Part shown: piece after piece, positions 1-64,000 of the stretch
Position numbering within the stretch: the stretch's first letter is position 1
How the letters are laid out: each line of letters starts with the position of its first letter
Made by a program: the position numbers and the translations under genes
DNA from: Kiritimatiellia bacterium
Lineage (GTDB): Bacteria > Verrucomicrobiota > Kiritimatiellia > PWTM01
DNA length: 64,000 bases
Reading direction: 5' to 3'
NCBI GenBank assembly: GCA_026417735.1
Contig: JAOACR010000009.1
Span: 1 to 64,000 of the forward strand
The notes under the pieces: model-generated
Told to the model about the DNA's origin: nothing
The model's input: only the letters and a program-made list of their open reading frames with translations
Databases searched by the model: none

Positions 1-36
1 GCCACAGGCACACAGATGCCAGCGCCCGAGCGCCCC

Positions 37-95
37 AGGGACGGAGATGTTCACGCCTAAGCCTGAGGGACGAACTGAGGGACGGAGATGTTTAC
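37..95. repeat. short direct repeat at left edge
   Basis: An 18-base unit reading AGGGACGGAGATGTTCAC at 37-54 recurs at 78-95 with one change (TTTAC for TTCAC). A shorter unit, CTGAGGGACG, occurs at 63-72 and again at 75-84, so the block looks like partly decayed tandem duplication. It lies downstream of the HAD hydrolase stop codon. No open frame of convincing composition covers it. Confidence 0.6.
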
Positions 96-143
96 TTGCG
101 GGCGACCGAAAGGAACGAAGCGTTCAGCTCCACGCAACCGGCG

Positions 144-779
144 TCAGAATCCGAAATGGCGATGGACGGAAGCAATCGTGCGGCGGGGTTCCACATGGTG
201 CACACTACGAATCCCGCACGCCTCAGCCGCGATGCAATTGTTGAGGTCATCATCCACAAAGACGCATTGCTCCGGCGCCGCTCCCATCGCCTCCAATCCG
301 AGCCGATAAAACCGTAGATCCGGCTTTGTGACCCCGAGCTGATACGACAACACTGCGCCCGCGTGTATTGCAATTTCTGGAAACGCGTCAAAGATCCATG
401 GCACGTGCATCTCGCTCGTATTGGACCAGTACCAAAGCCCTACACCCCGGCCAACCATCTGGCGCCACGCCCGAATCATTTCATCATCTGGTCGGAACAT
501 GCGCCGCCAGATCGCAACAAATTCTTCATCCGTTCCGGAAAATCCTGTCCGCCGCCTCACGTGCGCAAGAAACTCGACACGGGAGATCTGCCCCCGCTCA
601 TACTGCTCCAGTAGCCGGTCTTCCGCAAATGCCCGCCGTATCCTCGCCGGATTCTTCCGCCATGAAGGTCGGCACCGCGACCCCATCAGTGCTGCCGGTC
701 GGGCCAAATCTAAACGCACGACCACCCCCCCAAGATCAGATAGGAGATAGCGAATGGAGCCGGACCCGCCCTCGGCCAT
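144..779 (-). CDS. HAD-superfamily hydrolase (YihX/epoxide hydrolase N-terminal type)
   Basis: Predicted cytosolic HAD phosphatase of 211 residues. The N-terminal motif reads LLSDLGGVVVRLD, so the nucleophile Asp is followed by Gly two residues on (DLG). This DxG form is usual in the YihX and soluble-epoxide-hydrolase-N branch. The Ser/Thr motif region has YWSNTSE, the Lys motif VTKPDLRFYRLGLEAMG, and the acidic motif CVFVDDDLNNCIAA. The start chosen (MAEGGSGS) lies 4 bases after the argC stop, so the gene is the second member of an argC operon. A longer frame reaching into argC is possible but adds residues foreign to the family. Substrate is unknown; sugar phosphates are typical for YihX. 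Confidence 0.85.
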   Translation of the reverse strand: MAEGGSGSIRYLLSDLGGVVVRLDLARPAALMGSRCRPSWRKNPARIRRAFAEDRLLEQYERGQISRVEFLAHVRRRTGFSGTDEEFVAIWRRMFRPDDEMIRAWRQMVGRGVGLWYWSNTSEMHVPWIFDAFPEIAIHAGAVLSYQLGVTKPDLRFYRLGLEAMGAAPEQCVFVDDDLNNCIAAEACGIRSVHHVEPRRTIASVHRHFGF

Positions 780-783
780 GACC

Positions 784-1842
784 TCAGGGACACACACCAA
801 ACTTCCAGAGCCCGGTTGTCGCAGGAAGCCCAAAGAGGATGTTCATATTCTGGACCGCGTTGCCGGCCTGTCCTTTCACCAGGTTGTCAATGTGCGAAAT
901 CACCCGAAGCGTCCGGGTGCGCTCGTCCACGTCAACGACCAGATGCGCAAAATTGGATCCTCGCACATGGGCGGTCCCCACACTGGCGGACCGATCGAAT
1001 ATCCGGACGAAAGGATGGTTGCGATGATACTCGCGGTACGCCTCCATCACTGCTCCGGCGGCAACGCCCTCTCGCAGTTCACCATACAGGCACGACAAGA
1101 TGCCGCGACACATCGGCACAACCTGTGCCGTGAACAGCACATGGTAGTTCTCGCCGGAAATCCGTCGCAGTTCGTCTTCAATCTCACACACGTGCTGGTG
1201 GCCGCTCAGCCGATAGGCGTTCATGTTCTCATAGCGGGCGGGATAGTGGTAGGTCGCCTGCGGTTTCTTCCCGGCCCCTGAGACAGCAGTCTTGCAGTCC
1301 GCAATCACCCGTTCCGGCCGAATCAATCCGTACTTCGCGGCGGGCGCCAGGCCCAGGAGGACGCTTACCGCAAAACAGCCGGCGTTCCCCACCAGTCGGC
1401 AATTGGGGCCGAGCCGCGGGTTGTCCAGCTCTGGGAGTCCATAAACTGTCTCGCCGAGCAAATGGGGAGCGGTGTGTTCAATCGCTCGTCCGGCCAGTCG
1501 CGCATATTCCGCATGCCGCGCCGCGTTCTGGAAGCGAAAATCGCCACTGAAATCGATCACGCGGGCGCCCGTCGCCAGCTCGGCCTCTGCATGGCGCATG
1601 CCAACACCGTCTGGGGTGGCGAAAAAAACAACATCCGCAGGTTCCTTCGCCCGCGGATCCTCATAGGAGAGAATCGTCTGGTCACAGAATCCTCGCAAGT
1701 GAGGCCAGAGCTCGCTCATCGCGACCCCAACATCCGCCGCCGCCGCCAGCGTGGTAATCTTCACTTCCGGGTGGCCAAGCAGTAGCTCCACCAGCCCTAC
1801 ACCGCCATATCCGCCCGCGCCGACAACTTTCGCCCGTATCAT
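784..1842 (-). CDS. argC: N-acetyl-gamma-glutamyl-phosphate reductase
   Basis: Catalyses the NADPH-dependent reduction of N-acetylglutamyl-5-phosphate to the semialdehyde, third step of arginine synthesis, in the cytosol. The 352-residue product opens with the Rossmann motif VVGAGGYGGVGLVELL. The catalytic Cys is at 156 in VGNAGCFAVS. The C-terminal half carries SGHQHVCEIE and a VVPMCRGILSCLYGEL stretch typical of the family. A Shine-Dalgarno GGAGGTG lies 8 bases before the chosen ATG. An upstream in-frame ATG at 1962 would add 40 unrelated residues and overlap the tpx start. No other arginine gene is in the window. Confidence 0.96.
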   Translation of the reverse strand: MIRAKVVGAGGYGGVGLVELLLGHPEVKITTLAAAADVGVAMSELWPHLRGFCDQTILSYEDPRAKEPADVVFFATPDGVGMRHAEAELATGARVIDFSGDFRFQNAARHAEYARLAGRAIEHTAPHLLGETVYGLPELDNPRLGPNCRLVGNAGCFAVSVLLGLAPAAKYGLIRPERVIADCKTAVSGAGKKPQATYHYPARYENMNAYRLSGHQHVCEIEDELRRISGENYHVLFTAQVVPMCRGILSCLYGELREGVAAGAVMEAYREYHRNHPFVRIFDRSASVGTAHVRGSNFAHLVVDVDERTRTLRVISHIDNLVKGQAGNAVQNMNILFGLPATTGLWKFGVCP

Positions 1843-1906
1843 TGGCCGTTCACCTCCGCCGTCCGATCGACGGCGCAATCGCGCGCAGAGCGTAGCCGTC
1901 CACCAC

Positions 1907-1934
1907 TTGAAAAACAACCGCCCGCGCGTAGCTT
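1907..1934 (+). promoter_or_regulatory. candidate promoter of tpx
   Basis: TTGAAA, 16 bases, TAGCTT, in the divergent argC-tpx gap. The -10 is weak. Placed 21 bases before the tpx start, whose Shine-Dalgarno is AGGAGG. Confidence 0.25.
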
Positions 1935-1955
1935 TGCGCCATAGGAGGATGACAG

Positions 1956-2471
1956 ATGGCAACCGTTACGTTCAAAGGATCGCCGTATCGGCTCGTCGGT
2001 GAGCTTCCCGCCGTCGGGTCGGCGGCTCCGCCCTTCCGGCTGACCGCCGCCGACCTCTCCGACGTAGGGCTGGAGCACTTCGGGAGCCACGTGAAGCTCT
2101 TGAACATCGTTCCGAGCCTCGACACCCCCGTGTGCGCAACCTCCGCTCGCCATTTTCACGAGGCGTTGGGCAGGCTACCCGGGGTACTGCTGCTGAACAT
2201 CTCGGCCGACCTTCCATTCGCGCAGAAACGCTTCTGTGATGCGGGGCGCCTCGACCGGATCATCACCCTTTCCACTTTCCGCTCGCCGGTGTTCGGCACC
2301 GCCTACGGCGTACAGATCGAGGAGGGACCGCTCGCCGGCCTGATGGCGCGCGCCGTGCTCGTGCTCTCTCGAGAGAACCGTGTCGTGCATGCGGAGCTGG
2401 TGCCGGAGATCACGCGCGAGCCCGACTATGACGCGGCACTGCGCGCCGCCGAGAAAGCGGCAGCCGGCTAG
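1956..2471 (+). CDS. tpx: thiol peroxidase (Tpx, atypical 2-Cys peroxiredoxin)
   Basis: Reduces hydroperoxides using a peroxidatic Cys and an intramolecular resolving Cys that thioredoxin regenerates. The 171-residue length equals the family norm. Cys60 sits in VPSLDTPVCATS and Cys94 in QKRFCDAGRLD, matching the Cys61/Cys95 pair of the E. coli enzyme. The start is fixed by ATAGGAGG 6 bases upstream. It is divergent from argC and appears monocistronic. Probably an oxidative-stress gene; no OxyR or PerR site is recognisable. Confidence 0.96.
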   Translation: MATVTFKGSPYRLVGELPAVGSAAPPFRLTAADLSDVGLEHFGSHVKLLNIVPSLDTPVCATSARHFHEALGRLPGVLLLNISADLPFAQKRFCDAGRLDRIITLSTFRSPVFGTAYGVQIEEGPLAGLMARAVLVLSRENRVVHAELVPEITREPDYDAALRAAEKAAAG

Positions 2472-2642
2472 CGCATTCGGGATTGCCGTTGTTCAGCCCG
2501 ATAGGCCGGACGAGGGCGGCCGGCGCCGCAGGACGCGGCGCGCCCACTGCCGCACACGATCCAATCGCGCCCGTCGCCACGGCGGACAGATGCGTCTTGC
2601 CCGATCACCGTCACCGCGCCGTCCCATCCGGTCGCTCTTTCG

Positions 2643-3698
2643 CTATCGCGAGACCGCAAGCCGTGCCTTCTGCACCGCTGCGCCATAGTCGAGGATGCCC
2701 TGCGCAATTGCGCGCGCCAACCGATCGCGGTACTCGCGGTCCGCCAATCGTTGCGCCTCGTCCCGGTTGGAGAGGAAACCGCACTCCACCAACGCCGCTG
2801 CGCAGGGTGCATCGCGCAACACCGCGAAGCGAGCATGCCGCAACCCCCGGTCCTGTGCTTGCGTCCACCGCAGCATGCGGCGCTGCAACGAAAAACCAAG
2901 GACCGCGCTGGCCGCATCGTGATGGTTGCCGGGAAGAAAGCGATACGACGGGGCCGGCGAAGGGTCGCGCGCGTTCGTCGAGGCGGCACCGGCCTTTGAG
3001 AGGATGTACGTTTCGACCCCCTGGGCATTGGCATCCGGGCCGGAATTGCAGTGGATGCTGACGAACACGTCCGGCCGCCAGAGAGCGGCCAGCCGGCTGC
3101 GTTCTTCCAGCTCGAGGAAGGTGTCCGAGTCCCGGGTCATACGGACTGTCCAGCCCTGTGGCGGAAGGTACTCGCGGACACGTCGGGCAATGTCCAGGGC
3201 TAAATCTTTTTCCAGCAGGCCACCGGCCACGGATTCCGCACCGCCGTCGCGGCCGCCGTGACCGGCATCCAACACCACCAACCCGCTGCCGCGGTGCGCA
3301 AGGTGACGGTAGGGGCGGAGAATCGGGTCGATCAGTAGTTGCGCATCGGAGGGGTGCAACACCCACCGACCGCGCATCCGGCCCACCGGATACTGCAGCC
3401 ACACCTGAACATCCATCAGAGACATGCGGCGACTCGCCGACTCGAAGATCATCGAGTGGTACACGCTGGAGAGCACCAGCTGGTCGCCCACCGGCGTTGC
3501 CCGCAGGCCATAGAACTTCGCCACGTCGGCCAACCGCACGTATGTTTCGCCGCCCGCTTTCCAAAGCGGCAGGCTCTCAGGAGCGGCACTCCCCCATCCC
3601 GCCAGCGCGACACAAATGGCAGACACCACCATCACCACCGCAGGCCGGCGGCCTGGCCGGGCCGCCGCTGCAGCACTTGCCCCGATCCCATGCAACAT
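2643..3698 (-). CDS. secreted N-acetylmuramoyl-L-alanine amidase (Amidase_3)
   Basis: Zinc amidase cutting the bond between N-acetylmuramic acid and L-alanine in peptidoglycan. The 351-residue product has a signal segment (about residues 20-40, AVVMVVSAICVALAG). A region rich in SLMDVQVWLQYP and LIDPILRP follows and resembles the copper-amine-oxidase-N or AMIN-like front of these enzymes. The catalytic domain then shows VVLDAGHGGRDGG (zinc His), a Glu in GLLEKDLALDIARR, the second zinc His in SIHCNS, and the catalytic Glu in ALVECGFLSN. Start: the ATG at 3698 gives a sensible signal peptide; a TTG at 3731 would extend it by 11 residues. No cell-division neighbour is present. Confidence 0.9.
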   Translation of the reverse strand: MLHGIGASAAAAARPGRRPAVVMVVSAICVALAGWGSAAPESLPLWKAGGETYVRLADVAKFYGLRATPVGDQLVLSSVYHSMIFESASRRMSLMDVQVWLQYPVGRMRGRWVLHPSDAQLLIDPILRPYRHLAHRGSGLVVLDAGHGGRDGGAESVAGGLLEKDLALDIARRVREYLPPQGWTVRMTRDSDTFLELEERSRLAALWRPDVFVSIHCNSGPDANAQGVETYILSKAGAASTNARDPSPAPSYRFLPGNHHDAASAVLGFSLQRRMLRWTQAQDRGLRHARFAVLRDAPCAAALVECGFLSNRDEAQRLADREYRDRLARAIAQGILDYGAAVQKARLAVSR

Positions 3699-3752
3699 CG
3701 CCACGCCGTTCTTGAACAACAGGGCACTCAACTACAGCAGAACGCAAAGCGG

Positions 3753-3781
3753 TTGCAAGTCCGCCCGCGCGTCGTTAGGCT
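3753..3781 (+). promoter_or_regulatory. candidate promoter of the 3.9-6.9 kb operon
   Basis: TTGCAA, 17 bases, TAGGCT, about 80 bases before the TPR gene. Both hexamers are only partly consensus. Confidence 0.25.
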
Positions 3782-3860
3782 CGCCAGAGTGGATCGGCTG
3801 AATGTTCTGGCCGCCACAAGCGGAACCGCCGGTCCGGCCACGCTTAGAGGTGATGCGATC

Positions 3861-5285
3861 ATGCCCGAGGTGACACTCAACGAGATCCCCCGCAAGCTTC
3901 GCGAGCTTGTCGACAAGGCCTCCGCGGCGATGGAGCGCGGCAACACGGACTACGCGGTGGAGATGCTGTTGAATGTGCTCGACACCGAACCGCGCCTTCT
4001 CGAGGCGCGGAAGCTGCTCCGCAACGCGCAGATCGCCCGTTTCGTCGCCGGCGGCGGCGGAGCGGCCCGTCATGTGATCGCATCGCTCACCGGCCTTGGG
4101 GGGATGATCTCGGCATCGGCACTGGTGAAGACCAAGCCGCTAAAGGCGCTGCAGATTGCGGAGCGCCTGATGAACAAAGATCCGCTGAATCGGCCCTTCA
4201 TCAAGCTATTGGCAAGCGCCGCACTGGCGGCGGACCTGCCGCAGACGGCGATCCATGCGCTGGAAGTGGCCCGCGAAGCCTACCCGAACGACGTCGAACT
4301 GCTGTTTCAGCTCGGCACCCTCTACAAAGACAACGGCATCACCGACAAAGCGCGGGAATGCTTCGAAGTGCTCTATCGCCTCCGTCCCAACGACCCCAAG
4401 ATCCTCAAGGCGCTGAAGGACGCGCAGGCGATGGACTCGATGCAGAAGGGCCGCTGGGTGGAAGTCGGCGAAAAAGGCGACTACCGCAAGGTGCTCCGCG
4501 ACCGGGAGGAGGCGCTTCGGCTGGAACAGGCCGCGAAAGCCGTCAAGACCGCCAGCGACATCGAAAGTCTGATCGCGGATCACCTCCAGAAAATCGAGCG
4601 GGAACCCAACAATGTGAACTACCGCCGCGCGCTCGCCGATCTCTACGCCCGCGCCGAGCGGTACGACGAGGCGCTGGCCGCGCTGCAGGAGGCTGACCGC
4701 CTCAGCGGAGGTGGTGACCCGCAGATTGACCGCGCGATCAGCCAGATCCACGTGCGAAAGTTCGACGCGGCGATTCAACAAGCCCGCAACGCCGGCGACG
4801 AGGCCCGCGCGACCCAACTCGAGGCAGAAAAGAAAGAGTTTCTGTTCAACGACGCCCAGGAGCGGGTGCGCCGCTATCCGAACGATCTGCAGTTCAAGTA
4901 CGAACTCGGCGTGCTGTTGTTTGAGCGCGGCATGTTCAACGAAGCGATTCAGCAGTTCCAGCAGTCGCAGCGCAACCCACAGCGCCGCACGCGTTCGCTC
5001 TACTACCTGGCGCGCTGTTTTGAACAAAAGGGCCAGCTCGACATCGCAGCCGAGCAGCTCGAAAAGGCCGCCTCGGAACTCACCGTGCTGGACAACACCA
5101 AAAAGGACATCCTGTACGAGCTGGGCATTGTCTACGAACGCATGGGCCGCGGCGACAAGGCGGTGGAGCTGTTCAAGGAAATCTACGCCGTCGATATCGC
5201 GTATCGGGACGTCGCTGACCGTATCGAGCGGTACTACAAGTCACAGTCCTCGCCACAGGCCGGTGGCGCGTCCGGTCCCGCCTGA
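3861..5285 (+). CDS. tetratricopeptide-repeat protein
   Basis: A 474-residue soluble protein made mostly of TPR helices. Repeat-like units include AIHALEVAREAYPNDVELLF, then GTLYKDNGITDKARECF, ALADLYARAERYDEALAALQ, and later ELGIVYERMGRGDKAVELF. A hydrophobic Gly-rich stretch near residues 55-90 (GGGGAARHVIASL, LGGMISASALVK) precedes the repeats and could be a short membrane-contact or linker segment. There is no signal peptide. The start is supported by GAGGTG 8 bases upstream; the frame stays open further 5-prime but without coding character. First gene of a plus-strand group with an EEP lipoprotein and a HAD phosphatase. A scaffold role is likely; partner unknown. Confidence 0.8.
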   Translation: MPEVTLNEIPRKLRELVDKASAAMERGNTDYAVEMLLNVLDTEPRLLEARKLLRNAQIARFVAGGGGAARHVIASLTGLGGMISASALVKTKPLKALQIAERLMNKDPLNRPFIKLLASAALAADLPQTAIHALEVAREAYPNDVELLFQLGTLYKDNGITDKARECFEVLYRLRPNDPKILKALKDAQAMDSMQKGRWVEVGEKGDYRKVLRDREEALRLEQAAKAVKTASDIESLIADHLQKIEREPNNVNYRRALADLYARAERYDEALAALQEADRLSGGGDPQIDRAISQIHVRKFDAAIQQARNAGDEARATQLEAEKKEFLFNDAQERVRRYPNDLQFKYELGVLLFERGMFNEAIQQFQQSQRNPQRRTRSLYYLARCFEQKGQLDIAAEQLEKAASELTVLDNTKKDILYELGIVYERMGRGDKAVELFKEIYAVDIAYRDVADRIERYYKSQSSPQAGGASGPA

Positions 5286-5300
5286 AAGGGAGCCGACCCT

Positions 5301-6251
5301 ATGCGTCGTTCGTGGTGGACGGCGCTCGCCGCCGGCGGGGTGGCCGCCCTGCTGTTGGGTTGTGCTCCTCGTCACCGCGCCCCTACCTCATTTGCGGTCC
5401 CGCCGGTTGCGGCCGACGAACTCATGTTGATGAGCTGGAATCTCCGGATGTACTCGATCGAGGACCGCGACGGAGACGGCCAGCGCACCGAGCCGAAACC
5501 GCCGACCGAGCGGGCTGCCATTAGCCGGATCATTGCGCGTTGCCGCCCTCATGTGCTCGCCGTGCAGGAAATCGGAATCTCCGCCGTTCTCGACGAATTT
5601 CGCCGTGCGCTCCAGGCCGAAGGGCTTGTCTATCCGCACCTCGAGCATCTGATCCGTCCTGACGCCACCATCGGACTTGCTGTACTGAGCCGGCTGCCGA
5701 TCGTCGCGCGACGCTCCCGCCTCGATGATGTGTATCGCATTGGAACGACCAATCTGCCCGTGCTGCGCGGATTCATTGACGTCGAGCTACAAACGGAGCG
5801 TGGGTATCGTTTTCGCCTCTTCGTCGTCCACCTCAAATCAAAGGTCTATCACCCTCTTGGACAAACGGAAATGCGGCGAAACGAGGCCCGGATCATCGCC
5901 CAACACGTCCATAGCGCACTCCAAAGCGAGCCCGGATTGAACCTTTTGCTGCTCGGCGATCTGAACGACTCGCCCGACTCCGCGCCAGTGCAGCGGCTGT
6001 TGGGCGAGGATACTCGCCTGCTACACGATCTACGTCCCTCAGATGATCTTGGCGACGTCTGGACCCACTTCAGCAGCACAGTCGATATTTACAGCCGCAT
6101 CGACTACGCGCTGGTCAGTGCCGGCATGCTCGGTGAAGTGGTCAGAGAAAAATGCCGCGTCGTCCGCGACCCCGACCTTCTCATCGCCTCCGATCACCGT
6201 CCGCTGCTGGTGGTGGTGCGCGCCACAGACGCTGCCCTGACAGCCCGATGA
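5301..6251 (+). CDS. endonuclease/exonuclease/phosphatase-family lipoprotein
   Basis: A 316-residue EEP-superfamily metal-dependent phosphodiesterase with a lipoprotein signal: a Trp/Arg start, a hydrophobic core and a lipobox LLLGC at about residue 21. Catalytic motifs are MSWNLRMYS (Asn), LAVQEIG (metal Glu), LLLGDLNDSPDSAPV (Asp/Asn) and IASDHRPLLVVV (Asp-His pair). A His in LFVVHLKSK matches the family. The product should sit on the periplasmic face, acting on phosphodiesters such as extracellular DNA or phospholipid headgroups; the substrate cannot be read from sequence. A GGGAG site precedes the ATG. The stop overlaps the next start by 4 bases. Confidence 0.85.
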   Translation: MRRSWWTALAAGGVAALLLGCAPRHRAPTSFAVPPVAADELMLMSWNLRMYSIEDRDGDGQRTEPKPPTERAAISRIIARCRPHVLAVQEIGISAVLDEFRRALQAEGLVYPHLEHLIRPDATIGLAVLSRLPIVARRSRLDDVYRIGTTNLPVLRGFIDVELQTERGYRFRLFVVHLKSKVYHPLGQTEMRRNEARIIAQHVHSALQSEPGLNLLLLGDLNDSPDSAPVQRLLGEDTRLLHDLRPSDDLGDVWTHFSSTVDIYSRIDYALVSAGMLGEVVREKCRVVRDPDLLIASDHRPLLVVVRATDAALTAR

Positions 6252-6949
6252 CGGCGGCTCCCCCTCGGATCCGAGCGGTGGTGTTCGACTTTGACGGCAC
6301 ACTGTTTTTCACCGCCGACGCGATTGTGCATTCGTTCCGTGCCGCGCTGCAGGCCACCGGTCGGCGCGACGTTCCCTCATTGGTCATCACGAGGCTGATC
6401 GGCCGGCCGCTAACAGAAATGTTCGAAACGGTCGTAGAGTCCGCAACACCTGCGGAAATTCAAACGCTGGTGGCCGAGTACCGTCGTGTCTTTGCCCGTG
6501 TCGCGCCGCGGCTTTCGCGCCCGGCACCGGGTTTTGACGCAGCGATGGCCGCGCTGCATGCCGCAGGCATCCGCATGGCGATTGCAACACATCGGATGGC
6601 CGAGGGGGCGCGGATGATCCTCGAGCGGTTCGATGCCGCCCATTGGTTTGGCGCGCTGGTCGCACTCGAAGACATGCGGCGTCCCAAGCCCGCGCCCGAC
6701 GCGATCTGGCAGGCCCTGGAAAAGCTGGGCGCGGAGCCCGCGGAAGCGGCCGCCGTAGGGGATACGCCCGACGATGTCCGGGCGGGAGTCGCCGCCGGCT
6801 TGTGGTCCGTCGCGATCGAGAACTCAGTTCATTCCCGCGAGATGCTTGAAGCGGCCGGTGCGCACGCGGTGGTTGGTTCTCTGGCCGACCTCCCGCCCCT
6901 CCTGCTGCGCAGCCCGCCAACCGGTGAAGCCCCCCCGAACACCACCTGA
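6248..6949 (+). CDS. HAD phosphatase, phosphoglycolate phosphatase-like
   Basis: A 233-residue HAD hydrolase with VVFDFDGTLFFTAD (nucleophile and acid/base Asp both present), IATHRMAEGARMIL (motif II), RRPKPAPDAIWQALEKLG (motif III Lys) and AAVGDTPDDVRAGVAAG (motif IV). The alpha-helical cap between motifs I and II is the C1 type of Gph and beta-phosphoglucomutase relatives. The start is set by the ATGA overlap with the upstream EEP gene, so translation is probably coupled. The last residues, rich in Pro and Leu, are variable. Phosphoglycolate is the commonest substrate in the family but is not proven here. Confidence 0.85.
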   Translation: MTAAPPRIRAVVFDFDGTLFFTADAIVHSFRAALQATGRRDVPSLVITRLIGRPLTEMFETVVESATPAEIQTLVAEYRRVFARVAPRLSRPAPGFDAAMAALHAAGIRMAIATHRMAEGARMILERFDAAHWFGALVALEDMRRPKPAPDAIWQALEKLGAEPAEAAAVGDTPDDVRAGVAAGLWSVAIENSVHSREMLEAAGAHAVVGSLADLPPLLLRSPPTGEAPPNTT

Positions 6950-6972
6950 CCTGAGTCCTTGGCCCCCGCCGC

Positions 6973-7410
6973 CTACTCCGTGCGCGAGGTTACGATGTCG
7001 TCGGCAGTGTCCCAGATGCCGTCCGGCCCGGCGGAGCGAAGTTCGTAGGCGTCTTCCCGCTCGCGCTCGACGTTCGAACCATCGGACAAATGCCGGAAGC
7101 CCTTCAGACGGTTGTAGCGGTAGGGCTGCCCCCACGGATCCGTCCACGTCAGATCGCTCACGTAGTTCGTCAACCGCTGCCACACCGCCGCATTGGTCAG
7201 CACACTGGGATACTTATAGAAATCCATGATGTAGCGGTTCAGCGCCGTCTCGATTTTCTGCATGTCCGACCGGGCGCGATTCCGATCGGCCTGGCGTTGC
7301 GCAATACCTGCGCCGGCCAGAACCAGCCCGACTAGAACCACGATGATCCCGATCACCGCCAGCAGCTCGATCAGCGTAAACGCCCTCGCGGTTCGTCGTC
7401 GCCGGCTCAT
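6973..7410 (-). CDS. type II secretion/type IV pilus pseudopilin (GspG-like)
   Basis: A 145-residue pilin-like protein. The N-terminus is SRRRRTARAFTLIELL followed by about 20 hydrophobic residues, a class III prepilin signal with Phe at +1 and Glu at +5. The residue before the cleavage site is Ala, where Gly is usual. The C-terminal part has TWTDPWGQPYRYN and a tail with SAGPDGIWDTADDIV, the calcium-binding loop pattern of GspG major pseudopilins. AGGAG lies 7 bases upstream of the ATG. It stands alone: no secretin, GspE, GspF or prepilin peptidase is next to it, so its secretion or pilus machine is elsewhere. Convergent with the HAD gene. Confidence 0.88.
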   Translation of the reverse strand: MSRRRRTARAFTLIELLAVIGIIVVLVGLVLAGAGIAQRQADRNRARSDMQKIETALNRYIMDFYKYPSVLTNAAVWQRLTNYVSDLTWTDPWGQPYRYNRLKGFRHLSDGSNVEREREDAYELRSAGPDGIWDTADDIVTSRTE

Positions 7411-7716
7411 GGCGCAGCTCCTCTTGCCACCTCGACTATCGCGCTTTTCGCGACCGCTCGCAAGCTCCGGCGCGCGTCGGAAAACGCCCTCGGGTCCATA
7501 CCCAAGGGTCGCCAGGCTGCAGCGCGTCTGCCTTCCGCCAGCTCGACTCAAGACCGTCTCCAGCCCGTCGTCCTGGGGTGTTTCTCTCTTCGCCCGAGAG
7601 GATACAGCAACCGAAAGGCTGACCACGCCTAGCTGGCCCATACCTCGAAAGAAGGAGAACACCTGCGGGAGCTATCCCGCCGGTTGCTGCCCGCGCCGCT
7701 GACGATGGCCTGGGCC
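7411..7716 (-). other. non-coding, hairpin-rich leader between malQ and the pseudopilin gene
   Basis: A 306-base gap, transcribed leftward if read through. It holds at least three local hairpins: GCGGGA-4-TCCCGC at 7665-7680, CTCTC-7-GAGAG at 7584-7600, and CCCTCGGGT-4-ACCCAAGGG at 7487-7508 (one mismatch). No T-run follows any of them, so they are not simple terminators. No open frame here has a start with a ribosome site. I could not match it to a known riboswitch class. Confidence 0.4.
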
Positions 7717-9300
7717 TCAGGTCGCCTCCGCAGACTGCGGCGTTGTCCCCTCCGGTGGTGTCCGAACATACTGGCGGCAGAGATCTCGAAGCCACGACCA
7801 GTTGGCCCTTGCCAGCTCCGTGGTCCGCATGCGCCATCGCCAGTTGCCGACCCCAACCCCCGGCACGTTCATTCGCGCTTCGCGCCCCAACCCCAGCACG
7901 TCCTGCATCGGCACAATTGCCCAGTTCGCGGGTGAGCGCCATACGACCTCGATCATGCGCCAGTGCACGTCGCTACCATCTGTCTGCAGATACCGCGCCA
8001 CCGCCTCGCGGAGCCGGCGATGACGCTCCACGCCTTCTGTGGACTCTTGCCCCGGCTCAGCAGAAAACCATCCCACCGCGGTGTCGTTGTCGTGTGTGCC
8101 GGTGTAGATCACCGTGTCCGGTTCACACGCTTCGGGTACCGCGGGCGGCGTTTCCAGCAGACGCTCGAACGCAAACTGCAGCACCAGCATACCCGGCAGT
8201 CGAAAGCGGCGTCGAAGCCCCTCAACCGCGTCCGTGATGACCCCCAGGTTCTCCGCAACGATCGGCAGCCGGCCGAGCCGGCGGCGCACCGCGGCCAGCA
8301 GCTCCGCGCCGGGGCTCGGCCGCCATTGCCCTTCCACAGCAGTTGTTGCCCCCGCCGGCACCTCCCAGACCGCCTCAAAACCGCGGAAGTGATCCAACCG
8401 CACATGATCAAACAGCGCAGCCGCATGACGCAGCCGTTCGATCCACCATTTGAACCCGGTTCTGCGATGCTGTTCCCACGCGTAGACGGGGTTACCCCAT
8501 AGCTGCCCTGTGGCGCTGAAATAATCGGGCGGCACCCCCGCGACCACACGTGGACGACCTTCGCTGTCCAGCTGGAAAAGCTCCCGGTGAGCCCAGACGT
8601 CCGCACTGTCAGCGGCGACGAAAAAGGGGACGTCGCCGATTAGTTCCACACCGGTTCGGCGAGCGGTGGCCCGCAGCCGCCGCCACTGTCGAGTGAACCA
8701 AAACTGGATCACCCGCTGGGTTTCCACCTCCTCCCGCAGATCTCGCAAAAGAGACTCCACGATCCTGGGCTTCCGCAGCCGCACGTCGCGTGGCCACTGC
8801 CACCATGGCGCGTTACCGTTCCGCTCGCGCAGCGCCAGGAAGAGGGCCACGTCGTCCACCCACCTACCTGCACGGGCAAGCCAGCGCCCATAGGCCAGAT
8901 GCTCGTCCGGGCGCGCTCGTTGCCGCCATCGCGCGACCGCCGCCCGCAGCCGCTCCATTTTCCAGGGGCGAAGCGCCTCGAATTCCGCCCGGCCCCCGTC
9001 ACCACCGGGTGCGCCGGCGATTTCCTCGGCGCCAATCCATCCCTCCGCCGCAAGATCTTCGAGCGAGATCAACAGCGGATTGCCGGCAAACGAACTGACC
9101 GCATCGTAGGGCGAATCGCCCCCGCCGGGCGGATGAATCGGCAGCATCTGCCACAGCGCGAGGCCGGCTTCGCGCAGCCGCTGGAGCCATTCACGTGCCC
9201 ACCGCCCGAGGTCCCCCACCCCGCCGGGGCCGGGCAACGATGTGACATGTAGCAGGATACCTCCCTGCCGCTGGGTCGCCGGCATTGCCCGGGCGGTCAT
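7717..9300 (-). CDS. malQ: 4-alpha-glucanotransferase (amylomaltase, GH77)
   Basis: Transfers alpha-1,4-glucan segments between maltodextrins, in the cytosol. The 527-residue length is typical of the short bacterial form. Visible motifs are GGILLHVTSLPGPGGVGDLG at the N-terminus, ELIGDVPFFVAADSADVWAH, FDHVRLDHFRGFEAVWEVP with the nucleophile Asp, IVAENLGVITDAVEGLR with the acid/base Glu, and YTGTHDNDTAVGW with the transition-state Asp. It starts 34 bases after the hypB stop on the same strand, so it may be co-transcribed with the hyp operon, although the functions are unrelated. No glycogen phosphorylase or branching enzyme is nearby. Confidence 0.96.
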   Translation of the reverse strand: MTARAMPATQRQGGILLHVTSLPGPGGVGDLGRWAREWLQRLREAGLALWQMLPIHPPGGGDSPYDAVSSFAGNPLLISLEDLAAEGWIGAEEIAGAPGGDGGRAEFEALRPWKMERLRAAVARWRQRARPDEHLAYGRWLARAGRWVDDVALFLALRERNGNAPWWQWPRDVRLRKPRIVESLLRDLREEVETQRVIQFWFTRQWRRLRATARRTGVELIGDVPFFVAADSADVWAHRELFQLDSEGRPRVVAGVPPDYFSATGQLWGNPVYAWEQHRRTGFKWWIERLRHAAALFDHVRLDHFRGFEAVWEVPAGATTAVEGQWRPSPGAELLAAVRRRLGRLPIVAENLGVITDAVEGLRRRFRLPGMLVLQFAFERLLETPPAVPEACEPDTVIYTGTHDNDTAVGWFSAEPGQESTEGVERHRRLREAVARYLQTDGSDVHWRMIEVVWRSPANWAIVPMQDVLGLGREARMNVPGVGVGNWRWRMRTTELARANWSWLRDLCRQYVRTPPEGTTPQSAEAT

Positions 9301-9334
9301 TCTCCGCTCCTCCCCTTGCCCCGCCGCCGCCCGC

Positions 9335-10120
9335 TCACCCCGCCGCCCGTACCAGATACTCGATCCACGTGTCCATCCCCTCGCCGGTACGGGCGCTCAA
9401 TTCAAGAATGAAAAGACCCGGATGAACCGACCGCAACGCCCGCAAACACGCCGCCCGGTCCCAGCCGACAGCAGCCGCCAGGTCGAGCTTCGTGATGATC
9501 GCCATCCCCGCCGCCGCAAACACCGCGGGATATTTCAGCGGCTTGTCCTCTCCCTCGGTCACCGAAAGCAGTGCCACCTTCAGATGCTCGCCGAGATCGA
9601 ATGCGGCCGGGCACACCAGATTGCCCACGTTTTCAATGAACAGCAGCCGGGTGTCCTCTTTGATCACCTGTGGCAGACAACGCCTCACCTGCTCCGCGTT
9701 CAGGTGACAGGCGGAGAGCGTCTCGATCTGGTGCACCTGCGCGCCGCGGCCCTCCAGCCGGCGAGCGTCACGGTCAGTCCTCACATCTCCCGTGATCACC
9801 GCGCAACCCACGCGATCGCGGAGCCGGTCGAGCGTGCGCTCGAGCAGCAGCGTCTTGCCGGAGCCGGGCGCGGAAATGAGGTTGAACGCGACCACACCGC
9901 GCTCGTCGAGCCACGCACGGTTTCGGGCGGCGATCTCCGCGTTCACCGCCAGCAGATCCGTCCCCACCTGGATGCGCCGGCGAGCGCCGTGCTCCCCTTC
10001 CGGGGAATGTGCGTGGACGTGGGAATGAGGATGCTCGTGATGATGGTGATGATCGGCCGCGGCGCCCGCCCTCGCGGAAGCCTCACCGCCCGTGTTGCTG
10101 CAACCACACGTTTCACACAT
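9335..10120 (-). CDS. hypB: hydrogenase/urease nickel incorporation GTPase HypB
   Basis: Delivers nickel to [NiFe] hydrogenase with HypA, powered by GTP. The 261-residue product begins MCETCGC, the high-affinity nickel site of E. coli-type HypB. A His-rich nickel-storage stretch follows (residues 24-38, ten His). The GTPase domain has the P-loop SAPGSGKT (residues 83-90), a metal-site Cys/His pair in LSACHLN, FIENVGNLVCP, and ITKLDLAA as the guanine-specificity motif. Its start overlaps the hypA stop by 8 bases. It is the last hyp gene before malQ. Confidence 0.97.
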   Translation of the reverse strand: MCETCGCSNTGGEASARAGAAADHHHHHEHPHSHVHAHSPEGEHGARRRIQVGTDLLAVNAEIAARNRAWLDERGVVAFNLISAPGSGKTLLLERTLDRLRDRVGCAVITGDVRTDRDARRLEGRGAQVHQIETLSACHLNAEQVRRCLPQVIKEDTRLLFIENVGNLVCPAAFDLGEHLKVALLSVTEGEDKPLKYPAVFAAAGMAIITKLDLAAAVGWDRAACLRALRSVHPGLFILELSARTGEGMDTWIEYLVRAAG

Positions 10121-10490
10121 CGCTGTGCCTCCGATCTGGCGGAGTCTCTATCGGTTCAATTTCCAGCGACTCCAGGCGCAGTTGGCGCCCGTCCGTGATC
10201 TCCACATGATCGGAGCCGCACTGCCCGCAGACAAGAACGAGCGCGTCCGCCGCGGTAGTTGCGCCACACTGCTCACAGTGCACCTGGGCGGGATAGCGTA
10301 CGATTTCGAGCCGCGCTGCTTCCGCGAGGGTTCCACGGGCCGCAACCGGAAAGGCGAACGCCAGCGCGTCCGGATCCACGCCGGACAACGCGCCGACGCT
10401 CACTCGCAGAGTCACGATCCGCCCTCCAACGCCGTGGGCCGCCCGGAGCGCCGCCTCGACCATTGCCTCCGCAATCGAGAGCTCGTGCAC
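10113..10490 (-). CDS. hypA: hydrogenase maturation nickel metallochaperone HypA
   Basis: Nickel and zinc protein that passes nickel to the hydrogenase large subunit with HypB. The product is 125 residues if it begins at the GTG giving (M)HELSIAEAMVEAAL; the universally conserved His2 and Glu3 that bind nickel are then in place. The zinc site is two CxxC pairs, VHCEQCG and VCGQCGS. AGGGA precedes the GTG. A longer upstream frame would read into hypE and is rejected. The C-terminus extends past the usual end with EIEPIETPPDRRH, overlapping hypB. Confidence 0.94.
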   Translation of the reverse strand: MHELSIAEAMVEAALRAAHGVGGRIVTLRVSVGALSGVDPDALAFAFPVAARGTLAEAARLEIVRYPAQVHCEQCGATTAADALVLVCGQCGSDHVEITDGRQLRLESLEIEPIETPPDRRHSDV

Positions 10491-10503
10491 GCGATCCCTC
10501 GCT

Positions 10504-11523
10504 TCAGCAGATCCGGGGCAGCAGCTCGCCGCGCGGAAGATCCACCAGGCGGCGACCTCCGATCCGGGTCGCAAGCACCACGACGCCGGCGGGGTGTTCG
10601 ACCACCCTCCCGATTTCGGCGGCACCGCGCCCCTCCTCGAGCGCGCACCACCGGCCGAGAATGTCGCCGACAACTTCCGGCGCACACACCGCGATCAGCC
10701 GCCCTTCACACGCCGCCTGCAACACATCAATGCCGAGCAGATCGGCCAGCGCGGCGGTCGGTGGCGCAACCGGCAGCCGCTCCTCGATGATCTCGATGCT
10801 CCAATCGCGCCCACGCACACACTCGTTCAGCACTGCCGCAACACCGCCGCGGGTAGGATCGCGCATCCATCGGACCGCCCCTGCCAGCTCCGCGATCGCC
10901 TCCACCAGCTCCACCACCGGCGCGCTGTCGCTCACTGGCCCGCTTCCCGCCGCCGCCAGCCCCTCCCGTGCCGCCATCACCGCCAGCCCGTGGTCGCCAA
11001 TCGGACCGCTCACCAGCACGCGATCGCCAACACGGATCGTATCCCGGGACAGGACAAAATCTCCGATCGGTTCCCCGATACCCGCCGTGTTCACAAACAT
11101 ACCGTCACATTGGCCCCGCCCCACGACTTTGGTATCGCCGGTTACCACCTGCACGCCACAGCGGCGGGCCGCCTGCGCAACGGAATCCAGCACCTGCCCC
11201 ACCTCCGCCAGCGGCAACCCCTCCTCCAGGATCAGACTCAGCGCCAGCCAACGCGCGCGGCCACCGCAAACCGCCAGGTCGTTCACGGTGCCGTGCACCG
11301 CGAGCGCACCGATGTCGCCTCCCGGAAACCACCGCGGCTGAACGACGTAACTGTCCGCCGTGAACAGCAACGTCGAGTGCTCGCCGCGCAACCGCGCCGC
11401 ATCCGGCAAATCCCGCAGTGGACCGTCGCCGAACCGGGCCCGGATGTGTGTCTCAATGAACTCCGCCATCAAACGGCCGCCCCCTCCGTGCGCAAGCTGC
11501 ACCCGTTCATCGGGAGTCTTCAT
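10504..11523 (-). CDS. hypE: hydrogenase maturation protein HypE
   Basis: Forms the thiocyanate at its C-terminal Cys that becomes the cyanide ligands of the [NiFe] site. The 339-residue protein starts with the characteristic LAHGGGGRLMAEFI, contains the ATP-binding PurM-like fold with FTADSYVVQP and MRDPTRGGVAAVLNE, and ends exactly in PRIC, the carbamoylated and dehydrated Cys. The ATG overlaps the hypD stop by 4 bases. HypF, which charges this Cys with carbamoyl, is not in the window. Confidence 0.97.
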   Translation of the reverse strand: MKTPDERVQLAHGGGGRLMAEFIETHIRARFGDGPLRDLPDAARLRGEHSTLLFTADSYVVQPRWFPGGDIGALAVHGTVNDLAVCGGRARWLALSLILEEGLPLAEVGQVLDSVAQAARRCGVQVVTGDTKVVGRGQCDGMFVNTAGIGEPIGDFVLSRDTIRVGDRVLVSGPIGDHGLAVMAAREGLAAAGSGPVSDSAPVVELVEAIAELAGAVRWMRDPTRGGVAAVLNECVRGRDWSIEIIEERLPVAPPTAALADLLGIDVLQAACEGRLIAVCAPEVVGDILGRWCALEEGRGAAEIGRVVEHPAGVVVLATRIGGRRLVDLPRGELLPRIC

Positions 11524-12638
11524 CGGCTCGGCTCCTCCGCACGTTCATACTTGAACCACGCCGCGCAGCTTCCCTCCGAACTGACCATACACGGGCCCAC
11601 CGGCGAGTCCGGCGTGCACTTCCGTGCGAAGAGCGGACATTCCGGCGGATCTAGCCGGCCGGCGATCACCTCCCCGCAACGGCATCCCCGCACCTCACGG
11701 CCCGTCCCCACCCGGACGCCGTGCCGCAGCTCCGCATCGAACCGCACCGCGCGCTCTCGGCGCAAACGGTAACCGCTGTCGGGGAGGTCACCCAGGCCGC
11801 GCCAGCGAGCGACACAGGGCTCCAGCCATGCCTCAATCAGTCGTTGCGCACGGGGGTTGCCCTGCTCCGTGACGACGCGGTCGTACTCGTTCACCACCGC
11901 CGGCCGGTCCGCCACAATCAACCGCGCCAGTTCCACCAACGCCACCAGGATGTCCAAGGGCTCAAATCCCGCCACCACGCATGGCCGGCGATACCGCTCC
12001 GCGATTGACCGGTAGGCCGCCGCTCCAATCACCGTGCTCACATGCGGAGGGCAGAGAAACCCGTCGATCGCTGCCCCCCCCGCCAGCACCGCCTCCATCG
12101 CCGGCAAAACCCGTTTGAACGCCACCAGCACAGTCAGATTCCGCACCCCGGCCGCCTCGGCGCGTTCAAGCGCCGCCAAGACCGGCGCGATGGTCGTTTC
12201 AAACCCGATCGCGAGAAACACCCACTCTCGAGATGGTTCCGCCGCCGCCAGCCGTACCGCGTCAAGCGGCGAATAACAAACCTGCACCCGACCGCCCCGA
12301 CTCCGGCAGGCCGCCAGCGAATCACCATTGGCCGTCGGCACATGCAGCAGATCACCAAACGTCGCAATCGCGACGCCGCGCGCCGTCAGCGCCAGCGCAG
12401 CCTCGAGGTAACCGCTGTCGGTCACGCAAACGGGACAGCCAGGCCCGCTGATCAGCCGCAAAGAGTGCGGAAGACGCTTTCGAAGACCATGGCGGCCGAC
12501 CGCCATCGTGTGAGTACCGCAGACTTCCATCACCCGCAACGGATCAGCGCGGCCGCGCATGTCCGCCAGAACCGCATGCAGAGCTCTCAGAAGCGACTCG
12601 GCTGCCGCAGGCTGCCGAAATCCGTCCGCGTAACGCAT
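11520..12638 (-). CDS. hypD: hydrogenase maturation protein HypD
   Basis: Iron-sulfur scaffold on which the Fe(CN)2CO unit is built together with HypC. The 372-residue protein has the conserved VCGTHTMAV (Cys40), SGPGCPVCVTD (Cys68 and Cys71), AIGFETTIAP, and a C-terminal 4Fe-4S cysteine set spread over RGCRCGEV, PPECPLF, RKCTPD and PVGPCMVSSEGSC. These positions agree with the family. It is preceded by hypC at 23 bases. Confidence 0.97.
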   Translation of the reverse strand: MRYADGFRQPAAAESLLRALHAVLADMRGRADPLRVMEVCGTHTMAVGRHGLRKRLPHSLRLISGPGCPVCVTDSGYLEAALALTARGVAIATFGDLLHVPTANGDSLAACRSRGGRVQVCYSPLDAVRLAAAEPSREWVFLAIGFETTIAPVLAALERAEAAGVRNLTVLVAFKRVLPAMEAVLAGGAAIDGFLCPPHVSTVIGAAAYRSIAERYRRPCVVAGFEPLDILVALVELARLIVADRPAVVNEYDRVVTEQGNPRAQRLIEAWLEPCVARWRGLGDLPDSGYRLRRERAVRFDAELRHGVRVGTGREVRGCRCGEVIAGRLDPPECPLFARKCTPDSPVGPCMVSSEGSCAAWFKYERAEEPSR

Positions 12639-12661
12639 ACCCTACCTCCGGAACCGCACCG

Positions 12662-12910
12662 TTACCCTGGCGAGGTCGGAGGCTCTTCCGGTGCCGCGCG
12701 GCCGATCGCCTCCAACAGCGACAGCCGCGCCTCCGCTTCTGCAGTATTCAGGCGCTCGATCGCGAAACCAGCGTGCACGATCACATAGTCGCCCGGCCGC
12801 GGGTCCTCAATCAAAGAAACATCCACCTCCAGCCGCAGGCCGTCGCTTTCGGCCAGCGCACGTGCGGGTTCCCGGATCTCGGTCAGCTGCATCGGAACGC
12901 CCAAACACAT
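12662..12910 (-). CDS. hypC: hydrogenase assembly chaperone HypC
   Basis: Small chaperone (82 residues) that carries the iron with its cyanide and CO ligands from HypD to the hydrogenase large subunit. It starts MCLGVPMQL with the essential Cys2. The middle reads VDVSLIEDPRPGDYVIVHAGFAIERL, broken here by nothing unusual; this is the beta-barrel core typical of HypC. No Shine-Dalgarno precedes the ATG; the promoter geometry suggests a leaderless message. First gene of hypC-D-E-A-B. Confidence 0.96.
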   Translation of the reverse strand: MCLGVPMQLTEIREPARALAESDGLRLEVDVSLIEDPRPGDYVIVHAGFAIERLNTAEAEARLSLLEAIGRAAPEEPPTSPG

Positions 12911-12916
12911 ATGCTG

Positions 12917-12944
12917 AATCTATCATGTCGCGTGCGCCGGGCAA
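12917..12944 (-). promoter_or_regulatory. predicted hyp operon promoter, probably leaderless
   Basis: On the minus strand: TTGCCC at 12944-12939, a 16-base spacer, and TAGATT at 12922-12917 preceded by TG one base earlier (extended -10). Seven bases past the -10 is the A of the hypC ATG itself, so transcript and coding region would begin together. No ribosome site lies between. Confidence 0.45.
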
Positions 12945-13197
12945 CCAACCGCCCCCTGAGCGACCGCCTGGCGACGCCGTCACCACAGTGCGAGTGGGCA
13001 CCCGCAACGTCAGAGCACGTTGCCCCCAAACGCACCGGATTCCCGGCTCGAAACTACGCGGACCCCTCCGATGTTGGGGCGGGCACCCACGGGCCCCCTC
13101 TCCCCCCTCACCGCATGGTCACCGGCCCTGCTGCTCCGGGACCGGACGCAAAAGTCGTGCCGGCCGTAGTTTGATTTTGCTCGCCGGGCGGGGCACC

Positions 13198-14325
13198 ATG
13201 AGGGGGGTTCCGGCTCCGATGGTTTCAGCTGACTCGACCTCGCCGACCGTAAACGGCGTCTCATCCGAGGCTCTGCCGGTTCCGATGCGATGGGTCGGAC
13301 CGATTCGGTTTCACGGCGGCATACTGGACGAAGAAGTGTGTGTACCGTTGGCGACCTATGAAGTACCCCTGTGGCCGTCCGTCGAGCGGGGCGCACGGGT
13401 TTCCCGGGAAGCCGGCGGAATCGCGGTGCGTGTGCACAGCGCGGGCATGACCCGGTCGGTCGTGATCGAAGCGGCCAGCTCGATGCGAGCGATGACCATC
13501 GCCGAAGAGATCCGAAATCGGCAGGACGACCTGGCCAGGGCCGCTGAGGCGGGCAGTCGGTATGCTCGGTTGATCGACCTTCACGTAGAGGTTTGCGGTC
13601 CGCTGATCTTTGTGCGCCTTGCGATGAATACTGGCGATGCCGCCGGCCACAATATGGTCACTCGCGCCGCGCAACAAACGCTGGACTGGCTGACCGCGAG
13701 CTGGCCGGAGCTGAGGGCAGTGACGGTCTCGGGCAACCTCTGTAGCGACAAGAAGGTTTCCGCAATCAACGGATTGCTCGGTCGTGGTTGGCGGGCGGTT
13801 GCGGAGCTGGCGGTGGAGCGCGAGGTCTGCCGCCGCCTTCTCCGGACCGAGCCGGAAACAATTGCCGAGCTCAACATCCACAAAAATCTTATCGGCTCCC
13901 AGCTGGCCGGCTCGATCCGCTCCGCCAACGCGCATTTCGCGAATATGTTGTTGGCGATTTATCTGGCGACGGGTCAGGATGCCGCGAACATCGTCGAGGG
14001 TTCCCAGGGCTTCACGCTGGCGTTTGTGCGCGGGGAGACGCTCAGATTCTCGGTCACCCTGCCCAACCTGATCGTCGGCACGGTGGGCGCCGGCAAGGAG
14101 TCCGAGCCCGTGGCTGGGCATTTGCGCAGGCTCGGCTGCCGGGAACAGCGGCCATTGGGGGAAAACGCCCGTCGTCTTGCGGCGATCATTGCGGGGGTGG
14201 TGCTCTGCGGAGAGCTGTCCCTGCTGGCCTCGCTCGGATCACCGGGCGATTTGGTCCGCGCGCATTTGACGATGGAGCGCCGGCGCGCTCGCCGTGGGAC
14301 GCCGGGCGCCGAGACATCCCGATGA
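13198..14325 (+). CDS. mvaA: hydroxymethylglutaryl-CoA reductase
   Basis: Reduces HMG-CoA to mevalonate, the committed step of the mevalonate route to isoprenoids. About 375 residues. Family motifs: VPLATYEVPLWPSVERGARV (substrate loop with catalytic Glu), NTGDAAGHNMVTRAAQ (cofactor loop), GNLCSDKKVSAIN (catalytic Asp and Lys), KNLIGSQLAGSI, GENARRLAAIIAGVVLCGEL and GDLVRAHLTMER with the C-terminal catalytic His. The N-terminus is uncertain: ATG at 13198 or at 13219, the latter 11 bases after a GGGGGG run. First gene of a tight operon with fni, mvaS and mevalonate kinase. Confidence 0.93.
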   Translation: MRGVPAPMVSADSTSPTVNGVSSEALPVPMRWVGPIRFHGGILDEEVCVPLATYEVPLWPSVERGARVSREAGGIAVRVHSAGMTRSVVIEAASSMRAMTIAEEIRNRQDDLARAAEAGSRYARLIDLHVEVCGPLIFVRLAMNTGDAAGHNMVTRAAQQTLDWLTASWPELRAVTVSGNLCSDKKVSAINGLLGRGWRAVAELAVEREVCRRLLRTEPETIAELNIHKNLIGSQLAGSIRSANAHFANMLLAIYLATGQDAANIVEGSQGFTLAFVRGETLRFSVTLPNLIVGTVGAGKESEPVAGHLRRLGCREQRPLGENARRLAAIIAGVVLCGELSLLASLGSPGDLVRAHLTMERRRARRGTPGAETSR

Positions 14326-15398
14326 ACTCGCCGGCAGCCCCAGACCCCGCCAGCGCAACGCCCCGGCGCAAGGAAGAGGCCATCGAAATCCTGCGTGCGG
14401 ACCCCGACACCGACCGCCGGCGACACTATTTCGACCACATCCGGCTGACGCATCGGGCATTGCCAGACGTGAATCTGGACGAGGTGGACACTTCGGTCGA
14501 GTTTCTCGGCCGGCGGCTGTCGTTCCCCCTGTTGATCTCCTCGATGACGGGGGGCTCCTCGGACCGGCTCCGGCAGGTCAACCGGAACCTGGCGGCCGCC
14601 GCGGAAGCGGCCGGTGTGGCGATGGGCGTTGGTTCCCAACGCGTGATGCTGGAGCATCCGGAGGCGGCAGACAGTTTCGACCTGCGGCCGGTGGCGCCGA
14701 CTGCGGTGCTGATGGCCAACCTCGGTGCTGCGCAGATTGCCCGCGGCTGGGGGCTAACGGAATGCCGGCGCGTGGTGGATCACCTCCGGGCAGACGCGCT
14801 GATCATCCACTGCAATCCGCTCCAAGAGGCGATCCAACCGGAGGGTCAGCCACGTTTTCGCGGTGTGGTTGAGCGCATCGCAGAAATCGCCGCCGAGCTG
14901 CCGGTGCCGGTGATCGTGAAGGAGGTCGGCTGCGGAATTTCGCCCACCGATGCCGAACGTTTGCTCGCGGCGGGAGTCCGAATCCTCGACATCGCGGGTG
15001 CGGGCGGCACTTCGTGGAGTCGCATCGAAGACCACCGCCGCCGCGCGTCGGGAGTTCACGATCATCTGGGCGAGACATTTCAGGACTGGGGCATCCCGAC
15101 ACCACTGGCGCTTCGGCTGCTGCGGCCGTTCCGGCCCCGTGCGACGCTGATCGCGTCGGGGGGCATCCGCAATGGGCTGGACATTGCGAAGGCGGTGGTG
15201 CTCGGCGCAACGCTCGCCGGCATCGCCCGGCCGCTGCTGGCACCCGCGATGGAATCGGCGGAGCGTGTTCGGGCCGAGATCGAGCGTCTGCGCCGTGAAT
15301 TCGCGCTCGCGATGTGGTTGTGCGGTGCACGTTGTTTTCACGATTTGTTCGACCGCGAGGACCGATTGCTGCCAGAGGATTCCACATGGAGACGGTGA
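14322..15398 (+). CDS. fni: type 2 isopentenyl-diphosphate delta-isomerase
   Basis: FMN- and NADPH-dependent isomerase interconverting IPP and DMAPP. The 358-residue TIM-barrel protein has an N-terminal RRRHYFDHIRLTHRALPDV, LISSMTGGSSDR, GVGSQRVMLEH, VLMANLGAAQ, IHCNPLQEAIQPEG with the catalytic Gln and metal Glu, VKEVGCGIS, DIAGAGGTSWSRIE and IASGGIRNGLDIAKAVVLG, the last two binding FMN phosphate. All match Fni/IDI-2. The ATG overlaps the HMG-CoA reductase stop (ATGA). Confidence 0.96.
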   Translation: MNSPAAPDPASATPRRKEEAIEILRADPDTDRRRHYFDHIRLTHRALPDVNLDEVDTSVEFLGRRLSFPLLISSMTGGSSDRLRQVNRNLAAAAEAAGVAMGVGSQRVMLEHPEAADSFDLRPVAPTAVLMANLGAAQIARGWGLTECRRVVDHLRADALIIHCNPLQEAIQPEGQPRFRGVVERIAEIAAELPVPVIVKEVGCGISPTDAERLLAAGVRILDIAGAGGTSWSRIEDHRRRASGVHDHLGETFQDWGIPTPLALRLLRPFRPRATLIASGGIRNGLDIAKAVVLGATLAGIARPLLAPAMESAERVRAEIERLRREFALAMWLCGARCFHDLFDREDRLLPEDSTWRR

Positions 15399-16564
15399 GC
15401 GTCGGGATTGACCGGCTGAGCTTCTACTGCCCCGCGTACTTCCTCGATCTGCGCACGCTGGCCGCGGCTCGGGGCGCCGATCCGGCCAAGTACCTGCGTG
15501 GGCTCGGACAGGAACGGATGTCGGTGGCACCTCCCGATGAGGACATCGTCACGATGGGCGCGAGTGCGGCGCTGCCGATCATCGAAGCGGACGGCGCCGA
15601 AGATCTCGACTGGCTGCTCTTTGCGACGGAGACGGGGGTGGACCAGTCGAAGGCCGCGGCGATGTTCGTACACGGGCTGCTGGAACTGCCCCCGAGTTGC
15701 ACCGCGGTCGAAATCAAACAGGCGTGCTACTCCGGCACCGCGGCACTTCAGTTCGCCTGTGGTTGGGTCGCTCGCCACCCCGGTCGCGCAGTGCTGATCA
15801 TAGCCGCGGACATTGCGCGCTATGAGCTGCGCAGCCCGGGTGAACCAACCCAGGGGGCGGGGGCGGTCGCATTGCGCGTCAGTGCGAATCCCAGGCTGAT
15901 CGCGCTCGATCCGATGCGCGGCGCGCACGCGGAAGATGTGATGGATTTCTGGCGCCCAAACTACCGGGAGGAGGCGCTGGTCGACGGTCAGTACTCCACC
16001 CGCGTGTATCTGAACAGTCTCACCGCCGCCTGGCAACGGTACCGGTCGGCGGGCGGACGACCCCCGGACGAGCTGGCCCGCCTCTGTGTTCATTTGCCCT
16101 TTACCCGTATGGCGGAAAAAGCGGTCGCGCAGCTGCAACGTGCCGCCCAATGGCCGGCGTGGAGCGCGGCGGAGATCGAGCGAAGGATCGCGGACGGTCT
16201 GCGGTACAACCGCCAGACCGGCAACACCTACGCGGCCTCCCTCTACGAGTCGGTGACCGCGATGCTCGACACCTCCGCCGAGGACCTGGCGGGGATGCCG
16301 GTAGGACTCTACAGCTACGGGTCCGGTTGCACCGCCGAATTTTTCAGTGGCGTCGTGCAGCCGGACTACCGCGAAGCGCTCTTTGCGGCCGCCCACGCGC
16401 GCCGGCTCGAAGACCGTGTTGAACTGGACTGTGCGCAGTACGAGGATATTGTGCAGCTGCCACTGCCGCGCGACGGTCGCGACCATGTGTTCGCGCAGTA
16501 CCGCACAGGGCCCTTCCGATTCGCCGGCATGAGCCAGCACAAACGGGTGTATGAACGGCTGTGA
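15386..16564 (+). CDS. mvaS: hydroxymethylglutaryl-CoA synthase
   Basis: Condenses acetyl-CoA with acetoacetyl-CoA to HMG-CoA. The 392-residue thiolase-fold protein has Glu82 in LLFATETGVDQSKA, nucleophile Cys114 in IKQACYSGTAAL, and the catalytic His in LCVHLPFTRMAEKA. SYGSGCTAEFFSG near the C-terminus is also characteristic. The start METVSVGIDR overlaps the fni stop by 13 bases. A longer upstream frame would run through fni and is rejected. With HMG-CoA reductase it covers the first part of the mevalonate route. Confidence 0.96.
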   Translation: METVSVGIDRLSFYCPAYFLDLRTLAAARGADPAKYLRGLGQERMSVAPPDEDIVTMGASAALPIIEADGAEDLDWLLFATETGVDQSKAAAMFVHGLLELPPSCTAVEIKQACYSGTAALQFACGWVARHPGRAVLIIAADIARYELRSPGEPTQGAGAVALRVSANPRLIALDPMRGAHAEDVMDFWRPNYREEALVDGQYSTRVYLNSLTAAWQRYRSAGGRPPDELARLCVHLPFTRMAEKAVAQLQRAAQWPAWSAAEIERRIADGLRYNRQTGNTYAASLYESVTAMLDTSAEDLAGMPVGLYSYGSGCTAEFFSGVVQPDYREALFAAAHARRLEDRVELDCAQYEDIVQLPLPRDGRDHVFAQYRTGPFRFAGMSQHKRVYERL

Positions 16565-17577
16565 AAGCGATTGCGCCGGGCAAGTTGATCTTGAGCGGTG
16601 AGCACGCGGTCGTCTACGGGCGGCCTGCGCTCGCGATGGCCATCGACCGCAGCGCGGTCGCAGAGATCGAGACTGGCGCGATCAGCGGCGACGCCCGGGT
16701 CTGCTTTCAGCTGGGCGACTTCCAGGTGCGCGAGTCGTACACGCTGATGGCGCTGCGCGATTTTCAGCGCCGCGTCCGCCGGAACTACGAGCTCTTCCTC
16801 GAAGGACGGCTGACGATCCGCCAGGTGCTGCGCAAGCCGATCGAACTCATCCAGTACGCATTCATTATCATCCTCGACGGCCTCCACCTGAAACTCAGCC
16901 ACGGCCTGGACATCCGGCTTCGGTCGAACATCCCGATGGGCTGCGGCCTGGGCTCGTCCGCCGCAGCGATTCTCTCCGTGCTGCGCGGTATCGGGCACTA
17001 CTTCCGCGTCGAATTTCGTCCGGACTGGTACTACCAGTACAGCCTCGAGGTGGAACGACTTCAGCATGGCCACCCGAGCGGCGTGGACACGTACATCTCA
17101 CTTCACGGCGGCTGCGCGCGCTTCGAACGCGGTGCGGCCGAACGGCGTCCGTTGCCCCGCTTGCCGCTGACCCTCGTGCAAACCGGCACACCGGAAACCA
17201 CGACGGGGGAATGCGTCGCGGAAGTCCGGCGGCGCTACGGTGAGACGTCCTCGATTTGGGACGACTTCGGCGCGGTGACCACCGAAATGGAGCATGCGCT
17301 CGCGCGCAACGATGCCTTAGTCTTGCGCGACGCGGTTCGCAAGAACCACCAGCTGCTGCACCGGCTCGGCGTGGTGCCCGATCGTGTCCACCGCTTCATC
17401 GAAGCGGTCGAAAGACGCGGTGGTGCGGCGAAGGTCTGCGGCGCCGGCGCGGTCGGCGGCGACCGCGCGGGGATCGTGTGGGTGGTGGGCGACGCGCCGA
17501 TCGCGGATCTCTGCGATACGTACGGCTACTCGCTGATCACCGCGCGAGGCGAGCCACTGGGCGCGCGGATCGTCTGA
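16561..17577 (+). CDS. mevalonate kinase (GHMP kinase)
   Basis: Phosphorylates mevalonate to 5-phosphomevalonate. The 338-residue GHMP kinase opens with APGKLILSGEHAVVYGRPAL, has the ATP loop PMGCGLGSSAAAIL, the catalytic Asp in HPSGVDTYISLHGG, and the third motif KVCGAGAVGGDRAG. It starts with GTG in a GTGA overlap with mvaS. The region around residues 60-115 contains an extra helical segment (LMALRDFQRRVRRNYELF). Phosphomevalonate kinase and diphosphomevalonate decarboxylase are not found, so the lower pathway is encoded elsewhere or uses variants. Archaeal-type or bacterial mevalonate kinase is the best reading; another GHMP sugar kinase is unlikely in this operon. Confidence 0.88.
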   Translation: MKAIAPGKLILSGEHAVVYGRPALAMAIDRSAVAEIETGAISGDARVCFQLGDFQVRESYTLMALRDFQRRVRRNYELFLEGRLTIRQVLRKPIELIQYAFIIILDGLHLKLSHGLDIRLRSNIPMGCGLGSSAAAILSVLRGIGHYFRVEFRPDWYYQYSLEVERLQHGHPSGVDTYISLHGGCARFERGAAERRPLPRLPLTLVQTGTPETTTGECVAEVRRRYGETSSIWDDFGAVTTEMEHALARNDALVLRDAVRKNHQLLHRLGVVPDRVHRFIEAVERRGGAAKVCGAGAVGGDRAGIVWVVGDAPIADLCDTYGYSLITARGEPLGARIV

Positions 17578-17663
17578 CTCGCGGCGTTTCCCCTCGCTCC
17601 CTTGCCGTTCGTCGCCCGAGGATTCCGCCCCCGTTGCCGGTGCCGGCCCAGCCAAGACGTCCC

Positions 17664-17804
17664 TCAGGGAACCCAGCGCAGCCGGAGGACGATTGGACCG
17701 CGTGGCAGCACCACCTCCACGTCGACCAGCTTCTCACCCGGCTGGACCGCCTCGACCCGTATTCGGTGGCTTCGGAGTCGCCGATGGCGCGCCCGAACGT
17801 TCAA
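17664..17804 (-). CDS. possible small hypothetical protein
   Basis: A 46-codon frame just downstream of the FAD/Fe-S gene stop, starting at a TTG 8 bases after GGGAG. The second half reads RVEAVQPGEKLVDVEVVLPR with mostly G or C third bases, as in neighbouring genes. The first half is a plain Arg-rich run. Nothing in it is recognisable. It may be only chance open sequence in a convergent gap; no terminator is seen between 17578 and 17815. Confidence 0.2.
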   Translation of the reverse strand: MNVRARHRRLRSHRIRVEAVQPGEKLVDVEVVLPRGPIVLRLRWVP

Positions 17805-17815
17805 TTTGTTGCTCC

Positions 17816-20770
17816 CTATGCTTCCTGAGGGGGCCGCAGACCGAGCGAAAACGCCAGCAGCTCAGGGAGCGACCATGCCCGCCGCCCGGTACCGTCCAAA
17901 ATCTGCCGTCGGCAGCTGGTGCCGGTCGCACAGATCCACGCTTCTGGTTCGCGCCGGATCGCCGGAAACAGAATCTGGTTCGCAAGACGCATGGAGAGCT
18001 CGTAGTGCTCCTCCTCGTACCCGAACGCGCCCGCCATCCCGCAGCAGGCGGTCGCCAGCTCCGTGATGCGCAGGTTCGGGATGAGCGCCAGCGCCCGTCG
18101 GGTCCCCGCCGAACCCACCAACGCTTTCTGGTGACAATGCACATGCAGTAGCGCGTGCGCGACCGGCAGCGGCCGCCATGCCGCACGCTCACCGGCGTCT
18201 TCGGTTTCCGCGATCAAATCGTCGAACAGTTGGCAGGCTTCTTTCACGCGCAGCGCCGCGCCACGCACCGCCGGTGAGACGAGGTCCGGCGCCTCGTCCA
18301 CGAACGTCAGCAGCGCGGAAGGTTCCAGGCCGACGATCCGAACCCCCTGCGACGCCCATCGATCTAAACACTTCACCGCCCGGTCCAGCCGCCGCCTCGC
18401 AACCCGCAGAAACCCCTTCGAAATCCATGAGCGAGCCGATTCGACACCCGTCACCGCCTCGACCTGCCATCCCAGCGCCTCCAGCACCGACACCGCCGCC
18501 CAGGCGATTTCCGGCTCCAACGAATCCGTGAATTCGTCACAATAAAGAACGAGCGTCCCACGGGGGCCTTTCGTCGGCGTGCGGCGGCGATGCCAGTTCT
18601 CGGCAAACGTCTCCGTCGCGTACGCCGGCAAGGTGCGCTGCGGTGCGATTCGGAGAACGCGCTTCACGACCGGCAGGTTGACCAGCCTCGCCGTGAGGCG
18701 GGGGGCGAGACGCGCGCCGCGCGCCAGCGTTGCAAACGCGGCGAACACCCGACTGCGGAGATCCGGCCGACACCGATCATGGTGATGTTGCAGCCACTCG
18801 GCCTTGATGCGAGCCATGTCCACGCCAGAGGGGCACTCCGTGCGGCATCCCTTGCACATCACGCACGTATCGAGCACCGCCGCAACGTCCTTATCCAACC
18901 ACGCCATCTGCTCGTCACCCGCGGTGAGCGCCTGGCGCAAAAGGTTGGCGCGGGCCCGAGTGGTCATCGCCTCATCACCGGTCGCCATGTAGGTGGGGCA
19001 CATCAGTCCGCGGCCGCTGCTTTGCCGACACTGGCCGACACCGTTGCAGGCCTCCACCGCTCGCACATATCCGAGCGTGCGGGACCAGTCGTACTCCGTG
19101 CGGACCTCCGGCGTACGGCTCGCCGGCGAGACCCGGAGGTCGGCGGTTAGCGGCCGCGGATCCACAATCTTGCCCGGGTTCAGCACTCCCTGCGGATCAA
19201 AGATCCGTTTGACCTCCTTGCACAGCTCATACAGCTCCGACCCCAATGCCTCCCGCAGGAACGGCGAGCGCAGCCGGCCATCGCCGTGCTCGCCCGAAAG
19301 CGACCCTCCGAACCGCCGGACCAACGGCACGACCGCCTCACAGAGTCGCTGAAACTTCTCGAAGTCGGTGGGCTCCTTCAGATTCAGCATCGGCCGGTAG
19401 TGCAACAGTCCCACGGAGGCATGTCCGTAGTACACGCAGGAACAGCCGATCGCTGCCATCAGCGCACCGATCTCGCGCACGAACTCCGCAAGGTCTTCTG
19501 GCGCGACGGCAATGTCTTCGATCGCGGTGGCGGGCTTCGCATCGCCGGGCACGCCGGTCAGTAGGCCGAGCCCCGCCTTGCGCAGCGCCCACACGCGGGC
19601 GATACGGCCAGCCGCTACGACCGGGCGGGCGTAGCCGAGCCCGGCCGCCGCGGCGTCCCGCTCCAACTCCGTCATCCGCCGGGCCAGTTCCGCCGCAGTC
19701 TCCGCCCACAGCTCCACCGCGAGCACCGCGCCAGGCACCCCGACCACCCAGAAGCGGTCACGGCGATATTCGGCGTGGTGCTCCGTCGCGTTCAGAAGCG
19801 CGCCGTCCATCAGTTCGATCGCGGCGGGACCGTGCGCCAGCAGCCGCGGCACCGCGGCGCAGGCCTCAAGCACCGAGCCGAAATGGATGCACATCAACCC
19901 CCGTTCCTTCGGCCGCGGTACCAGGCGCAGCTCCGCGGCAGTGACCAGTGCCAGCGTGCCCTCACTGCCGCAAATCAACCGCGCGAGGTTGAAGGGCGGA
20001 CCGTCTGGGACCCAGGGGCGTCCCGTCGCCAGCGCATCCAGCGCATACCCCGCGTTCCGGCGCCGCACCGACGGCTTGGGAGCGTTGCGCAGTATTACCT
20101 GGCGATGAAGATCCACCAGCCGCACGATGTCGCGCGTGATGCGGCCGATGGCGCTCGGCTCCTCCATCTGACGCCGCAGCGCCTCGTCATCTAAAGGCCC
20201 CAGCCGCGCAAGCTCGCCATCGGCCAGCACCACTTCCAGTCCTTCCACGTGATCGCGGGTGGTCCCGAACAGCACGGAGAATGCGCCGCACGAGTTGTTG
20301 CCGATCATCCCCCCGATTGCCGCCTGCCGCGATGTCGACGTGTCCGGCGCAAACATCAGACCGTACGGCGCAGCGGCATCGTTGAGGTCGTCCTGCACCA
20401 GCCCCGGCTCAACGACCGCCCGCCGCGCCACAGCGTCCATCTGCAGCACACGATTCATGTGCCGGGTGAACTCGACCACGAGGCCGTCGCCGACGCACTG
20501 CCCCGCAAGGCTCGTGCCGCCGCCTCGCGCGATCACCCCAAAGCCGTGCGCGGCCGCCGCGCGCACGATGGCCCTGCAGTCGCGCGCAGACCGCGGCCGC
20601 GCCACACCGAGCGGCCACTGCTCGTAGATTGAGGCGTCCTGCGCATACAACCGACGCGCCAGCGCAGAAAGGTCCAGCTCGCCTTCGAGTTCCGTTGCCA
20701 GCGTGGCCGCCCAGCCCGGCTCACCGCACGGATGTGCCGGCGACATCTTTTTCTCTGCACCCGTCAGCAT
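17816..20770 (-). CDS. FAD-linked oxidoreductase with Fe-S and CCG domains (GlcD/YdiJ type)
   Basis: A 984-residue fusion of a flavin 2-hydroxyacid dehydrogenase and a glycolate-oxidase-like Fe-S subunit. The N-terminal PCMH-type FAD domain has RPRSARDCRAIVRAA, IARGGGTSLAGQCVG and IGGMIGNNSCGAFSVLFGTT. The FAD-oxidase C domain includes YYGHASVGLLHYRPMLNL, GGSLSGEHGDGRLRS and GVLNPGKIVD. Two 4Fe-4S motifs follow (CNGVGQCRQ and CVMCKGCRTECPSGVD). A CCG-type C-terminus has HCHQKALVG, TACCGMAGAFGYE and CATGTSCRRQ. Electrons likely pass from a 2-hydroxyacid to quinone or another carrier. It starts 7 bases after the DUF5060 gene stop; a second ATG at 20746 is equally possible. D-lactate, glycolate or 2-hydroxyglutarate are candidate substrates. 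Confidence 0.9.
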   Translation of the reverse strand: MLTGAEKKMSPAHPCGEPGWAATLATELEGELDLSALARRLYAQDASIYEQWPLGVARPRSARDCRAIVRAAAAHGFGVIARGGGTSLAGQCVGDGLVVEFTRHMNRVLQMDAVARRAVVEPGLVQDDLNDAAAPYGLMFAPDTSTSRQAAIGGMIGNNSCGAFSVLFGTTRDHVEGLEVVLADGELARLGPLDDEALRRQMEEPSAIGRITRDIVRLVDLHRQVILRNAPKPSVRRRNAGYALDALATGRPWVPDGPPFNLARLICGSEGTLALVTAAELRLVPRPKERGLMCIHFGSVLEACAAVPRLLAHGPAAIELMDGALLNATEHHAEYRRDRFWVVGVPGAVLAVELWAETAAELARRMTELERDAAAAGLGYARPVVAAGRIARVWALRKAGLGLLTGVPGDAKPATAIEDIAVAPEDLAEFVREIGALMAAIGCSCVYYGHASVGLLHYRPMLNLKEPTDFEKFQRLCEAVVPLVRRFGGSLSGEHGDGRLRSPFLREALGSELYELCKEVKRIFDPQGVLNPGKIVDPRPLTADLRVSPASRTPEVRTEYDWSRTLGYVRAVEACNGVGQCRQSSGRGLMCPTYMATGDEAMTTRARANLLRQALTAGDEQMAWLDKDVAAVLDTCVMCKGCRTECPSGVDMARIKAEWLQHHHDRCRPDLRSRVFAAFATLARGARLAPRLTARLVNLPVVKRVLRIAPQRTLPAYATETFAENWHRRRTPTKGPRGTLVLYCDEFTDSLEPEIAWAAVSVLEALGWQVEAVTGVESARSWISKGFLRVARRRLDRAVKCLDRWASQGVRIVGLEPSALLTFVDEAPDLVSPAVRGAALRVKEACQLFDDLIAETEDAGERAAWRPLPVAHALLHVHCHQKALVGSAGTRRALALIPNLRITELATACCGMAGAFGYEEEHYELSMRLANQILFPAIRREPEAWICATGTSCRRQILDGTGRRAWSLPELLAFSLGLRPPQEA

Positions 20771-20777
20771 CGCCGGT

Positions 20778-22670
20778 TCATTGCCGACGAATGACGGCCA
20801 GCCAGTCCTCGTCCGGCTCCGCCGGAGGAGGACCGAGCGCCACACGAGCTCCCCCCTCCACCTCCCGCCGGGGATCCGCCAACATCGGCATGTCCGCTCG
20901 AGGATTGAACCACCAGACGCGGTACCGGCCGGAAGTGCGGGAAAGATCCAGCGTGATCGTTCCGCCCCGTGGCAGATACACCAGATACAATGCGTCCGGC
21001 TTCGCGAAGCAGTAGGCGGTGTTCGATCGCTTCGGGTTGGCGACCAACTCGTCCAGGTTCCGCATCTCATCAACGGGGATCGCCTCGCGCCGGAAGAACT
21101 CCAGTGCGCGACGCGCGTCTGCCCACGAGCGCTCGCGACTGCGGAAGTCTTCGCAATCAAGATCCGTCTGAGGAAGTTGGTAACCGAAGTAGTATTCCAC
21201 TCCCTCCGCACCGGCCATCAATGCGCCCCATAGGCAGTACCGCCGAATGTCGTGCCGCGTGTATTGTCCGCCCTCCCGGCTGCCAGCGGGGCGCGCAACG
21301 CCGTCGAAACCGTTCCATCCTTCGTCGGGTGGCACTCCGAGTTCGGCAGGGTTTTGCTCGTCGTTCGCGACCACCCACGGATGGCCGGCGGCTGTGGACT
21401 CGCAGATCCACTGCCAGCACAAACGGTGGGTCGCATTCCAGTGGTTCTGGAGCGATACGCCCGTGAGCACTTCGGGCCGGCCGAGCAACGGGCGATACAC
21501 CCGCTCCTGCTGGCCGGGATAGGTGTGCACAACCACGTGGTGGCCATATGAATCCAGCATGCGCAAATAGCGCGCCATCTCAGCAATCTCCTCGGTCGAA
21601 AGGGTGCACTCCTCGCCAAGATTCCACGTGAGCGCCGGCAAATGCCCAAACCGCGCAACCATCTCCCGTAGATACAGCCGGCGTTCCGGGCCGGTCCGTC
21701 CGCCGTCCAGCGACGTCGCAACCGGGCTGGCCCTCTTCTCTGGCGGTCGATCGTCATCGTTCTCCGTTTCCTGCAGCTTCAAGTGCAGATGGAGTCCCCG
21801 GCGGGCCGCATGCTCGAAGACCAGCTGCCACTGGTCGAGCTTCGAGCAGTCGTAGTGCCACTTGTCGTCCCGTGAGCGAAACGGCCAGACGTTGTCGCCG
21901 TCACCACCGGCGTTGTACAGCAGCATCGAGACCGTGTTCAGGCCGACCGCCGCCAGGTAGTTCAGCGCGCCGATGAGACCTTTCCCGCGGTCGCCACGCC
22001 AGAGGGGGTCTCCCGGCCGCCAGTCGCGCCAGTGTGGCGCCCAGGTTTTCAGCGGTGCGTTATGCCGGCGCGCTTCCGTTCCATCAAAATCCGCAAATGC
22101 CAGCAGGGTCTCCGGCGCATCGGGACCGGCCTTCAGGAACCAGCTGCCATCGCCCGCGAACCGACGGTAACGCGTGCCGGTCGTTACCAGCCGACCGCGC
22201 GCGCGGAGGTCTGGCGGTGACTTGTCCGACAGGCCGATCTCCAGCTCGCCGTGCAAGCCGTGCCACGGCAGCACCGGCTCGCCGGCGACGTCCCGAATCG
22301 CCGCGCCGCGTCCGCGCACGAACTCCACCCTCCATTCCCAGCGCCCCGGCAGATCGGGCGAAAACTTCACCCGCCAGGCGTCGCCCCGGTCCGCGCCAGT
22401 CTGCGCCGCCCGACCGTCGGCGGCAAAATAGCCGGGCACACGGCGCGGCGGCGCCCCACCCTCGTGGCGGAACGTTACGACCAACCGATAGTCGCGAAAC
22501 GGATTCGGGTCGTCGTCCGTCTCAGCGGCGACAGGGCCCCGGAACGTCAGACTGACCGCATGCCACTGCTTCAGCTCCCCCTCGACCTCCGGCCCTGTCG
22601 CAGCGTCAGCCGTCCACACGCTCATACCGGCCAACAAACAGGCGACGACTCTGTGGCGTACCGCTGGCAT
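20778..22670 (-). CDS. secreted DUF5060-domain glycoside hydrolase-like protein
   Basis: A 630-residue exported protein with a signal peptide (VVACLLAGMSVWTADA). An N-terminal DUF5060 beta-sandwich shows WHAVSLTFRGP, NPFRDYRLVVTF and SPDLPGRWEWRVEF. A TIM-barrel of the apiosidase-like class (GH140-related) follows, with VGLNTVSMLLYNAGGDGDN, LTWNLGEECTLSTEE (candidate acid/base Glu), HTYPGQQERVYRP and WVVANDEQNPAELG (candidate nucleophile). A C-terminal putative collagen-binding-domain sandwich has YLVYLPRGGTITLDLS and RYRVWWFNPR. AGGAGGA precedes the ATG. It lies between a DUF1080 protein and the FAD/Fe-S gene in one operon, suggesting plant- or algal-polysaccharide breakdown. Confidence 0.85.
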   Translation of the reverse strand: MPAVRHRVVACLLAGMSVWTADAATGPEVEGELKQWHAVSLTFRGPVAAETDDDPNPFRDYRLVVTFRHEGGAPPRRVPGYFAADGRAAQTGADRGDAWRVKFSPDLPGRWEWRVEFVRGRGAAIRDVAGEPVLPWHGLHGELEIGLSDKSPPDLRARGRLVTTGTRYRRFAGDGSWFLKAGPDAPETLLAFADFDGTEARRHNAPLKTWAPHWRDWRPGDPLWRGDRGKGLIGALNYLAAVGLNTVSMLLYNAGGDGDNVWPFRSRDDKWHYDCSKLDQWQLVFEHAARRGLHLHLKLQETENDDDRPPEKRASPVATSLDGGRTGPERRLYLREMVARFGHLPALTWNLGEECTLSTEEIAEMARYLRMLDSYGHHVVVHTYPGQQERVYRPLLGRPEVLTGVSLQNHWNATHRLCWQWICESTAAGHPWVVANDEQNPAELGVPPDEGWNGFDGVARPAGSREGGQYTRHDIRRYCLWGALMAGAEGVEYYFGYQLPQTDLDCEDFRSRERSWADARRALEFFRREAIPVDEMRNLDELVANPKRSNTAYCFAKPDALYLVYLPRGGTITLDLSRTSGRYRVWWFNPRADMPMLADPRREVEGGARVALGPPPAEPDEDWLAVIRRQ

Positions 22671-22713
22671 TGCGCAAATCCTCCTGAGGGCCCCGGACGG
22701 TGCACCCTCCTCA

Positions 22714-23442
22714 TCAGTCCGCCAGCGGCGCCACCATCTCCGGCGGCGGATCCGTAGAGGGCAACTCCCGGATCCGGATGTTGCGAAATTCGACGGGGCT
22801 GCCCTCGGCTTCCAGGCAGATGTACCCCTTCCTCCAGACGCAGTTCGAACCGCCGGACACCACCGCGCCATTCACGGCGAGCGTCACCACCCCGTTGCTG
22901 GCGGTGATTCGGTAATGATTCCACTCCGGAGATCCCCGCGTCCGACGCTCACGAGGGAAACTGCGCATCTTGCCATCATTCGGCTCAAACGGTGTCATCG
23001 TCGCGCCCATGATCGCGAACACATCACCGTCAGTGGTAAACCAGCCGGCCTGTTTTCCGGAAGCGACGTAGTTCGTATAGAATTGGTGGTCGAGGATCTG
23101 CACCTCGATCGCTTTGGGAAACGGTTGACCCGGCGCCGGCGCTGGAGAAGCCCAGATCATCACACCGGAGTTCCCCGCCGGCCGCAGATGCCGCCATTCC
23201 AGCTCCAGAACAAAGTTCTCGTACTGCCGATCCGTCCGAATGACGCCGATCGGCGTACCAGTACAGTGCAGGATCCCTTGCTCGCGAACCTGCCAGGTTT
23301 CCGGCGAAGTGTTCACGTCCACCCAGCCGGCGAGATCCCGGCCATTGAAGAGCGGGCGAAACCCGTTCTCTTCCGTACCACTCCCCGCGCGCATCACCAA
23401 CGCGATGCACGCGACAACACTCCATGCGACAGCTCGGCTCAC
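22714..23442 (-). CDS. DUF1080 protein (3-keto-disaccharide hydrolase family)
   Basis: A secreted concanavalin-like beta-sandwich of about 242 residues. Family marks are FRPLFNGRDLAGWVDVN, ENFVLELEWRHLRPAGNSGV, KAIEVQILDHQFYTN and SPEWNHYRITASNGVVTLAVNG, ending in VEFRNIRIREL. A hydrophobic signal (VAWSVVACIALVM) follows the start. The start is taken as GTG at 23442 because AAGGAG stands 8 bases before it; an upstream ATG adds residues without signal character. DUF1080 members are reported as 3-keto-glycoside hydrolases, common in PVC bacteria. First gene of the minus-strand sugar operon. Confidence 0.9.
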   Translation of the reverse strand: MSRAVAWSVVACIALVMRAGSGTEENGFRPLFNGRDLAGWVDVNTSPETWQVREQGILHCTGTPIGVIRTDRQYENFVLELEWRHLRPAGNSGVMIWASPAPAPGQPFPKAIEVQILDHQFYTNYVASGKQAGWFTTDGDVFAIMGATMTPFEPNDGKMRSFPRERRTRGSPEWNHYRITASNGVVTLAVNGAVVSGGSNCVWRKGYICLEAEGSPVEFRNIRIRELPSTDPPPEMVAPLAD

Positions 23443-23539
23443 AGCGTCGACTCCTTGCGCGCGGCCCAGGACGGATCCGAGCCTAGCCCATCGACCCGCA
23501 GCTGTCGAACCTTCGGGGATGACCGCAGCGCGGGAACGC

Positions 23540-23569
23540 AAAAAAGCGCGGGCCCCTGAGGACCCGCGC
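23540..23569 (-). terminator. intrinsic terminator of the hsp20 operon
   Basis: On the minus strand: GCGCGGG stem, 10-base interior that extends the pairing past one mismatch, CCCGCGC, then six Ts. It lies 18 bases past the stop of the last hsp20 gene. Confidence 0.9.
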
Positions 23570-23586
23570 GGTCCGTTCGAGCCGCG

Positions 23587-24093
23587 TTATGCCTCTTTCA
23601 CGGGGATCACGCGCCGCTGCGACTTCGCCTCGGGCGTCTTCGGCAGCACCACGGTCAAGACGCCGTTCTTGAACTTCGCCTCGACCTTTTCGAGATCGAG
23701 ACCCGCCGGCAGCGGAATCTCGCGCTCGAAGCGGCCGTACGCCCGCTCGACGAGGTGATAGCTGCGCTTCTTCTCCTCGCGTTCCTGCTTCTTCTCGCCA
23801 CGGATCACCAGCACGTCGTTGTCCACCGAGACCTCCACGTCCTTCTCCGAGAGGCCCGGGAGTTCCGCGGCCACCCGCAGCTCGTCGTCGGTCTCGGAGA
23901 CTTCAACGGACGGCGAGACGAACGCGGAAGGTCCGCGCCAGGCGGGCCATCCGCGGAACGTCTGTTCGATGTCGCGGAAGAAGCTGTCAAACAGCGAGGT
24001 CATCTCCCGATGCAGCGCATCGAACGGACTCTCTTCAGCCCGGGCCGGCGCTGCGCCGCGCCCGCGCCGCCAAGGGATCAGGCTACGGCTCAT
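23587..24093 (-). CDS. Hsp20 small heat-shock protein
   Basis: ATP-independent holdase of 168 residues. The N-terminal arm holds SPFDALHREMTSLFDSFFRD. The alpha-crystallin domain runs from about residue 58 (PSVEVSETDDELRVAAELPG) to the signature VEAKFKNGVLTVVLPK, followed by a short basic tail ending RRVIPVKEA with the IxV-type anchor. Third gene of a three-hsp20 operon, 51 bases after the second. Followed by a strong terminator. Of the three this is closest to the canonical class A bacterial form. Confidence 0.95.
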   Translation of the reverse strand: MSRSLIPWRRGRGAAPARAEESPFDALHREMTSLFDSFFRDIEQTFRGWPAWRGPSAFVSPSVEVSETDDELRVAAELPGLSEKDVEVSVDNDVLVIRGEKKQEREEKKRSYHLVERAYGRFEREIPLPAGLDLEKVEAKFKNGVLTVVLPKTPEAKSQRRVIPVKEA

Positions 24094-24144
24094 GGTTCAT
24101 TCCTCCTTCCTTTTCGCAGTTTGACCTCTCTGCCGCCATACCGG

Positions 24145-24543
24145 TCATTCGGCCTCCACCTTGATCGGTTTCGGACGAACTTCCGGCGCAAACGGCAGCG
24201 TCACTGTCAACACCCCGTTTTTCATCTGCGCCCGCACGTGATCGCGATCCACCGGTACATGAATCGCGAACGAGCGCTCATAGTCCCGGACACAAAACTC
24301 CTCCAGATCCGGCGACACCATCTCCGGTTGGCCGGACGGCGCGGTGCCACGGATTCGCAGCACCTCGTCATCCAGCTCGACGTTCACGCACGACTGGTCC
24401 AGCCCTGGCAGATCGGCCACCACGACGATCGCCTCGTCCGTCTCGTAGATGTCCGTTGCCGGGGTCACGACCGGCCGATCCCGGATCGCGTCCACCGCGC
24501 GGGGTTCCGTGTCCTTCACCGATACCGCCCTTGTCTCCGTCAT
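24145..24543 (-). CDS. Hsp20 small heat-shock protein, short-arm paralogue
   Basis: A 132-residue Hsp20. The N-terminal arm is short and lacks the Phe-rich helix of the neighbour gene. The alpha-crystallin domain has PATDIYETDEAIVVVADLPG, VNVELDDEVLRIRG and the signature VRAQMKNGVLTVTLPF; the C-terminal anchor is RPKPIKVEAE. The start is set by GGAGGTG five bases before MTETRAV; another in-frame ATG lies 5 codons upstream. It is 19 bases downstream of the first hsp20 gene. Confidence 0.94.
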   Translation of the reverse strand: MTETRAVSVKDTEPRAVDAIRDRPVVTPATDIYETDEAIVVVADLPGLDQSCVNVELDDEVLRIRGTAPSGQPEMVSPDLEEFCVRDYERSFAIHVPVDRDHVRAQMKNGVLTVTLPFAPEVRPKPIKVEAE

Positions 24544-24562
24544 GGTCACACCTCCCATCCGA

Positions 24563-24988
24563 CTATTCGGCTGTGACCGCCACCGTACGAGGTTTCGTCG
24601 CCTCGCGCCGGGGCAGCGTCACGGTCAGAACGCCGTTTTTGTGCGAAGCCGTGACCTTGTCGGCTTCGACCTCCCACGGCAGCCGCAGCGACCGCGCGAA
24701 TGAGCCCGTCGCCCTCTCCTGGCGGTGGACCTCCTTCGCAGTGTCCGGAATCGCCGACGGCCGCTCACCCTCAATCGTCAGCACGTCACCGGCTACCGAT
24801 ACTTTCACCGACGCCGGGTCAACGCCCGGAAGTTCCACCTGGACTACTGCCGACTCGTCATCCGCCTTCGCGTTCATCCGCGGGAAGACGTCCGCCGGCC
24901 GACAGTAGGCATCGAGCAGCCGGTTCATTTCGCGCTGGAACCTCATCAGGTCCACGATCGGATCCCACAGCATGTCAGTCATTCTCAT
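24563..24988 (-). CDS. Hsp20 small heat-shock protein, first of operon
   Basis: A 141-residue Hsp20. The arm carries WDPIVDLMRFQREMNRLLDA. The alpha-crystallin domain includes VVQVELPGVDPASVKVSVAG and SFARSLRLPWEVEADKV, with the signature VTASHKNGVLTVTLPR. The tail ends TKPRTVAVTAE. GGAGGTG six bases before MRMTDML supports this start over two upstream ATGs. It faces clpB across about 260 bases, which suits shared stress control. The three Hsp20 proteins differ clearly in arm and loop sequence and may co-assemble. Confidence 0.94.
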   Translation of the reverse strand: MRMTDMLWDPIVDLMRFQREMNRLLDAYCRPADVFPRMNAKADDESAVVQVELPGVDPASVKVSVAGDVLTIEGERPSAIPDTAKEVHRQERATGSFARSLRLPWEVEADKVTASHKNGVLTVTLPRREATKPRTVAVTAE

Positions 24989-25068
24989 CGCCGGCACCTC
25001 CATTCTTTCGTCGCCGCCAATTTCTTCAGCACTGTGCATGCCAAGCGCAAAGCGTAAATCTTATATCA

Positions 25069-25096
25069 TTGCACAAAAACATTTTGCGTATATAAA
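25069..25096 (+). promoter_or_regulatory. clpB promoter in AT-rich divergent region
   Basis: TTGCAC at 25069-25074, 16 bases, TATAAA at 25091-25096. This is the most AT-rich stretch between the hsp20 operon and clpB. Predicted start of transcription is near 25103, giving a leader of about 140 bases. On the opposite strand TATAAG at 25065-25060 could serve the hsp20 operon, though its -35 is poor. No convincing CIRCE element or sigma-32 site is visible. Confidence 0.55.
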
Positions 25097-25250
25097 TCCA
25101 GATCGCCAGTGTCACAATGTCTCGCCGATACCGTTGTGCAGGGTTGCGTGTCTGGGCCTGGAGTGTCAAACTGTCCCTAATCGGGGGCCATCGTGTCTAT
25201 TTATGGATTGGCACTCGCACTGCTAGGGAGGAGGGGCAGAGGTGAATCAC

Positions 25251-27899
25251 ATGCAACCGGACCGTTTGACTGTTCGATGTCAGGAAGCGCTGCAAGCCGC
25301 GATGGCGAAGGCGGCGGACCGGCGCAATCCGGAAGTGGAGCCGGACCACCTGTTGCTGGCGCTGTTGGAGCCCAGCGACGGAGTGGCGGCGTCACTGATC
25401 GAAGCAATCGGCGCGCCGCGGGGACGCGTGCTGGCCGAACTGGAACGCCGGCTCGACACGCTACCGCGCGTCGAAGGGGGCGCCGCTCTGGGAGGCACTG
25501 CTTCGCGCGCGCTGCTGCGTCTGCTCGACGCAGCATGGAAAATTGCGCAGCGCATGCGCGACGAGTATGTCAGCGCTGAGCACATCCTGTTGGCGGCCGT
25601 TGAGGAGGAGGCGCTGCCCGCCGGCCGAGTTCTGCGGCAGTTCGGCGTCACGCCGGACGCGCTGCTTCGGGCGATGCAGACGATCCGCGGCAGCCACCGG
25701 GTCACGGACGCTTCGCCAGAAGACAAATACGACGCGCTCCGCAAGTACGGGCGGGACCTCACCGACCTGGCCCGCCAGCACAAGCTGGACCCCGTCATCG
25801 GGCGCGATGCGGAGATCCGCCGGGTGATCCAGGTGCTGTCGCGTCGCACCAAAAACAACCCGGTGCTCATCGGCGAACCGGGCGTCGGGAAAACCGCGAT
25901 TGTCGAAGGGCTCGCGCAGCGCATTGTCGCGGGCGACGTGCCGGAAGGGCTCAAAGACCGCCGTGTCGTCGCGCTGGATCTTGGTGCGATGGTCGCCGGC
26001 GCGAAATACCGCGGCGAGTTCGAGGAACGCTTCAAGGCCTTTCTGAAGGAGGTGCTTGCCGCGGAAGGCCGCATCATCCTCTTCATTGATGAGCTGCACA
26101 CGCTCGTCGGCGCCGGCGGCGCCGAAGGCGCGGTGGACGCTTCGAACATGATCAAGCCCCCCCTCGCCCGCGGCGAGTTGCGCTGCGTCGGCGCGACCAC
26201 GCTGGATGAATACCGAAAGTACGTCGAGAAAGACCCTGCGCTCGAACGCCGGTTCCAGCCGGTCCGCGTCAGCGAGCCCACTGTGGAAGACACCATCGCA
26301 ATCCTGCGGGGTCTGAAGGAACGCTACGAGGTTCATCACGGCGTCCGCATCCAAGACGGTGCGCTCGTCCAGGCGGCGGTGCTCTCGCACCGCTACATCA
26401 CCGACCGCTTCCTTCCGGATAAGGCCATTGACCTTGTGGATGAGGCGGCCAGCCGCCTGCGCATGGAAATCGATAGCATGCCGGTCGAAATCGACGAGAT
26501 CGAGCGTCGCATCCTGCAGCTCGAAATCGAGCGGCAGGCGCTGCAGAAGGAAACCGATCCCGACGCGGTCGAACGCCGGCGGAAGCTGGAGGAGGAGCTC
26601 GAACGCCTGCGCGCGGAAAGCGCGAAGCTGAAGGCACACTGGCAGAAGGAGAAGGAACTCATCGCGGAGCTCCGTTCGCTCACCCGCGCGTTGGATCTGC
26701 TGAAAGCCGAGCAGGAATCCGCGCAGCGCGCCGGTCAGCTCGAACGGGCGGCGGAGCTGCTGTACGACCGCATCCCCAAGACTGAACGCCAGATCGCCGC
26801 CGCGAAGCAACGCCTCGCGGAGGTCCAGTCCCAACAAAAAATGCTGAAAGAAGAGGTGGACGCCGAAGACATCGCGGCGGTCGTCGCGCTGTGGACGGGC
26901 ATTCCGGTCGCGAAGCTGCTCGAGAGCGAGCGCGAAAAGCTGCTGCGCATGGAAGAGCAGCTGCACCGGCGTGTGATCGGCCAGGACGAGGCCGTCAGCG
27001 CAGTCGCCAACGCGGTCCGACGCGCCCGTTCGGGACTGCAAGACCCGAACCGCCCGATCGGTTCCTTCATCTTCCTGGGTCCCACCGGCGTCGGCAAAAC
27101 CGAGCTGGCGCGCGCGCTGGCGGAGTTCCTCTTCGACTCGGAGTCCGCGATGGTGCGGATCGATATGTCGGAGTACATGGAGAAACACTCCGTCAGCCGC
27201 CTGATCGGTGCACCGCCCGGCTACGTCGGCTACGAGGAGGGCGGCCAGCTCACCGAGCACGTTCGGCGACGTCCCTATTCGGTGGTGCTGTTCGACGAGA
27301 TCGAAAAAGCTCACGCCGACGTCTTCAATGTGATGCTTCAAATCCTGGATGAGGGCCGCCTGACCGATGGGCAGGGCCGGACCGTGGACTTCCGCAACAC
27401 GATCATCATCCTCACCTCGAACATCGGCGGTCAGCTGATTCACGATACGCTCCAGCGGCACCCCAATCTCGGCCCCGGCGACCCACTCTGGGAGCGCATG
27501 CGCGAACAGGTGCACGAACTGTTGCAGCGGCAGTTTCGTCCGGAATTCCTGAACCGGATTGACGAGATCGTGCTCTTCCACAGTCTGCGCCGCGACGAGC
27601 TTCGGCGAATCGTGGACCTGCAGCTCGAGCGACTGGCCCGCTTCCTTGCGGAAAAGCATATCCGAATCGAGTTGTCGGAGAGCGCGCGGGACCTGCTTTG
27701 CCGGGAGGGTTACGATCCCGCGTTCGGCGCCCGGCCATTGAAACGGGCGATCCAGCGCCGCGTCGTCGATGTCCTCGCGCGTCAGCTGCTCAGCGGTGCG
27801 ATTCCGGAAGGCTCCACCGTCATCGCGGAGGTCACCGACAAAGCGCCCGACGAGATCGTGTTCCGACTCGCGCCGCCGGGCCGCACACCGGCCTCCTAG
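25251..27899 (+). CDS. clpB: ATP-dependent disaggregase ClpB
   Basis: Hexameric AAA+ disaggregase working with DnaK and small heat-shock proteins. About 882 residues. N-domain: [17 protein letters not shown] with two Clp-N repeats. First AAA+ module: [15 protein letters not shown] and [16 protein letters not shown] coiled-coil middle domain at roughly residues 410-530 is rich in Glu, Lys and Arg. Second module: [30 protein letters not shown], then the small D2 domain with [17 protein letters not shown]. The ATG at 25251 has GAGGTG six bases upstream; a GTG at 25242 with AGGAGG is an alternative adding three residues. Confidence 0.97.
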
Positions 27900-27989
27900 G
27901 CCCGATTCGGCCGGCGACTTGGTTCCGAGCGCCTCACGCGGTAGGCTGTGCCGGGCGGTCGTCCGCCGCCGCAAGAAAGGCCATCAGCG

Positions 27990-28379
27990 ATGTCGAACCA
28001 GCCCGCTGACATGCTGGAAGAGATGTTCCGGCTGCAGGCAGAACTCAACCGCAGAATCGGCGTCGACACCACGGCGCTGCCGGAAGAGCGCCAGCCCGAG
28101 TGGATTCTGAATTTCTGTCGCGCGCTTCAACAGGAGACCGCTGAGCTGGTCGACAGCGTTCCGTGGAAGTGGTGGGCCCGGTACCAGACCTACGACCGGC
28201 AGAACGCCCGCGTCGAAATCGTAGATCTGTTCCACTTCCTCATTTCGCTTGCGCAGATCGTCGGACTCCGCGCCCGGGACGTCTACGAGCTGTACATGCA
28301 GAAGAACCGACGGAATTTTGAACGCCAGGAAAGCGGTTATACGTGTAAATCCGACGACTGCCGCGATCTGAACGTCTAG
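27990..28379 (+). CDS. dimeric all-alpha dUTPase-like NTP pyrophosphatase
   Basis: A 129-residue protein of the MazG/dimeric dUTPase superfamily, which hydrolyses dUTP or other NTPs to the monophosphate and pyrophosphate. Metal-binding pairs are visible in CRALQQETAELVDSVPWKWW and ARVEIVDLFHFLISLAQ (ExxE-like and ExxD). This Trp-rich arrangement with a following HF pair is typical of the dUTPase-2 family. It starts 90 bases after clpB and ends with YTCKSDDCRDLNV, an unusual Cys-containing tail. Likely housekeeping nucleotide sanitation. Confidence 0.8.
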   Translation: MSNQPADMLEEMFRLQAELNRRIGVDTTALPEERQPEWILNFCRALQQETAELVDSVPWKWWARYQTYDRQNARVEIVDLFHFLISLAQIVGLRARDVYELYMQKNRRNFERQESGYTCKSDDCRDLNV

Positions 28380-28756
28380 CCGGATCTTCCGCACGGCGGC
28401 ATCACCAATGTCGCGGGGTTGAAACGGCAACTCAAGGCCCCCCTCCCCCGCCGCCTTGGCTGTCCCCGCCGCTGCGGAGGCGATCGCCCACCACACCGTC
28501 CGCCGCGGCCGTTTCGCCCACCTCCGACTTGCGCACGTATTAGGCCCTTCTGTCACTGCGCCTTTGGCCAGGGACAGAGATCAACGAGCAGGCACGCCGA
28601 AATGTGTCGTGGGCGAGAACGAACAGCGCTCGGAAGGGTCGATCCGCGGCAGTCGCGCAGATCCCGCCCTGATGTGAGCGGTGTGCGTGTGCAGCGCCGG
28701 TCAGATGTCCGGCTCTACTCGTCAAACACATGGCGGGGCGGCGATTGGGTCACGCG

Positions 28757-28801
28757 TCCAACCCTTGGAGCGCCCGTGCTCAAGCATGTCCATGGATTGG
28801 A
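28757..28801. repeat. paired TCCAAnnnTTGGA palindromes
   Basis: TCCAACCCTTGGA at 28757-28769 is a perfect inverted repeat around CCC. TCCATGGATTGGA at 28789-28801 is an imperfect copy. Their starts are 32 bases apart, about three helical turns. A third, weaker copy lies at 48820 in another gap. Confidence 0.5.
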
Positions 28802-28993
28802 AACTTCGAGCCTGTCCCCTTTCCGCGCTCGCAGCGCCCTGTGGCCCGCGGCGGTCCCGCCCAACCGGCGCCTGCGCTGTTGGGGCGGGAACGAACTGGT
28901 CCGGTGGCTGCGGCTGAGGTGGTCGCCCCCGAAGAAGCGATGGGGCCGCGGGGGGAACAACGCCCCTTGCGTGTCCTCGTGACGCGGCCGGGG

Positions 28994-28999
28994 TATACT
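28994..28999 (+). promoter_or_regulatory. -10 element of the ABC exporter operon
   Basis: TATACT ends 8 bases before the ATG at 29008. No Shine-Dalgarno lies between, so the message probably begins at or within two bases of the start codon. The -35 region is not well matched. Confidence 0.45.
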
Positions 29000-29007
29000 G
29001 CACGCCG

Positions 29008-30006
29008 ATGAGCGCGGAGACCGTCATTGAAGCGGTTGGGCTGACGAAGATTTTCCTTGATTTCTGGCGTCGTCCTCGCGTGCGGGCGCTCGACGGGTTC
29101 AGCTTCGAGGTGCGGCGAGGCGAGGTGTTCGGGTTGCTGGGGCCGAACGGTTCGGGGAAAAGTACCACGTTAAAGCTGCTGCTCGGCTTGCTGCGGCCAA
29201 CCTCCGGCCGGCTGATTGTGCTGGGACGGCCTCCGACCGACGTGCGGATCAAGTCGCGCATTGGCTATCTGCCGGAGGAATCCTATCTTTACCCGTTTCT
29301 CACCGCGGAGGAGACGTTGGACTTCTTCGGGCGTCTCTTCGATCTGCCAACGGCGGAGCGCCGGCGGCGCATCGAGCAATTGCTCGAAATGACGGGCCTG
29401 ACCGCGGCTCGCCGGCGCCGGGTGGGCGAGTTCTCGAAAGGGATGGCGCGGCGCGTCGGGCTCGCGCAGGCGCTAATCAACGATCCCGACCTCGTAATTC
29501 TCGACGAACCGACATCGGGTCTGGATCCGATCGGCTGCCGTCAGATGAAAGAGCTGATTCGAACGCTGGCCGGACGGGGAAAGACCGTTGTGCTGTCCTC
29601 GCACCTGCTGGCCGATGTCGAGGACGTCGCCGATCGCGTCGCGATCCTCTACGGAGGACGGCTGCAGGCGATGGGCGCGATCTCGGAACTTCTGGAGGAA
29701 CGCGAGCGGTGCCGCCTCACCCTCACACGGCCGCCGCCGGGAACGCTCGAGCGGCTGTGCGCGGTGGCGCGGGAGCTGACGGGGACCGAGCCGGAAGTGG
29801 ACCACCCGCGGATGGACCTGGAAGAGTACTTTCTGGCAGTCGTTCGGCGCGCTCGCGAGGGAACCGGCGATGAAACGGCGCCGGGTGGAACCCCGCAGGT
29901 GGCATCGTATCTGGCCGGCGAGGCCGGTCGCGACGCGGTGGTCTCGCAGGCTTCAACGACGGCGGACGAGCGGCTCCGCCATCTGGTGAAACCGCCTTCC
30001 TCATGA
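29008..30006 (+). CDS. ABC transporter ATP-binding protein
   Basis: A 332-residue ABC ATPase of the ABC-2 exporter class. Walker A is GLLGPNGSGKSTTLKLLLGL, the Q-loop region GYLPEESYLYPFLTAEE, the signature GEFSKGMARRVGLAQAL (FSKGM in place of LSGGQ, common in this class), Walker B LVILDEPTSGLDPI, and the switch His in VVLSSHLLADVEDVADR. A C-terminal extension of about 80 residues follows the ATPase. It overlaps the permease gene by 4 bases. Probably drives export of a lipid, polysaccharide or protein; cargo unknown. Confidence 0.93.
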   Translation: MSAETVIEAVGLTKIFLDFWRRPRVRALDGFSFEVRRGEVFGLLGPNGSGKSTTLKLLLGLLRPTSGRLIVLGRPPTDVRIKSRIGYLPEESYLYPFLTAEETLDFFGRLFDLPTAERRRRIEQLLEMTGLTAARRRRVGEFSKGMARRVGLAQALINDPDLVILDEPTSGLDPIGCRQMKELIRTLAGRGKTVVLSSHLLADVEDVADRVAILYGGRLQAMGAISELLEERERCRLTLTRPPPGTLERLCAVARELTGTEPEVDHPRMDLEEYFLAVVRRAREGTGDETAPGGTPQVASYLAGEAGRDAVVSQASTTADERLRHLVKPPSS

Positions 30007-31379
30007 GCGCGGTCACCGCCATCGCGGTGGTGGCTCTCCGGGCCGCGATCCGGTCGCGCCTGTGGCTGGTGCTCACGGTGATGATCGTTGCGATCGCGCT
30101 CGGCCTGCCGGTGACCGTGAAGGGCGACGGCACCATCACAGGGTTGTGCCGCATCGCGATCACCTACACGATGTGGCTCACGTCGCTGCTGATTTCTTTG
30201 GCCTCGGTGTGGGTGGGCTGCGGTGCGATCGCGCTCGAGGTGCGCGACCGCCAGATGCACCAGGTGCTCACCAAGCCGGTCCGCACGATCGAGGTATGGG
30301 TGGGTAAATGGTTGGCGCTGGCGGTGCTCTCCGCGGCGCTGTGCGCGGCGGCGGCCGCCGGCTCCGCGGTGGCGCTGAGTACCGCGGTTCGACGTGGACC
30401 ATGGCAAGCCGCGGACCTGCGCGTTCTGCGAGAGGAAATTCTTGTGGCGCGACGAGCACTGGCGCCGATCACGCCGGATGTTGAACAGCGCGTGCAGCAG
30501 CACATCCGCGAAGCGACCGCTGCGGGGCGATGGCCGCCGGAGGGCGAGCCCGCGGCCGAAGCCCGGCGACGCTTGCGGGACAGCCTGCGCGCCTCGGATC
30601 ATACTGTGCTGCCGAGCTCGCGCGGCACCTGGGAGATCGAACTGCCCGAACACGTGCGCGCCGACGGGACTGCGCAGCTGAGATTCCGGTTTGCCACGTC
30701 CACGCTGGACACTTCCAAGGTGGCGGGGCGATGGTCGCTACTGGCGGAGTCGGGTGCGGAACGATGGTCATTGGAGGGAGCGTGGACGCCGGGCGCAGTG
30801 CACTCGCTGTCGGTACCGGCCAGCGCGCTGGCGGGCTCACGACGCGTACGGCTGGTGTTCGAGAACCGGGACCGTCTGCGCGGCACGCTGCTGTTTGATC
30901 CCGATGAGGGGATTCGACTGCTGATTCGAGAGGGCGGCGCGGCAGGCAACTTTGTGCGGGGGTGGCTGGTGACCTGGTGCCAGATCACAGTGCTCGGCGC
31001 GGTGGGGCTGGCGGCCGGTTCGTTGCTGTCGATGCCGGTCGCGTCGTTTCTGGCGGTCGCTGCGGTACTGGTCGCGCGAATGGCGGGCTATGTTTCGACG
31101 ATGGCGGGCCAGCCGGTGTTTGTGGAGGACCCGACGACGGCCCGCGGCTGGGCGGCGGCGGCCGAACGCATCTGGCAGACCTACTTCAGTGTGATGAACT
31201 GGTTGCTGCGGCCGGTGCGCACGACCGGCGTGTTCGAGCGATTGGCGGCCGGTGAGCTGATCAGTTGGGCCGAAACCTTGCACATGATCGCGTGGAGCCT
31301 GCCGGTGGGGTGCGGTCTGCTCGCATGTCTGGGTGCGACGCTGCTGCGTGTGCGCGAGCTGGGCGGGGTGCAGGAATGA
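30003..31379 (+). CDS. ABC-2 type permease with large extracytoplasmic domain
   Basis: A 458-residue membrane protein. Three hydrophobic segments lie in the first 130 residues (WLVLTVMIVAIALGLPVTV, LISLASVWVGCGAIAL, LALAVLSAALCAAAAAGSAV). A soluble stretch of about 190 residues follows, which includes LRFRFATSTLDTSKVAGRW and VRLVFENRDRLRGTLLFDPD and is predicted to be beta-rich. More membrane spans follow near residues 325-365 and 430-450. This two-halves-around-a-big-loop plan resembles GldF/GldG-neighbour and PVC ABC-2 permeases. Start by ATGA overlap with the ATPase. Confidence 0.85.
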   Translation: MSAVTAIAVVALRAAIRSRLWLVLTVMIVAIALGLPVTVKGDGTITGLCRIAITYTMWLTSLLISLASVWVGCGAIALEVRDRQMHQVLTKPVRTIEVWVGKWLALAVLSAALCAAAAAGSAVALSTAVRRGPWQAADLRVLREEILVARRALAPITPDVEQRVQQHIREATAAGRWPPEGEPAAEARRRLRDSLRASDHTVLPSSRGTWEIELPEHVRADGTAQLRFRFATSTLDTSKVAGRWSLLAESGAERWSLEGAWTPGAVHSLSVPASALAGSRRVRLVFENRDRLRGTLLFDPDEGIRLLIREGGAAGNFVRGWLVTWCQITVLGAVGLAAGSLLSMPVASFLAVAAVLVARMAGYVSTMAGQPVFVEDPTTARGWAAAAERIWQTYFSVMNWLLRPVRTTGVFERLAAGELISWAETLHMIAWSLPVGCGLLACLGATLLRVRELGGVQE

Positions 31380-32902
31380 GCCGCAACTCGATACTGTTGG
31401 TGCTGATGGCCATCGCATCGCTGTGGGCGTGCGGCCGGCTGCACGAACCGCTTCTGGAACTGCGGCGCGCAGGAGGCTTGAACCAGGGCGAGCCGCTGGA
31501 GAACGCGCCGCCGCTGGTCGCGTTCACCACCGTCGCGTTCGGGGCGTTCCGGGGCCTCGCGGCCGACATCCTCTGGATGCGCGCGAGCGAGCTGCAGGAT
31601 CGCGGCCAGTACTTCGAGCTGGTGCAGCTGGCGGACTGGATCACGAAACTCCAACCGCGGTTCGCCTCGATCTGGGCGTTCCATGGCTGGAACCTCGCCT
31701 ACAACGTCAGCGTCATGCTGCCGGATCCAAACGACCGCTGGCGCTGGGTGCGGCACGGGATCTCGCTGCTGCGCGATCAGGGGATGACCTACAATCCCGG
31801 CAGCGCGCTACTGCACCGCGAGCTGGCCTGGATCTTCTACCACAAGATCGGCATGGACCTGGACCAGGCGCACCTGCTCTACAAGCGGGAGTGGGCGCTG
31901 GAAATGACCCGTCTGCTGGGCGGCGCGCGACCGCAACCGGACCTGCCCACGCTCGCCCGGCTCGCGGATCAGCCGGCGGCCGACCGGCTGGCAGAGCCGG
32001 CGATTGCACAGTTCACCGCAGAGCTCGCCCGCCACGGCATCGACGCGTTCGCGGAAGAGGAGCCGGCACTCCACCAGATCCCGGAGCCGCTGCGAGCGAG
32101 GTGGACGGATTCGGCCGAGGGCCGCGCCCTCCGCGCCGTCGCGCGGGTGCAGCGCATGCTCACGCGCTACCGGCTGGATCCTCGTCAGATGCTCCAGATC
32201 GAACAGCAGCTCGGGGTGCCGCTCGACTGGCGCGGGCCCTACGCTCACGCGCTTTACTGGGCGGCGACCGGGCTGACCCACGCGCGCACCCGTTTCGATG
32301 ACGTCGCCCTCCGGCGTCAGATCTTCCAGGCGATGAACTCGACCTTTCTTCGCGGCCGGATTTCGTTTTCGCCGGACGGTCGCACGGTGATGCTGGCGCC
32401 GGAACCGGACGTGCTGCCCGCGGTGCGCGCGAGCTTCGACGAGGCGCTGGCGCGACATCCTGACGATCCCACGGTGCGGCAGGCGCATCGGAATTTTCTG
32501 GTGGACGGCGTGATGATCTGCACCGCCTATCAGCGCACCGGCGTGGCTCGAGAACTGTTCGCAGAACTGCAGCGGCGACACGGCGAAGCGACCAACGTCA
32601 CTTTCGAACGCTTCGTCGCGGACACGTGGACGGGCCACCTTCGAGATCTCGACACCGATCAGGCGCTGGCCGCCGTCGAGGCGGCGCTCTATCAGGCCGC
32701 ATTGTGGCGGTTGCTGGGCGATCCGATCGCGGCCGCGGGGCATGAAGAAATCGCCGCGCTGTGCTGGCGCGCCTACATGGCCGATCGCCAGGACCCGGAA
32801 CTCCGCGAGCGGACCGGGCTGCCGCCGATTGAGCAGATCCGCGCCCGCGCGGAAGAACGGTTGCGAGCAGATCTCGGCGCACGCGACGCCCGCGCACCGT
32901 AG
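31376..32902 (+). CDS. exporter-associated protein of unknown function
   Basis: A 508-residue protein coupled by ATGA overlap to the ABC permease. It has an N-terminal hydrophobic segment (ILLVLMAIASLWACG) that can be a signal anchor. A helical region follows, rich in Trp and Leu, with LAADILWMRASELQDRGQYF, LQPRFASIWAFHGWNLAYNV and ELAWIFYHKIGMDLDQAH; the spacing resembles degenerate TPR helices. The second half has FDEALARHPDDPTVRQAH and ends in an acidic-basic tail. I do not recognise a family. Position suggests it works with the exporter, perhaps as periplasmic or inner-membrane scaffold. Confidence 0.75.
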   Translation: MSRNSILLVLMAIASLWACGRLHEPLLELRRAGGLNQGEPLENAPPLVAFTTVAFGAFRGLAADILWMRASELQDRGQYFELVQLADWITKLQPRFASIWAFHGWNLAYNVSVMLPDPNDRWRWVRHGISLLRDQGMTYNPGSALLHRELAWIFYHKIGMDLDQAHLLYKREWALEMTRLLGGARPQPDLPTLARLADQPAADRLAEPAIAQFTAELARHGIDAFAEEEPALHQIPEPLRARWTDSAEGRALRAVARVQRMLTRYRLDPRQMLQIEQQLGVPLDWRGPYAHALYWAATGLTHARTRFDDVALRRQIFQAMNSTFLRGRISFSPDGRTVMLAPEPDVLPAVRASFDEALARHPDDPTVRQAHRNFLVDGVMICTAYQRTGVARELFAELQRRHGEATNVTFERFVADTWTGHLRDLDTDQALAAVEAALYQAALWRLLGDPIAAAGHEEIAALCWRAYMADRQDPELRERTGLPPIEQIRARAEERLRADLGARDARAP

Positions 32903-32905
32903 CCG

Positions 32906-32923
32906 CGGCGAGGTCGCTCGCCG
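32906..32923 (+). terminator. hairpin after the ABC operon
   Basis: CGGCGAG, loop GTCG, CTCGCCG, four bases after the stop codon. There is no T-run, so it may be a 3-prime stabilising hairpin or a Rho-aided end. Confidence 0.4.
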
Positions 32924-32948
32924 GACAGCAACGGGCGGCGAGCCGCAC

Positions 32949-32978
32949 TTGTCCGGTTGCCGCTTCTGTCCCTAGGAT
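32949..32978 (+). promoter_or_regulatory. candidate promoter of the response-regulator gene
   Basis: TTGTCC, 18 bases, TAGGAT ending 9 bases before the ATG at 32988. No Shine-Dalgarno is present, so a nearly leaderless message is expected. Confidence 0.35.
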
Positions 32979-32987
32979 GACCGGGCG

Positions 32988-34343
32988 ATGAAACCCGAGC
33001 GCGCGAGCGGTGAGGTGCCGCCGGTGCTGGTCGTTGATGATGAACCGGCGGTCGCGGAGGTCACGCGCCGCCACATCGCGGCCCGATTCCCGGAGCTACA
33101 GGTGCTGGCCTGCAGCGACGCGGAAGTCGCGATGGAGCTCGCCGCCGCGAGCGAGTTCTCGGTGGTGCTGTGCGACCTGGCGATGCCGATCCACAACGGC
33201 ATTGAGGTTCTCGCCGAGATTCGGCGGCACCACCCTCACACGGTGGGCATGCTGGTCAGCGGCCAGACGACGAAGGAAGCCGTGATCGAGGCAGTGAACT
33301 ATGCGGGCGTGTGGAAAGTGGTAGAAAAACCCTGGCGGGAAGAGGCGCTGATCGGCTGGGTTCGGGAAGCTGTCGAGTTGTACCGCTCACGTGTCGCGAT
33401 CGAGGCCGGCAACACGAAACCGCGCCGCTCCGCGCCCTCCCCTCTCCGCGTGCGCCCGCCGGCACCGGTGGTACGTTTGCGCATGTCCGCGCGTCCCGGC
33501 CCTCCCCCGTCGCCGCCGGCGGGAGTGTCGCGTCCCACCTTCGCGCCGCCGATCCCGCCACCGCGGGTCGGTCCGCGATACGCGGAGCTCCAGCTGCTCG
33601 ACGCCGGCGGTCTGGGGGCGGTCTATCGCGCGCGCGACACCGCGGAGGACCGTGATGTTGTGCTGAAGGTGCTCGCCGCACGCTTTGCCGCCGACGAGAC
33701 GGCCGTCGCGCGGCTCGAGGCCGACGTGCACGCTGCAGCGCAGCTGTCCCATCGCAGCGTGGTCCGACCCCATCGGCTGGATCGCTCCCCCTCGGTGGTG
33801 GCGATCGCGATGGACTACATCCGCGGCACCACGGTGCGGTCGGTGCTGGCCCGCTGTGGGTGTTTGGAGCGCGCCGCGGTGGTGGAAATCGTGGACGCCT
33901 GCGCCAGCGCCCTTGATGAGGCGGCCGCGCACGGTTTGATGCACCTGCAGCTTCGCGCAGACCAGCTCATGCTCGACCGCGAACGGCGGCTGAAAATTCT
34001 CGGGTTCGGGCAGCGGGAGATCGCGCGGATGGCGGTCCGGGGTGGAGTGCCGCGGCACTGGTTCCACATCGCACCGGAGCTGGCTGCCGGCGTGCCGGAC
34101 GATCCGCGCATGGACGTCTATTCTCTGGCGATTCTCGCGCACGAACTGCTCTGTGGCCGCGCCCCGGATCATGCCGGCGAACAGCGTCCGAACGGTCCCG
34201 CCGAATACCGGCCCACCGCCTCAGAAGATCTGCCAGCCGCGGTGCGGGAAGCGCTGGATCGGGCACTGTCGCCGACGCCCGGCGAGCGGTTCGACCGGGC
34301 GACCACATTTGCGAAGGCACTCCGTTCCGCGCTGGAAGTGTGA
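32988..34343 (+). CDS. response regulator receiver fused to a Ser/Thr pseudokinase
   Basis: A 451-residue two-domain protein. The receiver (residues 11-135) has the acidic pair Asp17-Asp18, phospho-acceptor Asp63 in VVLCDLAMPIHNG, the switch Ser in MLVSGQTT, and Lys in VVEKPW, so it looks competent. A Pro/Arg-rich linker of about 60 residues follows. The kinase-like domain (about 199-450) keeps the Gly loop (AGGLGAVYRAR), Lys227 and Glu244, and an APE-like HIAPELAAG. The HRD motif, however, is H319-L-Q321, its Asn position is Gln326, and DFG is G339-F-G. Loss of both catalytic Asp residues makes phosphotransfer unlikely. It is monocistronic. Probably an allosteric or scaffold output domain. 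Confidence 0.88.
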   Translation: MKPERASGEVPPVLVVDDEPAVAEVTRRHIAARFPELQVLACSDAEVAMELAAASEFSVVLCDLAMPIHNGIEVLAEIRRHHPHTVGMLVSGQTTKEAVIEAVNYAGVWKVVEKPWREEALIGWVREAVELYRSRVAIEAGNTKPRRSAPSPLRVRPPAPVVRLRMSARPGPPPSPPAGVSRPTFAPPIPPPRVGPRYAELQLLDAGGLGAVYRARDTAEDRDVVLKVLAARFAADETAVARLEADVHAAAQLSHRSVVRPHRLDRSPSVVAIAMDYIRGTTVRSVLARCGCLERAAVVEIVDACASALDEAAAHGLMHLQLRADQLMLDRERRLKILGFGQREIARMAVRGGVPRHWFHIAPELAAGVPDDPRMDVYSLAILAHELLCGRAPDHAGEQRPNGPAEYRPTASEDLPAAVREALDRALSPTPGERFDRATTFAKALRSALEV

Positions 34344-34364
34344 CGCGGCCGCCAGGGCGGTTTC

Positions 34365-36230
34365 TCAGCGGAGCTCGGCCGCCGGCGGGTGCAGTCGAGC
34401 CAGCTCAGGGGCCAGTTCGATCGCACGCCGGTAGGCCTCGGCAGCGCCGAGTCGGTCGCCCTCGCGCTGCCGCGCGATCCCGAGATTGTGCCAGGCCAGC
34501 GCATGGTGTGGCTGACGCATCACCAGCGGCTCCAGGAGCTCGCGTGCGCGGCGGACGTCGCCGAGACGCAGCCGGAGGGTTGCCAAGTTGTATGCCGCCT
34601 CCGCGCTGTCGGGGTGCGCGGTGAACGCCGCCTCGTAGCGCCGGAGCGCATCGTTGGTGCGGCCGTCGAGCAGGTCGAGGTTGGCAAGACCGATCAGCGC
34701 CGCCTCGTGGCGGGGATCCGCTTTCAGGATCGCCTCGAACTGCGCGCGCGCCGCGTCCGTTGCGCCAAGCCGCGCGGCGAGCGTTGCCCACCCTGCGCGC
34801 GGCGCCAGCAGGGCCGGATCCAGTCGCACCGCGTTGGCATAGTGTTCGAGCGCGCGAGCCGGTTCACCGGCATCGGCCAATGCCTCCGCGAGGTTCGCGT
34901 GCGCAATCGCGCTGTCGGGATGGACCGCGATCGCGCGGCTCCACAGCGACACCGGATCGCGCCAGACGCGGATCTGCGCGCGTGTCACCGACGCGAGCAC
35001 CACAAGTCCCCCCATCACCGCCGCGCCGACGGCGACTGCAATTGGGCGGTGCTGCGGCCCGCGCAACCGGCGAAAGCCGCCCAGCAGCAGGGCCGCCGAC
35101 ACCGTCGCGAGCGACCACGACGCCACATAACTGTAGCGATCCGCGGTGAGCTGTGGTCCGCTCTGCAGCCAGCCGCTCACCGGCGCGATTGCGGCGGCGA
35201 TCCACAGCAGCGCGCACGCGAGTGCGGGCGCGCGGCGCGCCCACAGCGGCAGCGAAAGATACACCACCGAGGTCACCATCGCGGGCGCCAGCCACCGGAT
35301 CGCCCACGGATTCCAGGGACGTGGCAGCGGGATCAGCGGCGTGAGACCGGCGGGCCACACCGTCGCGACGAGCTGTCGCGCGAGACTCCAAGCGGACTGA
35401 ATCGCTCGCGCGGCGAGCCCGTGCGAGGCCCACGACCACGCCGCGCCCGACACCGCGGCGCCGCGTGCGGACACCAGCGCGATCACCAGCGCAGCCGCCC
35501 ACAGCGGCAGTGTCGCGATCGCACCACGCCGCCAGCCGGCAGCGTCTCGTGCCGCTCCCGTCGCGGCGCGCTCCGCCGCGAACATGATCACCACCAGCAC
35601 CGGCAGCACCATCGCCTGGCCTTTCGACAACATCGCGGCCACCCCCGTCGCGGTTGCCGCCGCGCACCGCCCCCGGTCGGGCGCATCGAGGCCGGGCGGA
35701 GGCAGCCAGAACCAGAGCGACCATGCGCAGAACAGCGCCGAAAGCAGGTCGCGTCGTGCGGTGATCCACGCGACCGCCTCGACGCGCAACGGATGCAGCG
35801 ACCACAGCAGTGCCGCGACACCGACCCATGCGCACTCCAGCGCGCCGGCGCCCTCGCCCAGCCACCCCGCGCGCTCCAACCACCGCAGGAGCAGTGCGGT
35901 GAGCAGCGCTGCGGTGATCGCGTGGAGCACGGTGTTGGTCAGGTGCAGCCCTGCTGCATTCACCCCCCAGAGGTGGTAGTCCAGCGCGTAGGACATCCAC
36001 GTGACCGGCTGATAGTGGCCCAGTCGGGTGGTCGTCCACATCCAGACGAGGTTCGCCGGGGAAAAGCCGTGCCAGCGGGCATCTTTCAGCAGCAGCTCGG
36101 TGTCGTCCCAGTTCGTCCAACCGTTGTGGATCGCCGGCAGATACGTCACCCACGTCAGCAGCGCGACCGCGGCGATCGCCGCCGCCCGCGGCCGGCGGTC
36201 CGCCGCGGCCGCGCGGCCGGCCACCGTCAC
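34365..36230 (-). CDS. TMTC-like membrane glycosyltransferase with C-terminal TPRs
   Basis: A 621-residue integral membrane protein resembling bacterial relatives of the TMTC O-mannosyltransferases (GT105). The first loop has HNGWTNWDDTELLLKDARWH, with the acidic pair expected to bind the lipid-linked donor. LGHYQPVTWMSYALDYHLWG, LHLTNTVLHAITAALL and LLWSLHPLRVEAVAWIT follow. About ten membrane spans reach residue 430, then four or five TPR units, for example HANLAEALADAGEPARALEH and HNLGIARQREGDRLGAAEAY. It starts with GTG in a GTGA overlap with the GT2 gene, so a polyprenyl-sugar made by that enzyme may be its donor. Exact sugar and acceptor are unknown. Confidence 0.85.
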   Translation of the reverse strand: MTVAGRAAAADRRPRAAAIAAVALLTWVTYLPAIHNGWTNWDDTELLLKDARWHGFSPANLVWMWTTTRLGHYQPVTWMSYALDYHLWGVNAAGLHLTNTVLHAITAALLTALLLRWLERAGWLGEGAGALECAWVGVAALLWSLHPLRVEAVAWITARRDLLSALFCAWSLWFWLPPPGLDAPDRGRCAAATATGVAAMLSKGQAMVLPVLVVIMFAAERAATGAARDAAGWRRGAIATLPLWAAALVIALVSARGAAVSGAAWSWASHGLAARAIQSAWSLARQLVATVWPAGLTPLIPLPRPWNPWAIRWLAPAMVTSVVYLSLPLWARRAPALACALLWIAAAIAPVSGWLQSGPQLTADRYSYVASWSLATVSAALLLGGFRRLRGPQHRPIAVAVGAAVMGGLVVLASVTRAQIRVWRDPVSLWSRAIAVHPDSAIAHANLAEALADAGEPARALEHYANAVRLDPALLAPRAGWATLAARLGATDAARAQFEAILKADPRHEAALIGLANLDLLDGRTNDALRRYEAAFTAHPDSAEAAYNLATLRLRLGDVRRARELLEPLVMRQPHHALAWHNLGIARQREGDRLGAAEAYRRAIELAPELARLHPPAAELR

Positions 36231-36940
36231 GCGAGGATCTCCGGTGGCGGCGTGCGCAGCACACGCCGCCGGTACCAACAGAAGCCGAACAGATCCAGCA
36301 CCGTTTGCGGCAACCGTCGCAGGTTGGTGTATTTCGAGACACCGCCCGCGCGCGGTCGGTGGTCCACGTCCAGCTCGACCACGCGGCGGCCGTGAAGCTT
36401 GAAGTACGCCGGCATGAAGCGGTGCACCCCGCGGACCGGCGGCAGGTCCTGCGCGCACTCGCGGCGGAACGCCTTCAGGCTGCAGCCCGTGTCGCGGACG
36501 CCGTCGTGCGTGAACCAGTTTCGCACCGCATTGCCAATGCGCGAGGCGATCCGCCGGGACCACGAGTCGTGACGGTGTGCACGGCGGCCACAGACGACCT
36601 CGGCGGTCCCGAGCGCCTCGAGCAGCCGGGGAATGTCGGCCGGATTGTTCTGACGATCGCCATCCATCGTCACGATCACCGCGCCGCGCGCGGCGCGGAT
36701 GCCCGCGAGCATCGCCGCCGACTGCCCCTGGTTGAGCGGGAACCGCAACCCTCGAACGAACGGATGGCGGGCCGCCGCCTCCCGAATCCGGTCCGGCGTC
36801 GAGTCGGTGGAGCCGTCGTCCACCCACACCACTTCCAGCGACGGCAGCCGCGAGGCCACCGCCGCAATTTCCTCCGCGAGCGGCAGCACATTGGGCGCCT
36901 CGTTGTACACAGGAATCACGATCGAGATCGCCGGATCCAT
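36227..36940 (-). CDS. family 2 glycosyltransferase, polyprenyl-phosphate type
   Basis: A 237-residue GT-A enzyme like dolichol/undecaprenyl-phosphate mannosyl- or glucosyltransferases. Motifs: ISIVIPVYNEAPNVLPLAEE at the N-terminus, EVVWVDDGSTDSTPDRIRE, IVTMDGDRQNNPADIPRLLE (metal DxD region), RDTGCSLKAFRRECAQ and VDVDHRPRAGGVSKY. The C-terminal membrane pair of GtrB-like proteins is missing; the end is short (LDLFGFCWYRRRVLRTPPP), one hydrophobic turn only. The start MDPAISI is preferred; an ATG five codons upstream is possible. Translation is coupled to the TMTC-like gene. Confidence 0.9.
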   Translation of the reverse strand: MDPAISIVIPVYNEAPNVLPLAEEIAAVASRLPSLEVVWVDDGSTDSTPDRIREAAARHPFVRGLRFPLNQGQSAAMLAGIRAARGAVIVTMDGDRQNNPADIPRLLEALGTAEVVCGRRAHRHDSWSRRIASRIGNAVRNWFTHDGVRDTGCSLKAFRRECAQDLPPVRGVHRFMPAYFKLHGRRVVELDVDHRPRAGGVSKYTNLRRLPQTVLDLFGFCWYRRRVLRTPPPEILA

Positions 36941-37003
36941 TCGCGTGGATCGCATCCTACGCGAGCCCGCGGAAGCCGCCAAGCCGTTGCCGGCGCTCGC
37001 CGC

Positions 37004-37032
37004 TTGACTTTCCGGGACCGGGCGGCTAGCAG
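37004..37032 (+). promoter_or_regulatory. candidate nrdR promoter
   Basis: TTGACT, 17 bases, TAGCAG. The -35 is near consensus, the -10 weak. It sits 44 bases before the nrdR ATG. Confidence 0.35.
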
Positions 37033-37040
37033 AACGTCAG

Positions 37041-37059
37041 CCCGGTGGGGAGCACCGGG
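37041..37059 (+). promoter_or_regulatory. leader hairpin ahead of nrdR
   Basis: CCCGGTG, loop GGGAG, CACCGGG: a perfect 7-pair stem in the predicted leader, ending seven bases before the GGAGG ribosome site. It has no T-run, so control of translation or stability is more likely than termination. Confidence 0.4.
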
Positions 37060-37075
37060 AGCGGCGGAGGTCGAG

Positions 37076-37528
37076 ATGCGCTGCCCGAAGTGCGGCGAGG
37101 ACGACGACAAGGTGGTGGACAGCCGCTCCGCGCGCGGCGGCGTCGCGATTCGGCGGCGACGAGTCTGCAACGTATGCGGCCACCGTTTTACCACGTACGA
37201 GGAGATCGCGAAGACCGCGCTACGGGTCATCAAACGGGATGGGCGCCACGAACCCCTCGACCGGCAGAAGATGTTGACCGGTGTGCTGAAAGCCTGTGAG
37301 AAACGGCCCATTGCGGTGGCCGAAATCGAGGCGCTGGTGGACGCGGTGATCTCGGAGATCGAGGCCACGTACGACCGCGAGGTGCCCAGTGTGGAGATCG
37401 GTCGGCGGATCATGTCCCGGCTCGAGAAGTTGGACGAGGTCGCTTACGTGCGGTTCGCGTCGGTGTACCGCCGGTTCCGCCACGTGACGCAGTTCGTGAG
37501 CGAGGTTGAGGGTCTGATGGGGAGATAG
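37076..37528 (+). CDS. nrdR: transcriptional repressor NrdR
   Basis: Zinc-ribbon and ATP-cone repressor of ribonucleotide reductase genes. The 150-residue length is standard. The zinc ribbon is MRCPKCGEDDDKVVDSR with the second pair in RVCNVCGHRFTTYE. The ATP-cone starts at VIKRDGRHEPLDRQKMLTGV and continues through VEIGRRIMSRLEKLDEVAYV. GGAGG stands five bases before ATG. No NrdR box was found in its own promoter, and no nrd gene lies in the window. Four bases separate it from the next gene. Confidence 0.97.
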   Translation: MRCPKCGEDDDKVVDSRSARGGVAIRRRRVCNVCGHRFTTYEEIAKTALRVIKRDGRHEPLDRQKMLTGVLKACEKRPIAVAEIEALVDAVISEIEATYDREVPSVEIGRRIMSRLEKLDEVAYVRFASVYRRFRHVTQFVSEVEGLMGR

Positions 37529-37532
37529 CGGA

Positions 37533-38108
37533 ATGGTCGCGCGGGCGGAGGCGGGCGCCGCGCTGCAGCAGCCCGGCACGGAGTTGGGGATTCGTTGTTT
37601 TGTCGCCGAGGTCTGGCCGGGCGAAACGGTGACTGACCGTGATCTGCGCCGGCTCGCGGCGCTGGCGGGGTTGAGCGGAGAAACGGAGGAGCCCCCCGAC
37701 GCTGCGGAGGCAGCCGAGCGCAGCCGGATCGAGTGTGCGCTGCGGGTCGCGCGGATGAGCGGGCATGCCGAGCTGCGACGTTGGGCGTGGCGCGGCTGGC
37801 TGCGGCCGGCGGCCGCCGCACGGCCGGGACAGCCCGCATGGTCGCTGGCCGTTGCGCCGCTGCTGTCGGAGCCGCTGGAGCTGTGGCTGGCGCCGCGGGT
37901 GGAGCGAATTGCAGACGCGTTGGCGGAGCTCTGGCCAGCGGGGGACCAGCCGGTGCTGGTGCTGCGCGAGTGGCCCGCATGGTTGCGGGGAGAGCGAAAC
38001 CGCCGGCGCGCCGCCGCTGTGCGATGGCGTCTGGCGACCGCGCTGGAACGGCGTGCCGCCGCGCGGGGATGGGCGGGCGCCATTGAGGTGCTGGTGGCGG
38101 CGGAATGA
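37533..38108 (+). CDS. hypothetical protein between nrdR and recD2
   Basis: A 191-residue protein that I do not recognise. It is rich in Ala, Arg, Trp and Leu. Visible segments are LGIRCFVAEVWPGETVTDRD, CALRVARMSGHAELRRWAWR and QPVLVLREWPAWLRGERNRR. No signal peptide or membrane span is evident. The codon pattern is as GC-rich at third positions as its neighbours. It lies 4 bases after nrdR and overlaps recD2 by 4 bases, so it is a genuine member of this operon and its job may relate to DNA metabolism. Confidence 0.65.
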   Translation: MVARAEAGAALQQPGTELGIRCFVAEVWPGETVTDRDLRRLAALAGLSGETEEPPDAAEAAERSRIECALRVARMSGHAELRRWAWRGWLRPAAAARPGQPAWSLAVAPLLSEPLELWLAPRVERIADALAELWPAGDQPVLVLREWPAWLRGERNRRRAAAVRWRLATALERRAAARGWAGAIEVLVAAE

Positions 38109-40327
38109 ACCGCCCCTCGTCCTCCCCGTCGGGCGAGGCCGCAGAGGCGGACACCCTCGCCGGCGTCGTTGAGCGGGTCACCTATCACAACGACGACACG
38201 GGGTATTCCGTGATCCAGGTGCGCGCGCGGGGCCACCGGGGCGAGGTCGCGGTGGTGGGCACGGTCCCCGACGTCAATCCGGGTGAGTGGATCGAGGCGC
38301 GCGGCCGATGGGAGATGCACCCCAAACACGGCCGGCAGTTCGTCGCCGAGGAACTTCGGTTGGTGCCGCCGGACACACCGCAGGGGATCGAGCGGTTTCT
38401 CGGCTCCGGACTGATTCACGGCATCGGGCCGGTGTACGCGCGGCGGCTCGTCGAGCGGTTTGGCCGCGACGTATTTGACGTGATCGAGCGGCAGTCGGCG
38501 CGGCTGCTCGAAGTGGAAGGCATTGGGCCGACTCGGCGCGACCGCATTCGCGCCGCCTGGGCAGAACAGAAGTCCGTGCGCGCGATTATGACGTTTCTGT
38601 TCAGCCACGGCGTCAGCCCGGCGCGTGCGTTTCGCATCTACAAGCAGTACGGCGACCGCGCGATCGACGTGATCCGGATGGACCCCTACTGTCTGGCCCG
38701 CGACATCCGCGGCATCGGGTTCCCCGGCGCGGACCGAATTGCGCAACAGCTCGGCGTCGCGCGCGACTCGATCCTGCGGGCGAAGGCGGGACTCACCCAC
38801 GTCCTGCAGGAGCTCACCGCTGAGGGACACTGCGGCTGGCCGCGGGAGCCGCTGATTGCACAGACCGCCAAGATGCTGGCGATCGAGCCGGGGCGGGTCG
38901 CGGAGGCGCTCGATCAGTGTCTGGCGGAGGGACAGCTGGTGGAGCGCACCGCGCCGGGGAGTGTGCCGGTCACGCTGTTGCCATGGCTGGACGCCGACGA
39001 GCGCACCGTCGCGACGCGGGTGCTCGGTCTGTTGCGCGGGGCCCATCCGCTGCCCGCCGCCTCGGTTGACGACTTGACCGCCTGGATCGAGCCGCGCATG
39101 GGACTGCGGTTGGCTCCGGCCCAGCGCGAGGCGATCGCCGCCGCGGCGACCTCGAAGGTGATGGTGCTCACCGGTGGGCCCGGCGTCGGTAAGACGACGC
39201 TCGTTCGGGCGGTCGTGGCGCTCGCGCGCGCGCAGCGGTTGCGCGTCGCCCTCTGCGCCCCGACCGGCCGTGCCGCACAACGGCTCGCGGAAAGCACCGG
39301 TGCCACCGCGATGACGATTCACCGCCTGCTGGATTTCGATCCCGCGGCCGGCGGGTTTCGGCACGGGCCGGCGCACCCTCTGCGCTGCGACTGGCTGGTG
39401 GTGGACGAGTGCAGCATGCTCGACGTCACGCTCGCCGCGCAGTTGCTCCGCGCAGTTCCCCCCCATGCGGCGCTGCTGCTGGTCGGCGATGCGGACCAGC
39501 TGCCCTCCGTCGGTCCGGGCATGGTGCTGCGCGATCTGATCGACTCCGGAGTGGTGCCGGTACAACGGCTCTCGGTGGTGTTTCGCCAGGCCGCGCGCAG
39601 TCACATCGTCGAAAACGCGCATCGCATCCGCGACGGGAAGATGCCGCTGGTGCCGGAGGTCGCGCCGCGCGAAACGACGGACTTCTACTTCGTGAAGGCG
39701 GAGGATCCCGACGAAATCCGCCAGCTGGTGGTGCGGCTGGTCCGCGAGCGGATCCCGCGCCGGTTCCGGCTCGATCCGGTGCTCGACGTGCAGGTCCTCA
39801 CGCCGATGCAGCGCGGCGAGCTCGGCGCGCGCCAGCTGAATGCGCTGCTGCAGTCGGTGCTGAACCCGACGGGGCCGGCGGTTGAGCGGTTTGGCCAGCG
39901 GTTCCGTGTTGGCGACAAGGTGATCCAGCTCGATAACGACTACGAAAAGCATGTGTTCAACGGTGACATCGGGCGATTGATCGAGCTGCGGCCGGACACG
40001 CGCGAGCTGAAGGTGCGGTTCGACGACGGTCGCGTGGTGACCTACCACGAACTGGAGCTGGACAGCCTGGCTCCCGCCTACGCGCTGACGATTCACAAGA
40101 GCCAGGGCAGCGAGTACCCGGCGGTGGTAGTGCCGCTCCACACTCAGCACTACGTGATGCTGCAGCGGAATCTGCTCTACACCGCAGTCACTCGCGGCCG
40201 GCGGCTTGTCGTGCTGGTCGGCAGCCCGCGTGCGCTGGCGATCGCGGTCCGCCGCACCGAAACTCACCGGCGCGTGACGCTCCTAAAGGAGTGGCTGGTG
40301 CACGGGCCGCCCGGCGGGGAGCTCTGA
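38105..40327 (+). CDS. recD2: RecD2-type SF1B DNA helicase
   Basis: A 740-residue 5-prime to 3-prime helicase. The N-terminal OB-like region (GVVERVTYHNDDTGYSVIQV) and tandem helix-hairpin-helix motifs (LIHGIGPVYARRLVERFG, VEGIGPTRRDRI) are typical of RecD2 and absent from RecBCD RecD. The motor has Walker A TGGPGVGKTTLVRAVV, motif Ia CAPTGRAAQRLAEST, motif II VVDECSMLD, motif III LLVGDADQLPSVGPG, and the C-terminal ALTIHKSQGSEYPAVVV and NLLYTAVTRGRRLVVLVG. RecB and RecC are not seen nearby. Likely roles are repair and replication-fork processing. Confidence 0.96.
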   Translation: MNRPSSSPSGEAAEADTLAGVVERVTYHNDDTGYSVIQVRARGHRGEVAVVGTVPDVNPGEWIEARGRWEMHPKHGRQFVAEELRLVPPDTPQGIERFLGSGLIHGIGPVYARRLVERFGRDVFDVIERQSARLLEVEGIGPTRRDRIRAAWAEQKSVRAIMTFLFSHGVSPARAFRIYKQYGDRAIDVIRMDPYCLARDIRGIGFPGADRIAQQLGVARDSILRAKAGLTHVLQELTAEGHCGWPREPLIAQTAKMLAIEPGRVAEALDQCLAEGQLVERTAPGSVPVTLLPWLDADERTVATRVLGLLRGAHPLPAASVDDLTAWIEPRMGLRLAPAQREAIAAAATSKVMVLTGGPGVGKTTLVRAVVALARAQRLRVALCAPTGRAAQRLAESTGATAMTIHRLLDFDPAAGGFRHGPAHPLRCDWLVVDECSMLDVTLAAQLLRAVPPHAALLLVGDADQLPSVGPGMVLRDLIDSGVVPVQRLSVVFRQAARSHIVENAHRIRDGKMPLVPEVAPRETTDFYFVKAEDPDEIRQLVVRLVRERIPRRFRLDPVLDVQVLTPMQRGELGARQLNALLQSVLNPTGPAVERFGQRFRVGDKVIQLDNDYEKHVFNGDIGRLIELRPDTRELKVRFDDGRVVTYHELELDSLAPAYALTIHKSQGSEYPAVVVPLHTQHYVMLQRNLLYTAVTRGRRLVVLVGSPRALAIAVRRTETHRRVTLLKEWLVHGPPGGEL

Positions 40328-40363
40328 GGCCCGCGAACGACGTGATTTTTCCTCTCACCAACT

Positions 40364-40369
40364 TATCAT
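40364..40369 (+). promoter_or_regulatory. possible -10 of the VTC operon
   Basis: TATCAT, 20 bases before the VTC gene ATG, in a short AT-richer patch after recD2. No good -35 is paired with it. Confidence 0.25.
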
Positions 40370-40389
40370 AGGGCGCTTGTGATCTCGAA

Positions 40390-41202
40390 ATGATTGCGGT
40401 GCGCCAGCGACAACGGCCGACGATCGAACTTGAGCGCTACGAGGCCAAATACCTGGTCGACCCCGCGCGGCTGCCTGAGATTCGAGAGTTCATTGCGCCG
40501 TTTTGTGAGCCGGATCACCACGCGGCGGGTGCACTGCCGGAGTATGTGGTGACGACGTTGCAGCTCGACACACCGGACCTGGCGCTCTACCGTGCGAAGG
40601 AGCACGAGGCGCTCGCGCGCTTCAAACTTCGGATTCGCACCTACGGGCTGGACCGTCGCTGCCCGGTGTTTTTAGAAATCAAGCGGAAGATCAAGGGCGT
40701 CATCGTGAAGAGCCGCGCGACGATTCCGGTGGAGCTCTGGGGTAGCGATTTGGTCACCTCGCCCGGCCGATGGGTGCCGTTTCGTACCGCGCAGGAGGAG
40801 ATGAACTATCTCAATTTTGTGCGGCTGGTGCGGGAGATCGGCGCACGGCCGGTGGTGCTCCTCCGCTACCACCGCGAGGCGTATCTCGGCCGCAATGACC
40901 GGTATGCGCGCCTCACGTTTGACCGTCGGCTATGTTACCATCCGACGCGCGAGTGGACACTCTGGCCGGAGCGGGCACGCTGGTACGCGCTGGACTCGGC
41001 GACCTTGTTGGGGCGGCCCCGCTCGATGGTGATCCTGGAGCTGAAAACGTTCAGCGATGCTCCGTTGTGGATGGTGGACCTGACCGAGCGGTTCGATCTG
41101 CAGCGGATCGGATTCTCGAAGTATTTTGCCGCGGTGCGGACCGAGTCGCTGTTTCGTGGCGCGATGTACTCGGACGCATCGGAGAACTGCACCATCTGGT
41201 GA
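40390..41202 (+). CDS. VTC-domain protein (polyphosphate polymerase-like)
   Basis: A 270-residue protein of the VTC domain, a triphosphate-tunnel fold known in yeast Vtc4 for making polyphosphate from ATP. Tunnel-lining motifs include LERYEAKYLV, ARFKLRIRTYG, VFLEIKRKIKGVIVKSRATI, LRYHREAYLG, RLTFDRRLCY and VILELKTFSDAPLWM. All basic and acidic positions expected on the tunnel strands appear present. No membrane span. The next two genes (DUF4956 and an adaptor) form an operon with it. Bacterial VTC-DUF4956 pairs are widespread, and their product is not established, so polyphosphate synthesis is inference. Confidence 0.88.
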   Translation: MIAVRQRQRPTIELERYEAKYLVDPARLPEIREFIAPFCEPDHHAAGALPEYVVTTLQLDTPDLALYRAKEHEALARFKLRIRTYGLDRRCPVFLEIKRKIKGVIVKSRATIPVELWGSDLVTSPGRWVPFRTAQEEMNYLNFVRLVREIGARPVVLLRYHREAYLGRNDRYARLTFDRRLCYHPTREWTLWPERARWYALDSATLLGRPRSMVILELKTFSDAPLWMVDLTERFDLQRIGFSKYFAAVRTESLFRGAMYSDASENCTIW

Positions 41203-41226
41203 CGAACACCCGCGGGGACGCACACG

Positions 41227-41910
41227 ATGGATGAACTGATGGAGGTGTTCGGGCCGGCGCGGATGCTCGGCGTCGAGGCGATGGCGCTGGCGCTGCTGAT
41301 CAGCTTCGTGCTGTCGATGGCGGTCGCCTGGGTGTATCGGCGCACCTACCAGTCGCTGGCGTATTCCCGGGCGTTCGTACACACGCTGGTGCTCGGTGCG
41401 GCGGTCTCGTGCATGATGATCATGGCGATCGGCAACAACCTCGCGCGAGGGCTCGGCATTTTGGGCACGCTGGCGATCGTGCGCTTCCGCACACCGATCC
41501 GTGACCCGCGGGACATCATCTTCCTGTTCGCCTCGCTCGCAATCGGGATCGCCTGTGGCGCGGCGGTGTTTGCGGTCGCGGTGGTCGGCACGCTGTTCTT
41601 CTGCGCGATCGCGCTATATCTGCACTGGTCCCCGTTCGCGTCCCGGCGCGAGTACGAGGGGCTGCTACGGTTCCTGCTGCCGCCTCACAGCGATACGAGC
41701 CAGCTCGTGCCGCAGGTGCTCAGCCGGTTCTGCGAAAGCAGCGTGCTGGTGGCAGTCCGCGAAGCGGCGCAGGGTGATGCGATCGAATACTCCTACCAGA
41801 TCCGGCTGTCGGATCCGTCCTTCCACGGCGATTTGCTGGAGGAGCTTCACAAGTTGCCCAACATCGCGGAGGTCAGCCTGTTGATGCAGCGCTCGACCGT
41901 GGAGATCTGA
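41227..41910 (+). CDS. DUF4956 membrane protein
   Basis: A 227-residue inner-membrane protein with about four spans (MALALLISFVLSMAVAWVY, LVLGAAVSCMMIMAIGNNLA, IIFLFASLAIGIACGAAVFA, VVGTLFFCAIALYLHW) and a cytosolic C-terminal domain of about 90 residues. ILGTLAIVRFRTPIRDPRD is the DUF4956 hallmark. The C-terminal part (SYQIRLSDPSFHGDLLEELH) looks ACT-like in length and could sense a ligand. It starts 24 bases after the VTC gene and ends 2 bases before the adaptor gene. DUF4956 and VTC genes regularly occur together; the membrane partner may translocate or anchor the polymer. Confidence 0.85.
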   Translation: MDELMEVFGPARMLGVEAMALALLISFVLSMAVAWVYRRTYQSLAYSRAFVHTLVLGAAVSCMMIMAIGNNLARGLGILGTLAIVRFRTPIRDPRDIIFLFASLAIGIACGAAVFAVAVVGTLFFCAIALYLHWSPFASRREYEGLLRFLLPPHSDTSQLVPQVLSRFCESSVLVAVREAAQGDAIEYSYQIRLSDPSFHGDLLEELHKLPNIAEVSLLMQRSTVEI

Positions 41911-41912
41911 GC

Positions 41913-43130
41913 ATGGTCACCCGCCGTCAGCGCCTGCCCCGACATCCGCGCGTGATCTGGAGCCGGCTGAAGTACAAGTGGCCGTTGCTGGTCTGGCTGG
42001 CCGCGATCTGGGGGTGTTTGGTGCTGTATCGCTTCGGCGTGCGCACCATCCGGATTCCGGGTGTGGTGGAGGCGCTGCGCGAGGAGGACGCACCGGTCGA
42101 GAGCGCACGGCTGGTCGCGGTCCACGTTGCGCCGGGCGATCGGGTGGTGCCCGGCCAGGTGCTCGCGGTGTTCGACAGTTCCCTGGCGGACGCGGAGCTG
42201 GCGGTGGAGCGGCTGCAGGCTGAGCGGCAGTTCAAGGATGCGATCCAGGCAATCGCGGAACGCCGGCGCGAGCTGCGGCTGCGGGAGGCCTCCGAGCGGC
42301 GACGCCTGGAGGTTCTGGACGCAGAGCTCGCACGGGTGCAGTCGTTGATCGCCGCTAGCGTGGAGGACGCCGCCCGGCTGGCGTATCTGCGCGCGGAGCG
42401 CGAGGCGATCGCGCAGACGCTGGCGCTCTACCCAGCCGAGCTGGCCGAACTCGAGCGGGAGGAGGCCGAGGCGCGCCAGCGATGGGAGGAGGCGCGCCGA
42501 TGGATGGAGGCGGGGGAGGGTGCGAGCTCCAGCACACCCCCAGCGGGCATGGAGGCCTATGCGGCGGCACTGTCGGTCGCGCGCGCGCGGCGGGAGAACT
42601 TCATCCTCCGCGCCCGTCATACCGGCATCGTCACCCGCGTCTGGTTTCAGCCGGGTGACGTGGTGCCCGCCGGCACGCCGACGATCACGTTGCTGATTGA
42701 GAACCGCCAGCGGGTGACCGGTTTCCTCAGTGAATACGTGACGCGGGAAGTCCGCGAGGGCATGGAGGCGTTCGTCGAGCCTGCGCACGGAGGTCTCGGC
42801 TCGCGGCTGACGCCCGCCCGCATCGTCACGGTAAGCCCCGACATCACCTGGCTGCCGACCCGCGTCAGCCCGATCCGCAACCAAACCATTCGCGGCCGCC
42901 GCATCGAGGTGAAGCTCTCGGAACCGATCGCGGCCGTGCCCGGCGAAGCGGTGAACATCTATGTCGGCCGACCCTGGTGGAGCGAAGCGTTCGAGCGCTT
43001 CGTGCCGGAGCGATGGAAGGCGGAGATCCGCCGCCGCCGGGGCGCGGAGCCATCAGAGACCTCCGCAGCCGGTGAACGGCTCATTTCCGGCGACGGAACG
43101 CTGCCCCCCACCTCGACGCCGGCAAGCTAG
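41913..43130 (+). CDS. HlyD/MFP-family periplasmic adaptor-like protein
   Basis: A 405-residue membrane-anchored adaptor. One span (LLVWLAAIWGCLVLYRFGV) follows a basic N-terminus. The first lipoyl half is VAVHVAPGDRVVPGQVLAVF. A coiled-coil hairpin (residues about 90-195) is rich in Arg, Glu and Ala. The second lipoyl half is IVTRVWFQPGDVVPAGTPTI, and a beta-barrel region follows to TIRGRRIEVKLSEPI. This is the layout of type I secretion and efflux adaptors. No ABC or RND pump is adjacent, so in this operon it may link the DUF4956 membrane protein to the envelope. The C-terminal 40 residues are low-complexity. Confidence 0.85.
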   Translation: MVTRRQRLPRHPRVIWSRLKYKWPLLVWLAAIWGCLVLYRFGVRTIRIPGVVEALREEDAPVESARLVAVHVAPGDRVVPGQVLAVFDSSLADAELAVERLQAERQFKDAIQAIAERRRELRLREASERRRLEVLDAELARVQSLIAASVEDAARLAYLRAEREAIAQTLALYPAELAELEREEAEARQRWEEARRWMEAGEGASSSTPPAGMEAYAAALSVARARRENFILRARHTGIVTRVWFQPGDVVPAGTPTITLLIENRQRVTGFLSEYVTREVREGMEAFVEPAHGGLGSRLTPARIVTVSPDITWLPTRVSPIRNQTIRGRRIEVKLSEPIAAVPGEAVNIYVGRPWWSEAFERFVPERWKAEIRRRRGAEPSETSAAGERLISGDGTLPPTSTPAS

Positions 43131-43137
43131 CTGCCCT

Positions 43138-43815
43138 TCAGCGGCCGCCCGCCGGAGGCGGTGCCAGCCGCGAAAGCGCGCCCCGCGTCAGATCGTCCAG
43201 CGTCGCCGCCGCGCGTTCCTTGCGGATCCAGGTCGGCACCGAATCCCGATATGTGTCCATCTGCAGCAGCCGGAGCGCCTCGACCAGCTCATAGTAGGCC
43301 AGGATCACCCGGCTCCGCAGGTCCGCCTCCGCGGTTTGCCGGTCCAAGCGGACCCGCTCGGCTTCGATCCGCGCGCGATGCGCGTCAATCTCCTCCGGCC
43401 GGAACACGCGCAGCGAGAAATCCCACACCAGTCCCACCTCCCAGGCGTTCAGCCATTCCGGCTCGTCGCCGATGCCGTAGCTGTCGAGACCGTCCACCGG
43501 CCGCATCACAAAACCGTACCGGCGCAGCCCCTGTTCCGCCATCCCGTAACGGACTTCGAGACGCGGCACCCATGCGGCCCGCCGCATGCGCCGGCGCCAG
43601 TGGGATTCATCGGTCGTCTCCACTTCCGCGTTGGTCACCGTGGCGAGGAAGACCTCGACGGGCGGCAGGTTCGTCAGCGCCAGCCAGGCGTAGCGTTGGT
43701 CCGGCCGCATCCCGCCCGCACGTGCCGGCGGTGAGGAAGTGGAGTTCGCAGCGCACACGGTTGCCGCAACCCCCAGCGAGAACGCAACCCATGTTCGTCT
43801 GCACGGCTGGTTCAT
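43138..43815 (-). CDS. half-length TolC-like outer-membrane protein
   Basis: A 225-residue exported protein with a signal peptide (WVAFSLGVAATVCA). The mature part has WVPRLEVRYGMAEQGLRRYG, LNAWEVGLVWDFSLRVF, then a long helix EEIDAHRARIEAERVRLDRQ and TAEADLRSRVILAYYELVEA. These echo one beta-hairpin plus one helix pair of an outer-membrane efflux protein, whose full form has two such repeats in about 450 residues. It could be a natural single-repeat protein or a shortened gene. GGAGG five bases before MNQPCRR fixes the start. It ends 7 bases from the adaptor gene, tail to tail, so the two are not one transcript. Confidence 0.65.
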   Translation of the reverse strand: MNQPCRRTWVAFSLGVAATVCAANSTSSPPARAGGMRPDQRYAWLALTNLPPVEVFLATVTNAEVETTDESHWRRRMRRAAWVPRLEVRYGMAEQGLRRYGFVMRPVDGLDSYGIGDEPEWLNAWEVGLVWDFSLRVFRPEEIDAHRARIEAERVRLDRQTAEADLRSRVILAYYELVEALRLLQMDTYRDSVPTWIRKERAAATLDDLTRGALSRLAPPPAGGR

Positions 43816-43915
43816 GTTTGCCTCCGTTGTCGGCATCAATCCGCGATGCTAGTCCCCCGCACGCTGGGTGGCGAGCGCGTTTGCAGCGGTCGGTGCCCAC
43901 TGGTAGGCTGCGCGC

Positions 43916-45742
43916 ATGAGCGCGTGGCTGTGCGCAGTGGCGCTGGGCGCGGCGACCGGCGGCATCGACGCGGTGCGACTGCAGATCGAGCGGGCTGCAC
44001 CGCATCCCCGGCTGCTGTGGCCCGCCGGCGGTGACGCGGCACTGCGCGCCCGGCTCGGCGCCGACGCGCGGCTCCGCCGTAGCTGGTCCGCCATTTCGAA
44101 CGCAGCGGAGCGCATGCTCTCCGAACAGCCGGTGCGCTACCAGAAACAGGGGCGTCGCCTGTTGCACCGCTCCCGCGAGGCGCTGCACCGCGTGTTGCAC
44201 CTGTCCATGTGCGCGCGCCTCACCGGCGACGACCGCTATGCGCGCCGCGCGATGGCGGAGATGGCCGCCGCAGCGGGGATGCCCGACTGGAATCCCTCCC
44301 ACTTCCTTGACACCGCGGAGATGACGCTCGCACTGGCGATCGGGTACGACTGGTTACACGACCATCTGCCGGCATCGGAGCTGCAGAGCGTCCGCGCGGC
44401 GATCGAACGTCACGGGTTGGCGCCCTATCTGGATGCGCCGCGCGCGCACGGATGGGAACGGGGGCGAAACAACTGGACGCAGGTGTGCCACGCGGGAATG
44501 GTCGCCGGCGCGCTCGCGCTGCTCGAACACGACCGCGACCGCGCCGCACAGGTTGTGGAGCGCGCGCTGGCGGGCCTCCCCAACGCGATGCGAGTGTATG
44601 AACCAGACGGCAACTACCCGGAGGGTCCCGGCTACTGGATCTACGGCACCACCTTCAACGTGATCTTGATCGCGATGCTCGAGTCCGCGCTGGGGACCGA
44701 TTTCGGACTGAGCGCGCGGCCGGGGTTCCTAAACGCGGCCGATTACCTGCTCCACACCCGCGCCCCGAGCGGGCTGCTGTACAACTACGCGGACTGCGCG
44801 GAGCGAGACGCAGGGTTTGTGCCCGCGGTTCTGTGGTTTGCCGCACGCACCCAGCGGCCGGAACTGCTGTGGTGGGCCGATCGCGACTGGCCCGCCGCGA
44901 TCGAACATTTCGCCCGCGGCCGGCCGGGCCAGGACCGGCTGTTCGGCGTCGCCCTCCTTTGGGCGGACCCCGCGCTGCGCGGCACCGTGCCCGCCGCGCG
45001 AGCGTGGTACGGCCGCGGCGAGAATCCCCTTGCCATCTACCGCGCCTCGTGGACCGACCCGGATGCGCTCTACCTCGCTCTGAAGGGCGGCACGCCGAGC
45101 GCCAGCCACGCGCACATGGACATCGGCTCGTTCGTGCTGGAGGCCGGCGGCGTTCGGTGGTCGGTCGATCCTGGCGCCCAGGACTATCACCAGCTCGAAC
45201 GACGGGGTTTCGGGCTGTGGGACAGTCGCCAGGGGGGCGACCGGTGGAAGCTCTTCCGGTACCACACCCGGGGCCACAGCACCCTCGTCGTCAACGGCGC
45301 CGAACAGCGTGTCGAGAGCCAGTCGCCGATCACCTCCTACCAGGCCCGCCCCGACGGCATCACTGCGGTGGTCGAAATGTCCGATGCCTATCGCGACCAC
45401 CTTCGCGCGGCGCGACGCCGCTTCACGGTGCGGAACAACCGCGAGGTGGAAATCGCCGACGAACTGGTCGGCGGCGACCGGCCGGCCACGGTGCGATGGG
45501 GGCTGGTCACGCGTGCCGAGCTCGAGCCGGGTGGTGTGTTGATGCAACGCGGTCGCCGGCTCCGCATCACGGTGATCTCACCGGAGCGCACGCAGCTTGA
45601 GCGTTGGCCCGCCGAGCGGCCGGAGTCGGAATACGACGAGCCGAACCCCGGTCTTGGAGTTGTCGGTTTCATCGCCACCGTCGGCGTGGGCGTGACCTCG
45701 CGATGGAGCGTCGTGCTCAGCTACGAACCTCCGCCGCGCTGA
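43916..45742 (+). CDS. heparinase II/III-family polysaccharide lyase-like protein
   Basis: A 608-residue protein with an N-terminal alpha/alpha toroid and a C-terminal beta-sandwich. Markers are PHPRLLWPAGGDAALRARLG, ALAIGYDWLHDHLPASELQ, RGRNNWTQVCHAGMVAGALA (active-site Asn/His region), EPDGNYPEGPGYWIYGTTFN (Tyr), and the sandwich motif ASHAHMDIGSFVLEAGGVRW (zinc-site His). The tail has TRGHSTLVVNGAEQ and RRRFTVRNNREVEIADELVG. A short hydrophobic start (WLCAVALGAATGG) may be a weak signal peptide. Uronate-containing polysaccharide is the likely substrate. It is followed by a separate sixA promoter. Confidence 0.88.
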   Translation: MSAWLCAVALGAATGGIDAVRLQIERAAPHPRLLWPAGGDAALRARLGADARLRRSWSAISNAAERMLSEQPVRYQKQGRRLLHRSREALHRVLHLSMCARLTGDDRYARRAMAEMAAAAGMPDWNPSHFLDTAEMTLALAIGYDWLHDHLPASELQSVRAAIERHGLAPYLDAPRAHGWERGRNNWTQVCHAGMVAGALALLEHDRDRAAQVVERALAGLPNAMRVYEPDGNYPEGPGYWIYGTTFNVILIAMLESALGTDFGLSARPGFLNAADYLLHTRAPSGLLYNYADCAERDAGFVPAVLWFAARTQRPELLWWADRDWPAAIEHFARGRPGQDRLFGVALLWADPALRGTVPAARAWYGRGENPLAIYRASWTDPDALYLALKGGTPSASHAHMDIGSFVLEAGGVRWSVDPGAQDYHQLERRGFGLWDSRQGGDRWKLFRYHTRGHSTLVVNGAEQRVESQSPITSYQARPDGITAVVEMSDAYRDHLRAARRRFTVRNNREVEIADELVGGDRPATVRWGLVTRAELEPGGVLMQRGRRLRITVISPERTQLERWPAERPESEYDEPNPGLGVVGFIATVGVGVTSRWSVVLSYEPPPR

Positions 45743-45775
45743 ACCGTTCCCGTCTCCGCACTCGCCAATTCCGGC

Positions 45776-45804
45776 TCGGCAACAGCGAGCCGGCGAGGTA
45801 TGAT
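45776..45804 (+). promoter_or_regulatory. sixA promoter
   Basis: TCGGCA, 17 bases, TATGAT. Predicted transcription start about 45811, leaving a 29-base leader with GAGGTGGG before the sixA ATG. Confidence 0.5.
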
Positions 45805-45839
45805 CGACCAAGCGGAGAGCCCAGAACGCGAGGTGGGCA

Positions 45840-46331
45840 ATGCGGATCGTGTTCATGCGGCACGGAATTGCGGTGGATGGCGCCGCGGCGGCATCGGATG
45901 AACTTCGCCCGCTGACCGAGGAGGGACGCGAGCGGGTGCGGAAGGTGGCCCGTGGTCTTCGCACGCTCGATTGTCGCCCCCGGATCATTGTCAGCAGCCC
46001 GTTGGTCAGGGCTCGCGAGACCGCGGAGATCGTTGCCGAGCTGCTGGCACCTAAGGTAGAGGTGCAGGAGCTCGACTCTCTGCGGCCGGGCGGCAACTTC
46101 GCCGAGTTCATGAGCTGGGTGGAGCAGCAGGACGCGGAGGAGATTCTCGCGGTCGGGCACATGCCGGACATCGCGGAGTTCGCGCAACGATGTCTGACCG
46201 GGCGGGTGTTGTTCTCGATGACGTTCAAGAAAGCGGCGGCCTGTCTGATCGAGTTCGACGGGGAGCCGGCGGCGGGTCGCGGATGCCTGGAGTGGCTGAT
46301 CCAGCCGGGGGCACTGCGACAACTGGGCTGA
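45840..46331 (+). CDS. sixA: phosphohistidine phosphatase SixA-like
   Basis: A 163-residue histidine-phosphatase-superfamily enzyme. The catalytic RHG motif is in MRIVFMRHGIAVDG, the Arg and phosphate-pocket residues in IIVSSPLVRARETAEIV, and the second His in ILAVGHMPDIAEFAQR. It removes phosphate from histidine in phosphorelay proteins such as ArcB in E. coli. It is directly followed by a CYTH-CHAD gene 10 bases on, a pairing often seen and linked to polyphosphate handling. A target phosphoprotein is not identifiable. Confidence 0.92.
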   Translation: MRIVFMRHGIAVDGAAAASDELRPLTEEGRERVRKVARGLRTLDCRPRIIVSSPLVRARETAEIVAELLAPKVEVQELDSLRPGGNFAEFMSWVEQQDAEEILAVGHMPDIAEFAQRCLTGRVLFSMTFKKAAACLIEFDGEPAAGRGCLEWLIQPGALRQLG

Positions 46332-46341
46332 GGGACACTGC

Positions 46342-47862
46342 TTGAGCCGCGCGCGACTGGAGCGGGAAGCCAGATTCGCGCTGCCGGATGTCTCCCACCT
46401 GGCGGCCGTCCCCTTGCGCCTTCAGGAACTGGGGGTGCGACTCGGCCGAGCGCGGTCCGTCCTCTATGAAGACGTTTATCTCGACACGCCCGACGCGAGG
46501 CTTTGGCGCGCTGGTGTCGGGTTCCGGGTGCGGCACATGGGGGGCCGCACCGTTGCAACATTAAAGACCGGCCGGATCGCCGCCGACCTTGCTGAGCGGC
46601 TGGAGTGGTCTGAAACTGTCCGCGAATGGTGCTACCGCCCAGGGCTGGCACCCGTGCCCGGGACGAAGCTGCGGCGAATTCTGCGCGAGGCCGGCCTGGC
46701 GCTTCGCATGAGGCCCCTCGCCCGGCTCACGGTGTCGCGAACCACATGGACCGCGCGGTGGCCGCAGGGGCACACCGTGACGGTGTGCGCCGACGACGTC
46801 TGCGCGCGGGTCGGCGTGCGGCGGGTGCGGTTTGCGGAGGTCGAGATTGAAAGCCCCCCCGACGCCGCGACGGCGGAGCGCGCGATCGAGTCGCTGCGGG
46901 CGCTGACGCCCTGGCGGCCGCTGCGGGTCTCCAAGCTCGAGCGCGCCTGCCGAGCCGCCGGACGCCGACTGCCCGAGCCACCCGCGAAGCGACCGCTAGA
47001 ACTACCGCCCAACGCGACCACCGCAGAAATGGCGCGCCGCGTGCTCGCCGCGTACTGGGCCCACTACCAGTGGAACCGGCCGGGTGCCGCAGCCGGATTC
47101 GACCCGGAGTTCCTGCACGATCTGCGGGTCGCGATCCGGCGAATGCGCGCAACCGCCTCCGCGCTCGAATCAGTTTTGACGCCCTCATTGACCGCGTGGT
47201 TGAAGGACTTGAAGTCGGTCGCACGTGCTGCCGGACGGGTGCGCGATCTCGACATCGTGCTGGCATGGAGCCGGGAGCCCGCAGCGCGAGAGAGTGCACT
47301 CGTCGCGCCGGCCGCGCGAGGGCAAATGACCGCGCTGCTCGCGCGCGAACGTCAGCGGCGGTTGCGGAGGCTGCGGCGATTGCTGCACGACCCCGCACAA
47401 GAGCGATGGAACCGGCGGCTGCCGGCGCTGCTGCAGACGATCCGCAGTGACAGTTCGGAGTGCGCCCGCGCGCTGATTCGCGCACAGGCCAATGCGGCGC
47501 GGAAAGCCGCCCGCGCCGCCGCACGGCGCATCAGTGCGGACACCCCGCTGGAAGAGTTTCACGAGCTCCGAATCCGCTGCAAAACGTTGCGATACCGTTT
47601 GGAACTGCTGCGGCATTTCGGCGATCCGGCGGTGCGAAAGGCGATCAGCCGATTGGCGGGGCTGCAGGATGAACTTGGGCGCCTTCAGGATCTGGCCACC
47701 GTGCGGCACGAGCTGATGGCACTGCGCCCCGCCGCCGGCCATCCGCAGCTCAGCAGTCTGCTGAGGGAGTGGCGGACACTGCTGGATCGCCAGATTGATG
47801 AGCAAAGGCGGCGGGCCTGGAAGCGCCTGCGAAACGTGTGTTGGCGTGAGCTGCGGCCGTAG
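46342..47862 (+). CDS. CYTH and CHAD domain protein (polyphosphate-associated)
   Basis: A 506-residue two-domain protein. The N-terminal CYTH triphosphate-tunnel domain (residues 1-200) starts LEREARFALPDV, an ExExR version of the ExExK signature, then LYEDVYLDTPDARLWRAGVG, FRVRHMGGRTVATLKTGR and a matching second half. The CHAD domain (about 235-500) is Arg/His-rich with DLRVAIRRMRATASAL, DLDIVLAWSREPAARES and FHELRIRCKTLRYRLELLRH; CHAD binds polyphosphate. Start is TTG after GAGGGA. Likely a triphosphatase or polyphosphate-bound regulator; coupled to SixA. Confidence 0.92.
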   Translation: MSRARLEREARFALPDVSHLAAVPLRLQELGVRLGRARSVLYEDVYLDTPDARLWRAGVGFRVRHMGGRTVATLKTGRIAADLAERLEWSETVREWCYRPGLAPVPGTKLRRILREAGLALRMRPLARLTVSRTTWTARWPQGHTVTVCADDVCARVGVRRVRFAEVEIESPPDAATAERAIESLRALTPWRPLRVSKLERACRAAGRRLPEPPAKRPLELPPNATTAEMARRVLAAYWAHYQWNRPGAAAGFDPEFLHDLRVAIRRMRATASALESVLTPSLTAWLKDLKSVARAAGRVRDLDIVLAWSREPAARESALVAPAARGQMTALLARERQRRLRRLRRLLHDPAQERWNRRLPALLQTIRSDSSECARALIRAQANAARKAARAAARRISADTPLEEFHELRIRCKTLRYRLELLRHFGDPAVRKAISRLAGLQDELGRLQDLATVRHELMALRPAAGHPQLSSLLREWRTLLDRQIDEQRRRAWKRLRNVCWRELRP

Positions 47863-47872
47863 CCGGCCGCAG
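47851..47872. terminator. hairpin between convergent CYTH-CHAD and HAD genes
   Basis: CTGCGGCC, six-base loop containing the TAG stop, GGCCGCAG. An 8-pair stem placed to serve both strands, without a clear T-run. Confidence 0.4.
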
Positions 47873-47884
47873 GCTGTCCCCAGT

Positions 47885-48622
47885 TCAGCCGCCGAGGCTC
47901 CCCAGGCCCAGTGCGACGCGCAGATCCGTCGGCACCGTCGCCAGATCCGGCGCCAGCCAGTCCGGCCCTGCCTCCGCGAGCGCCTCGGGCGGAAATGTGG
48001 TCCAGAGCGCCAGACACCGCATCCCTGCCGCGCGCGCGGCTTGAATCCCGGGCACCGTGTCCTCGACGACCAGACACTCGGAAGGCTGAAGGTCAATCGC
48101 CCGCGCCGCCGCGAGAAATACATCGGGAGCCGGCTTGTTGCGGGGCGCCTGTTCGGCATCGGTCAACGCATCGAACCACTCGGTGGGGAACCGGATCGCG
48201 TCGAGAATCGCACGAAGCTTGATCATGTCCGCGCTGGTCGCGACCGCGGTCCGCAGCCCCGCCCGGCGTACGTCCAAGATGAACTGCCGGGCACCGGGCA
48301 GCGGTTGGAGGCGGCCGGGCAGCATCGCACGAAAAATCTCGTAGGTGCGGTCGCGGTCACGGGGAAGCACCGCACGCACACCATGCCGGGCCGCCACGCC
48401 GCCAAAGTAGGCTTCGGAGCCGCGGCCCATGAACGGCCGAAATTCCTCTGGCGAAGGCCACACCCCGTGGAGTTCCCGAAACATCGCGCAGGCGGCCTCG
48501 GCCATCAGCGTTTCGGAATCGCACAACACGCCGTCCATGTCGAAGATCACGCCGCGCAGCGGCGGGCGCTCTTGCGCGGGCAGCCGCCCTCGCGTAGGTT
48601 CGCCACATGAGCACATCGCCAT
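47885..48622 (-). CDS. HAD phosphatase, beta-phosphoglucomutase-like
   Basis: A HAD hydrolase of up to 245 residues. Motif I is GVIFDMDGVLCDSETL, motif II TAVATSADMIKLRAI, motif III PRNKPAPDVFLAAARAI and motif IV CLVVEDTVPGIQAARAAGM. The C1 helical cap has FMGRGSEAYFGG. The sequence resembles beta-phosphoglucomutases and 2-deoxyglucose-6-phosphatases. The N-terminus is uncertain: the ATG at 48622 gives an unusual 23-residue lead with two Cys, and it overlaps the 5-prime end of the divergent small gene by 16 bases. Confidence 0.85.
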   Translation of the reverse strand: MAMCSCGEPTRGRLPAQERPPLRGVIFDMDGVLCDSETLMAEAACAMFRELHGVWPSPEEFRPFMGRGSEAYFGGVAARHGVRAVLPRDRDRTYEIFRAMLPGRLQPLPGARQFILDVRRAGLRTAVATSADMIKLRAILDAIRFPTEWFDALTDAEQAPRNKPAPDVFLAAARAIDLQPSECLVVEDTVPGIQAARAAGMRCLALWTTFPPEALAEAGPDWLAPDLATVPTDLRVALGLGSLGG

Positions 48623-48801
48623 GGATCAGCTTGCTCGCCGCCGCGGTCGTGGTCGGACTGTGTTTCGTCGGCCTCGGGATCGGCGTGCTGGCGGGCCGGC
48701 GCCGTCGCATTGGCGCGTGCTCGTGCGAGTTCGACCCCGACGCTGCGCGCGCGGGCCGCTGCTGCGATCCGTCACGCTCCTGTCGCACGGCCGAGCGATG
48801 A
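48607..48801 (+). CDS. small membrane protein with Cys-rich tail
   Basis: A 64-residue protein with one membrane span (LLAAAVVVGLCFVGLGIGVL), a basic stop (AGRRRRIG), and a tail with five Cys (ACSCEFDP, GRCCDPSRSC). The plan, span then Cys-rich cytosolic tail, recalls NqrM, the factor that helps insert iron in Na+-translocating NADH dehydrogenase, but the specific CGG motif is missing. It may bind a metal or Fe-S cluster. It is divergent from the HAD gene and overlaps its annotated start. Coding status is supported by the clear transmembrane and Cys pattern. Confidence 0.55.
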   Translation: MSTSPWISLLAAAVVVGLCFVGLGIGVLAGRRRRIGACSCEFDPDAARAGRCCDPSRSCRTAER

Positions 48802-48819
48802 GCGGGCGGCCCCGCGCGG

Positions 48820-48832
48820 TCCAAGGATTGAA
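48820..48832. repeat. single TCCAAnnnTTGGA-like site
   Basis: TCCAAGGATTGAA, one base off the palindrome found twice at 28757-28801. It lies in the 105-base convergent gap between the small membrane gene and gcvPB. Confidence 0.3.
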
Positions 48833-48906
48833 CACCAGCGAGGTGGCCGCCTCCCGCATTGGGAGCCGTCGGAGGACTCTGCCGACAGCGGAAGCGCGCA
48901 CGTGAT

Positions 48907-50370
48907 TCACTCCGGCGCGGCCAGGTCCATTCGCCGGGCCGCAGCAACCTCATCGAGACGGCCGACCGGCGTGGTGATCGGTGCGCGCCGCAGCGCTTCC
49001 GGATCACGCTGCGCAAGCGCGAGACATTCGATTACCGCATCGCAAAACTGATCGAGCGTTTCGCGCGACTCGGTCTCCGTGGGCTCGATCATGATCGCCT
49101 CTGGCACGTGGATCGGGAAGTACACCGTCGGAGGGTGCACGCCCCGATCGATCAGCGCCTTTGCGAGGTCGATCGTGTGCAACCCGAGCGCCGTGAGTCG
49201 GCGGCCGGTGAACACGCACTCGTGCATGCATCGGCCGGGGTTCACTGCGTCCAGGTGCGGGCGCAGCCGTTCCTGCACATAGTTCGCGTTCAGAACGGCG
49301 GCGGTGCTGGTCGCGCGCAGCCCCTGCCGGCCCAGCAGCCGCAGGTAGGCGTACGCGCGCACCAGCACCGCGAAATTGCCGTAGAAGGGCGCGATGTAGC
49401 CGATGCTCTTCGGCGCGTCATAGTCGAGGTAGAAGGTGCCGTCGCCGCGCGCGCGCACTCGGGAGATCGGCAGGTAGGGTCGCAACCGCTCGACGACGCC
49501 GACCGGCCCAGCGCCCGGACCGCCACCGCCATGCGGGGTGGAAAACGTCTTGTGGAGATTCACATGGCAGATGTCGAACCCCAACTGCCCCGGCTTCACG
49601 CGCCCGAGCAATGCATTCAGGTTCGCACCATCGTAGTAGAGCAGGCCATCCACCGCATGCACCGCGTCCGCAATCTCGCGGATCCGGGCGGGAAACGCGC
49701 CGAGCGTATCGGGGCAGGTCAGCATCACGCCGGCGGTGTCGGACCGAATCGAGGACAGCAGTCGGTCCACGTCCATGTGGAAGTCCCGGCGGGACGGAAT
49801 GGAGACGACGTCGTAACCGCCGAGTGCGGCGCTGGCGGGGTTGGTGCCGTGCGCGGCATCGGGCACAATGATGTGCGTTTTTCGATGACCGCGGTCGCGG
49901 TGGTAGGCGGCGATCAGCATGATGCCGGTCAGCTCGCCGTGCGCGCCAGCAAGGGGCTGCAGCGTGAACTCGGCCATGCCGCAAATTTCCGAGAGCATGC
50001 GCTCCAGCTCGTAGAGCAGCTGAAGCGCGCCCTGCGTGAGCTGTCCGCCGTGTCGCAGCTGCGGCCAGAGGGGATGCAGATGCGCGAATCCCGGCAGCGC
50101 GGCGGCAAGCTCACCGGCGCGCGGGTTGTATTTCATCGTGCAGGAACCCAGCGGATAAAAGTGCGTGTCGACCGAAAAATTCCGGCGCGACAGGCCCGTA
50201 AAGTGGCGCACGACGTCCAGCTCCGAGAGCTCCGGCAACGCGGCCGGTCGGCTGCGCAGCAGTTCCGGATGCGACTCGATCGGCGCCGGCCCAATCGGCT
50301 GGGGCCATCGCACCGCGCGACGGCCGGGCACACTTTTTTCGAACAGCGTTTGGGGGTCAGCGCCGCTCAT
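48907..50370 (-). CDS. gcvPB: glycine dehydrogenase (decarboxylating) subunit 2
   Basis: PLP-bearing half of the split P-protein of the glycine cleavage system. About 487 residues. DPQTLFEKSVPGRRAVRWPQ opens the protein; LGSCTMKYNPRAGE, QPLAGAHGELTGIMLIAAYH and PDAAHGTNPASAALGGYDV are family signatures. The PLP Lys is in DICHVNLHKTFSTPHGGGG. PTETESRETLDQFCDAVIE closes the C-terminal domain. The start may be at 50370, 50385 or 50409. gcvPA, gcvH and gcvT are not in the window; here it follows nagB by 76 bases. Confidence 0.95.
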   Translation of the reverse strand: MSGADPQTLFEKSVPGRRAVRWPQPIGPAPIESHPELLRSRPAALPELSELDVVRHFTGLSRRNFSVDTHFYPLGSCTMKYNPRAGELAAALPGFAHLHPLWPQLRHGGQLTQGALQLLYELERMLSEICGMAEFTLQPLAGAHGELTGIMLIAAYHRDRGHRKTHIIVPDAAHGTNPASAALGGYDVVSIPSRRDFHMDVDRLLSSIRSDTAGVMLTCPDTLGAFPARIREIADAVHAVDGLLYYDGANLNALLGRVKPGQLGFDICHVNLHKTFSTPHGGGGPGAGPVGVVERLRPYLPISRVRARGDGTFYLDYDAPKSIGYIAPFYGNFAVLVRAYAYLRLLGRQGLRATSTAAVLNANYVQERLRPHLDAVNPGRCMHECVFTGRRLTALGLHTIDLAKALIDRGVHPPTVYFPIHVPEAIMIEPTETESRETLDQFCDAVIECLALAQRDPEALRRAPITTPVGRLDEVAAARRMDLAAPE

Positions 50371-50446
50371 TGGACCGTTCAACATAGCGGTGCCGGCGGA
50401 CTGCGGCAAGCGTTTGTCGCCGCGGGCTGCGGCCGGTACGCTGCGC

Positions 50447-51238
50447 TCAGAGGTTTTGAAACTCGCGCCACTCCGGCTCCGTCGCGAAAATCCAGCGGTA
50501 GTACTCCTTTTCCTGCAGATTCGCCGCGGCCGCCTCGTCCACTACGACAGTACAGGCAGGGTGCAGTTGGATCGCGCTGGCGGAGATCATCGCGGTGATC
50601 GGGCCCTCCACCGCGCGCGCCAGCACCTCCGCCTTCGCCGCGCCGGTGACCAGCATGATCAGCCGGCGGCATTCGAGGATCGTGCCGACACCCATCGTAA
50701 TGGCGCGGCGGGGCATTTCGTCCGGATTCGGAAACTGGCTGCGATTTTCCCGAATCGTGGTTTCGGTGAGGCACTTCACTCTCGTGCGCGAACGCAGCGC
50801 CGACAGCGGCTCGTTGAAACCGATGTGACCACTGCGGCCCAGCCCGAGCAGCTGCAGATCGATTCCACCCGCCGCGCGGATCAGCGCCTCGTAGCGCGGC
50901 CCCTCCGCGTCGGGATCCGGCGCCATGCCATTGGGCAGGTGGGTTCGCGACGGATCGATGTTCACGTGGTCAAACAGATGACGCCGCATGTAGTGGTGGT
51001 ACGAGCCCGGATGCTCGGGCGAGAGGCCCACGTACTCGTCGAGGTTGAACGTGGTGCAGTGAGAGAAATCCAGACCGTCGCGGCGGTGAAATTCGACGAG
51101 CAACTGATAGACCCGTTCCATCGTCCGGCCGGTCGCCAAACCGAGAACGATATCCGGCTTGCGCCGCAGCGCCCGGGCGATGAGGTGGGCCACGAGCCGA
51201 GCGGCCGTCTCCGCGTCGGGTCGAATGATCACCTCCAT
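50447..51238 (-). CDS. nagB: glucosamine-6-phosphate deaminase
   Basis: Converts glucosamine-6-phosphate to fructose-6-phosphate and ammonia. The 263-residue product starts MEVIIRPDAETAARLVAHLI. Active-site motifs are LGLATGRTMERVYQ, FNLDEYVGLSPEHPGSYHHY, LLGLGRSGHIGFNEP (the His/Glu pair) and ITMGVGTILECRRLIML. GGGAGGAGG precedes the ATG. A longer upstream frame overlaps the PIG-L gene and is rejected. It lies 16 bases after the PIG-L deacetylase gene, so the two should act in amino-sugar salvage. Confidence 0.95.
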   Translation of the reverse strand: MEVIIRPDAETAARLVAHLIARALRRKPDIVLGLATGRTMERVYQLLVEFHRRDGLDFSHCTTFNLDEYVGLSPEHPGSYHHYMRRHLFDHVNIDPSRTHLPNGMAPDPDAEGPRYEALIRAAGGIDLQLLGLGRSGHIGFNEPLSALRSRTRVKCLTETTIRENRSQFPNPDEMPRRAITMGVGTILECRRLIMLVTGAAKAEVLARAVEGPITAMISASAIQLHPACTVVVDEAAAANLQEKEYYRWIFATEPEWREFQNL

Positions 51239-51254
51239 CGCCTGCCTCCTCCCT

Positions 51255-52112
51255 TCACCAAAGATCCAGCCGGTCCCGTGCGCCGACGATGCGGGGCATT
51301 CGCGGAGCCGGCGACCACTGCTGCCCCCGCCACACGCCCGCGCGGTAGAGCGTCGCGAACACGAATGCGGGGGCCGCACCGCCCTGCCCTCCCACAATTT
51401 CCGCGCCGCGCCGCACGTTGTCTTGCATCCAGGCCGGCAGGGTGAGGTGGTAGGGATTGCGCGACACCTCGCCTGCATGCAGCGAGACCGCCGCCACCAG
51501 ATCTGCGACGTCCGCCACGGTGGATTCGATCATCAAGTTGGGTGCCGCCATCGGAGCCCAGAACTCCGACTCAATCGCCAGCGGCGCCGGATCCAGCGCC
51601 GCCGCGGCGAGCGCCTCGCGCACCAGCAGGTGGGTACCGATGTGTGTGCTGTTCCAGTCATGTTCGTGCGGGAACAAGACCGCCTGCGGCCGCACCTCCA
51701 CCAGAATGTCTGCGATCAGACGGACCGCCTCCGCCCAGTTCCGCCGATCCTCCGCGCGCCCCTTCGGATTGATTTTTTCCAGGCCGCCAGGCCGGCTCAA
51801 TCGCAGTTCAAAGCCCAGGTAGCGGCAGGCCTCCGTCAGTTCCGCCAGCCGCCCCTCGCGGCGTGCCACGTTCGAACCCAGCGTCACTGCGACGTTGATG
51901 ACCCGCACACCGCTTTCCCTCGCCAAACGCAACGGCAGCGCTCCGGTTATCGCTTCATCGTCCGGATGCGGAGAAAAGAGCATCAGCACCGGAGAGCCCG
52001 CCGAGGGCGCCGGCGGAGACGGGAACTGTAGCTCGCTTCGCTGCACTGCCCGCCCCCGTTCCATCAGCCTCACATATCCTTCGACAAACTCACGATAGGG
52101 ATTGTCTCTCAT
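51255..52112 (-). CDS. PIG-L family N-acetylglucosaminyl deacetylase
   Basis: A 285-residue zinc deacetylase of the LmbE/PIG-L fold. The zinc and catalytic motif is LMLFSPHPDDEAITGALPL, the distal zinc His in LFPHEHDWNSTHIGTHLLV. The Rossmann-like core has VRVINVAVTLGSNVARREGR. No signal peptide, so it should act in the cytosol. First gene of the PIG-L-nagB-gcvPB run. Since no nagA is present, it may supply the deacetylation step for GlcNAc or chito-oligosaccharides, as PIG-L enzymes do in archaeal chitin use. Substrate is inferred from context. Confidence 0.88.
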   Translation of the reverse strand: MRDNPYREFVEGYVRLMERGRAVQRSELQFPSPPAPSAGSPVLMLFSPHPDDEAITGALPLRLARESGVRVINVAVTLGSNVARREGRLAELTEACRYLGFELRLSRPGGLEKINPKGRAEDRRNWAEAVRLIADILVEVRPQAVLFPHEHDWNSTHIGTHLLVREALAAAALDPAPLAIESEFWAPMAAPNLMIESTVADVADLVAAVSLHAGEVSRNPYHLTLPAWMQDNVRRGAEIVGGQGGAAPAFVFATLYRAGVWRGQQWSPAPRMPRIVGARDRLDLW

Positions 52113-52472
52113 CGAACGTACTCCGCATGTTTATACGCAGTGAAAACTATTATAGGTCGCCGGCATGAGTTTGGCGAACTTTGCGGTCAGAATGTCAGAG
52201 CCTACCGTCTTTCCCAACCCGCATGCCCCTGTCCTCTTGGCCGGCAGAATTCAGGGTGCTCCCGAACCGACGCCTCTGCCGGACGTGATCCCCGGCGTCC
52301 TTCTGCGCCGCCCATTGAGAACACGACGCATCTCGACTGCCGGCCTCACCGAAGACCCCGGCCCGGGAAATCGCTGCCTACAAGTGTCGATCGCCGCTTG
52401 CGCCACCGTTCGGCGCACACGTTGAACGGGCGCCGCGGCAGGGCTAGACTGAGCTCGGCAGGCAGGAGGCAA
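52113..52472. other. divergent intergenic region
   Basis: A 360-base gap between the PIG-L and NfeD genes. Near the left end, at 52150-52155, the minus strand carries TATAAT, 38 bases before the PIG-L ATG; its -35 is poor. The right end holds the NfeD promoter. The middle, about 52190-52410, shows only low-quality open frames and no recognised feature. Confidence 0.4.
52422..52450 (+). promoter_or_regulatory. promoter of the NfeD pair
   Basis: TTGAAC, 17 bases, TAGACT. Predicted start of transcription near 52457 leaves about 16 bases before the ATG, with GGAGG in that leader. Confidence 0.5.
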
Positions 52473-53927
52473 ATGAGCAACCCTCGCCAGCGATGGAAGT
52501 TTGTGAAGCTGGCAGCGGTCGTGACGACGCTCAACGCGGCGGGCGAAACGGCTGCGCCGCCGACAGCCGTCTCCGCGGCAGATGCTGCCGGGCGGGTCTT
52601 AGTGATTCCGATTCGGGGCCCGATCGAGCCGGCGCTGCTCTACATCGTCCGGCGCGGCGCGCAGGAGTGCGCCGCCGCGGACGACATTCGGGCGGTGGTG
52701 TTCACAATCGACACGCCAGGGGGCCAATTGGAGGCAACGGAGCGGCTGATCCGCGTGATTCGCTCGATCAAGGTGCCGAGATACGCGTGGATCGAGCGGC
52801 AGGCGTTTTCCGCGGGTGCGCTGATCTCGCTCGCAGCCGACCGCATCTACATGGCGCCGGGCAGCGTGATCGGGGACGCACTGCCGATCATGGTCGTTCC
52901 GCTCGTGGGTCCGCAGGAAATGCCCCTCGATCTGAAGGAAAAGATTGTCTCCGCGACCGCCGCGCTGGCTCGCGCAACCGCGGAGCAGGCGGGTCACAAC
53001 CCCGCGGTCGCGGAGGCGATGGTACGGGCAGAGATGGAACTGAAAATCGGCGATGATCTGGTCAAACCGGCCGGCCGGCTGTTAACGCTGACCGACCAGG
53101 AAGCGGCCCGGCCGGTCGGCCCCGAGCGCAAGCCGCTGCTGTCCTCCGGTACGATTCCGAACCTGGAAGGCGTACTGCGCGAAACCGGGTTGTCCGGTTG
53201 CCGCATTGAAGAGCTCCGGGTGACCTCGGCGGAACGGATCGCGCGCTGGATTGAGTCGCTCGGCTGGCTCTTTCTCCTGATCGGGATCGGCGGCATCTAT
53301 GTCGAACTGCGAACACCCGGCTTCGGCTTGCCCGGCACGTTGGGGCTGTTGGGGCTGGCGGTGTTCTTTTGGGGTCATCATGTCGCAGGGCTGGCGGGCT
53401 ACGAAGACCTCGCGCTGATTGTGGTGGGAACGGTGCTACTGGCCGTGGAGGCCGCGCTGCCGGGGTTCGGCATTCCGGGCGCGCTCGGTTCGATTTTTCT
53501 GATCGGCGGCATCGTGCTGGCGATGACCGAGCGGCCGCCCGGCGGGTGGCTGCCGACGCCCGAGATGTTGCTGCGCCCCCTCGGCCATCTGGCCGCCGCC
53601 GCGTTGGGCACCGCGGCAGTCGGATGGCTCGCCGCGCGAGTGCTGCCGCGGACCGCCCCCTATCGCGAGCTGGTGTTGACCGCCTCGACCTCCCGCAGCG
53701 GAGGATTCGTCAGCCACGAACCTCCCTCCGGCCTGACGGGGCTGGTGGGCGTCACCATGAGCGATCTGCGGCCCGCCGGTGTCGCCTTGTTTGGCGAGCG
53801 CCGGCTTGATGTGCTTGCCGATGGCGAGTTCATCCCCGTCGGCACGCCGGTGCGCATCGTTCGGGTCGAGGGGTTCCGGATTATTGTGGAGCGCGACCGC
53901 GCGGCCGAAAGCCGCCTCACCACATGA
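52473..53927 (+). CDS. NfeD-family membrane serine protease (ClpP-like)
   Basis: A 484-residue NfeD long form. After a short signal-like start the ClpP-class domain has VLVIPIRGPIEPALLYIVRR, VVFTIDTPGGQLEATERLIR, the Ser in RQAFSAGALISLAADRIYMA and GSVIGDALPIM. Membrane spans lie around residues 255-380 (LFLLIGIGGIYVELRTPG, LGLLGLAVFFWGHHVAGLAG, FGIPGALGSIFLIGGIVLAM). The NfeD beta-barrel closes the protein (LTGLVGVTMSDLRPAGVALF). Related proteins cleave stomatin-type membrane proteins. GGAGG lies 3 bases before the ATG, rather close. Overlaps the next gene by 4 bases. Confidence 0.9.
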   Translation: MSNPRQRWKFVKLAAVVTTLNAAGETAAPPTAVSAADAAGRVLVIPIRGPIEPALLYIVRRGAQECAAADDIRAVVFTIDTPGGQLEATERLIRVIRSIKVPRYAWIERQAFSAGALISLAADRIYMAPGSVIGDALPIMVVPLVGPQEMPLDLKEKIVSATAALARATAEQAGHNPAVAEAMVRAEMELKIGDDLVKPAGRLLTLTDQEAARPVGPERKPLLSSGTIPNLEGVLRETGLSGCRIEELRVTSAERIARWIESLGWLFLLIGIGGIYVELRTPGFGLPGTLGLLGLAVFFWGHHVAGLAGYEDLALIVVGTVLLAVEAALPGFGIPGALGSIFLIGGIVLAMTERPPGGWLPTPEMLLRPLGHLAAAALGTAAVGWLAARVLPRTAPYRELVLTASTSRSGGFVSHEPPSGLTGLVGVTMSDLRPAGVALFGERRLDVLADGEFIPVGTPVRIVRVEGFRIIVERDRAAESRLTT

Positions 53928-54433
53928 GCCCGCCGACCCTTCTCTACCTGGCACTGATTCTGGCCGGCATCGTGATGCTCGGCCTCGAAATCTACGTGCC
54001 CGGCGGTGTGCTCGGCGTGCTCGGGCTGCTCTGTTTGGCGGGAGCGGTCGCGATCGGCTTTACGCTCGGTCCGATGGTCGGCTGGCTCAGCGCAGCGGCG
54101 GTGGTGTTGGGGACCGGCATCGGCGTATGGGTATGGATCCGCTGGTTTCCGCGCACGCGCGCAGGTCAGCGGCTCACATTGACCGCCGATGGCCGGGACT
54201 TCAAAGCGCCGTCCGCGGAGTGGCGCGCGCTTGTCGGCATGACGGGCGAGGCGGTGACTGATCTGCGACCCGCCGGCATCGCGCGCATCGGCGGCCGCCG
54301 GGTGGACGTCACCGCCGAAGGCACTTGGATTGAGGCGGGGCGGCCGGTGCGCGTGGTCGCGGTGGACGGCGTGCGGATTGTGGTGCGTGCGGTGGACGAG
54401 CGCTCTGCTCAGCTTCCGGAGGGCGTCCGCTGA
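53924..54433 (+). CDS. NfeD short-form membrane protein
   Basis: A 169-residue protein with two or three membrane spans (LLYLALILAGIVMLGLEIYV, GVLGVLGLLCLAGAVAIGFT, LSAAAVVLGTGIGVWVWIRW) and a C-terminal OB-type NfeD barrel (LVGMTGEAVTDLRPAGIARI, GTWIEAGRPVRVVAVDGVRI). It repeats the C-terminal half of the upstream protein and so looks like its partner or a duplication. Start by ATGA overlap. A stomatin (SPFH) partner is usual for such pairs but none is next to it; the operon ends at a terminator. Confidence 0.85.
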   Translation: MSPPTLLYLALILAGIVMLGLEIYVPGGVLGVLGLLCLAGAVAIGFTLGPMVGWLSAAAVVLGTGIGVWVWIRWFPRTRAGQRLTLTADGRDFKAPSAEWRALVGMTGEAVTDLRPAGIARIGGRRVDVTAEGTWIEAGRPVRVVAVDGVRIVVRAVDERSAQLPEGVR

Positions 54434-54476
54434 GTTTCCTCGGCTCGGAGCGCGGCCGGCGTCGGTGAACGCAAAG

Positions 54477-54501
54477 AAGCGGCGGACAGCGTCCGCCGCT
54501 T
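54477..54501. terminator. bidirectional terminator
   Basis: AAGCGGCGGAC, loop AGC, GTCCGCCGCTT: a perfect 11-pair stem. A short CCTT follows on the plus strand and TTCTTTG on the minus strand, so it can end both the NfeD operon and the micro-gene transcript. Confidence 0.7.
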
Positions 54502-54549
54502 CCTTGTGAAGAGCTGCCGCTCGCGGCACCCGGCCGGGCGGCGACGCTC

Positions 54550-54606
54550 TTACTTCTTCTTCGCGGCCTTCTTCGCCGGTTTCTTCGCAGCCTTCTTCGC
54601 TGGCAT
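54550..54606 (-). CDS. 18-residue Lys/Ala-rich histone-H1-like micropeptide
   Basis: A complete 19-codon frame encoding MPAKKAAKKPAKKAAKKK. The AAKKPAKKA unit is the repeat of bacterial histone-H1-like proteins and eukaryotic H1 tails, here reduced to almost two copies. A GGGGGG run lies 8 bases before the ATG. It has its own near-consensus promoter about 180 bases upstream and a terminator downstream. It would bind nucleic acid by charge alone. Because it is shorter than usual cut-offs, gene callers miss it. A remnant of a longer H1-like gene is an alternative, but no further repeats occur upstream in frame. Confidence 0.6.
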   Translation of the reverse strand: MPAKKAAKKPAKKAAKKK

Positions 54607-54627
54607 TTCGCATTCCCCCCTTTCAGC

Positions 54628-54645
54628 CCGGATCCATGGATCCGG
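54628..54645. repeat. perfect 18-base palindrome in the micro-gene leader
   Basis: CCGGATCCATGGATCCGG reads the same on both strands. It sits 21 bases upstream of the micropeptide ATG inside its predicted leader, so it can be an operator or, in RNA, a 7-pair hairpin next to the ribosome site. Confidence 0.6.
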
Positions 54646-54786
54646 TTCGTTCACATCGCATCGCGAAACCCCGCGGCGCAACCAAGACGGCGGAAGAAGC
54701 AGCGTTGGGACGAACGTGCCACGATACGGCTGATGGGTCGCCCCGACGATCCGATCGCATCGTGATCACACGTCGCATTAGCGGAA

Positions 54787-54814
54787 CATATAGTGGAAAA
54801 ATTTTTTTCGTCAA
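54787..54814 (-). promoter_or_regulatory. promoter of the micropeptide gene
   Basis: On the minus strand: TTGACG at 54814-54809, a 16-base spacer made of A7 then T5 then CCAC, and TATATG at 54792-54787. The A/T-tract is striking in this GC-rich sequence. It lies 37 bases past the tadC stop, on the same strand. Confidence 0.55.
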
Positions 54815-54850
54815 CTGCGGCGCGCAAAATCCCGCTCGCTGGTCTTGTGT

Positions 54851-55783
54851 TCAGAATCCGTGCTGCAGCACTTGCACCACGATGGGTCCCAGCAAGATCA
54901 GGAAGACCGAGGGGAAGATGAAGACGATCAGCGGAAACAGCAGTTTCACCGGCGCCTCGTTCGCCATGCGTTCCGCGTTGAGAAACCGGCGCACGCGCAT
55001 TTGATCCGCCTGGATGCGCAGGATCGACCCGATACTCACCCCGAGCTCGTCCGCTTGGACCAGTGCGTTCGTCACTGCGCGCACGTCGGGATGCTGCACG
55101 CGGTCGGCCAGATCCCGCAACGCCTCGCGCCGTGTGCGCCCGAGCTGCACCTCCCGAAACACGCGGATCAGCTCCTCGTTCAGCGCGTCGAGTTCGCGGC
55201 GATCAATGATGCGTTTGATCGCGGTCATGAAATCAAGCCCCGCCTCGACCGAAAGCGTGAGCAGGTCCAGTACGAACGGCAGCGCGCGCTGAATCTGGAG
55301 GTGCCGCTCGCGGAGCCGGCGCTGCAGCCACAGCGAGGGCTGAATGAACCAGTACAGCACCAGCACCAGATCAAACAGCACCGCGCGCTGCGCGAGCGCG
55401 GCGCCGACCGCTCCCGGCACGCGGCGGAGAACCGCGTGGACCGCGATCACGGTCAACGTGCCGAACACCACGGGCATCAGAAAGCGCAGCGCAATGAGCT
55501 CTCGGCCGCTCAGCAGACCCTCGAAGCCCGCCGCGATGAGCCGCCGGTCATGTTCCTCGCGCAGCCGCGCGAACTCCGGCCGGTTCACCAGCGGCGCGAG
55601 GTTCGGCGCGAACGGCAACAACAGCCGATAGCTCAGCGGCAGCCGCCGTTCCCGGCGGCGGCCGTCTGCAAGCGTAACGTAGGTGATATCGGCCGCAATC
55701 CGGCCAATGTGCCAGGCGAGCAGCGCTGCGGCGGCCGCCCAAAGCGTGCCGAGTAAGATGTCCGTCGCCGGCCAGCCCGTCAT
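54851..55783 (-). CDS. tadC: Tad pilus inner-membrane platform protein TadC
   Basis: A 310-residue member of the T2SS-F fold, pairing with TadB as the platform of the Flp/Tad pilus. Spans occur at the N-terminus (LLGTLWAAAAALLAWHIG), at about 95-160 (ALRFLMPVVFGTLTVIAV, AVLFDLVLVLYWFIQPSLW) and at the end (LFPLIVFIFPSVFLILLGP). The F-domain signature includes LPFVLDLLTLSVEAGLDFMT and ALVQADELGVSIGSILRIQA. Start by ATGA overlap with tadB. Last gene of the Tad run. Confidence 0.92.
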   Translation of the reverse strand: MTGWPATDILLGTLWAAAAALLAWHIGRIAADITYVTLADGRRRERRLPLSYRLLLPFAPNLAPLVNRPEFARLREEHDRRLIAAGFEGLLSGRELIALRFLMPVVFGTLTVIAVHAVLRRVPGAVGAALAQRAVLFDLVLVLYWFIQPSLWLQRRLRERHLQIQRALPFVLDLLTLSVEAGLDFMTAIKRIIDRRELDALNEELIRVFREVQLGRTRREALRDLADRVQHPDVRAVTNALVQADELGVSIGSILRIQADQMRVRRFLNAERMANEAPVKLLFPLIVFIFPSVFLILLGPIVVQVLQHGF

Positions 55784-56670
55784 ATGCGGATGTCCACGAT
55801 CCGGCGGATCACCACCGCGCCGGTCGCCACCAGCAGTCCCGCCGCGACGATCAGCCCGATGCCCAGGCGCGATGCGAAAAACGCCTGCATCATCTTCGGA
55901 TCCACCAGACTCATCAGGAACAGCAGCGCCAGCGGCATCAACCCCACCACGATGCCCTGCAGGCGCCCCTGGGCGGTGAGCGATCGGATGCGCCGCTGAA
56001 TGCGCATGCGTTCGCGGATCGTCGCCGCGATCTTTTCGAACACCTCGGTGAGGTTGCCACCGGTCTGGCGCGCGATCTCGATCGCCTGGTTCATCAGGAT
56101 CAGGTCCTCGCTGCCGACCCGCTCCTCCATGTTGCGCAGCGCGTCCTCGAACCTCACGCCAACCCGCACCTGCTGCAGAAAGAGTGAAAACTCCTGCGAG
56201 ATCGGATTTTCGTTCTGTTTCACGATCGTCTCGAACGCCTGCAGGATGCTGAACCCGGCCTTCAGCGCGCTGCTCATCCCGATCAGGCTGTCCACCAGCT
56301 GCTGGTTGAATCGCGCCAACCGTCGGCGTCGCAGGATGTGCAGCAGGCCGCGGGGCGCCATCAGCGCGAGCCCCGCACCAACGGAAGCGAATACCACCCC
56401 GCGGATCACGCCCGCACGGCTGCCGAGGTCACCGAAGAGCAAGTAGAAGAGCAGGAACACGCCCAACGCGCCGTACCGGGCCAGGTCCGCGATCCGCTTC
56501 GGCGGGATGAACAGGAAGAGGTCCTCAAACTGCCGCGCCGTGTCGGCGGAGAAGGTTCGGGCGTACTGCTCCATCCCTTCCCGCAGTCCGCTGAGCAGCG
56601 CCCAGCCGAGCAGCGCAAAACAGAGCCCGAACAGCGCCGGGATCAGCAGATGGCCCAGCAGCGCGCTCAT
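55780..56670 (-). CDS. tadB: Tad pilus inner-membrane platform protein TadB
   Basis: A 296-residue T2SS-F domain protein. N-terminal span LLIPALFGLCFALLGWALL, middle spans GALGVFLLFYLLFG and GVVFASVGAGLALMAP, F-domain FNQQLVDSLIGMSSALKAGF and NQAIEIARQTGGNLTEVFEK, and C-terminal spans GIVVGLMPLALLFLMSLV and IGLIVAAGLLVATGAVVI. The order tadA-tadB-tadC is conserved in Tad loci. Overlaps both neighbours by 4 bases. Confidence 0.93.
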   Translation of the reverse strand: MSALLGHLLIPALFGLCFALLGWALLSGLREGMEQYARTFSADTARQFEDLFLFIPPKRIADLARYGALGVFLLFYLLFGDLGSRAGVIRGVVFASVGAGLALMAPRGLLHILRRRRLARFNQQLVDSLIGMSSALKAGFSILQAFETIVKQNENPISQEFSLFLQQVRVGVRFEDALRNMEERVGSEDLILMNQAIEIARQTGGNLTEVFEKIAATIRERMRIQRRIRSLTAQGRLQGIVVGLMPLALLFLMSLVDPKMMQAFFASRLGIGLIVAAGLLVATGAVVIRRIVDIRI

Positions 56671-58343
56671 CCCGCCCTCGAGGGATCAAAAATCGAATGA
56701 TCCAGCGACAGGCCGCGGCTCTTCATCTCCTCGACGAACGTCGGCACGGAGCCGGTCGGGACCAGTCGGCCGATCACCCGCCCGCGCGCGTCGACGCCGC
56801 GTTGTTCGAAGACGAAAATATCCTGCATCGTGATCTGATCCCCCTCCAGCCCCACCACTTCCGCGACCCGGCTCACTTTGCGCGTGCCGTCGCTGTACCT
56901 CGCCTCGTGCACGATCAGGTGAATCGCGGAGCCGATCTGTTCGCGGATCGCGCGCAGCGGAAGGTCCATACCGGCCATCAGCACCATCGTCTCCAGCCGC
57001 GAGATCACGTCGCGCGGCGAGTTCGCATGGATCGTCGTCAGCGAGCCTTCGTGGCCGGTGTTCATCGCCTGCAGCATGTCCAGCGCCTCGCCGCCCCGCA
57101 CCTCGCCGACAATGATCCGGTCTGGCCGCATGCGGAGCGCGTTACGCACCAGGTCCCGGATCGTCACCGCCCCCTTGCCCTCGATGTTGGGCGGCCGCGC
57201 CTCGAGCCGAACGACATGCGGCTGCGTCAGCCGCAGTTCTGCAGCGTCTTCGATCGTGATGATGCGATCGCCGGGCGGAATGAACGAACTGATCACGTTC
57301 AGCAGCGTCGTCTTGCCGGAGCCGGTGCCGCCGGAAATGATCATGTTCTTGCGCATCAGCACGCAGGCGCGAAGGAAGTCGACCAGATTCGGCGTCCAGG
57401 TGCCCAGCCGCACGAGGTCTTCCGCGGTGAACGGCTCGCGGGAGAACTTGCGAATCGTCAAGCAGGGTCCGACCAGCGACAGCGGATGAATGATCGCGTT
57501 CACGCGCGAGCCGTCCGGCAGGCGCGCATCGACGTACGGCTGGCTTTCGTCGATGCGTCGGCCAATCGGCGACACGATGCGCTCGATCACCGCGAGCACC
57601 GAATCGTCGTCGAGAAATGTCTTGCCGGTCAGATACAGTTTTCCGTGCCGCTCCACATACACCTGCTCGCAGCCGTTCACCATGATTTCAGTCACTTCCG
57701 GGTCCGCGAGCAGGTCCTCCAGCGGCCCCAGCCCGATCGCCTCGTCGTAGACCTCCTTCGCGAGGCGCTCCGCGTCGATGTCCTTCGGCAACCGGTCGCG
57801 CACGTCGCGGATGATGGCCCGGATTTGTTCCATCGCACGGCGACGCAGATCCTTCTCGTCAATTCGGCCGGCGGCCAGCCGCTTGATGTCGAGTCGCTGC
57901 AGCAGCTCGTTGTGGATCTGCCGGCGGATCGAGCGACGGCGCTGCTCATCCTCCGGCCGCGGCCGGGCGAGCGGTAGCTCTTCCTCCATGCCCGCGTCGG
58001 GCGCGACGGCGAGGGCTGGCGCCGGCGCGGCGGCGGCGAGGTCGGCGGCAGGCACGATGCGCAACCGGTACGGACCGATGCGCAGCGTCTGGCCGGGCAA
58101 CACGAGCCGGCGGCCGGTGACGCGCACATCGTCGACGAAGGTGCCCTGGTCGGTCATCAGGTCTTCGACCCAGATCTCACGGTCACCGACCGTCAACACC
58201 GCGTGCCGCCAGTTCACGGATGGGTCGGGCAGCACGATGAGGTTCTCGTGATCGCTGCCAATCGAGTAGACGCCGGTCTCGAGCGGAAACGTCCGTTCGG
58301 GCTTGCCGGGCCGCGCGATCTGCAGGCGCCAATCGCCGCCCAT
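56667..58343 (-). CDS. tadA: Tad pilus assembly ATPase TadA/CpaF with N-terminal FHA-like domain
   Basis: Hexameric ATPase powering Flp pilus assembly, 558 residues. The last 400 residues are CpaF: LLADPEVTEIMVNGCEQVYV, LTIRKFSREPFTAEDLVRLG, Walker A ISGGTGSGKTTLLNVISSF, IITIEDAAELRLTQPHVVRL, Walker B RPDRIIVGEVRGGEALDML and the His box MNTGHEGSLTTIHANSPRDV. The first 105 residues form a forkhead-associated fold (YSIGSDHENLIVLPD, VNWRHAVLTVG, DLMTDQGTFVDDVRV). Its phosphothreonine-binding set is altered: Arg to Ser after IG, Ser-Arg to Asn-Trp before the conserved His, and Asn to Gln in NGT. Follows cpaB by 4 bases. Confidence 0.95.
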   Translation of the reverse strand: MGGDWRLQIARPGKPERTFPLETGVYSIGSDHENLIVLPDPSVNWRHAVLTVGDREIWVEDLMTDQGTFVDDVRVTGRRLVLPGQTLRIGPYRLRIVPAADLAAAAPAPALAVAPDAGMEEELPLARPRPEDEQRRRSIRRQIHNELLQRLDIKRLAAGRIDEKDLRRRAMEQIRAIIRDVRDRLPKDIDAERLAKEVYDEAIGLGPLEDLLADPEVTEIMVNGCEQVYVERHGKLYLTGKTFLDDDSVLAVIERIVSPIGRRIDESQPYVDARLPDGSRVNAIIHPLSLVGPCLTIRKFSREPFTAEDLVRLGTWTPNLVDFLRACVLMRKNMIISGGTGSGKTTLLNVISSFIPPGDRIITIEDAAELRLTQPHVVRLEARPPNIEGKGAVTIRDLVRNALRMRPDRIIVGEVRGGEALDMLQAMNTGHEGSLTTIHANSPRDVISRLETMVLMAGMDLPLRAIREQIGSAIHLIVHEARYSDGTRKVSRVAEVVGLEGDQITMQDIFVFEQRGVDARGRVIGRLVPTGSVPTFVEEMKSRGLSLDHSIFDPSRAG

Positions 58344-58347
58344 CCGC

Positions 58348-59151
58348 TCACTCCTGCTTGTGCCGGATGGTTCGCTGCCGGAAGGTGTTCAGCTCCGGCA
58401 GCTTGGACTCGAAGTGCTTGAAGTTCACCGCCGGCAGGTCCTTCTCGAAGCTCACGTCGTCCGGATTTCGCAAGGTGAGGGTGAGCTGTCCCTTCATGTT
58501 TTGTGCGAACACGAGCAGTTCCGCCTCACGCGGGGTGACCTCGAGGGTGACGGAGCTGTAGCTAGTGGGGCGACCCTCAAACGCGGATTGGTAACCTCCC
58601 TCGGAGCGGGCCAGTCGCGTACCGGTGGCCAGCACCGATACGTCCTGCAGAATCGTCAGCGTGACGGTCTCCATCTGTCCGGGCGTGGTGGCGGAGGGCA
58701 TCGTGAAGGTGCCGAGAATGTCCACCCGGTCATTGGGCTGCACCAGCCCGCTGACCGCGGCCTCACCAGCGATCGCCAGCGACAACGCCCGCATGCCCGG
58801 CTTAATCATCGGCGAAAGACCAAACCGCAGCCGCTCCGGCACGTCCACATGCGACCACAGCAGCGGATCATCGCGCCGCAGCGCAAACTTGAGCTTCTTG
58901 CCGAGCACGAGGTTCAGATCTTCCGGCAGCACTGCTTGTGCGCCGACTGCCTGCTTGAACACCGACTTCTTGCCGAGCACGTCCATCGTCAGCACCGCGC
59001 CCGCCGGCACGTCCTCGGAGACCGCGATCACCTGGATTTTTTCCGCGCCCGCGTACAGCTTTTCTCGCTCGCCCTCGAGATAGCGGTGTGTCATCACGAA
59101 CGCGAAGAGGCCGATCAGCGCGGCGATGGCCAGAACCACCTTTTGTTTCAT
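58348..59151 (-). CDS. cpaB: Flp pilus assembly protein CpaB/RcpC
   Basis: A 267-residue envelope protein of Tad loci. One N-terminal span (VVLAIAALIGLFAFVMTHRY) precedes an SAF domain (IQVIAVSEDVPAGAVLTMDV, LGKKLKFALRRDDPLLWSHV). GLVQPNDRVDILGTFTMP, the RcpC hallmark, follows. TPREAELLVFAQNMKGQLTL is also characteristic. It likely sits in the periplasm near the secretin, which is not in the window. First gene of cpaB-tadA-tadB-tadC. Neither the pilin (flp) nor TadZ is present here. Confidence 0.9.
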   Translation of the reverse strand: MKQKVVLAIAALIGLFAFVMTHRYLEGEREKLYAGAEKIQVIAVSEDVPAGAVLTMDVLGKKSVFKQAVGAQAVLPEDLNLVLGKKLKFALRRDDPLLWSHVDVPERLRFGLSPMIKPGMRALSLAIAGEAAVSGLVQPNDRVDILGTFTMPSATTPGQMETVTLTILQDVSVLATGTRLARSEGGYQSAFEGRPTSYSSVTLEVTPREAELLVFAQNMKGQLTLTLRNPDDVSFEKDLPAVNFKHFESKLPELNTFRQRTIRHKQE

Positions 59152-59162
59152 GGGCTCGATCC

Positions 59163-59192
59163 GGTGGCCGCGCGGTTCTTCGCCCGGCCACC
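59163..59192 (-). promoter_or_regulatory. leader hairpin ahead of cpaB
   Basis: GGTGGCC and GGCCACC, 7 pairs, enclosing 16 bases, inside the predicted cpaB leader and ending 11 bases before the ATG. Confidence 0.3.
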
Positions 59193-59195
59193 TGC

Positions 59196-59223
59196 ATTAT
59201 CGGCATTTGCGAGCTCGCCACAA
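59196..59223 (-). promoter_or_regulatory. candidate promoter of the Tad operon
   Basis: On the minus strand: TTGTGG, 16 bases, GATAAT. The -10 is near consensus, the -35 weak. It lies in the 90-base gap between the dnaA stop and cpaB. Confidence 0.4.
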
Positions 59224-59241
59224 GCGCGCCGCGGTCCCGGC

Positions 59242-60585
59242 TCAATCGGCCCCGAGCCGACGGCGCAGCGTCGCGATTGTGTCGGCGAGGTTCGGATCGT
59301 GCCGGGCCCGCTCGCTGACCGTGCGGCAGGCGTGCAGCACTGTCGCATGGTTGCGGCCGAAGGCTTCGCCGATCGCCGGCAGTGACTGGCCGGTCAACAG
59401 TCGGCACAGATACATCGCGACCTGCCGCGGAACCACCACACTCTGCATGCGGCGCTGGCTGGTCATGTCCGACAGCCGCACATCGTAGTACTGCGCCACG
59501 GCCTTCTGGATCGCCTCGATCGTCGGCGGCGCGGACGCGCTGGCCTCGATGTGCCCTCGCAGGACGCGCGTCGCCATTTCGACCGACGGCGTCTGGTGGT
59601 GGAGTGCCGCATACGCCCACACGCTCTTCAGCGCGCCCTCCATCGTGCGGATATTGCTGCGCACGTGTTCGGCGATGAACAGGATCACCTCGTCCGGCAC
59701 CGCCGCGCGCATCAGTTCCGCTTTGCGACGCAGAATCGCGACGCGCGTCTCCACGTCCGGCGGCTCGATCTGGGTGGTCACGCCCCACGCAAAACGGGAG
59801 ACGAGCCGTTTGTCCAGTCCCTGGATCTCCGCGGGTGCGCGGTCGCAGGTCAGCACGATCTGACGGCCGCGGGTATGCAGCTCATTGAACATGTGGAAGA
59901 ACTCTTCCTGCAGACCATCGCGGCCGGCGAGGAAGTGGATGTCGTCTATCAGCAACAGATCCACGCCGCGGTATTTGCGCCGGAAATGCACCATGCGGTT
60001 GTACTGCAGCGACTCAATGTACTCGTTCAGGAACGCCTCCGCGGAGGTGTAGCACACGGTGATGGTCCGGGAAGTCTTCAGCGCATAGTGGCCGACAGCC
60101 TGCATCAGATGGGTTTTTCCCAGGCCCGAGCCACCGAAGATCAGCAGCGGGTTGTAGGCGCGGCCGGGCGTCTGCGCGACCGCCAGACAGGCCGCGTGCG
60201 CAAACGCGTTGGAGGGACCCAGCACGAACGTCTCGAACGTGAAGGCCTCATCGAGCGGAGTGGAGATCGAACCGCGAGGCGCCTGGCGGGCCGGTTCGGC
60301 GGCTGGCGGCGGTTTCGGCGCGGCGGGCTCTGGCGCCGGCGAATCCACGCACAGCCGCACCGGCACGTCGCGCGCCGCGACCGCCGTCAGGGCGGTCCGG
60401 ATCAACGGCAGGTAGTTTTCCTCCAGCCAGCCAACATAGAAATCGCACGGCACCGAGAGCACCAACGTGTCGCCCTCGAGCGCCGTCGCACGGATCACGG
60501 CAATCCATCGCTCAAACACCTCCGGCGACACACGGCGCCGAAGTTCCTCGCAGGCCTGCGCCCAGAGCGCTTCGTGCTCTCCCAT
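59242..60585 (-). CDS. dnaA: chromosomal replication initiator DnaA
   Basis: Initiator ATPase binding DnaA boxes at the origin. 447 residues. Domain I has LWAQACEELRRRVSPEVFER. A Pro/Ala-rich domain II follows. The AAA+ domain starts TFETFVLGPSNAFAHAAC and has Walker A FGGSGLGKTHLMQAVG and Walker B LLLIDDIHFLAGRDGLQEEF. Domain IV ends with IGEAFGRNHATVLHACRTVS, the box-recognition helix-turn-helix. ATG at 60585 is preferred over a GTG five codons upstream. dnaN does not follow; cpaB does. Confidence 0.97.
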   Translation of the reverse strand: MGEHEALWAQACEELRRRVSPEVFERWIAVIRATALEGDTLVLSVPCDFYVGWLEENYLPLIRTALTAVAARDVPVRLCVDSPAPEPAAPKPPPAAEPARQAPRGSISTPLDEAFTFETFVLGPSNAFAHAACLAVAQTPGRAYNPLLIFGGSGLGKTHLMQAVGHYALKTSRTITVCYTSAEAFLNEYIESLQYNRMVHFRRKYRGVDLLLIDDIHFLAGRDGLQEEFFHMFNELHTRGRQIVLTCDRAPAEIQGLDKRLVSRFAWGVTTQIEPPDVETRVAILRRKAELMRAAVPDEVILFIAEHVRSNIRTMEGALKSVWAYAALHHQTPSVEMATRVLRGHIEASASAPPTIEAIQKAVAQYYDVRLSDMTSQRRMQSVVVPRQVAMYLCRLLTGQSLPAIGEAFGRNHATVLHACRTVSERARHDPNLADTIATLRRRLGAD

Positions 60586-60936
60586 CACTGCCACCCCCAC
60601 CGCATCCCGCCATCAATTTTCCACAACAAAAAACCAACAAAACTGCCGTTCCGACGCCACTCCGAAGCGGGTTATTCACAGCTTGTTCACAACCCCGCCG
60701 CTTCCGGCCGGACACGCGGCGCGGAGCGTAACGGCGCACGATTTCATCGACAATCCCCGCCGCGCACGACGCGAATCAGTGCGGAGCGAACCCCAAGATG
60801 TCGCGTCCTCGGCTCTGGGAGCCCCACATATGGCCACTGCCCGTGCACCATCGGCTCGGGCGCCTCTCCTGCGCGCGTGCGGCGATGCAATGCGGATGGC
60901 CTCACGCCGCGTAAAAATGCGCAGAAAACCGAGGTT
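60586..60936. other. dnaA upstream region, candidate oriC
   Basis: A 351-base gap between murA and dnaA. Its dnaA-proximal half has three DnaA-box-like 9-mers: TTTTCCACA at 60617-60625, TTATTCACA at 60672-60680 and TTGTTCACA at 60683-60691. The first two match TTWTNCACA exactly, the third has one mismatch. An A-rich stretch (60622-60645) lies beside the first box. The distal half, 60720-60936, holds only small stems and a weak 69-codon frame without a ribosome site. This may be the origin, or only the dnaA autoregulatory region. Confidence 0.6.
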
Positions 60937-62229
60937 TCATTCACAGGGGCCATCCGGCTCGCGTCGAATCTGCGCCCCGAGCGCGGCCAGCCGCTCGTCC
61001 AGCCGCTCGTAGCCGCGATCGATCACCTCCGCGTTCTCGATCACGCTCTCCCCCCGTGCACAGAGCGCGGCGACGACCATGCTCATCCCCGCCCGGATGT
61101 CCGGACTGGGCAGACAACCCCCGTGGAGGCGAGCCGGGCCGGTCACCAGCACACGGTGAGGATCGCACACCACAATGTGCGCCCCCATGTCCATCAGCCG
61201 GTCCACAAAATACAAGCGGCTCTCAAACATCTTTTCGAAAAACAGCGTCGCGCCCGCCGCCTGCGTCGCCATCACAATCGCGATGCTGAGCAGGTCCGAC
61301 GGGAACGCCGGCCATGGACCATCTTCGATTTTGGGAATGGGACCGTGCAGCGCGGGGCGAACGCGAAGCCGCCGAGCGAGCGGTTGGGTGAGCTCTTCGT
61401 CCGTTCGACGCCACGTCAGGCCGAAGAGATCGAACGGTCGTCGGCAGACCGCACAAGTGAGCGGATCGGGGGGCGATTCGACGACGAGCGATCCACCGGT
61501 CACCGCAGCTGCGGCCAAAAAGCTGCCCATCTCGATGTGGTCGGGCCCGACCGTGGCCTCCGTTCCCCGCAGCCGCTCGACGCCGCGAATGCGGATTCGA
61601 TGTGTGCCGTCGCCTTCGATCTCGGCGCCCATCGCGCGCAGCATCGCCGCCAGATCACGGACGTGCGGCTCACAGGCGGCGTTATAAAAGGTCGTCTCGG
61701 CCGGCGTCAGCGCGGCGACCATCATCGCGTTCTCGGTGGCGGTGACGCTCGCCTCGTCGAACAACACCTCGCCACCGGAGGCAGCTCGCCGGCGAAAGAC
61801 GTATCGTGCACCCATTTCGATCTCCACGCCGAGCGCCCGCAGCGCCAGAACGTGGGCATCAAGTCGCCGGCGGCCGATCACATCGCCTCCCGGCGGGCCG
61901 AGCACCGCACGGCCGCAGCGGGCGGTCATCGGGCCGGCCAGCAGAATGGAGGCCCGAATGCGGCGGCACAGCACTTCGGGGAAGGGACGGCAACGTACCT
62001 GTCGTGCCCATAACCGCACCGTGGGTCCGCGTCGCTGCACCTCGACACCGACCGAGTCCAGCAGCTCGAGCATCACCGCGACATCGCGGATGTCCGGCAC
62101 GTTGTGCAGCACGACCGGCTCGTCGGTCAGCAGCGACGCCGCGAGCATCGGAAGCGCCGCGTTTTTGTTGCCGCTGGGGCGGTACCGGCCCGCGATCGGC
62201 CGCCCACCGGTGATTCGAAGCCTGGCCAT
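60937..62229 (-). CDS. murA: UDP-N-acetylglucosamine 1-carboxyvinyltransferase with Asp active site
   Basis: Transfers enolpyruvate from PEP to UDP-GlcNAc, the first committed step of peptidoglycan synthesis, in the cytosol. The 430-residue EPSP-synthase fold starts ITGGRPIAGRYRPSGNKNAA with Lys22 and Asn23. The loop that normally reads PGGCxIG is PGGDVIGRRRLDAHV, putting Asp at 116 where Cys115 is expected. The rest is normal: SVTATENAMMVAAL, VGPDHIEMGSFLAAAAV, PAFPSDLLSIAIVMA and SPDIRAGMSMVVAAL. The start is placed where a -10 element abuts the ATG; longer frames are rejected. Confidence 0.94.
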   Translation of the reverse strand: MARLRITGGRPIAGRYRPSGNKNAALPMLAASLLTDEPVVLHNVPDIRDVAVMLELLDSVGVEVQRRGPTVRLWARQVRCRPFPEVLCRRIRASILLAGPMTARCGRAVLGPPGGDVIGRRRLDAHVLALRALGVEIEMGARYVFRRRAASGGEVLFDEASVTATENAMMVAALTPAETTFYNAACEPHVRDLAAMLRAMGAEIEGDGTHRIRIRGVERLRGTEATVGPDHIEMGSFLAAAAVTGGSLVVESPPDPLTCAVCRRPFDLFGLTWRRTDEELTQPLARRLRVRPALHGPIPKIEDGPWPAFPSDLLSIAIVMATQAAGATLFFEKMFESRLYFVDRLMDMGAHIVVCDPHRVLVTGPARLHGGCLPSPDIRAGMSMVVAALCARGESVIENAEVIDRGYERLDERLAALGAQIRREPDGPCE

Positions 62230-62235
62230 GGGCGC

Positions 62236-62241
62236 AGTATA
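62236..62241 (-). promoter_or_regulatory. -10 element abutting murA
   Basis: TATACT on the minus strand, followed by GCGCCC and then the murA ATG. No Shine-Dalgarno is possible in this spacing, so a leaderless message is expected. The -35 is not evident. Confidence 0.4.
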
Positions 62242-62305
62242 CACCGCCCGCCCACCAGCCCGTCGATCAGGGCCGGTGAGAACGTCTGGCGAACGCCGCG
62301 GGGTC

Positions 62306-63589
62306 TCAGCGGGACGATCCCGCCGGCAACGGCCGCCACGCGCCTGTGGCCGGGTCGGTGCCGAGCGCGACCTGCAGCGCAATCAGCGCATACGAGGTGA
62401 CCAGCACCGGGTCCGACTCCCAGTAGCGGCCAACATCGTTCACCCAGTACCCCAGACCCGTCGCCGGGTCGGTTTTCTGCAAGGCGAGCAAGCGCTGGAT
62501 CAGTTCCACGCGCCAGTTGAACGGCGGGGCATTCGGCGGGCGAAATACGTCTTGACCATACGCCGCCAGCCCCTTCGCCATCACATTGTACATGTAGAAG
62601 AGGCCTTCGCGATCGTCCTGCGTCGCGGTCTTCCCCTCACCCGGCGCGCGCGGGTTGTTCGCATCGAGCGACCAGTTGCGCACAATCCAGTTGACAGTCG
62701 CCTCCACGCGGGGATCCGTGCGGTCAACGTCCGCATAAATGTAGCTCAGCAGGCCCGCATACGTCATTCCGCGCATCGAGCGAAACTTCACGACGCCCGC
62801 CGCATTCGTGGTGGTGCCGGCGCGCGTCTGCTCGGGGTGGTACACGAAGCCGCCGCGATCTGCGGGATCATCGGTCGCCCAGGGAGCGGGGTTGAAGCGT
62901 GCGTCGTTCTGTGTCCGCTGAATGAAGGCGCGCGCGGCCTCCCAGTTCAGATCTGCCCGCGGTCCGCCGTCCCGCCGCAGGTCCTCGGCGGACTCGGTCA
63001 TGCGCATCGCCTCGTACGCAATATACGAGTTTGAAAGGTCCGCGTAGGGGCGCCCGCTCTCCGCGTCATAACCCATCCCTCCGTAATACACATCGCCGCC
63101 GAGGTGCTGCGTGCGCGCGAGATACCGCCGCGCGCGGAGCACAACGGGCGTCGCCCGCGGGTCCCCACTGAGATGCAGCGCGACCATGCTGATGGCAGTG
63201 TTGTAGTTGGGCAGCCCGCCCCCTCCGCCCGGCCGGTCCGGCGCGCGGTAGATCGCGCCGTTCTCGTGCGCACAGGAGAGCAGGAAGTCCACTGCGCGCT
63301 GCGCCGCGGGCGAGTCCGCCATTCCGGCCTTCGCGAGCGCCCACAGCGGCAATGCGGTGAGCGCGGGATACTGCGCGTTCGACCAGCTCCCCGTCGGGGA
63401 CTGCTGCGCCAGCAACCATCGCAGCCCGCGGTCGATGGCCGCCCGCGCCTCGCGCTGCAAGGACTCGCTCAATCCCGGCGGATCGCCCCGCACCTCGAGC
63501 CGCACCACCGCGCCGCTCTCCACGCCCTCCGCCGCCCCCCCCCAGCTCACCGCCGCGATCAGCAGCCACGTCCTCCACTTGCCCGTCAT
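62306..63589 (-). CDS. secreted squalene-cyclase/prenyltransferase-fold protein
   Basis: A 427-residue exported alpha/alpha-barrel protein. A signal peptide (WLLIAAVSWGGAAEG) leads into repeats of the prenyltransferase and squalene-oxidase type: IDRGLRWLLAQQSPTGSWSN, LTALPLWALAKAGMADSPAA, AVDFLLSCAHENGAIY, MRGMTYAGLLSYIYADV and VTSYALIALQVALGT. The DxDD protonation motif of real squalene-hopene cyclases is not seen, so it is probably not a cyclase. Such proteins are numerous in Planctomycetes and Verrucomicrobia with unknown role. It overlaps the cyclic-nucleotide-binding gene by 4 bases. Confidence 0.85.
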   Translation of the reverse strand: MTGKWRTWLLIAAVSWGGAAEGVESGAVVRLEVRGDPPGLSESLQREARAAIDRGLRWLLAQQSPTGSWSNAQYPALTALPLWALAKAGMADSPAAQRAVDFLLSCAHENGAIYRAPDRPGGGGGLPNYNTAISMVALHLSGDPRATPVVLRARRYLARTQHLGGDVYYGGMGYDAESGRPYADLSNSYIAYEAMRMTESAEDLRRDGGPRADLNWEAARAFIQRTQNDARFNPAPWATDDPADRGGFVYHPEQTRAGTTTNAAGVVKFRSMRGMTYAGLLSYIYADVDRTDPRVEATVNWIVRNWSLDANNPRAPGEGKTATQDDREGLFYMYNVMAKGLAAYGQDVFRPPNAPPFNWRVELIQRLLALQKTDPATGLGYWVNDVGRYWESDPVLVTSYALIALQVALGTDPATGAWRPLPAGSSR

Positions 63590-64000
63590 GGTGTGGTCTC
63601 CCGCCGGGTCGACGCCTCGTCGGACCCGGTCATTGCTTTTTCCGCGCGAACCTCAGAACTGGACATCGCCGGCACGCGCTCGTCGAACTGTGCATCCGTG
63701 GCACGGAGGCGTTCCGCCAGCTCCCGCAAGAGCGGCAGCGCCAGTTCTGGCTGTTCCCTCAACATCATCTCCCACTGGTCCCGTCGAATCACGACCAGCT
63801 CTCCGTCGGTGACCGCCTCGGCGGTCGCGCTGCGCGGCGTATCGAGCAGCATCGCGAGCTCGCCGAAGTAGTCGCCCTCGTGCATGTCGCGCAGCGTCGT
63901 GGTGCCGCGGCGCAGCCGCACGGTGCCGCGGCGCAGCACATACATTTCGTCGCCGTGGTCCCCCTCGCGGAACAGCACCTCACCTGCTCCGAACCGCCGC
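63586..64000 (-). CDS. cyclic-nucleotide-binding-domain protein, 5-prime end outside window
   Basis: The visible 137 codons encode the C-terminal part of a cNMP-binding domain. It reads RRFGAGEVLFREGDHGDEMY, then VLRRGTVRLRR, HEGDYFGELAMLLDTPRSAT (phosphate-binding cassette with FGE and R-S-A) and ELVVIRRDQWEMMLREQPEL. The frame is open to the window edge, so the start is missing. After the domain only about 40 residues follow, without a helix-turn-helix, so this is not a full Crp regulator; it may be a stand-alone sensor. Stop overlaps the next start (ATGA). Confidence 0.85.
   Translation of the reverse strand, partial: RRFGAGEVLFREGDHGDEMYVLRRGTVRLRRGTTTLRDMHEGDYFGELAMLLDTPRSATAEAVTDGELVVIRRDQWEMMLREQPELALPLLRELAERLRATDAQFDERVPAMSSSEVRAEKAMTGSDEASTRRETTP

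Follow-up and report, generated by a model that had tools for sequence, protein, structure and literature searches.

The window, a 64,000-nucleotide stretch of contig JAOACR010000009.1 from a Kiritimatiellia bacterium, carries a gene (32988..34343, on the forward strand, as are all features located below) for a 451-residue protein in which a receiver domain is joined to a Ser/Thr kinase fold whose catalytic residues have been replaced; Pfam reports both domains (REC and Pkinase) in this open reading frame, and orthologues are present in two further members of the genus, G001 and G002. On balance, we lean toward reading the protein as an orphan response regulator with a maintained pseudokinase output, that is, a non-catalytic module that binds a partner under the control of phosphorylation and that descends from an active receiver-Ser/Thr kinase (REC-STK). 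The chances appear evenly balanced for the narrower claim that this is a genus-specific module, a purely non-catalytic kinase fold under the control of a two-component receiver, and that it arose through loss of catalysis in place within an ancestral REC-STK.

Receiver, linker and kinase-like domain

The receiver occupies residues 13-123 (33024..33356; PF00072, E = 3.8e-19). In the family alignment, it contains the acidic pair Asp17/Asp18, the phospho-acceptor position Asp63, Ser91 and Lys114, which bears out the claim of the earlier note that Asp17, Asp18, Asp63 and the switch residues are retained, and which gives the protein the full set of response regulator residues (acidic pair, phospho-acceptor Asp, Thr/Ser and Lys). 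The predicted phospho-acceptor, Asp63 (33174..33176), lies in a column that is Asp in 23/23 REC-kinases. Judged by its residues, the receiver is competent for phosphorylation, which would take place at Asp63. Scored against the response regulators of NCBIfam, the receiver half comes closest to the receiver of the NosR-type c-di-GMP phosphodiesterases; their output is a phosphodiesterase, whereas that of the window protein is a pseudokinase.

The two domains are separated by a Pro/Ala-rich, mostly disordered linker (residues 131-195; 33378..33572), within which the AlphaFold2 pLDDT falls below 50 at residues 153-188. Its end overlaps a juxta-kinase motif, PTFAPPIPPPRVGPRY (residues 183-198; 33534..33581), near-invariant in 4/4 family REC-kinases. 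The consensus PTFAPP(I/V)xxPxVxxRY before the kinase is nearly constant in these four family members while the rest of the linker diverges, and it was not seen in the remaining REC-kinases of the class, outside the family.

The pseudokinase domain spans residues 197-449 (33576..34334), with a PF00069 match at residues 199-399 (E = 2.4e-19); Pfam found no domain other than REC and kinase in the 451-residue protein. AlphaFold2, run on a 30-sequence alignment, yielded a model with a mean pLDDT of 86.9, in which the receiver and the kinase half are confidently folded and residues 153-188 are disordered or flexible. Among solved structures, Foldseek matches this model best to PknA, with a TM-score of 0.78 normalized by target length, and the closest solved folds are PknA, PknB and PknI. 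The PF00069 match, the model and its resemblance to PknA thus place the domain in the protein kinase fold. An active-type orthologue yields a similar predicted model.

To locate the catalytic motifs, we aligned the domain to M. tuberculosis PknA and, separately, to its own family; the two alignments agree. His319-Leu320-Gln321 (33942..33950) replaces HRD, with the Asp of this motif present in 30/30 active-type relatives and replaced by Q/Q/H in the three pseudokinases of the genus (in the order window, G001, G002); Gln326 (33963..33965) replaces the catalytic-loop Asn (N in 30/30 actives, Q/C/R in the pseudokinases); and Gly339-Phe340-Gly341 (34002..34010) replaces DFG (D in 30/30 actives, G/G/G in the pseudokinases). 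This placement is identical to that given in the earlier note, and the two alignments rule out a catalytic Asp located elsewhere. With Gln321, Gln326 and Gly339 in place of the HRD Asp, the Asn and the DFG Asp, the protein lacks the defining residues of an active Hanks-type Ser/Thr kinase, and these residues predict that it has no kinase activity. The catalytic-loop Lys is also changed, to Arg323 in the window protein, a K-to-R replacement common to all three pseudokinases. They further share a three-residue insertion in the activation segment that includes Trp358, and His360; the resulting W358-F-H360 (34059..34067), before APE, is pseudokinase-specific, with Trp358 inserted and Tyr at the His360 position in 30/30 actives.

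Other parts of the fold have been retained. The 30 active-type relatives define 55 kinase columns with at least 85% conservation, and all three pseudokinases match them at 29 of these; the residues kept include the Gly-rich loop glycines Gly207, Gly208 and Gly210 (33600..33623; 3/3 pseudokinases), Lys227 of beta3 (33666..33668; 30/30 actives and 3/3 pseudokinases), His319, the APE Glu364, the alphaF Asp376 and Arg434. The Gly loop and Lys227 are therefore present as previously proposed. The assignment of Glu244 as the kept kinase glutamate was mistaken: Glu244 faces an arginine in the PknA alignment, and the residue in the alphaC Glu column is Asp246 (33723..33725), so that in the beta3 Lys-alphaC Glu pair the Lys is kept and the Glu position is Asp. 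This column is Glu in 30/30 active-type relatives, Asp in the window protein and its 71% identical relative, and Glu in the 50% identical relative. Because the alphaC position is Asp246, ATP binding appears less certain than first claimed; of the original picture of a receiver driving an ATP-binding but inactive kinase, the competent receiver (by its residues) and the non-catalytic fold stand, whereas ATP binding as then stated is not supported, the Gly loop and Lys being kept but the Asn and the metal-binding Asp lost.

Ancestry of the loss and selection on the gene

Near relatives, the class, the family and a phylum sample of 388 genomes (class members included) were searched for related proteins. 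The class contains 23 REC-kinases that match the whole-length model, one of which (G028) is without the first part of the receiver; no full-length REC-kinase was found outside the class in the 388-genome phylum sample, and plasmid records gave partial, single-domain matches only. Within the genus, the protein occurs in the window's genome (G000), in G001 (67-71% identical) and in G002 (about 50%), and CALLFZ010000010.1 (locus L032) gives the same match as G001. No second full-length REC-kinase was found in G000, G001 or G002, so no active paralogue of that type is known to do the job in these genomes. The gene was undetected in G004, G005, G007 and G008 (83-91% complete) and in G003 (68% complete), and its non-detection in these other family members suggests that it is dispensable in close relatives, which counts against the main reading.

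All three genus proteins lack the HRD Asp, the Asn and the DFG Asp, so that the substitutions first noticed in the window are shared by its orthologues. In contrast, the nearest outgroup protein, which comes from G006 in the same family and is 43-46% identical and homologous over its full length, keeps HLD...N and DFG. Most other REC-kinases of the class are intact at the catalytic residues, and two are partly degenerate (a G047 copy and G076). In a tree built on the kinase domain only, with the catalytic columns left out, the three pseudokinases form one clade (100/99) with G006 as its sister (100/99), among REC-kinases that are mostly intact. The window protein thus shares ancestry with an apparently active form, and catalysis seems to have been lost a single time, ahead of the diversification of the genus; one loss at that stage is the simplest account because the DFG D-to-G and catalytic-loop K-to-R changes are common to all three.

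Elsewhere in the class, G047 C406 (L100:3965-6829) carries two tandem REC-kinase genes, one with intact HKD and DFG and a second (5306-6820) with HGD but GFG and an altered alphaC, possibly an active/degenerate pair. G076 C36 (L109:9237-10721) keeps HGD, Asn and DFG and has an altered Gly loop and alphaC, possibly a step toward inactivity. The converse layout, an intact kinase after a degenerate receiver-like region without the acidic pair, occurs at L058, L062, L066 and L067 (families f34 and f37); Pfam does not report the receiver at L066 and L067.

The selective regime was examined by pairwise NG86 comparison. For the G000-G001 pair, dN is 0.207 and dS 0.944 in the kinase half (ratio 0.22), and dN is 0.137 and dS 0.824 in the receiver (ratio 0.17); comparisons with G002 are less informative, with dS near saturation. 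Active-type pairs give kinase dN/dS values of about 0.27 (G039-G050) and 0.09 (G336-G337). When unconstrained change was simulated at 0.94 substitutions per site, mean identity fell to 22% (maximum 28%), with 4.65 stops over two copies, whereas the real G000-G001 kinase pair retains 71% identity and has zero stops. Among the trio, the N-lobe is conserved somewhat more than the C-lobe. These codon-level comparisons argue that purifying selection acts on both halves and that the dead kinase domain is maintained rather than decaying. As a three-member clade under purifying selection, the protein fits the description of a bacterial pseudokinase, a kinase fold that is without one or more catalytic motifs and is conserved as such. 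The earlier note had held that orthologues with intact HRD and DFG would reveal simple decay; G006 does supply such an orthologue, but decay is not what the dead copies show.

Genomic context, proposed mechanism and alternatives

The gene had been described as standing alone. It lies 85 bp downstream of a co-directional ABC-ATPase/permease/TPR-like gene string, an arrangement kept in G001 but not in G002, so that the description holds only in part. Both here and in G001, it faces genes for a TPR/membrane protein and for a GT2 glycosyltransferase, and the neighbors common to the two loci are ABC, TPR-like, TPR/membrane protein, GT2, NrdR and RecD2 genes; G002 has only the GT2 and TPR/membrane genes nearby, arranged differently, and none of the window's neighbor genes was found near the G006 locus. 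An operon partner was ruled out by comparison of the window, G001, G002 and G006, as none of the neighbors accompanies this gene across the family. A search of its surroundings turned up no promoter-like site.

For the input, co-occurrence across a few, incomplete genomes picks out four histidine kinases of G000 (in L125, L127, L131 and L136) that are matched in G006 and in none of G004, G005, G007 and G008, and a fifth (L131b) that scores much better in G006 within the same small set; the four may be regarded as weak cognate candidates. In a few distant class members (L103, L107, L109 and L110), a histidine kinase or receiver gene lies near the REC-kinase gene, which fits a two-component input for the REC-kinase family. 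At L106:2597-3745, translation and inspection by eye place MglA-like GTPase and roadblock-like genes a few kb from the REC-kinase gene.

We propose that the ancestral protein would have been a receiver-controlled Ser/Thr kinase and that, in the ancestor of the genus, the kinase would have lost catalysis while its fold was kept as a protein-binding module. A histidine kinase would phosphorylate Asp63; the receiver may then change how it dimerizes or how it touches the tethered pseudokinase, and this change would expose or hide a surface for binding, perhaps the face at which substrates or other kinases once docked. The partner could be a protein that used to be a substrate, or one of the cell's other Ser/Thr kinases. 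We infer a binding output of this kind, in which the protein probably signals by engaging a partner and not by phosphorylating one.

A rival and rather unlikely reading holds that the protein is an allosteric partner, switching another, active Ser/Thr kinase through a PknB-like back-to-back N-lobe dimer under control of receiver phosphorylation. The genome encodes at least four other PknB-like kinases, the N-lobe of the trio is somewhat better conserved than the C-lobe, and the G047 tandem of an intact and a partly degenerate (GFG) REC-kinase suits such a pair; furthermore, the nearest solved folds are PknA, PknB and PknI, and the solved MviN pseudokinase dimerizes back to back (PMC12599244). 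On the other hand, conserved linkage to any kinase gene was not found, nor was an active REC-kinase paralogue in the genomes that carry the pseudokinase.

We consider it improbable that the domain is a nucleotide-sensing switch, in which the Gly loop and Lys227 would still hold a nucleotide, ATP or another, without catalysis, and the output would depend jointly on occupancy and receiver state. In its favor, Gly207, Gly208, Gly210 and Lys227 are unchanged in 3/3; however, both metal ligands (the Asn and the DFG Asp) are lost in 3/3, the alphaC Glu is shortened to Asp in two, and according to a review, ATP binding is almost always missing from pseudokinases in which all three motifs are altered (PMC12599244), although the Lys motif is intact here.

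Continued catalysis by unusual chemistry, with an acid that has shifted position or with a non-kinase reaction of the SidJ or SelO type, is more doubtful still. SelO is a kinase-like fold with altered motifs that catalyzes a different reaction. The SidJ report likewise indicates that kinase-like folds with altered motifs can run other reactions (PMC6858067), but in our alignment the trio shares no acidic residue close to HRD or DFG that would obviously replace the lost ligands. Finally, a decaying gene or assembly artefact, which the intact-motif orthologue in the same family and the patchy gene distribution might suggest, can be set aside as having next to no likelihood, since the same losses recur in open, diverged copies from three separate, independent assemblies, and the dN/dS of 0.22 and the neutral simulation are strongly at odds with it.

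Relation to known systems and significance

Response regulators built as REC-STK fusions are already known, and those found class-wide with intact HRD and DFG share the domain order of the window protein and full-length homology with it; they keep the catalytic Asp, the Asn and DFG, whereas the window's genus does not. Among bacterial pseudokinases, for which a 2025 review recognizes seven families (PMC12599244), the MviN pseudokinase domain of M. tuberculosis (ActPs3) is likewise a PknB-like fold without catalysis, and it is reported to act by recruiting a partner, FhaA (PMC12599244). However, MviN is a membrane protein that has no receiver, has lost the beta3 Lys and is controlled by PknB phosphorylation, whereas the window protein has a receiver and Lys227. 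DLHK, CP1, GLW, DYD and ActPs1-2 are also Hanks-type folds with altered motifs, but their motif patterns and partner domains differ; the DLHK member from P. aeruginosa shares the GFG motif (PMC12599244).

By the definitions in that review (PMC12599244), the beta3 Lys is replaced in ActPs2, ActPs3 and GLW (by Arg, VALT and a bulky residue, respectively), and Lys227 is present here; DLHK retains the HRD Asp, which is Gln321 here; and CP1 carries a fused COG3899 ATPase domain, where only REC and kinase were found. Set against the published descriptions, the testable features (beta3 Lys, HRD Asp and fused domains) thus exclude ActPs2, ActPs3, GLW, DLHK and CP1 at the level of sequence. The review names no receiver-linked family, and "receiver" and "response regulator" are absent from its text (PMC12599244). 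A search of titles and abstract openings, with subscription papers largely outside its reach, returned no description of a receiver-gated pseudokinase. Bacterial pseudokinases are already known, and a receiver-gated one is without an account in the literature searched.

Bacterial pseudokinases are a poorly understood group, and the REC-kinases described here provide an evolutionary series, with an active-type sister, three dead descendants and, in another part of the class, a tandem copy that is half degenerate. The series keeps its input domain and loses its output chemistry, so that the contributions of binding and of catalysis to kinase signaling could be tested apart. If our reading is true, the active-type G006 protein and the dead G000, G001 and G002 proteins would form a natural before-and-after pair for the conversion of a kinase output into a binding output.

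Follow-up and report, generated by a model that had tools for sequence, protein, structure and literature searches.

A VTC-DUF4956-adaptor operon facing a half-size TolC-like gene: a candidate polyphosphate export system of diderm bacteria

A three-gene operon from a Kiritimatiellia bacterium encodes a VTC-type triphosphate-tunnel polymerase, a DUF4956 integral membrane protein and an EmrA/HlyD-type periplasmic adaptor, and a gene for a half-size TolC-like protein faces it from the opposite strand. We hypothesized that these four genes represent, in this lineage, a trans-envelope system of wide distribution by which diderm bacteria would both synthesize and export polyphosphate, a reading for which we judge the evidence to be evenly balanced. 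In this study, the term ‘window’ denotes the whole stretch of DNA that was analysed (64,000 nucleotides).

The locus and its polymerase

The polymerase gene (positions 40390..41202, forward strand; 270 amino acids) is followed on the same strand by the genes for the DUF4956 protein (41227..41910; 227 amino acids) and the adaptor (41913..43130; 405 amino acids). The TolC-like gene lies tail to tail with the adaptor gene on the reverse strand (43138..43815 from an ATG start, or to 43839 from a TTG start), and its convergent orientation places it outside the operon transcript. The successive intergenic gaps are 24, 2 and 7 bases. An earlier note on this DNA had described all four genes, with a spacing of 24 and 2 bases in the adaptor operon, and each was recovered where that note had placed it. 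A scan of nine window proteins from the region of the operon revealed no ABC, RND or MFS transporter and no glycosyltransferase, and the scanned neighbours include no CotH gene. A heparinase II/III-like gene adjoins the TolC-like gene.

The polymerase matches Pfam family PF09359 (E 1.5e-34; 120 bits against a cut-off of 23), and a domain scan of its 270 residues yielded this domain only. Neither SPX nor DUF202 was found, and the SPX domain and the own transmembrane domain of the eukaryotic polymerase subunit are therefore absent from the window protein. Although a PDB search with the single window sequence gave no match, a profile built from 34 relatives matched yeast Vtc4 at E 6.4e-21. Residues K20, R81, R83, E96, K98, K107, R162, E217 and K244 are invariant in all 34 sequences, and R174 is conserved in 33 of them. 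Of these, R81, R83 and E217 are the equivalents of Vtc4 R264, R266 and E426, whose triple mutant is reported to be catalytically impaired (PMC9911596). The window protein thus belongs to the same polymerase family as the yeast enzyme by profile and retains its active-site residues at the same positions, which suggests that it synthesizes polyphosphate. Of the cargoes suggested in the earlier note, a phosphate polymer or a modified glycan, polyphosphate gains support, at the level of sequence, from these conserved residues.

PPK1 is also encoded in the genome from which the window derives, so that the mere production of polyphosphate in the cytosol does not require VTC. For this reason, the idea that VTC is the sole polyphosphate source of the cell was rejected. 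Across the class, PPK1 is present in 51 of the 67 genomes that carry VTC, and the association between the two is weak (Fisher p 0.11).

The membrane protein and the adaptor

The DUF4956 protein (PF16316, E 2.1e-12) was modelled with AF2 at a mean pLDDT of 79.5. The model predicts helices at residues 16-40, 48-68, 72-86, 94-111 and 115-134, followed by a soluble, ferredoxin/ACT-like C-terminal domain. The earlier description of a four-span membrane protein is borne out as regards the membrane, whereas the span number must be considered approximate because five helices are predicted. Six arginines (R48, R74, R86, R88, R92 and R95), which lie at or close to the predicted membrane helices, are conserved without exception in the 27 adaptor-type sequences compared. 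Structural matches cover residues 139-226 only, such that the membrane part has no clear solved relative among them; a new fold is not implied. We propose that DUF4956 serves as the inner-membrane conduit for polyphosphate.

DUF4956 might instead be a regulatory MgtC-like protein, with polyphosphate taking a different route out or remaining inside. Like members of the MgtC family, it places an ACT-like domain after membrane helices, and its C-terminal domain fits that of MgtC (7qa5; Z 9.9, rmsd 2.5, 89 residues), as do many other ACT-like folds with Z scores equal to or above this value. However, the match to the MgtC profile PF02308 is below its cut-off (17.9 versus 31.4 bits) and the gene neighbours differ from those of MgtC. 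The invariance of the six arginines noted above, and the near inseparability of VTC and DUF4956 across the class (see below), also argue against a regulatory role, which we consider improbable.

The adaptor matches PF13437 (E 1.5e-4; 22.9 versus 22.2 bits at the cut-off), PF13533 below its cut-off, and the NCBIfam HlyD model TIGR01843 at 3.6e-10, which is far below the cut-off of that model. A profile of 30 relatives matched EmrA (4tko) at 9.6e-31. Together, the two Pfam families and the EmrA profile match indicate lipoyl and barrel parts, and the N-terminus carries a hydrophobic segment. This protein, and the OprJ/CusC/SilC-like channels encoded by relatives, are reminiscent of EmrAB-TolC and other tripartite exporters. 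The inner-membrane families named for such exporters in a published account are ABC, RND and MFS (PMC8277102), whereas the window operon encodes no transporter of these kinds.

Recurrence of the gene set in Kiritimatiellia and other phyla

VTC and DUF4956 each occur in 67 of 146 Kiritimatiellia genomes, and 66 genomes carry both; a single genome has VTC only and another has DUF4956 only. Gene neighbourhoods were read for the window locus and 57 others of the 89 VTC matches listed, a sample that is skewed to high-scoring matches. Genes of relatives were called as the longest open frame by a home-made caller, which passed over DUF4956 in loci L117 and L122, failed to call VTC in loci L068 and L104, and produced a long gap in L081. 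DUF4956 and an adaptor lie near 40 of the 56 class VTC genes read in context, and a full-size TolC-type (OEP) gene lies within five genes of 28. Within the full-size OEP cluster, 23 of 28 members match Pfam OEP, and no other cluster recurs at the position directly after the adaptor. In many close relatives, the adaptor and OEP frames overlap by 4-37 bases, values that are upper bounds because the longest frame was taken.

The association of an adaptor with the VTC-DUF4956 pair, on which the earlier note had made its grouping depend, therefore holds in the class (40 of 56 VTC genes). The proposed association with an outer-membrane channel also holds, although through a different, full-size gene (28 of 56). 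The half-size gene itself is linked to the operon in a clade of three loci and not elsewhere. A two-repeat OEP-type factor beside the adaptor is not present in the window, where the match is to one partial repeat, yet full-size versions are found in many relatives.

Similar arrangements are present in other phyla. The order DUF4956-HlyD-OEP-VTC was observed in Delongbacteria and Fibrobacter MAGs, the order HlyD-OEP-VTC-DUF4956 in a Desulfobacterium MAG, and VTC with an adaptor recurs in shuffled order across several other diderm phyla. Among 80 named loci (the best 80 of at least 584, picked with an adaptor-type query), HlyD is present at 37 of 51 diderm loci but at none of 25 monoderm loci and neither of 2 archaeal ones, a contrast that is descriptive given how these loci were chosen. 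The class-wide and cross-phylum neighbourhoods led us to reject a chance grouping.

The commonest pattern among the same best 80 of at least 584 loci is VTC with CotH and no adaptor (27 of 80). Monoderm loci and some diderm loci pair VTC-DUF4956 with CotH in this manner, and export across an outer membrane is therefore not what the pair serves in every case. Comparable loci appear in two reports: cotH-PPP-DUF4956 genes at Gram-positive Pel loci, where a polyphosphate polymerase and DUF4956 are neighbours (PMC7112168), and a C. perfringens locus with VTC-domain genes followed by CotH (PMC2879425). These differ from the window locus in that CotH replaces the adaptor and outer-membrane factor, and in their monoderm envelope.

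Such loci bear on the possibility that VTC-DUF4956 moves polyphosphate to the periplasm only, as a store, a chelator or a phosphate donor (for example, to secreted CotH-type kinases), while the adaptor and outer-membrane factor handle other cargo or anchor the complex. Consistent with this possibility, CotH-like proteins are encoded near 15 of the 56 class VTC genes, and 10 of the 56 have an adaptor with no recognised OEP gene nearby, some of these at contig ends. However, the linkage and short overlaps of adaptor and OEP genes in many close relatives, the linkage of these genes in several diderm phyla, and the lack of CotH beside the window operon lead us to regard a periplasmic destination as unlikely.

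The system might also act on a glycan or other surface polymer, with the tunnel enzyme making or transferring a phosphate-containing group and the DUF4956-adaptor-channel path exporting or modifying the polymer. The Gram-positive cotH-PPP-DUF4956 genes adjoin Pel polysaccharide genes (PMC7112168), and the heparinase-like gene near the window operon would fit such a role. Furthermore, 16 Bacteroidota loci carry DUF4956-HlyD, often with OEP, without an adjacent VTC gene. VTC is absent from 9 of the 16 genomes, demonstrating that the DUF4956-adaptor part can exist without it, which also weighs against the export reading; PPK1 is present in 8 of these 9. In contrast, the invariance of the Vtc4 R264, R266 and E426 equivalents and of other tunnel positions in all 34 sequences, the lack of a glycosyltransferase among the nine scanned window proteins, and the recurrence of only the OEP cluster after the adaptor all disfavor glycan cargo, to which we assign a low probability. 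A literature search on VTC, on DUF4956, on VTC with HlyD or TolC, on the export of polyphosphate and its presence in the periplasm or as a secreted product, on CotH with polyphosphate polymerases and on half-size TolC, with preprints and most subscription journals outside its scope, revealed no such system.

The half-size TolC-like protein and a proposed export route

The TolC-like protein comprises 225 amino acids from the ATG at 43815, or 233 from the TTG at 43839. The one-repeat, 225-residue, tail-to-tail gene of the earlier note is thus present, with a match to PF02321 that is barely above the cut-off (24 versus 22 bits) and that spans profile positions 30-124 of 187, or one partial repeat. 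Across the family, PF02321 is matched at E 0.1 or better by just 4 of 17 members. The AF2 model (mean pLDDT 72) forms a single helix-strand-strand-helix unit, in which the last helix has 41 residues, and lacks the two structural repeats per chain of the TolC/OEP family. The ten best Foldseek rows are TolC, ST50 or OprM, but with E values of only 0.02-0.14. VIA-align gives Z scores of 4.4-4.7, and profile comparison, at a probability of 11-12%, indicates a weak kinship with TolC.

This family was detected in 11 of 387 genomes of the phylum, one of these with a match no better than E 8.9e-4. It lies beside a VTC operon only in three related loci, those of the window, G046 and G089. The tail-to-tail arrangement has persisted in G046 (50% identity) as well as in G089, which is of another family. 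In a tree of VTC plus DUF4956, these three operons group with those of the same-genus genomes G004 and G085 (topology, support values aside); the half-size gene of G004 sits on another contig, and none was found in the 68% complete genome of G085. Other members occur singly or as tandem copies at a distance from VTC, DUF4956 and HlyD, and a scan of nine other stretches bearing the gene yielded no profile match to these three. The half-size protein is therefore a local variant, and a standing role for it across the class was rejected. The view that it is the remnant of a broken full-size TolC is not favoured because single-repeat proteins of about 214-394 amino acids are intact in several genomes.

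The half-size protein might be unrelated to an otherwise genuine VTC-DUF4956-adaptor set, in which case the adaptor would dock on a full-size outer-membrane factor encoded elsewhere in the genome. Such full-size genes are represented by seven open reading frames outside the locus in which OEP matches are paired, and the opposite strand, the separate contig in G004 and the distance of most family members from adaptors are in keeping with this view. Conversely, tail-to-tail adjacency is preserved in G046 and G089, whose operons group with that of the window in the tree. We consider independence of the fourth gene to be slightly less likely than not; this matter concerns that gene alone and is compatible with export.

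If polyphosphate is exported, VTC would polymerize ATP gamma-phosphates in the cytosol and pass the growing chain to DUF4956, whose conserved arginines may create a basic entrance facing the cytosol. The chain would cross the inner membrane during synthesis, driven by polymerization and the membrane potential, and the adaptor would join DUF4956 to an outer-membrane channel through which it could reach the cell surface or the medium. In yeast VTC, synthesis is likewise tied to movement of the product through a basic channel across the membrane (PMC9911596), and by analogy we propose such coupling here. The bacterial route would differ in that a separate protein from a different family would serve as the conduit and in that two membranes, rather than one, would be crossed. 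In this lineage, the one-repeat protein encoded on the other strand would take the place of the full-size channel usually encoded next to the operon, and its single repeat means that six copies would be needed for the usual 12 strands.

More tentatively, the set may represent a polymerase-driven tripartite machine, in which a tunnel-fold polymerase replaces the transporter ATPase and extrudes an inorganic polymer in one continuous path through DUF4956, the adaptor and the outer channel. Many diderm phyla would then possess a secretion system dedicated to polyphosphate, with an outer channel here of six half-size subunits that resembles a state before the internal duplication of TolC. We regard this fuller version as doubtful.

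The recurring gene set makes the export reading testable in laboratory strains, and DUF4956, a family named for its unknown function, gains a testable role. If true, a route across two membranes would make bacterial polyphosphate a surface or shared material, beyond its place as a cytosolic store, and would add a new type of inner-membrane engine to the tripartite exporters. The half-size TolC, if it forms channels, would bear on the origin of the duplicated TolC.

Gene content of the operon and conservation of its proteins

All four genes that the earlier note had proposed as an export route are matched in the window, with those for VTC (40390-41202), DUF4956 (41227-41910) and the adaptor (41913-43130) on the forward strand, and the single-repeat TolC-like gene (43138-43815/43839) on the reverse strand. 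The 3.09-Mb genome carries one VTC gene and one DUF4956 match. It also carries a PPK1 gene, so the role of VTC probably extends beyond storing polymer in the cytosol.

Searching the PDB with the single VTC sequence yielded nothing, and a profile of 34 VTC proteins matches yeast Vtc4 at 6.4e-21. When the window protein is aligned to the full-length Vtc4 chain, K20, R81, R83, E96, K98, K107, R162, R174, E217 and K244 correspond to Vtc4 K200, R264, R266, E279, K281, K294, R361, R373, E426 and K458. The active site is conserved, as these ten positions are invariant in 34/34 proteins except R174 (33/34); the position matching Vtc4 S457 varies among the 34. The enzyme would make polyphosphate. PMC9911596 describes impaired catalysis for Vtc4 R264A/R266A/E426N and a role for basic channel residues of yeast VTC in translocation.

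DUF4956 is modelled (mean pLDDT 79.5) with helices at residues 16-40, 48-68, 72-86, 94-111 and 115-134, followed by a ferredoxin/ACT-like domain from approximately residue 140. Solved structures match this ACT-like domain only; many ACT-like folds are among them, including the C-terminal domains of MgtC. Residues R48, R74, R86, R88, R92 and R95 are invariant in 27/27 adaptor-type sequences, and R86 and R88 in 37/37 sequences of a broader set. Based on the positive-inside rule, the R86-R95 loop would lie on the cytosolic face. Passage through the membrane protein might be coupled to synthesis.

Several neighbouring features were also noted. A heparinase II/III-like gene (43916-45742) diverges from the half-size TolC-like gene at a distance of 76 bases; the stretches read from relatives contain no detected homologue of it. 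Further along, genes for a SixA-type phosphohistidine phosphatase and a CYTH-CHAD protein follow one another with 10 bases between them (45840-47862). Because CHAD proteins are linked to polyphosphate, the two may form another polyphosphate-related pair at 2-3 kb from the operon. A 1015-residue open frame (37220-40267, reverse strand) antisense to RecD2 is best explained as a shadow frame arising from high-GC coding sequence.

Linkage of adaptor and channel genes to VTC within the class

Of 146 class genomes, 67 have VTC and 67 have DUF4956; the two are found together in 66, with one genome carrying VTC alone and one DUF4956 alone. Sixty stretches were read, 56 around VTC matches, which cover 57 of the 89 VTC places listed besides the window's own, and four around half-size TolC-like matches; profiles built here marked 56 VTC genes, window included. 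Because lower-scoring VTC places were left out, the resulting counts are biased to high-scoring VTC types: within five genes of VTC lie DUF4956 plus an adaptor in 40/56, a full-size OEP gene in 28/56, a CotH-like gene in 15/56 and a half-size TolC-like gene in 3/56. Of the two genes whose co-occurrence with VTC-DUF4956 the earlier note proposed to check, the adaptor clearly recurs; the half-size gene is adjacent in those three neighbourhoods, and many relatives have a full-size OEP gene instead.

The full-size OEP gene usually comes directly after the adaptor gene, often slightly overlapping it. Pfam OEP is matched by 23 of the 28 full-size proteins of this kind, and their profile matches OprJ, SilC and CusC in the PDB. 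These proteins could form a complex with the adaptor and DUF4956, with transport presumably directed outward. Very large CotH/lamin-tail-type cluster proteins adjoin several class VTC operons (14 proteins at 13 loci, including L052 782-6112 and L055 2-5761).

The half-size TolC-like family

The half-size family was detected in 9/146 class genomes by single-sequence search and in 11/387 phylum genomes by profile search of a different sample, with intact members of ~214-394 residues. Tandem pairs in four genomes (G024, G057, G036 and G081; loci L186, L187, L189 and L195), which lie away from VTC and adaptor genes, could form a mixed channel. The window protein is modelled (mean pLDDT 72) as helix-strand-strand-long helix. 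The first ten Foldseek rows are TolC, ST50 and OprM entries (E 0.02-0.14), VIA-align Z-scores against TolC are 4.4-4.7, no higher than for unrelated helical proteins, and profile comparison with full-size OEPs gives 11-12%. Given these figures, membership with TolC is likely but not secure. The protein may serve as the outer-membrane channel.

In a VTC+DUF4956 tree, the operons adjacent to a half-size gene (window, G046 and G089) appear to group with those of same-genus G004, which has the half-size gene on another contig, and G085 (68% complete), where none was found. A further member of the genus, G022 (L051 8738-12952), keeps the NrdR-RecD2-half-size TolC order and lacks VTC, DUF4956 and adaptor; its half-size match stops at residue 157 of 233. 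This arrangement could have arisen from one deletion, which supports the window's gene order being old in the genus and lends no support to a functional tie.

Distribution beyond the class and bearing on the proposed polymer export

Named genomes were scanned with an adaptor-type DUF4956 query, and loci of the best 80 of 584 candidates were grouped by record title as diderm (51), monoderm (25), archaeal (2) or unassigned (2). Among these 80 loci, 22 combine VTC with an adaptor (21 diderm, one unassigned), including Delongbacteria, Spirochaetia, Fibrobacter, Bryobacterales, Sulfopaludibacter, Desulfobacterium, Planctomycetota and Zixibacteriota records, in varying gene order. An adaptor is present in 37/51 diderm, 0/25 monoderm, 0/2 archaeal and 1/2 unassigned loci, and the diderm-monoderm contrast, with its Fisher value, is descriptive only because the sampled loci are related by descent. 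Monoderm loci among the 80 mostly carry CotH in place of the adaptor, a link already in print in PMC7112168 and PMC2879425.

A result against VTC-driven export comes from 16 Bacteroidota-type loci among the same best 80 of 584 (L126-L129, L131-L138, L142, L144, L148 and L151), which carry DUF4956 and adaptor, often with OEP, without adjacent VTC. VTC lies elsewhere in seven of these genomes and is missing from nine, among them Neolewinella persica DSM 23188. Therefore, a DUF4956-adaptor-channel system can exist without VTC; its cargo may be polyphosphate made by PPK1, an enzyme that 8 of the 9 genomes have, or something else.

For loci that do carry VTC, the proposed export of polyphosphate driven by the polymerase would join two elements that are known separately, the VTC-DUF4956 pairing and tripartite exporters. 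No description of their combination was found in the literature searched, and polymerase-driven export, if proved, would be categorically new.
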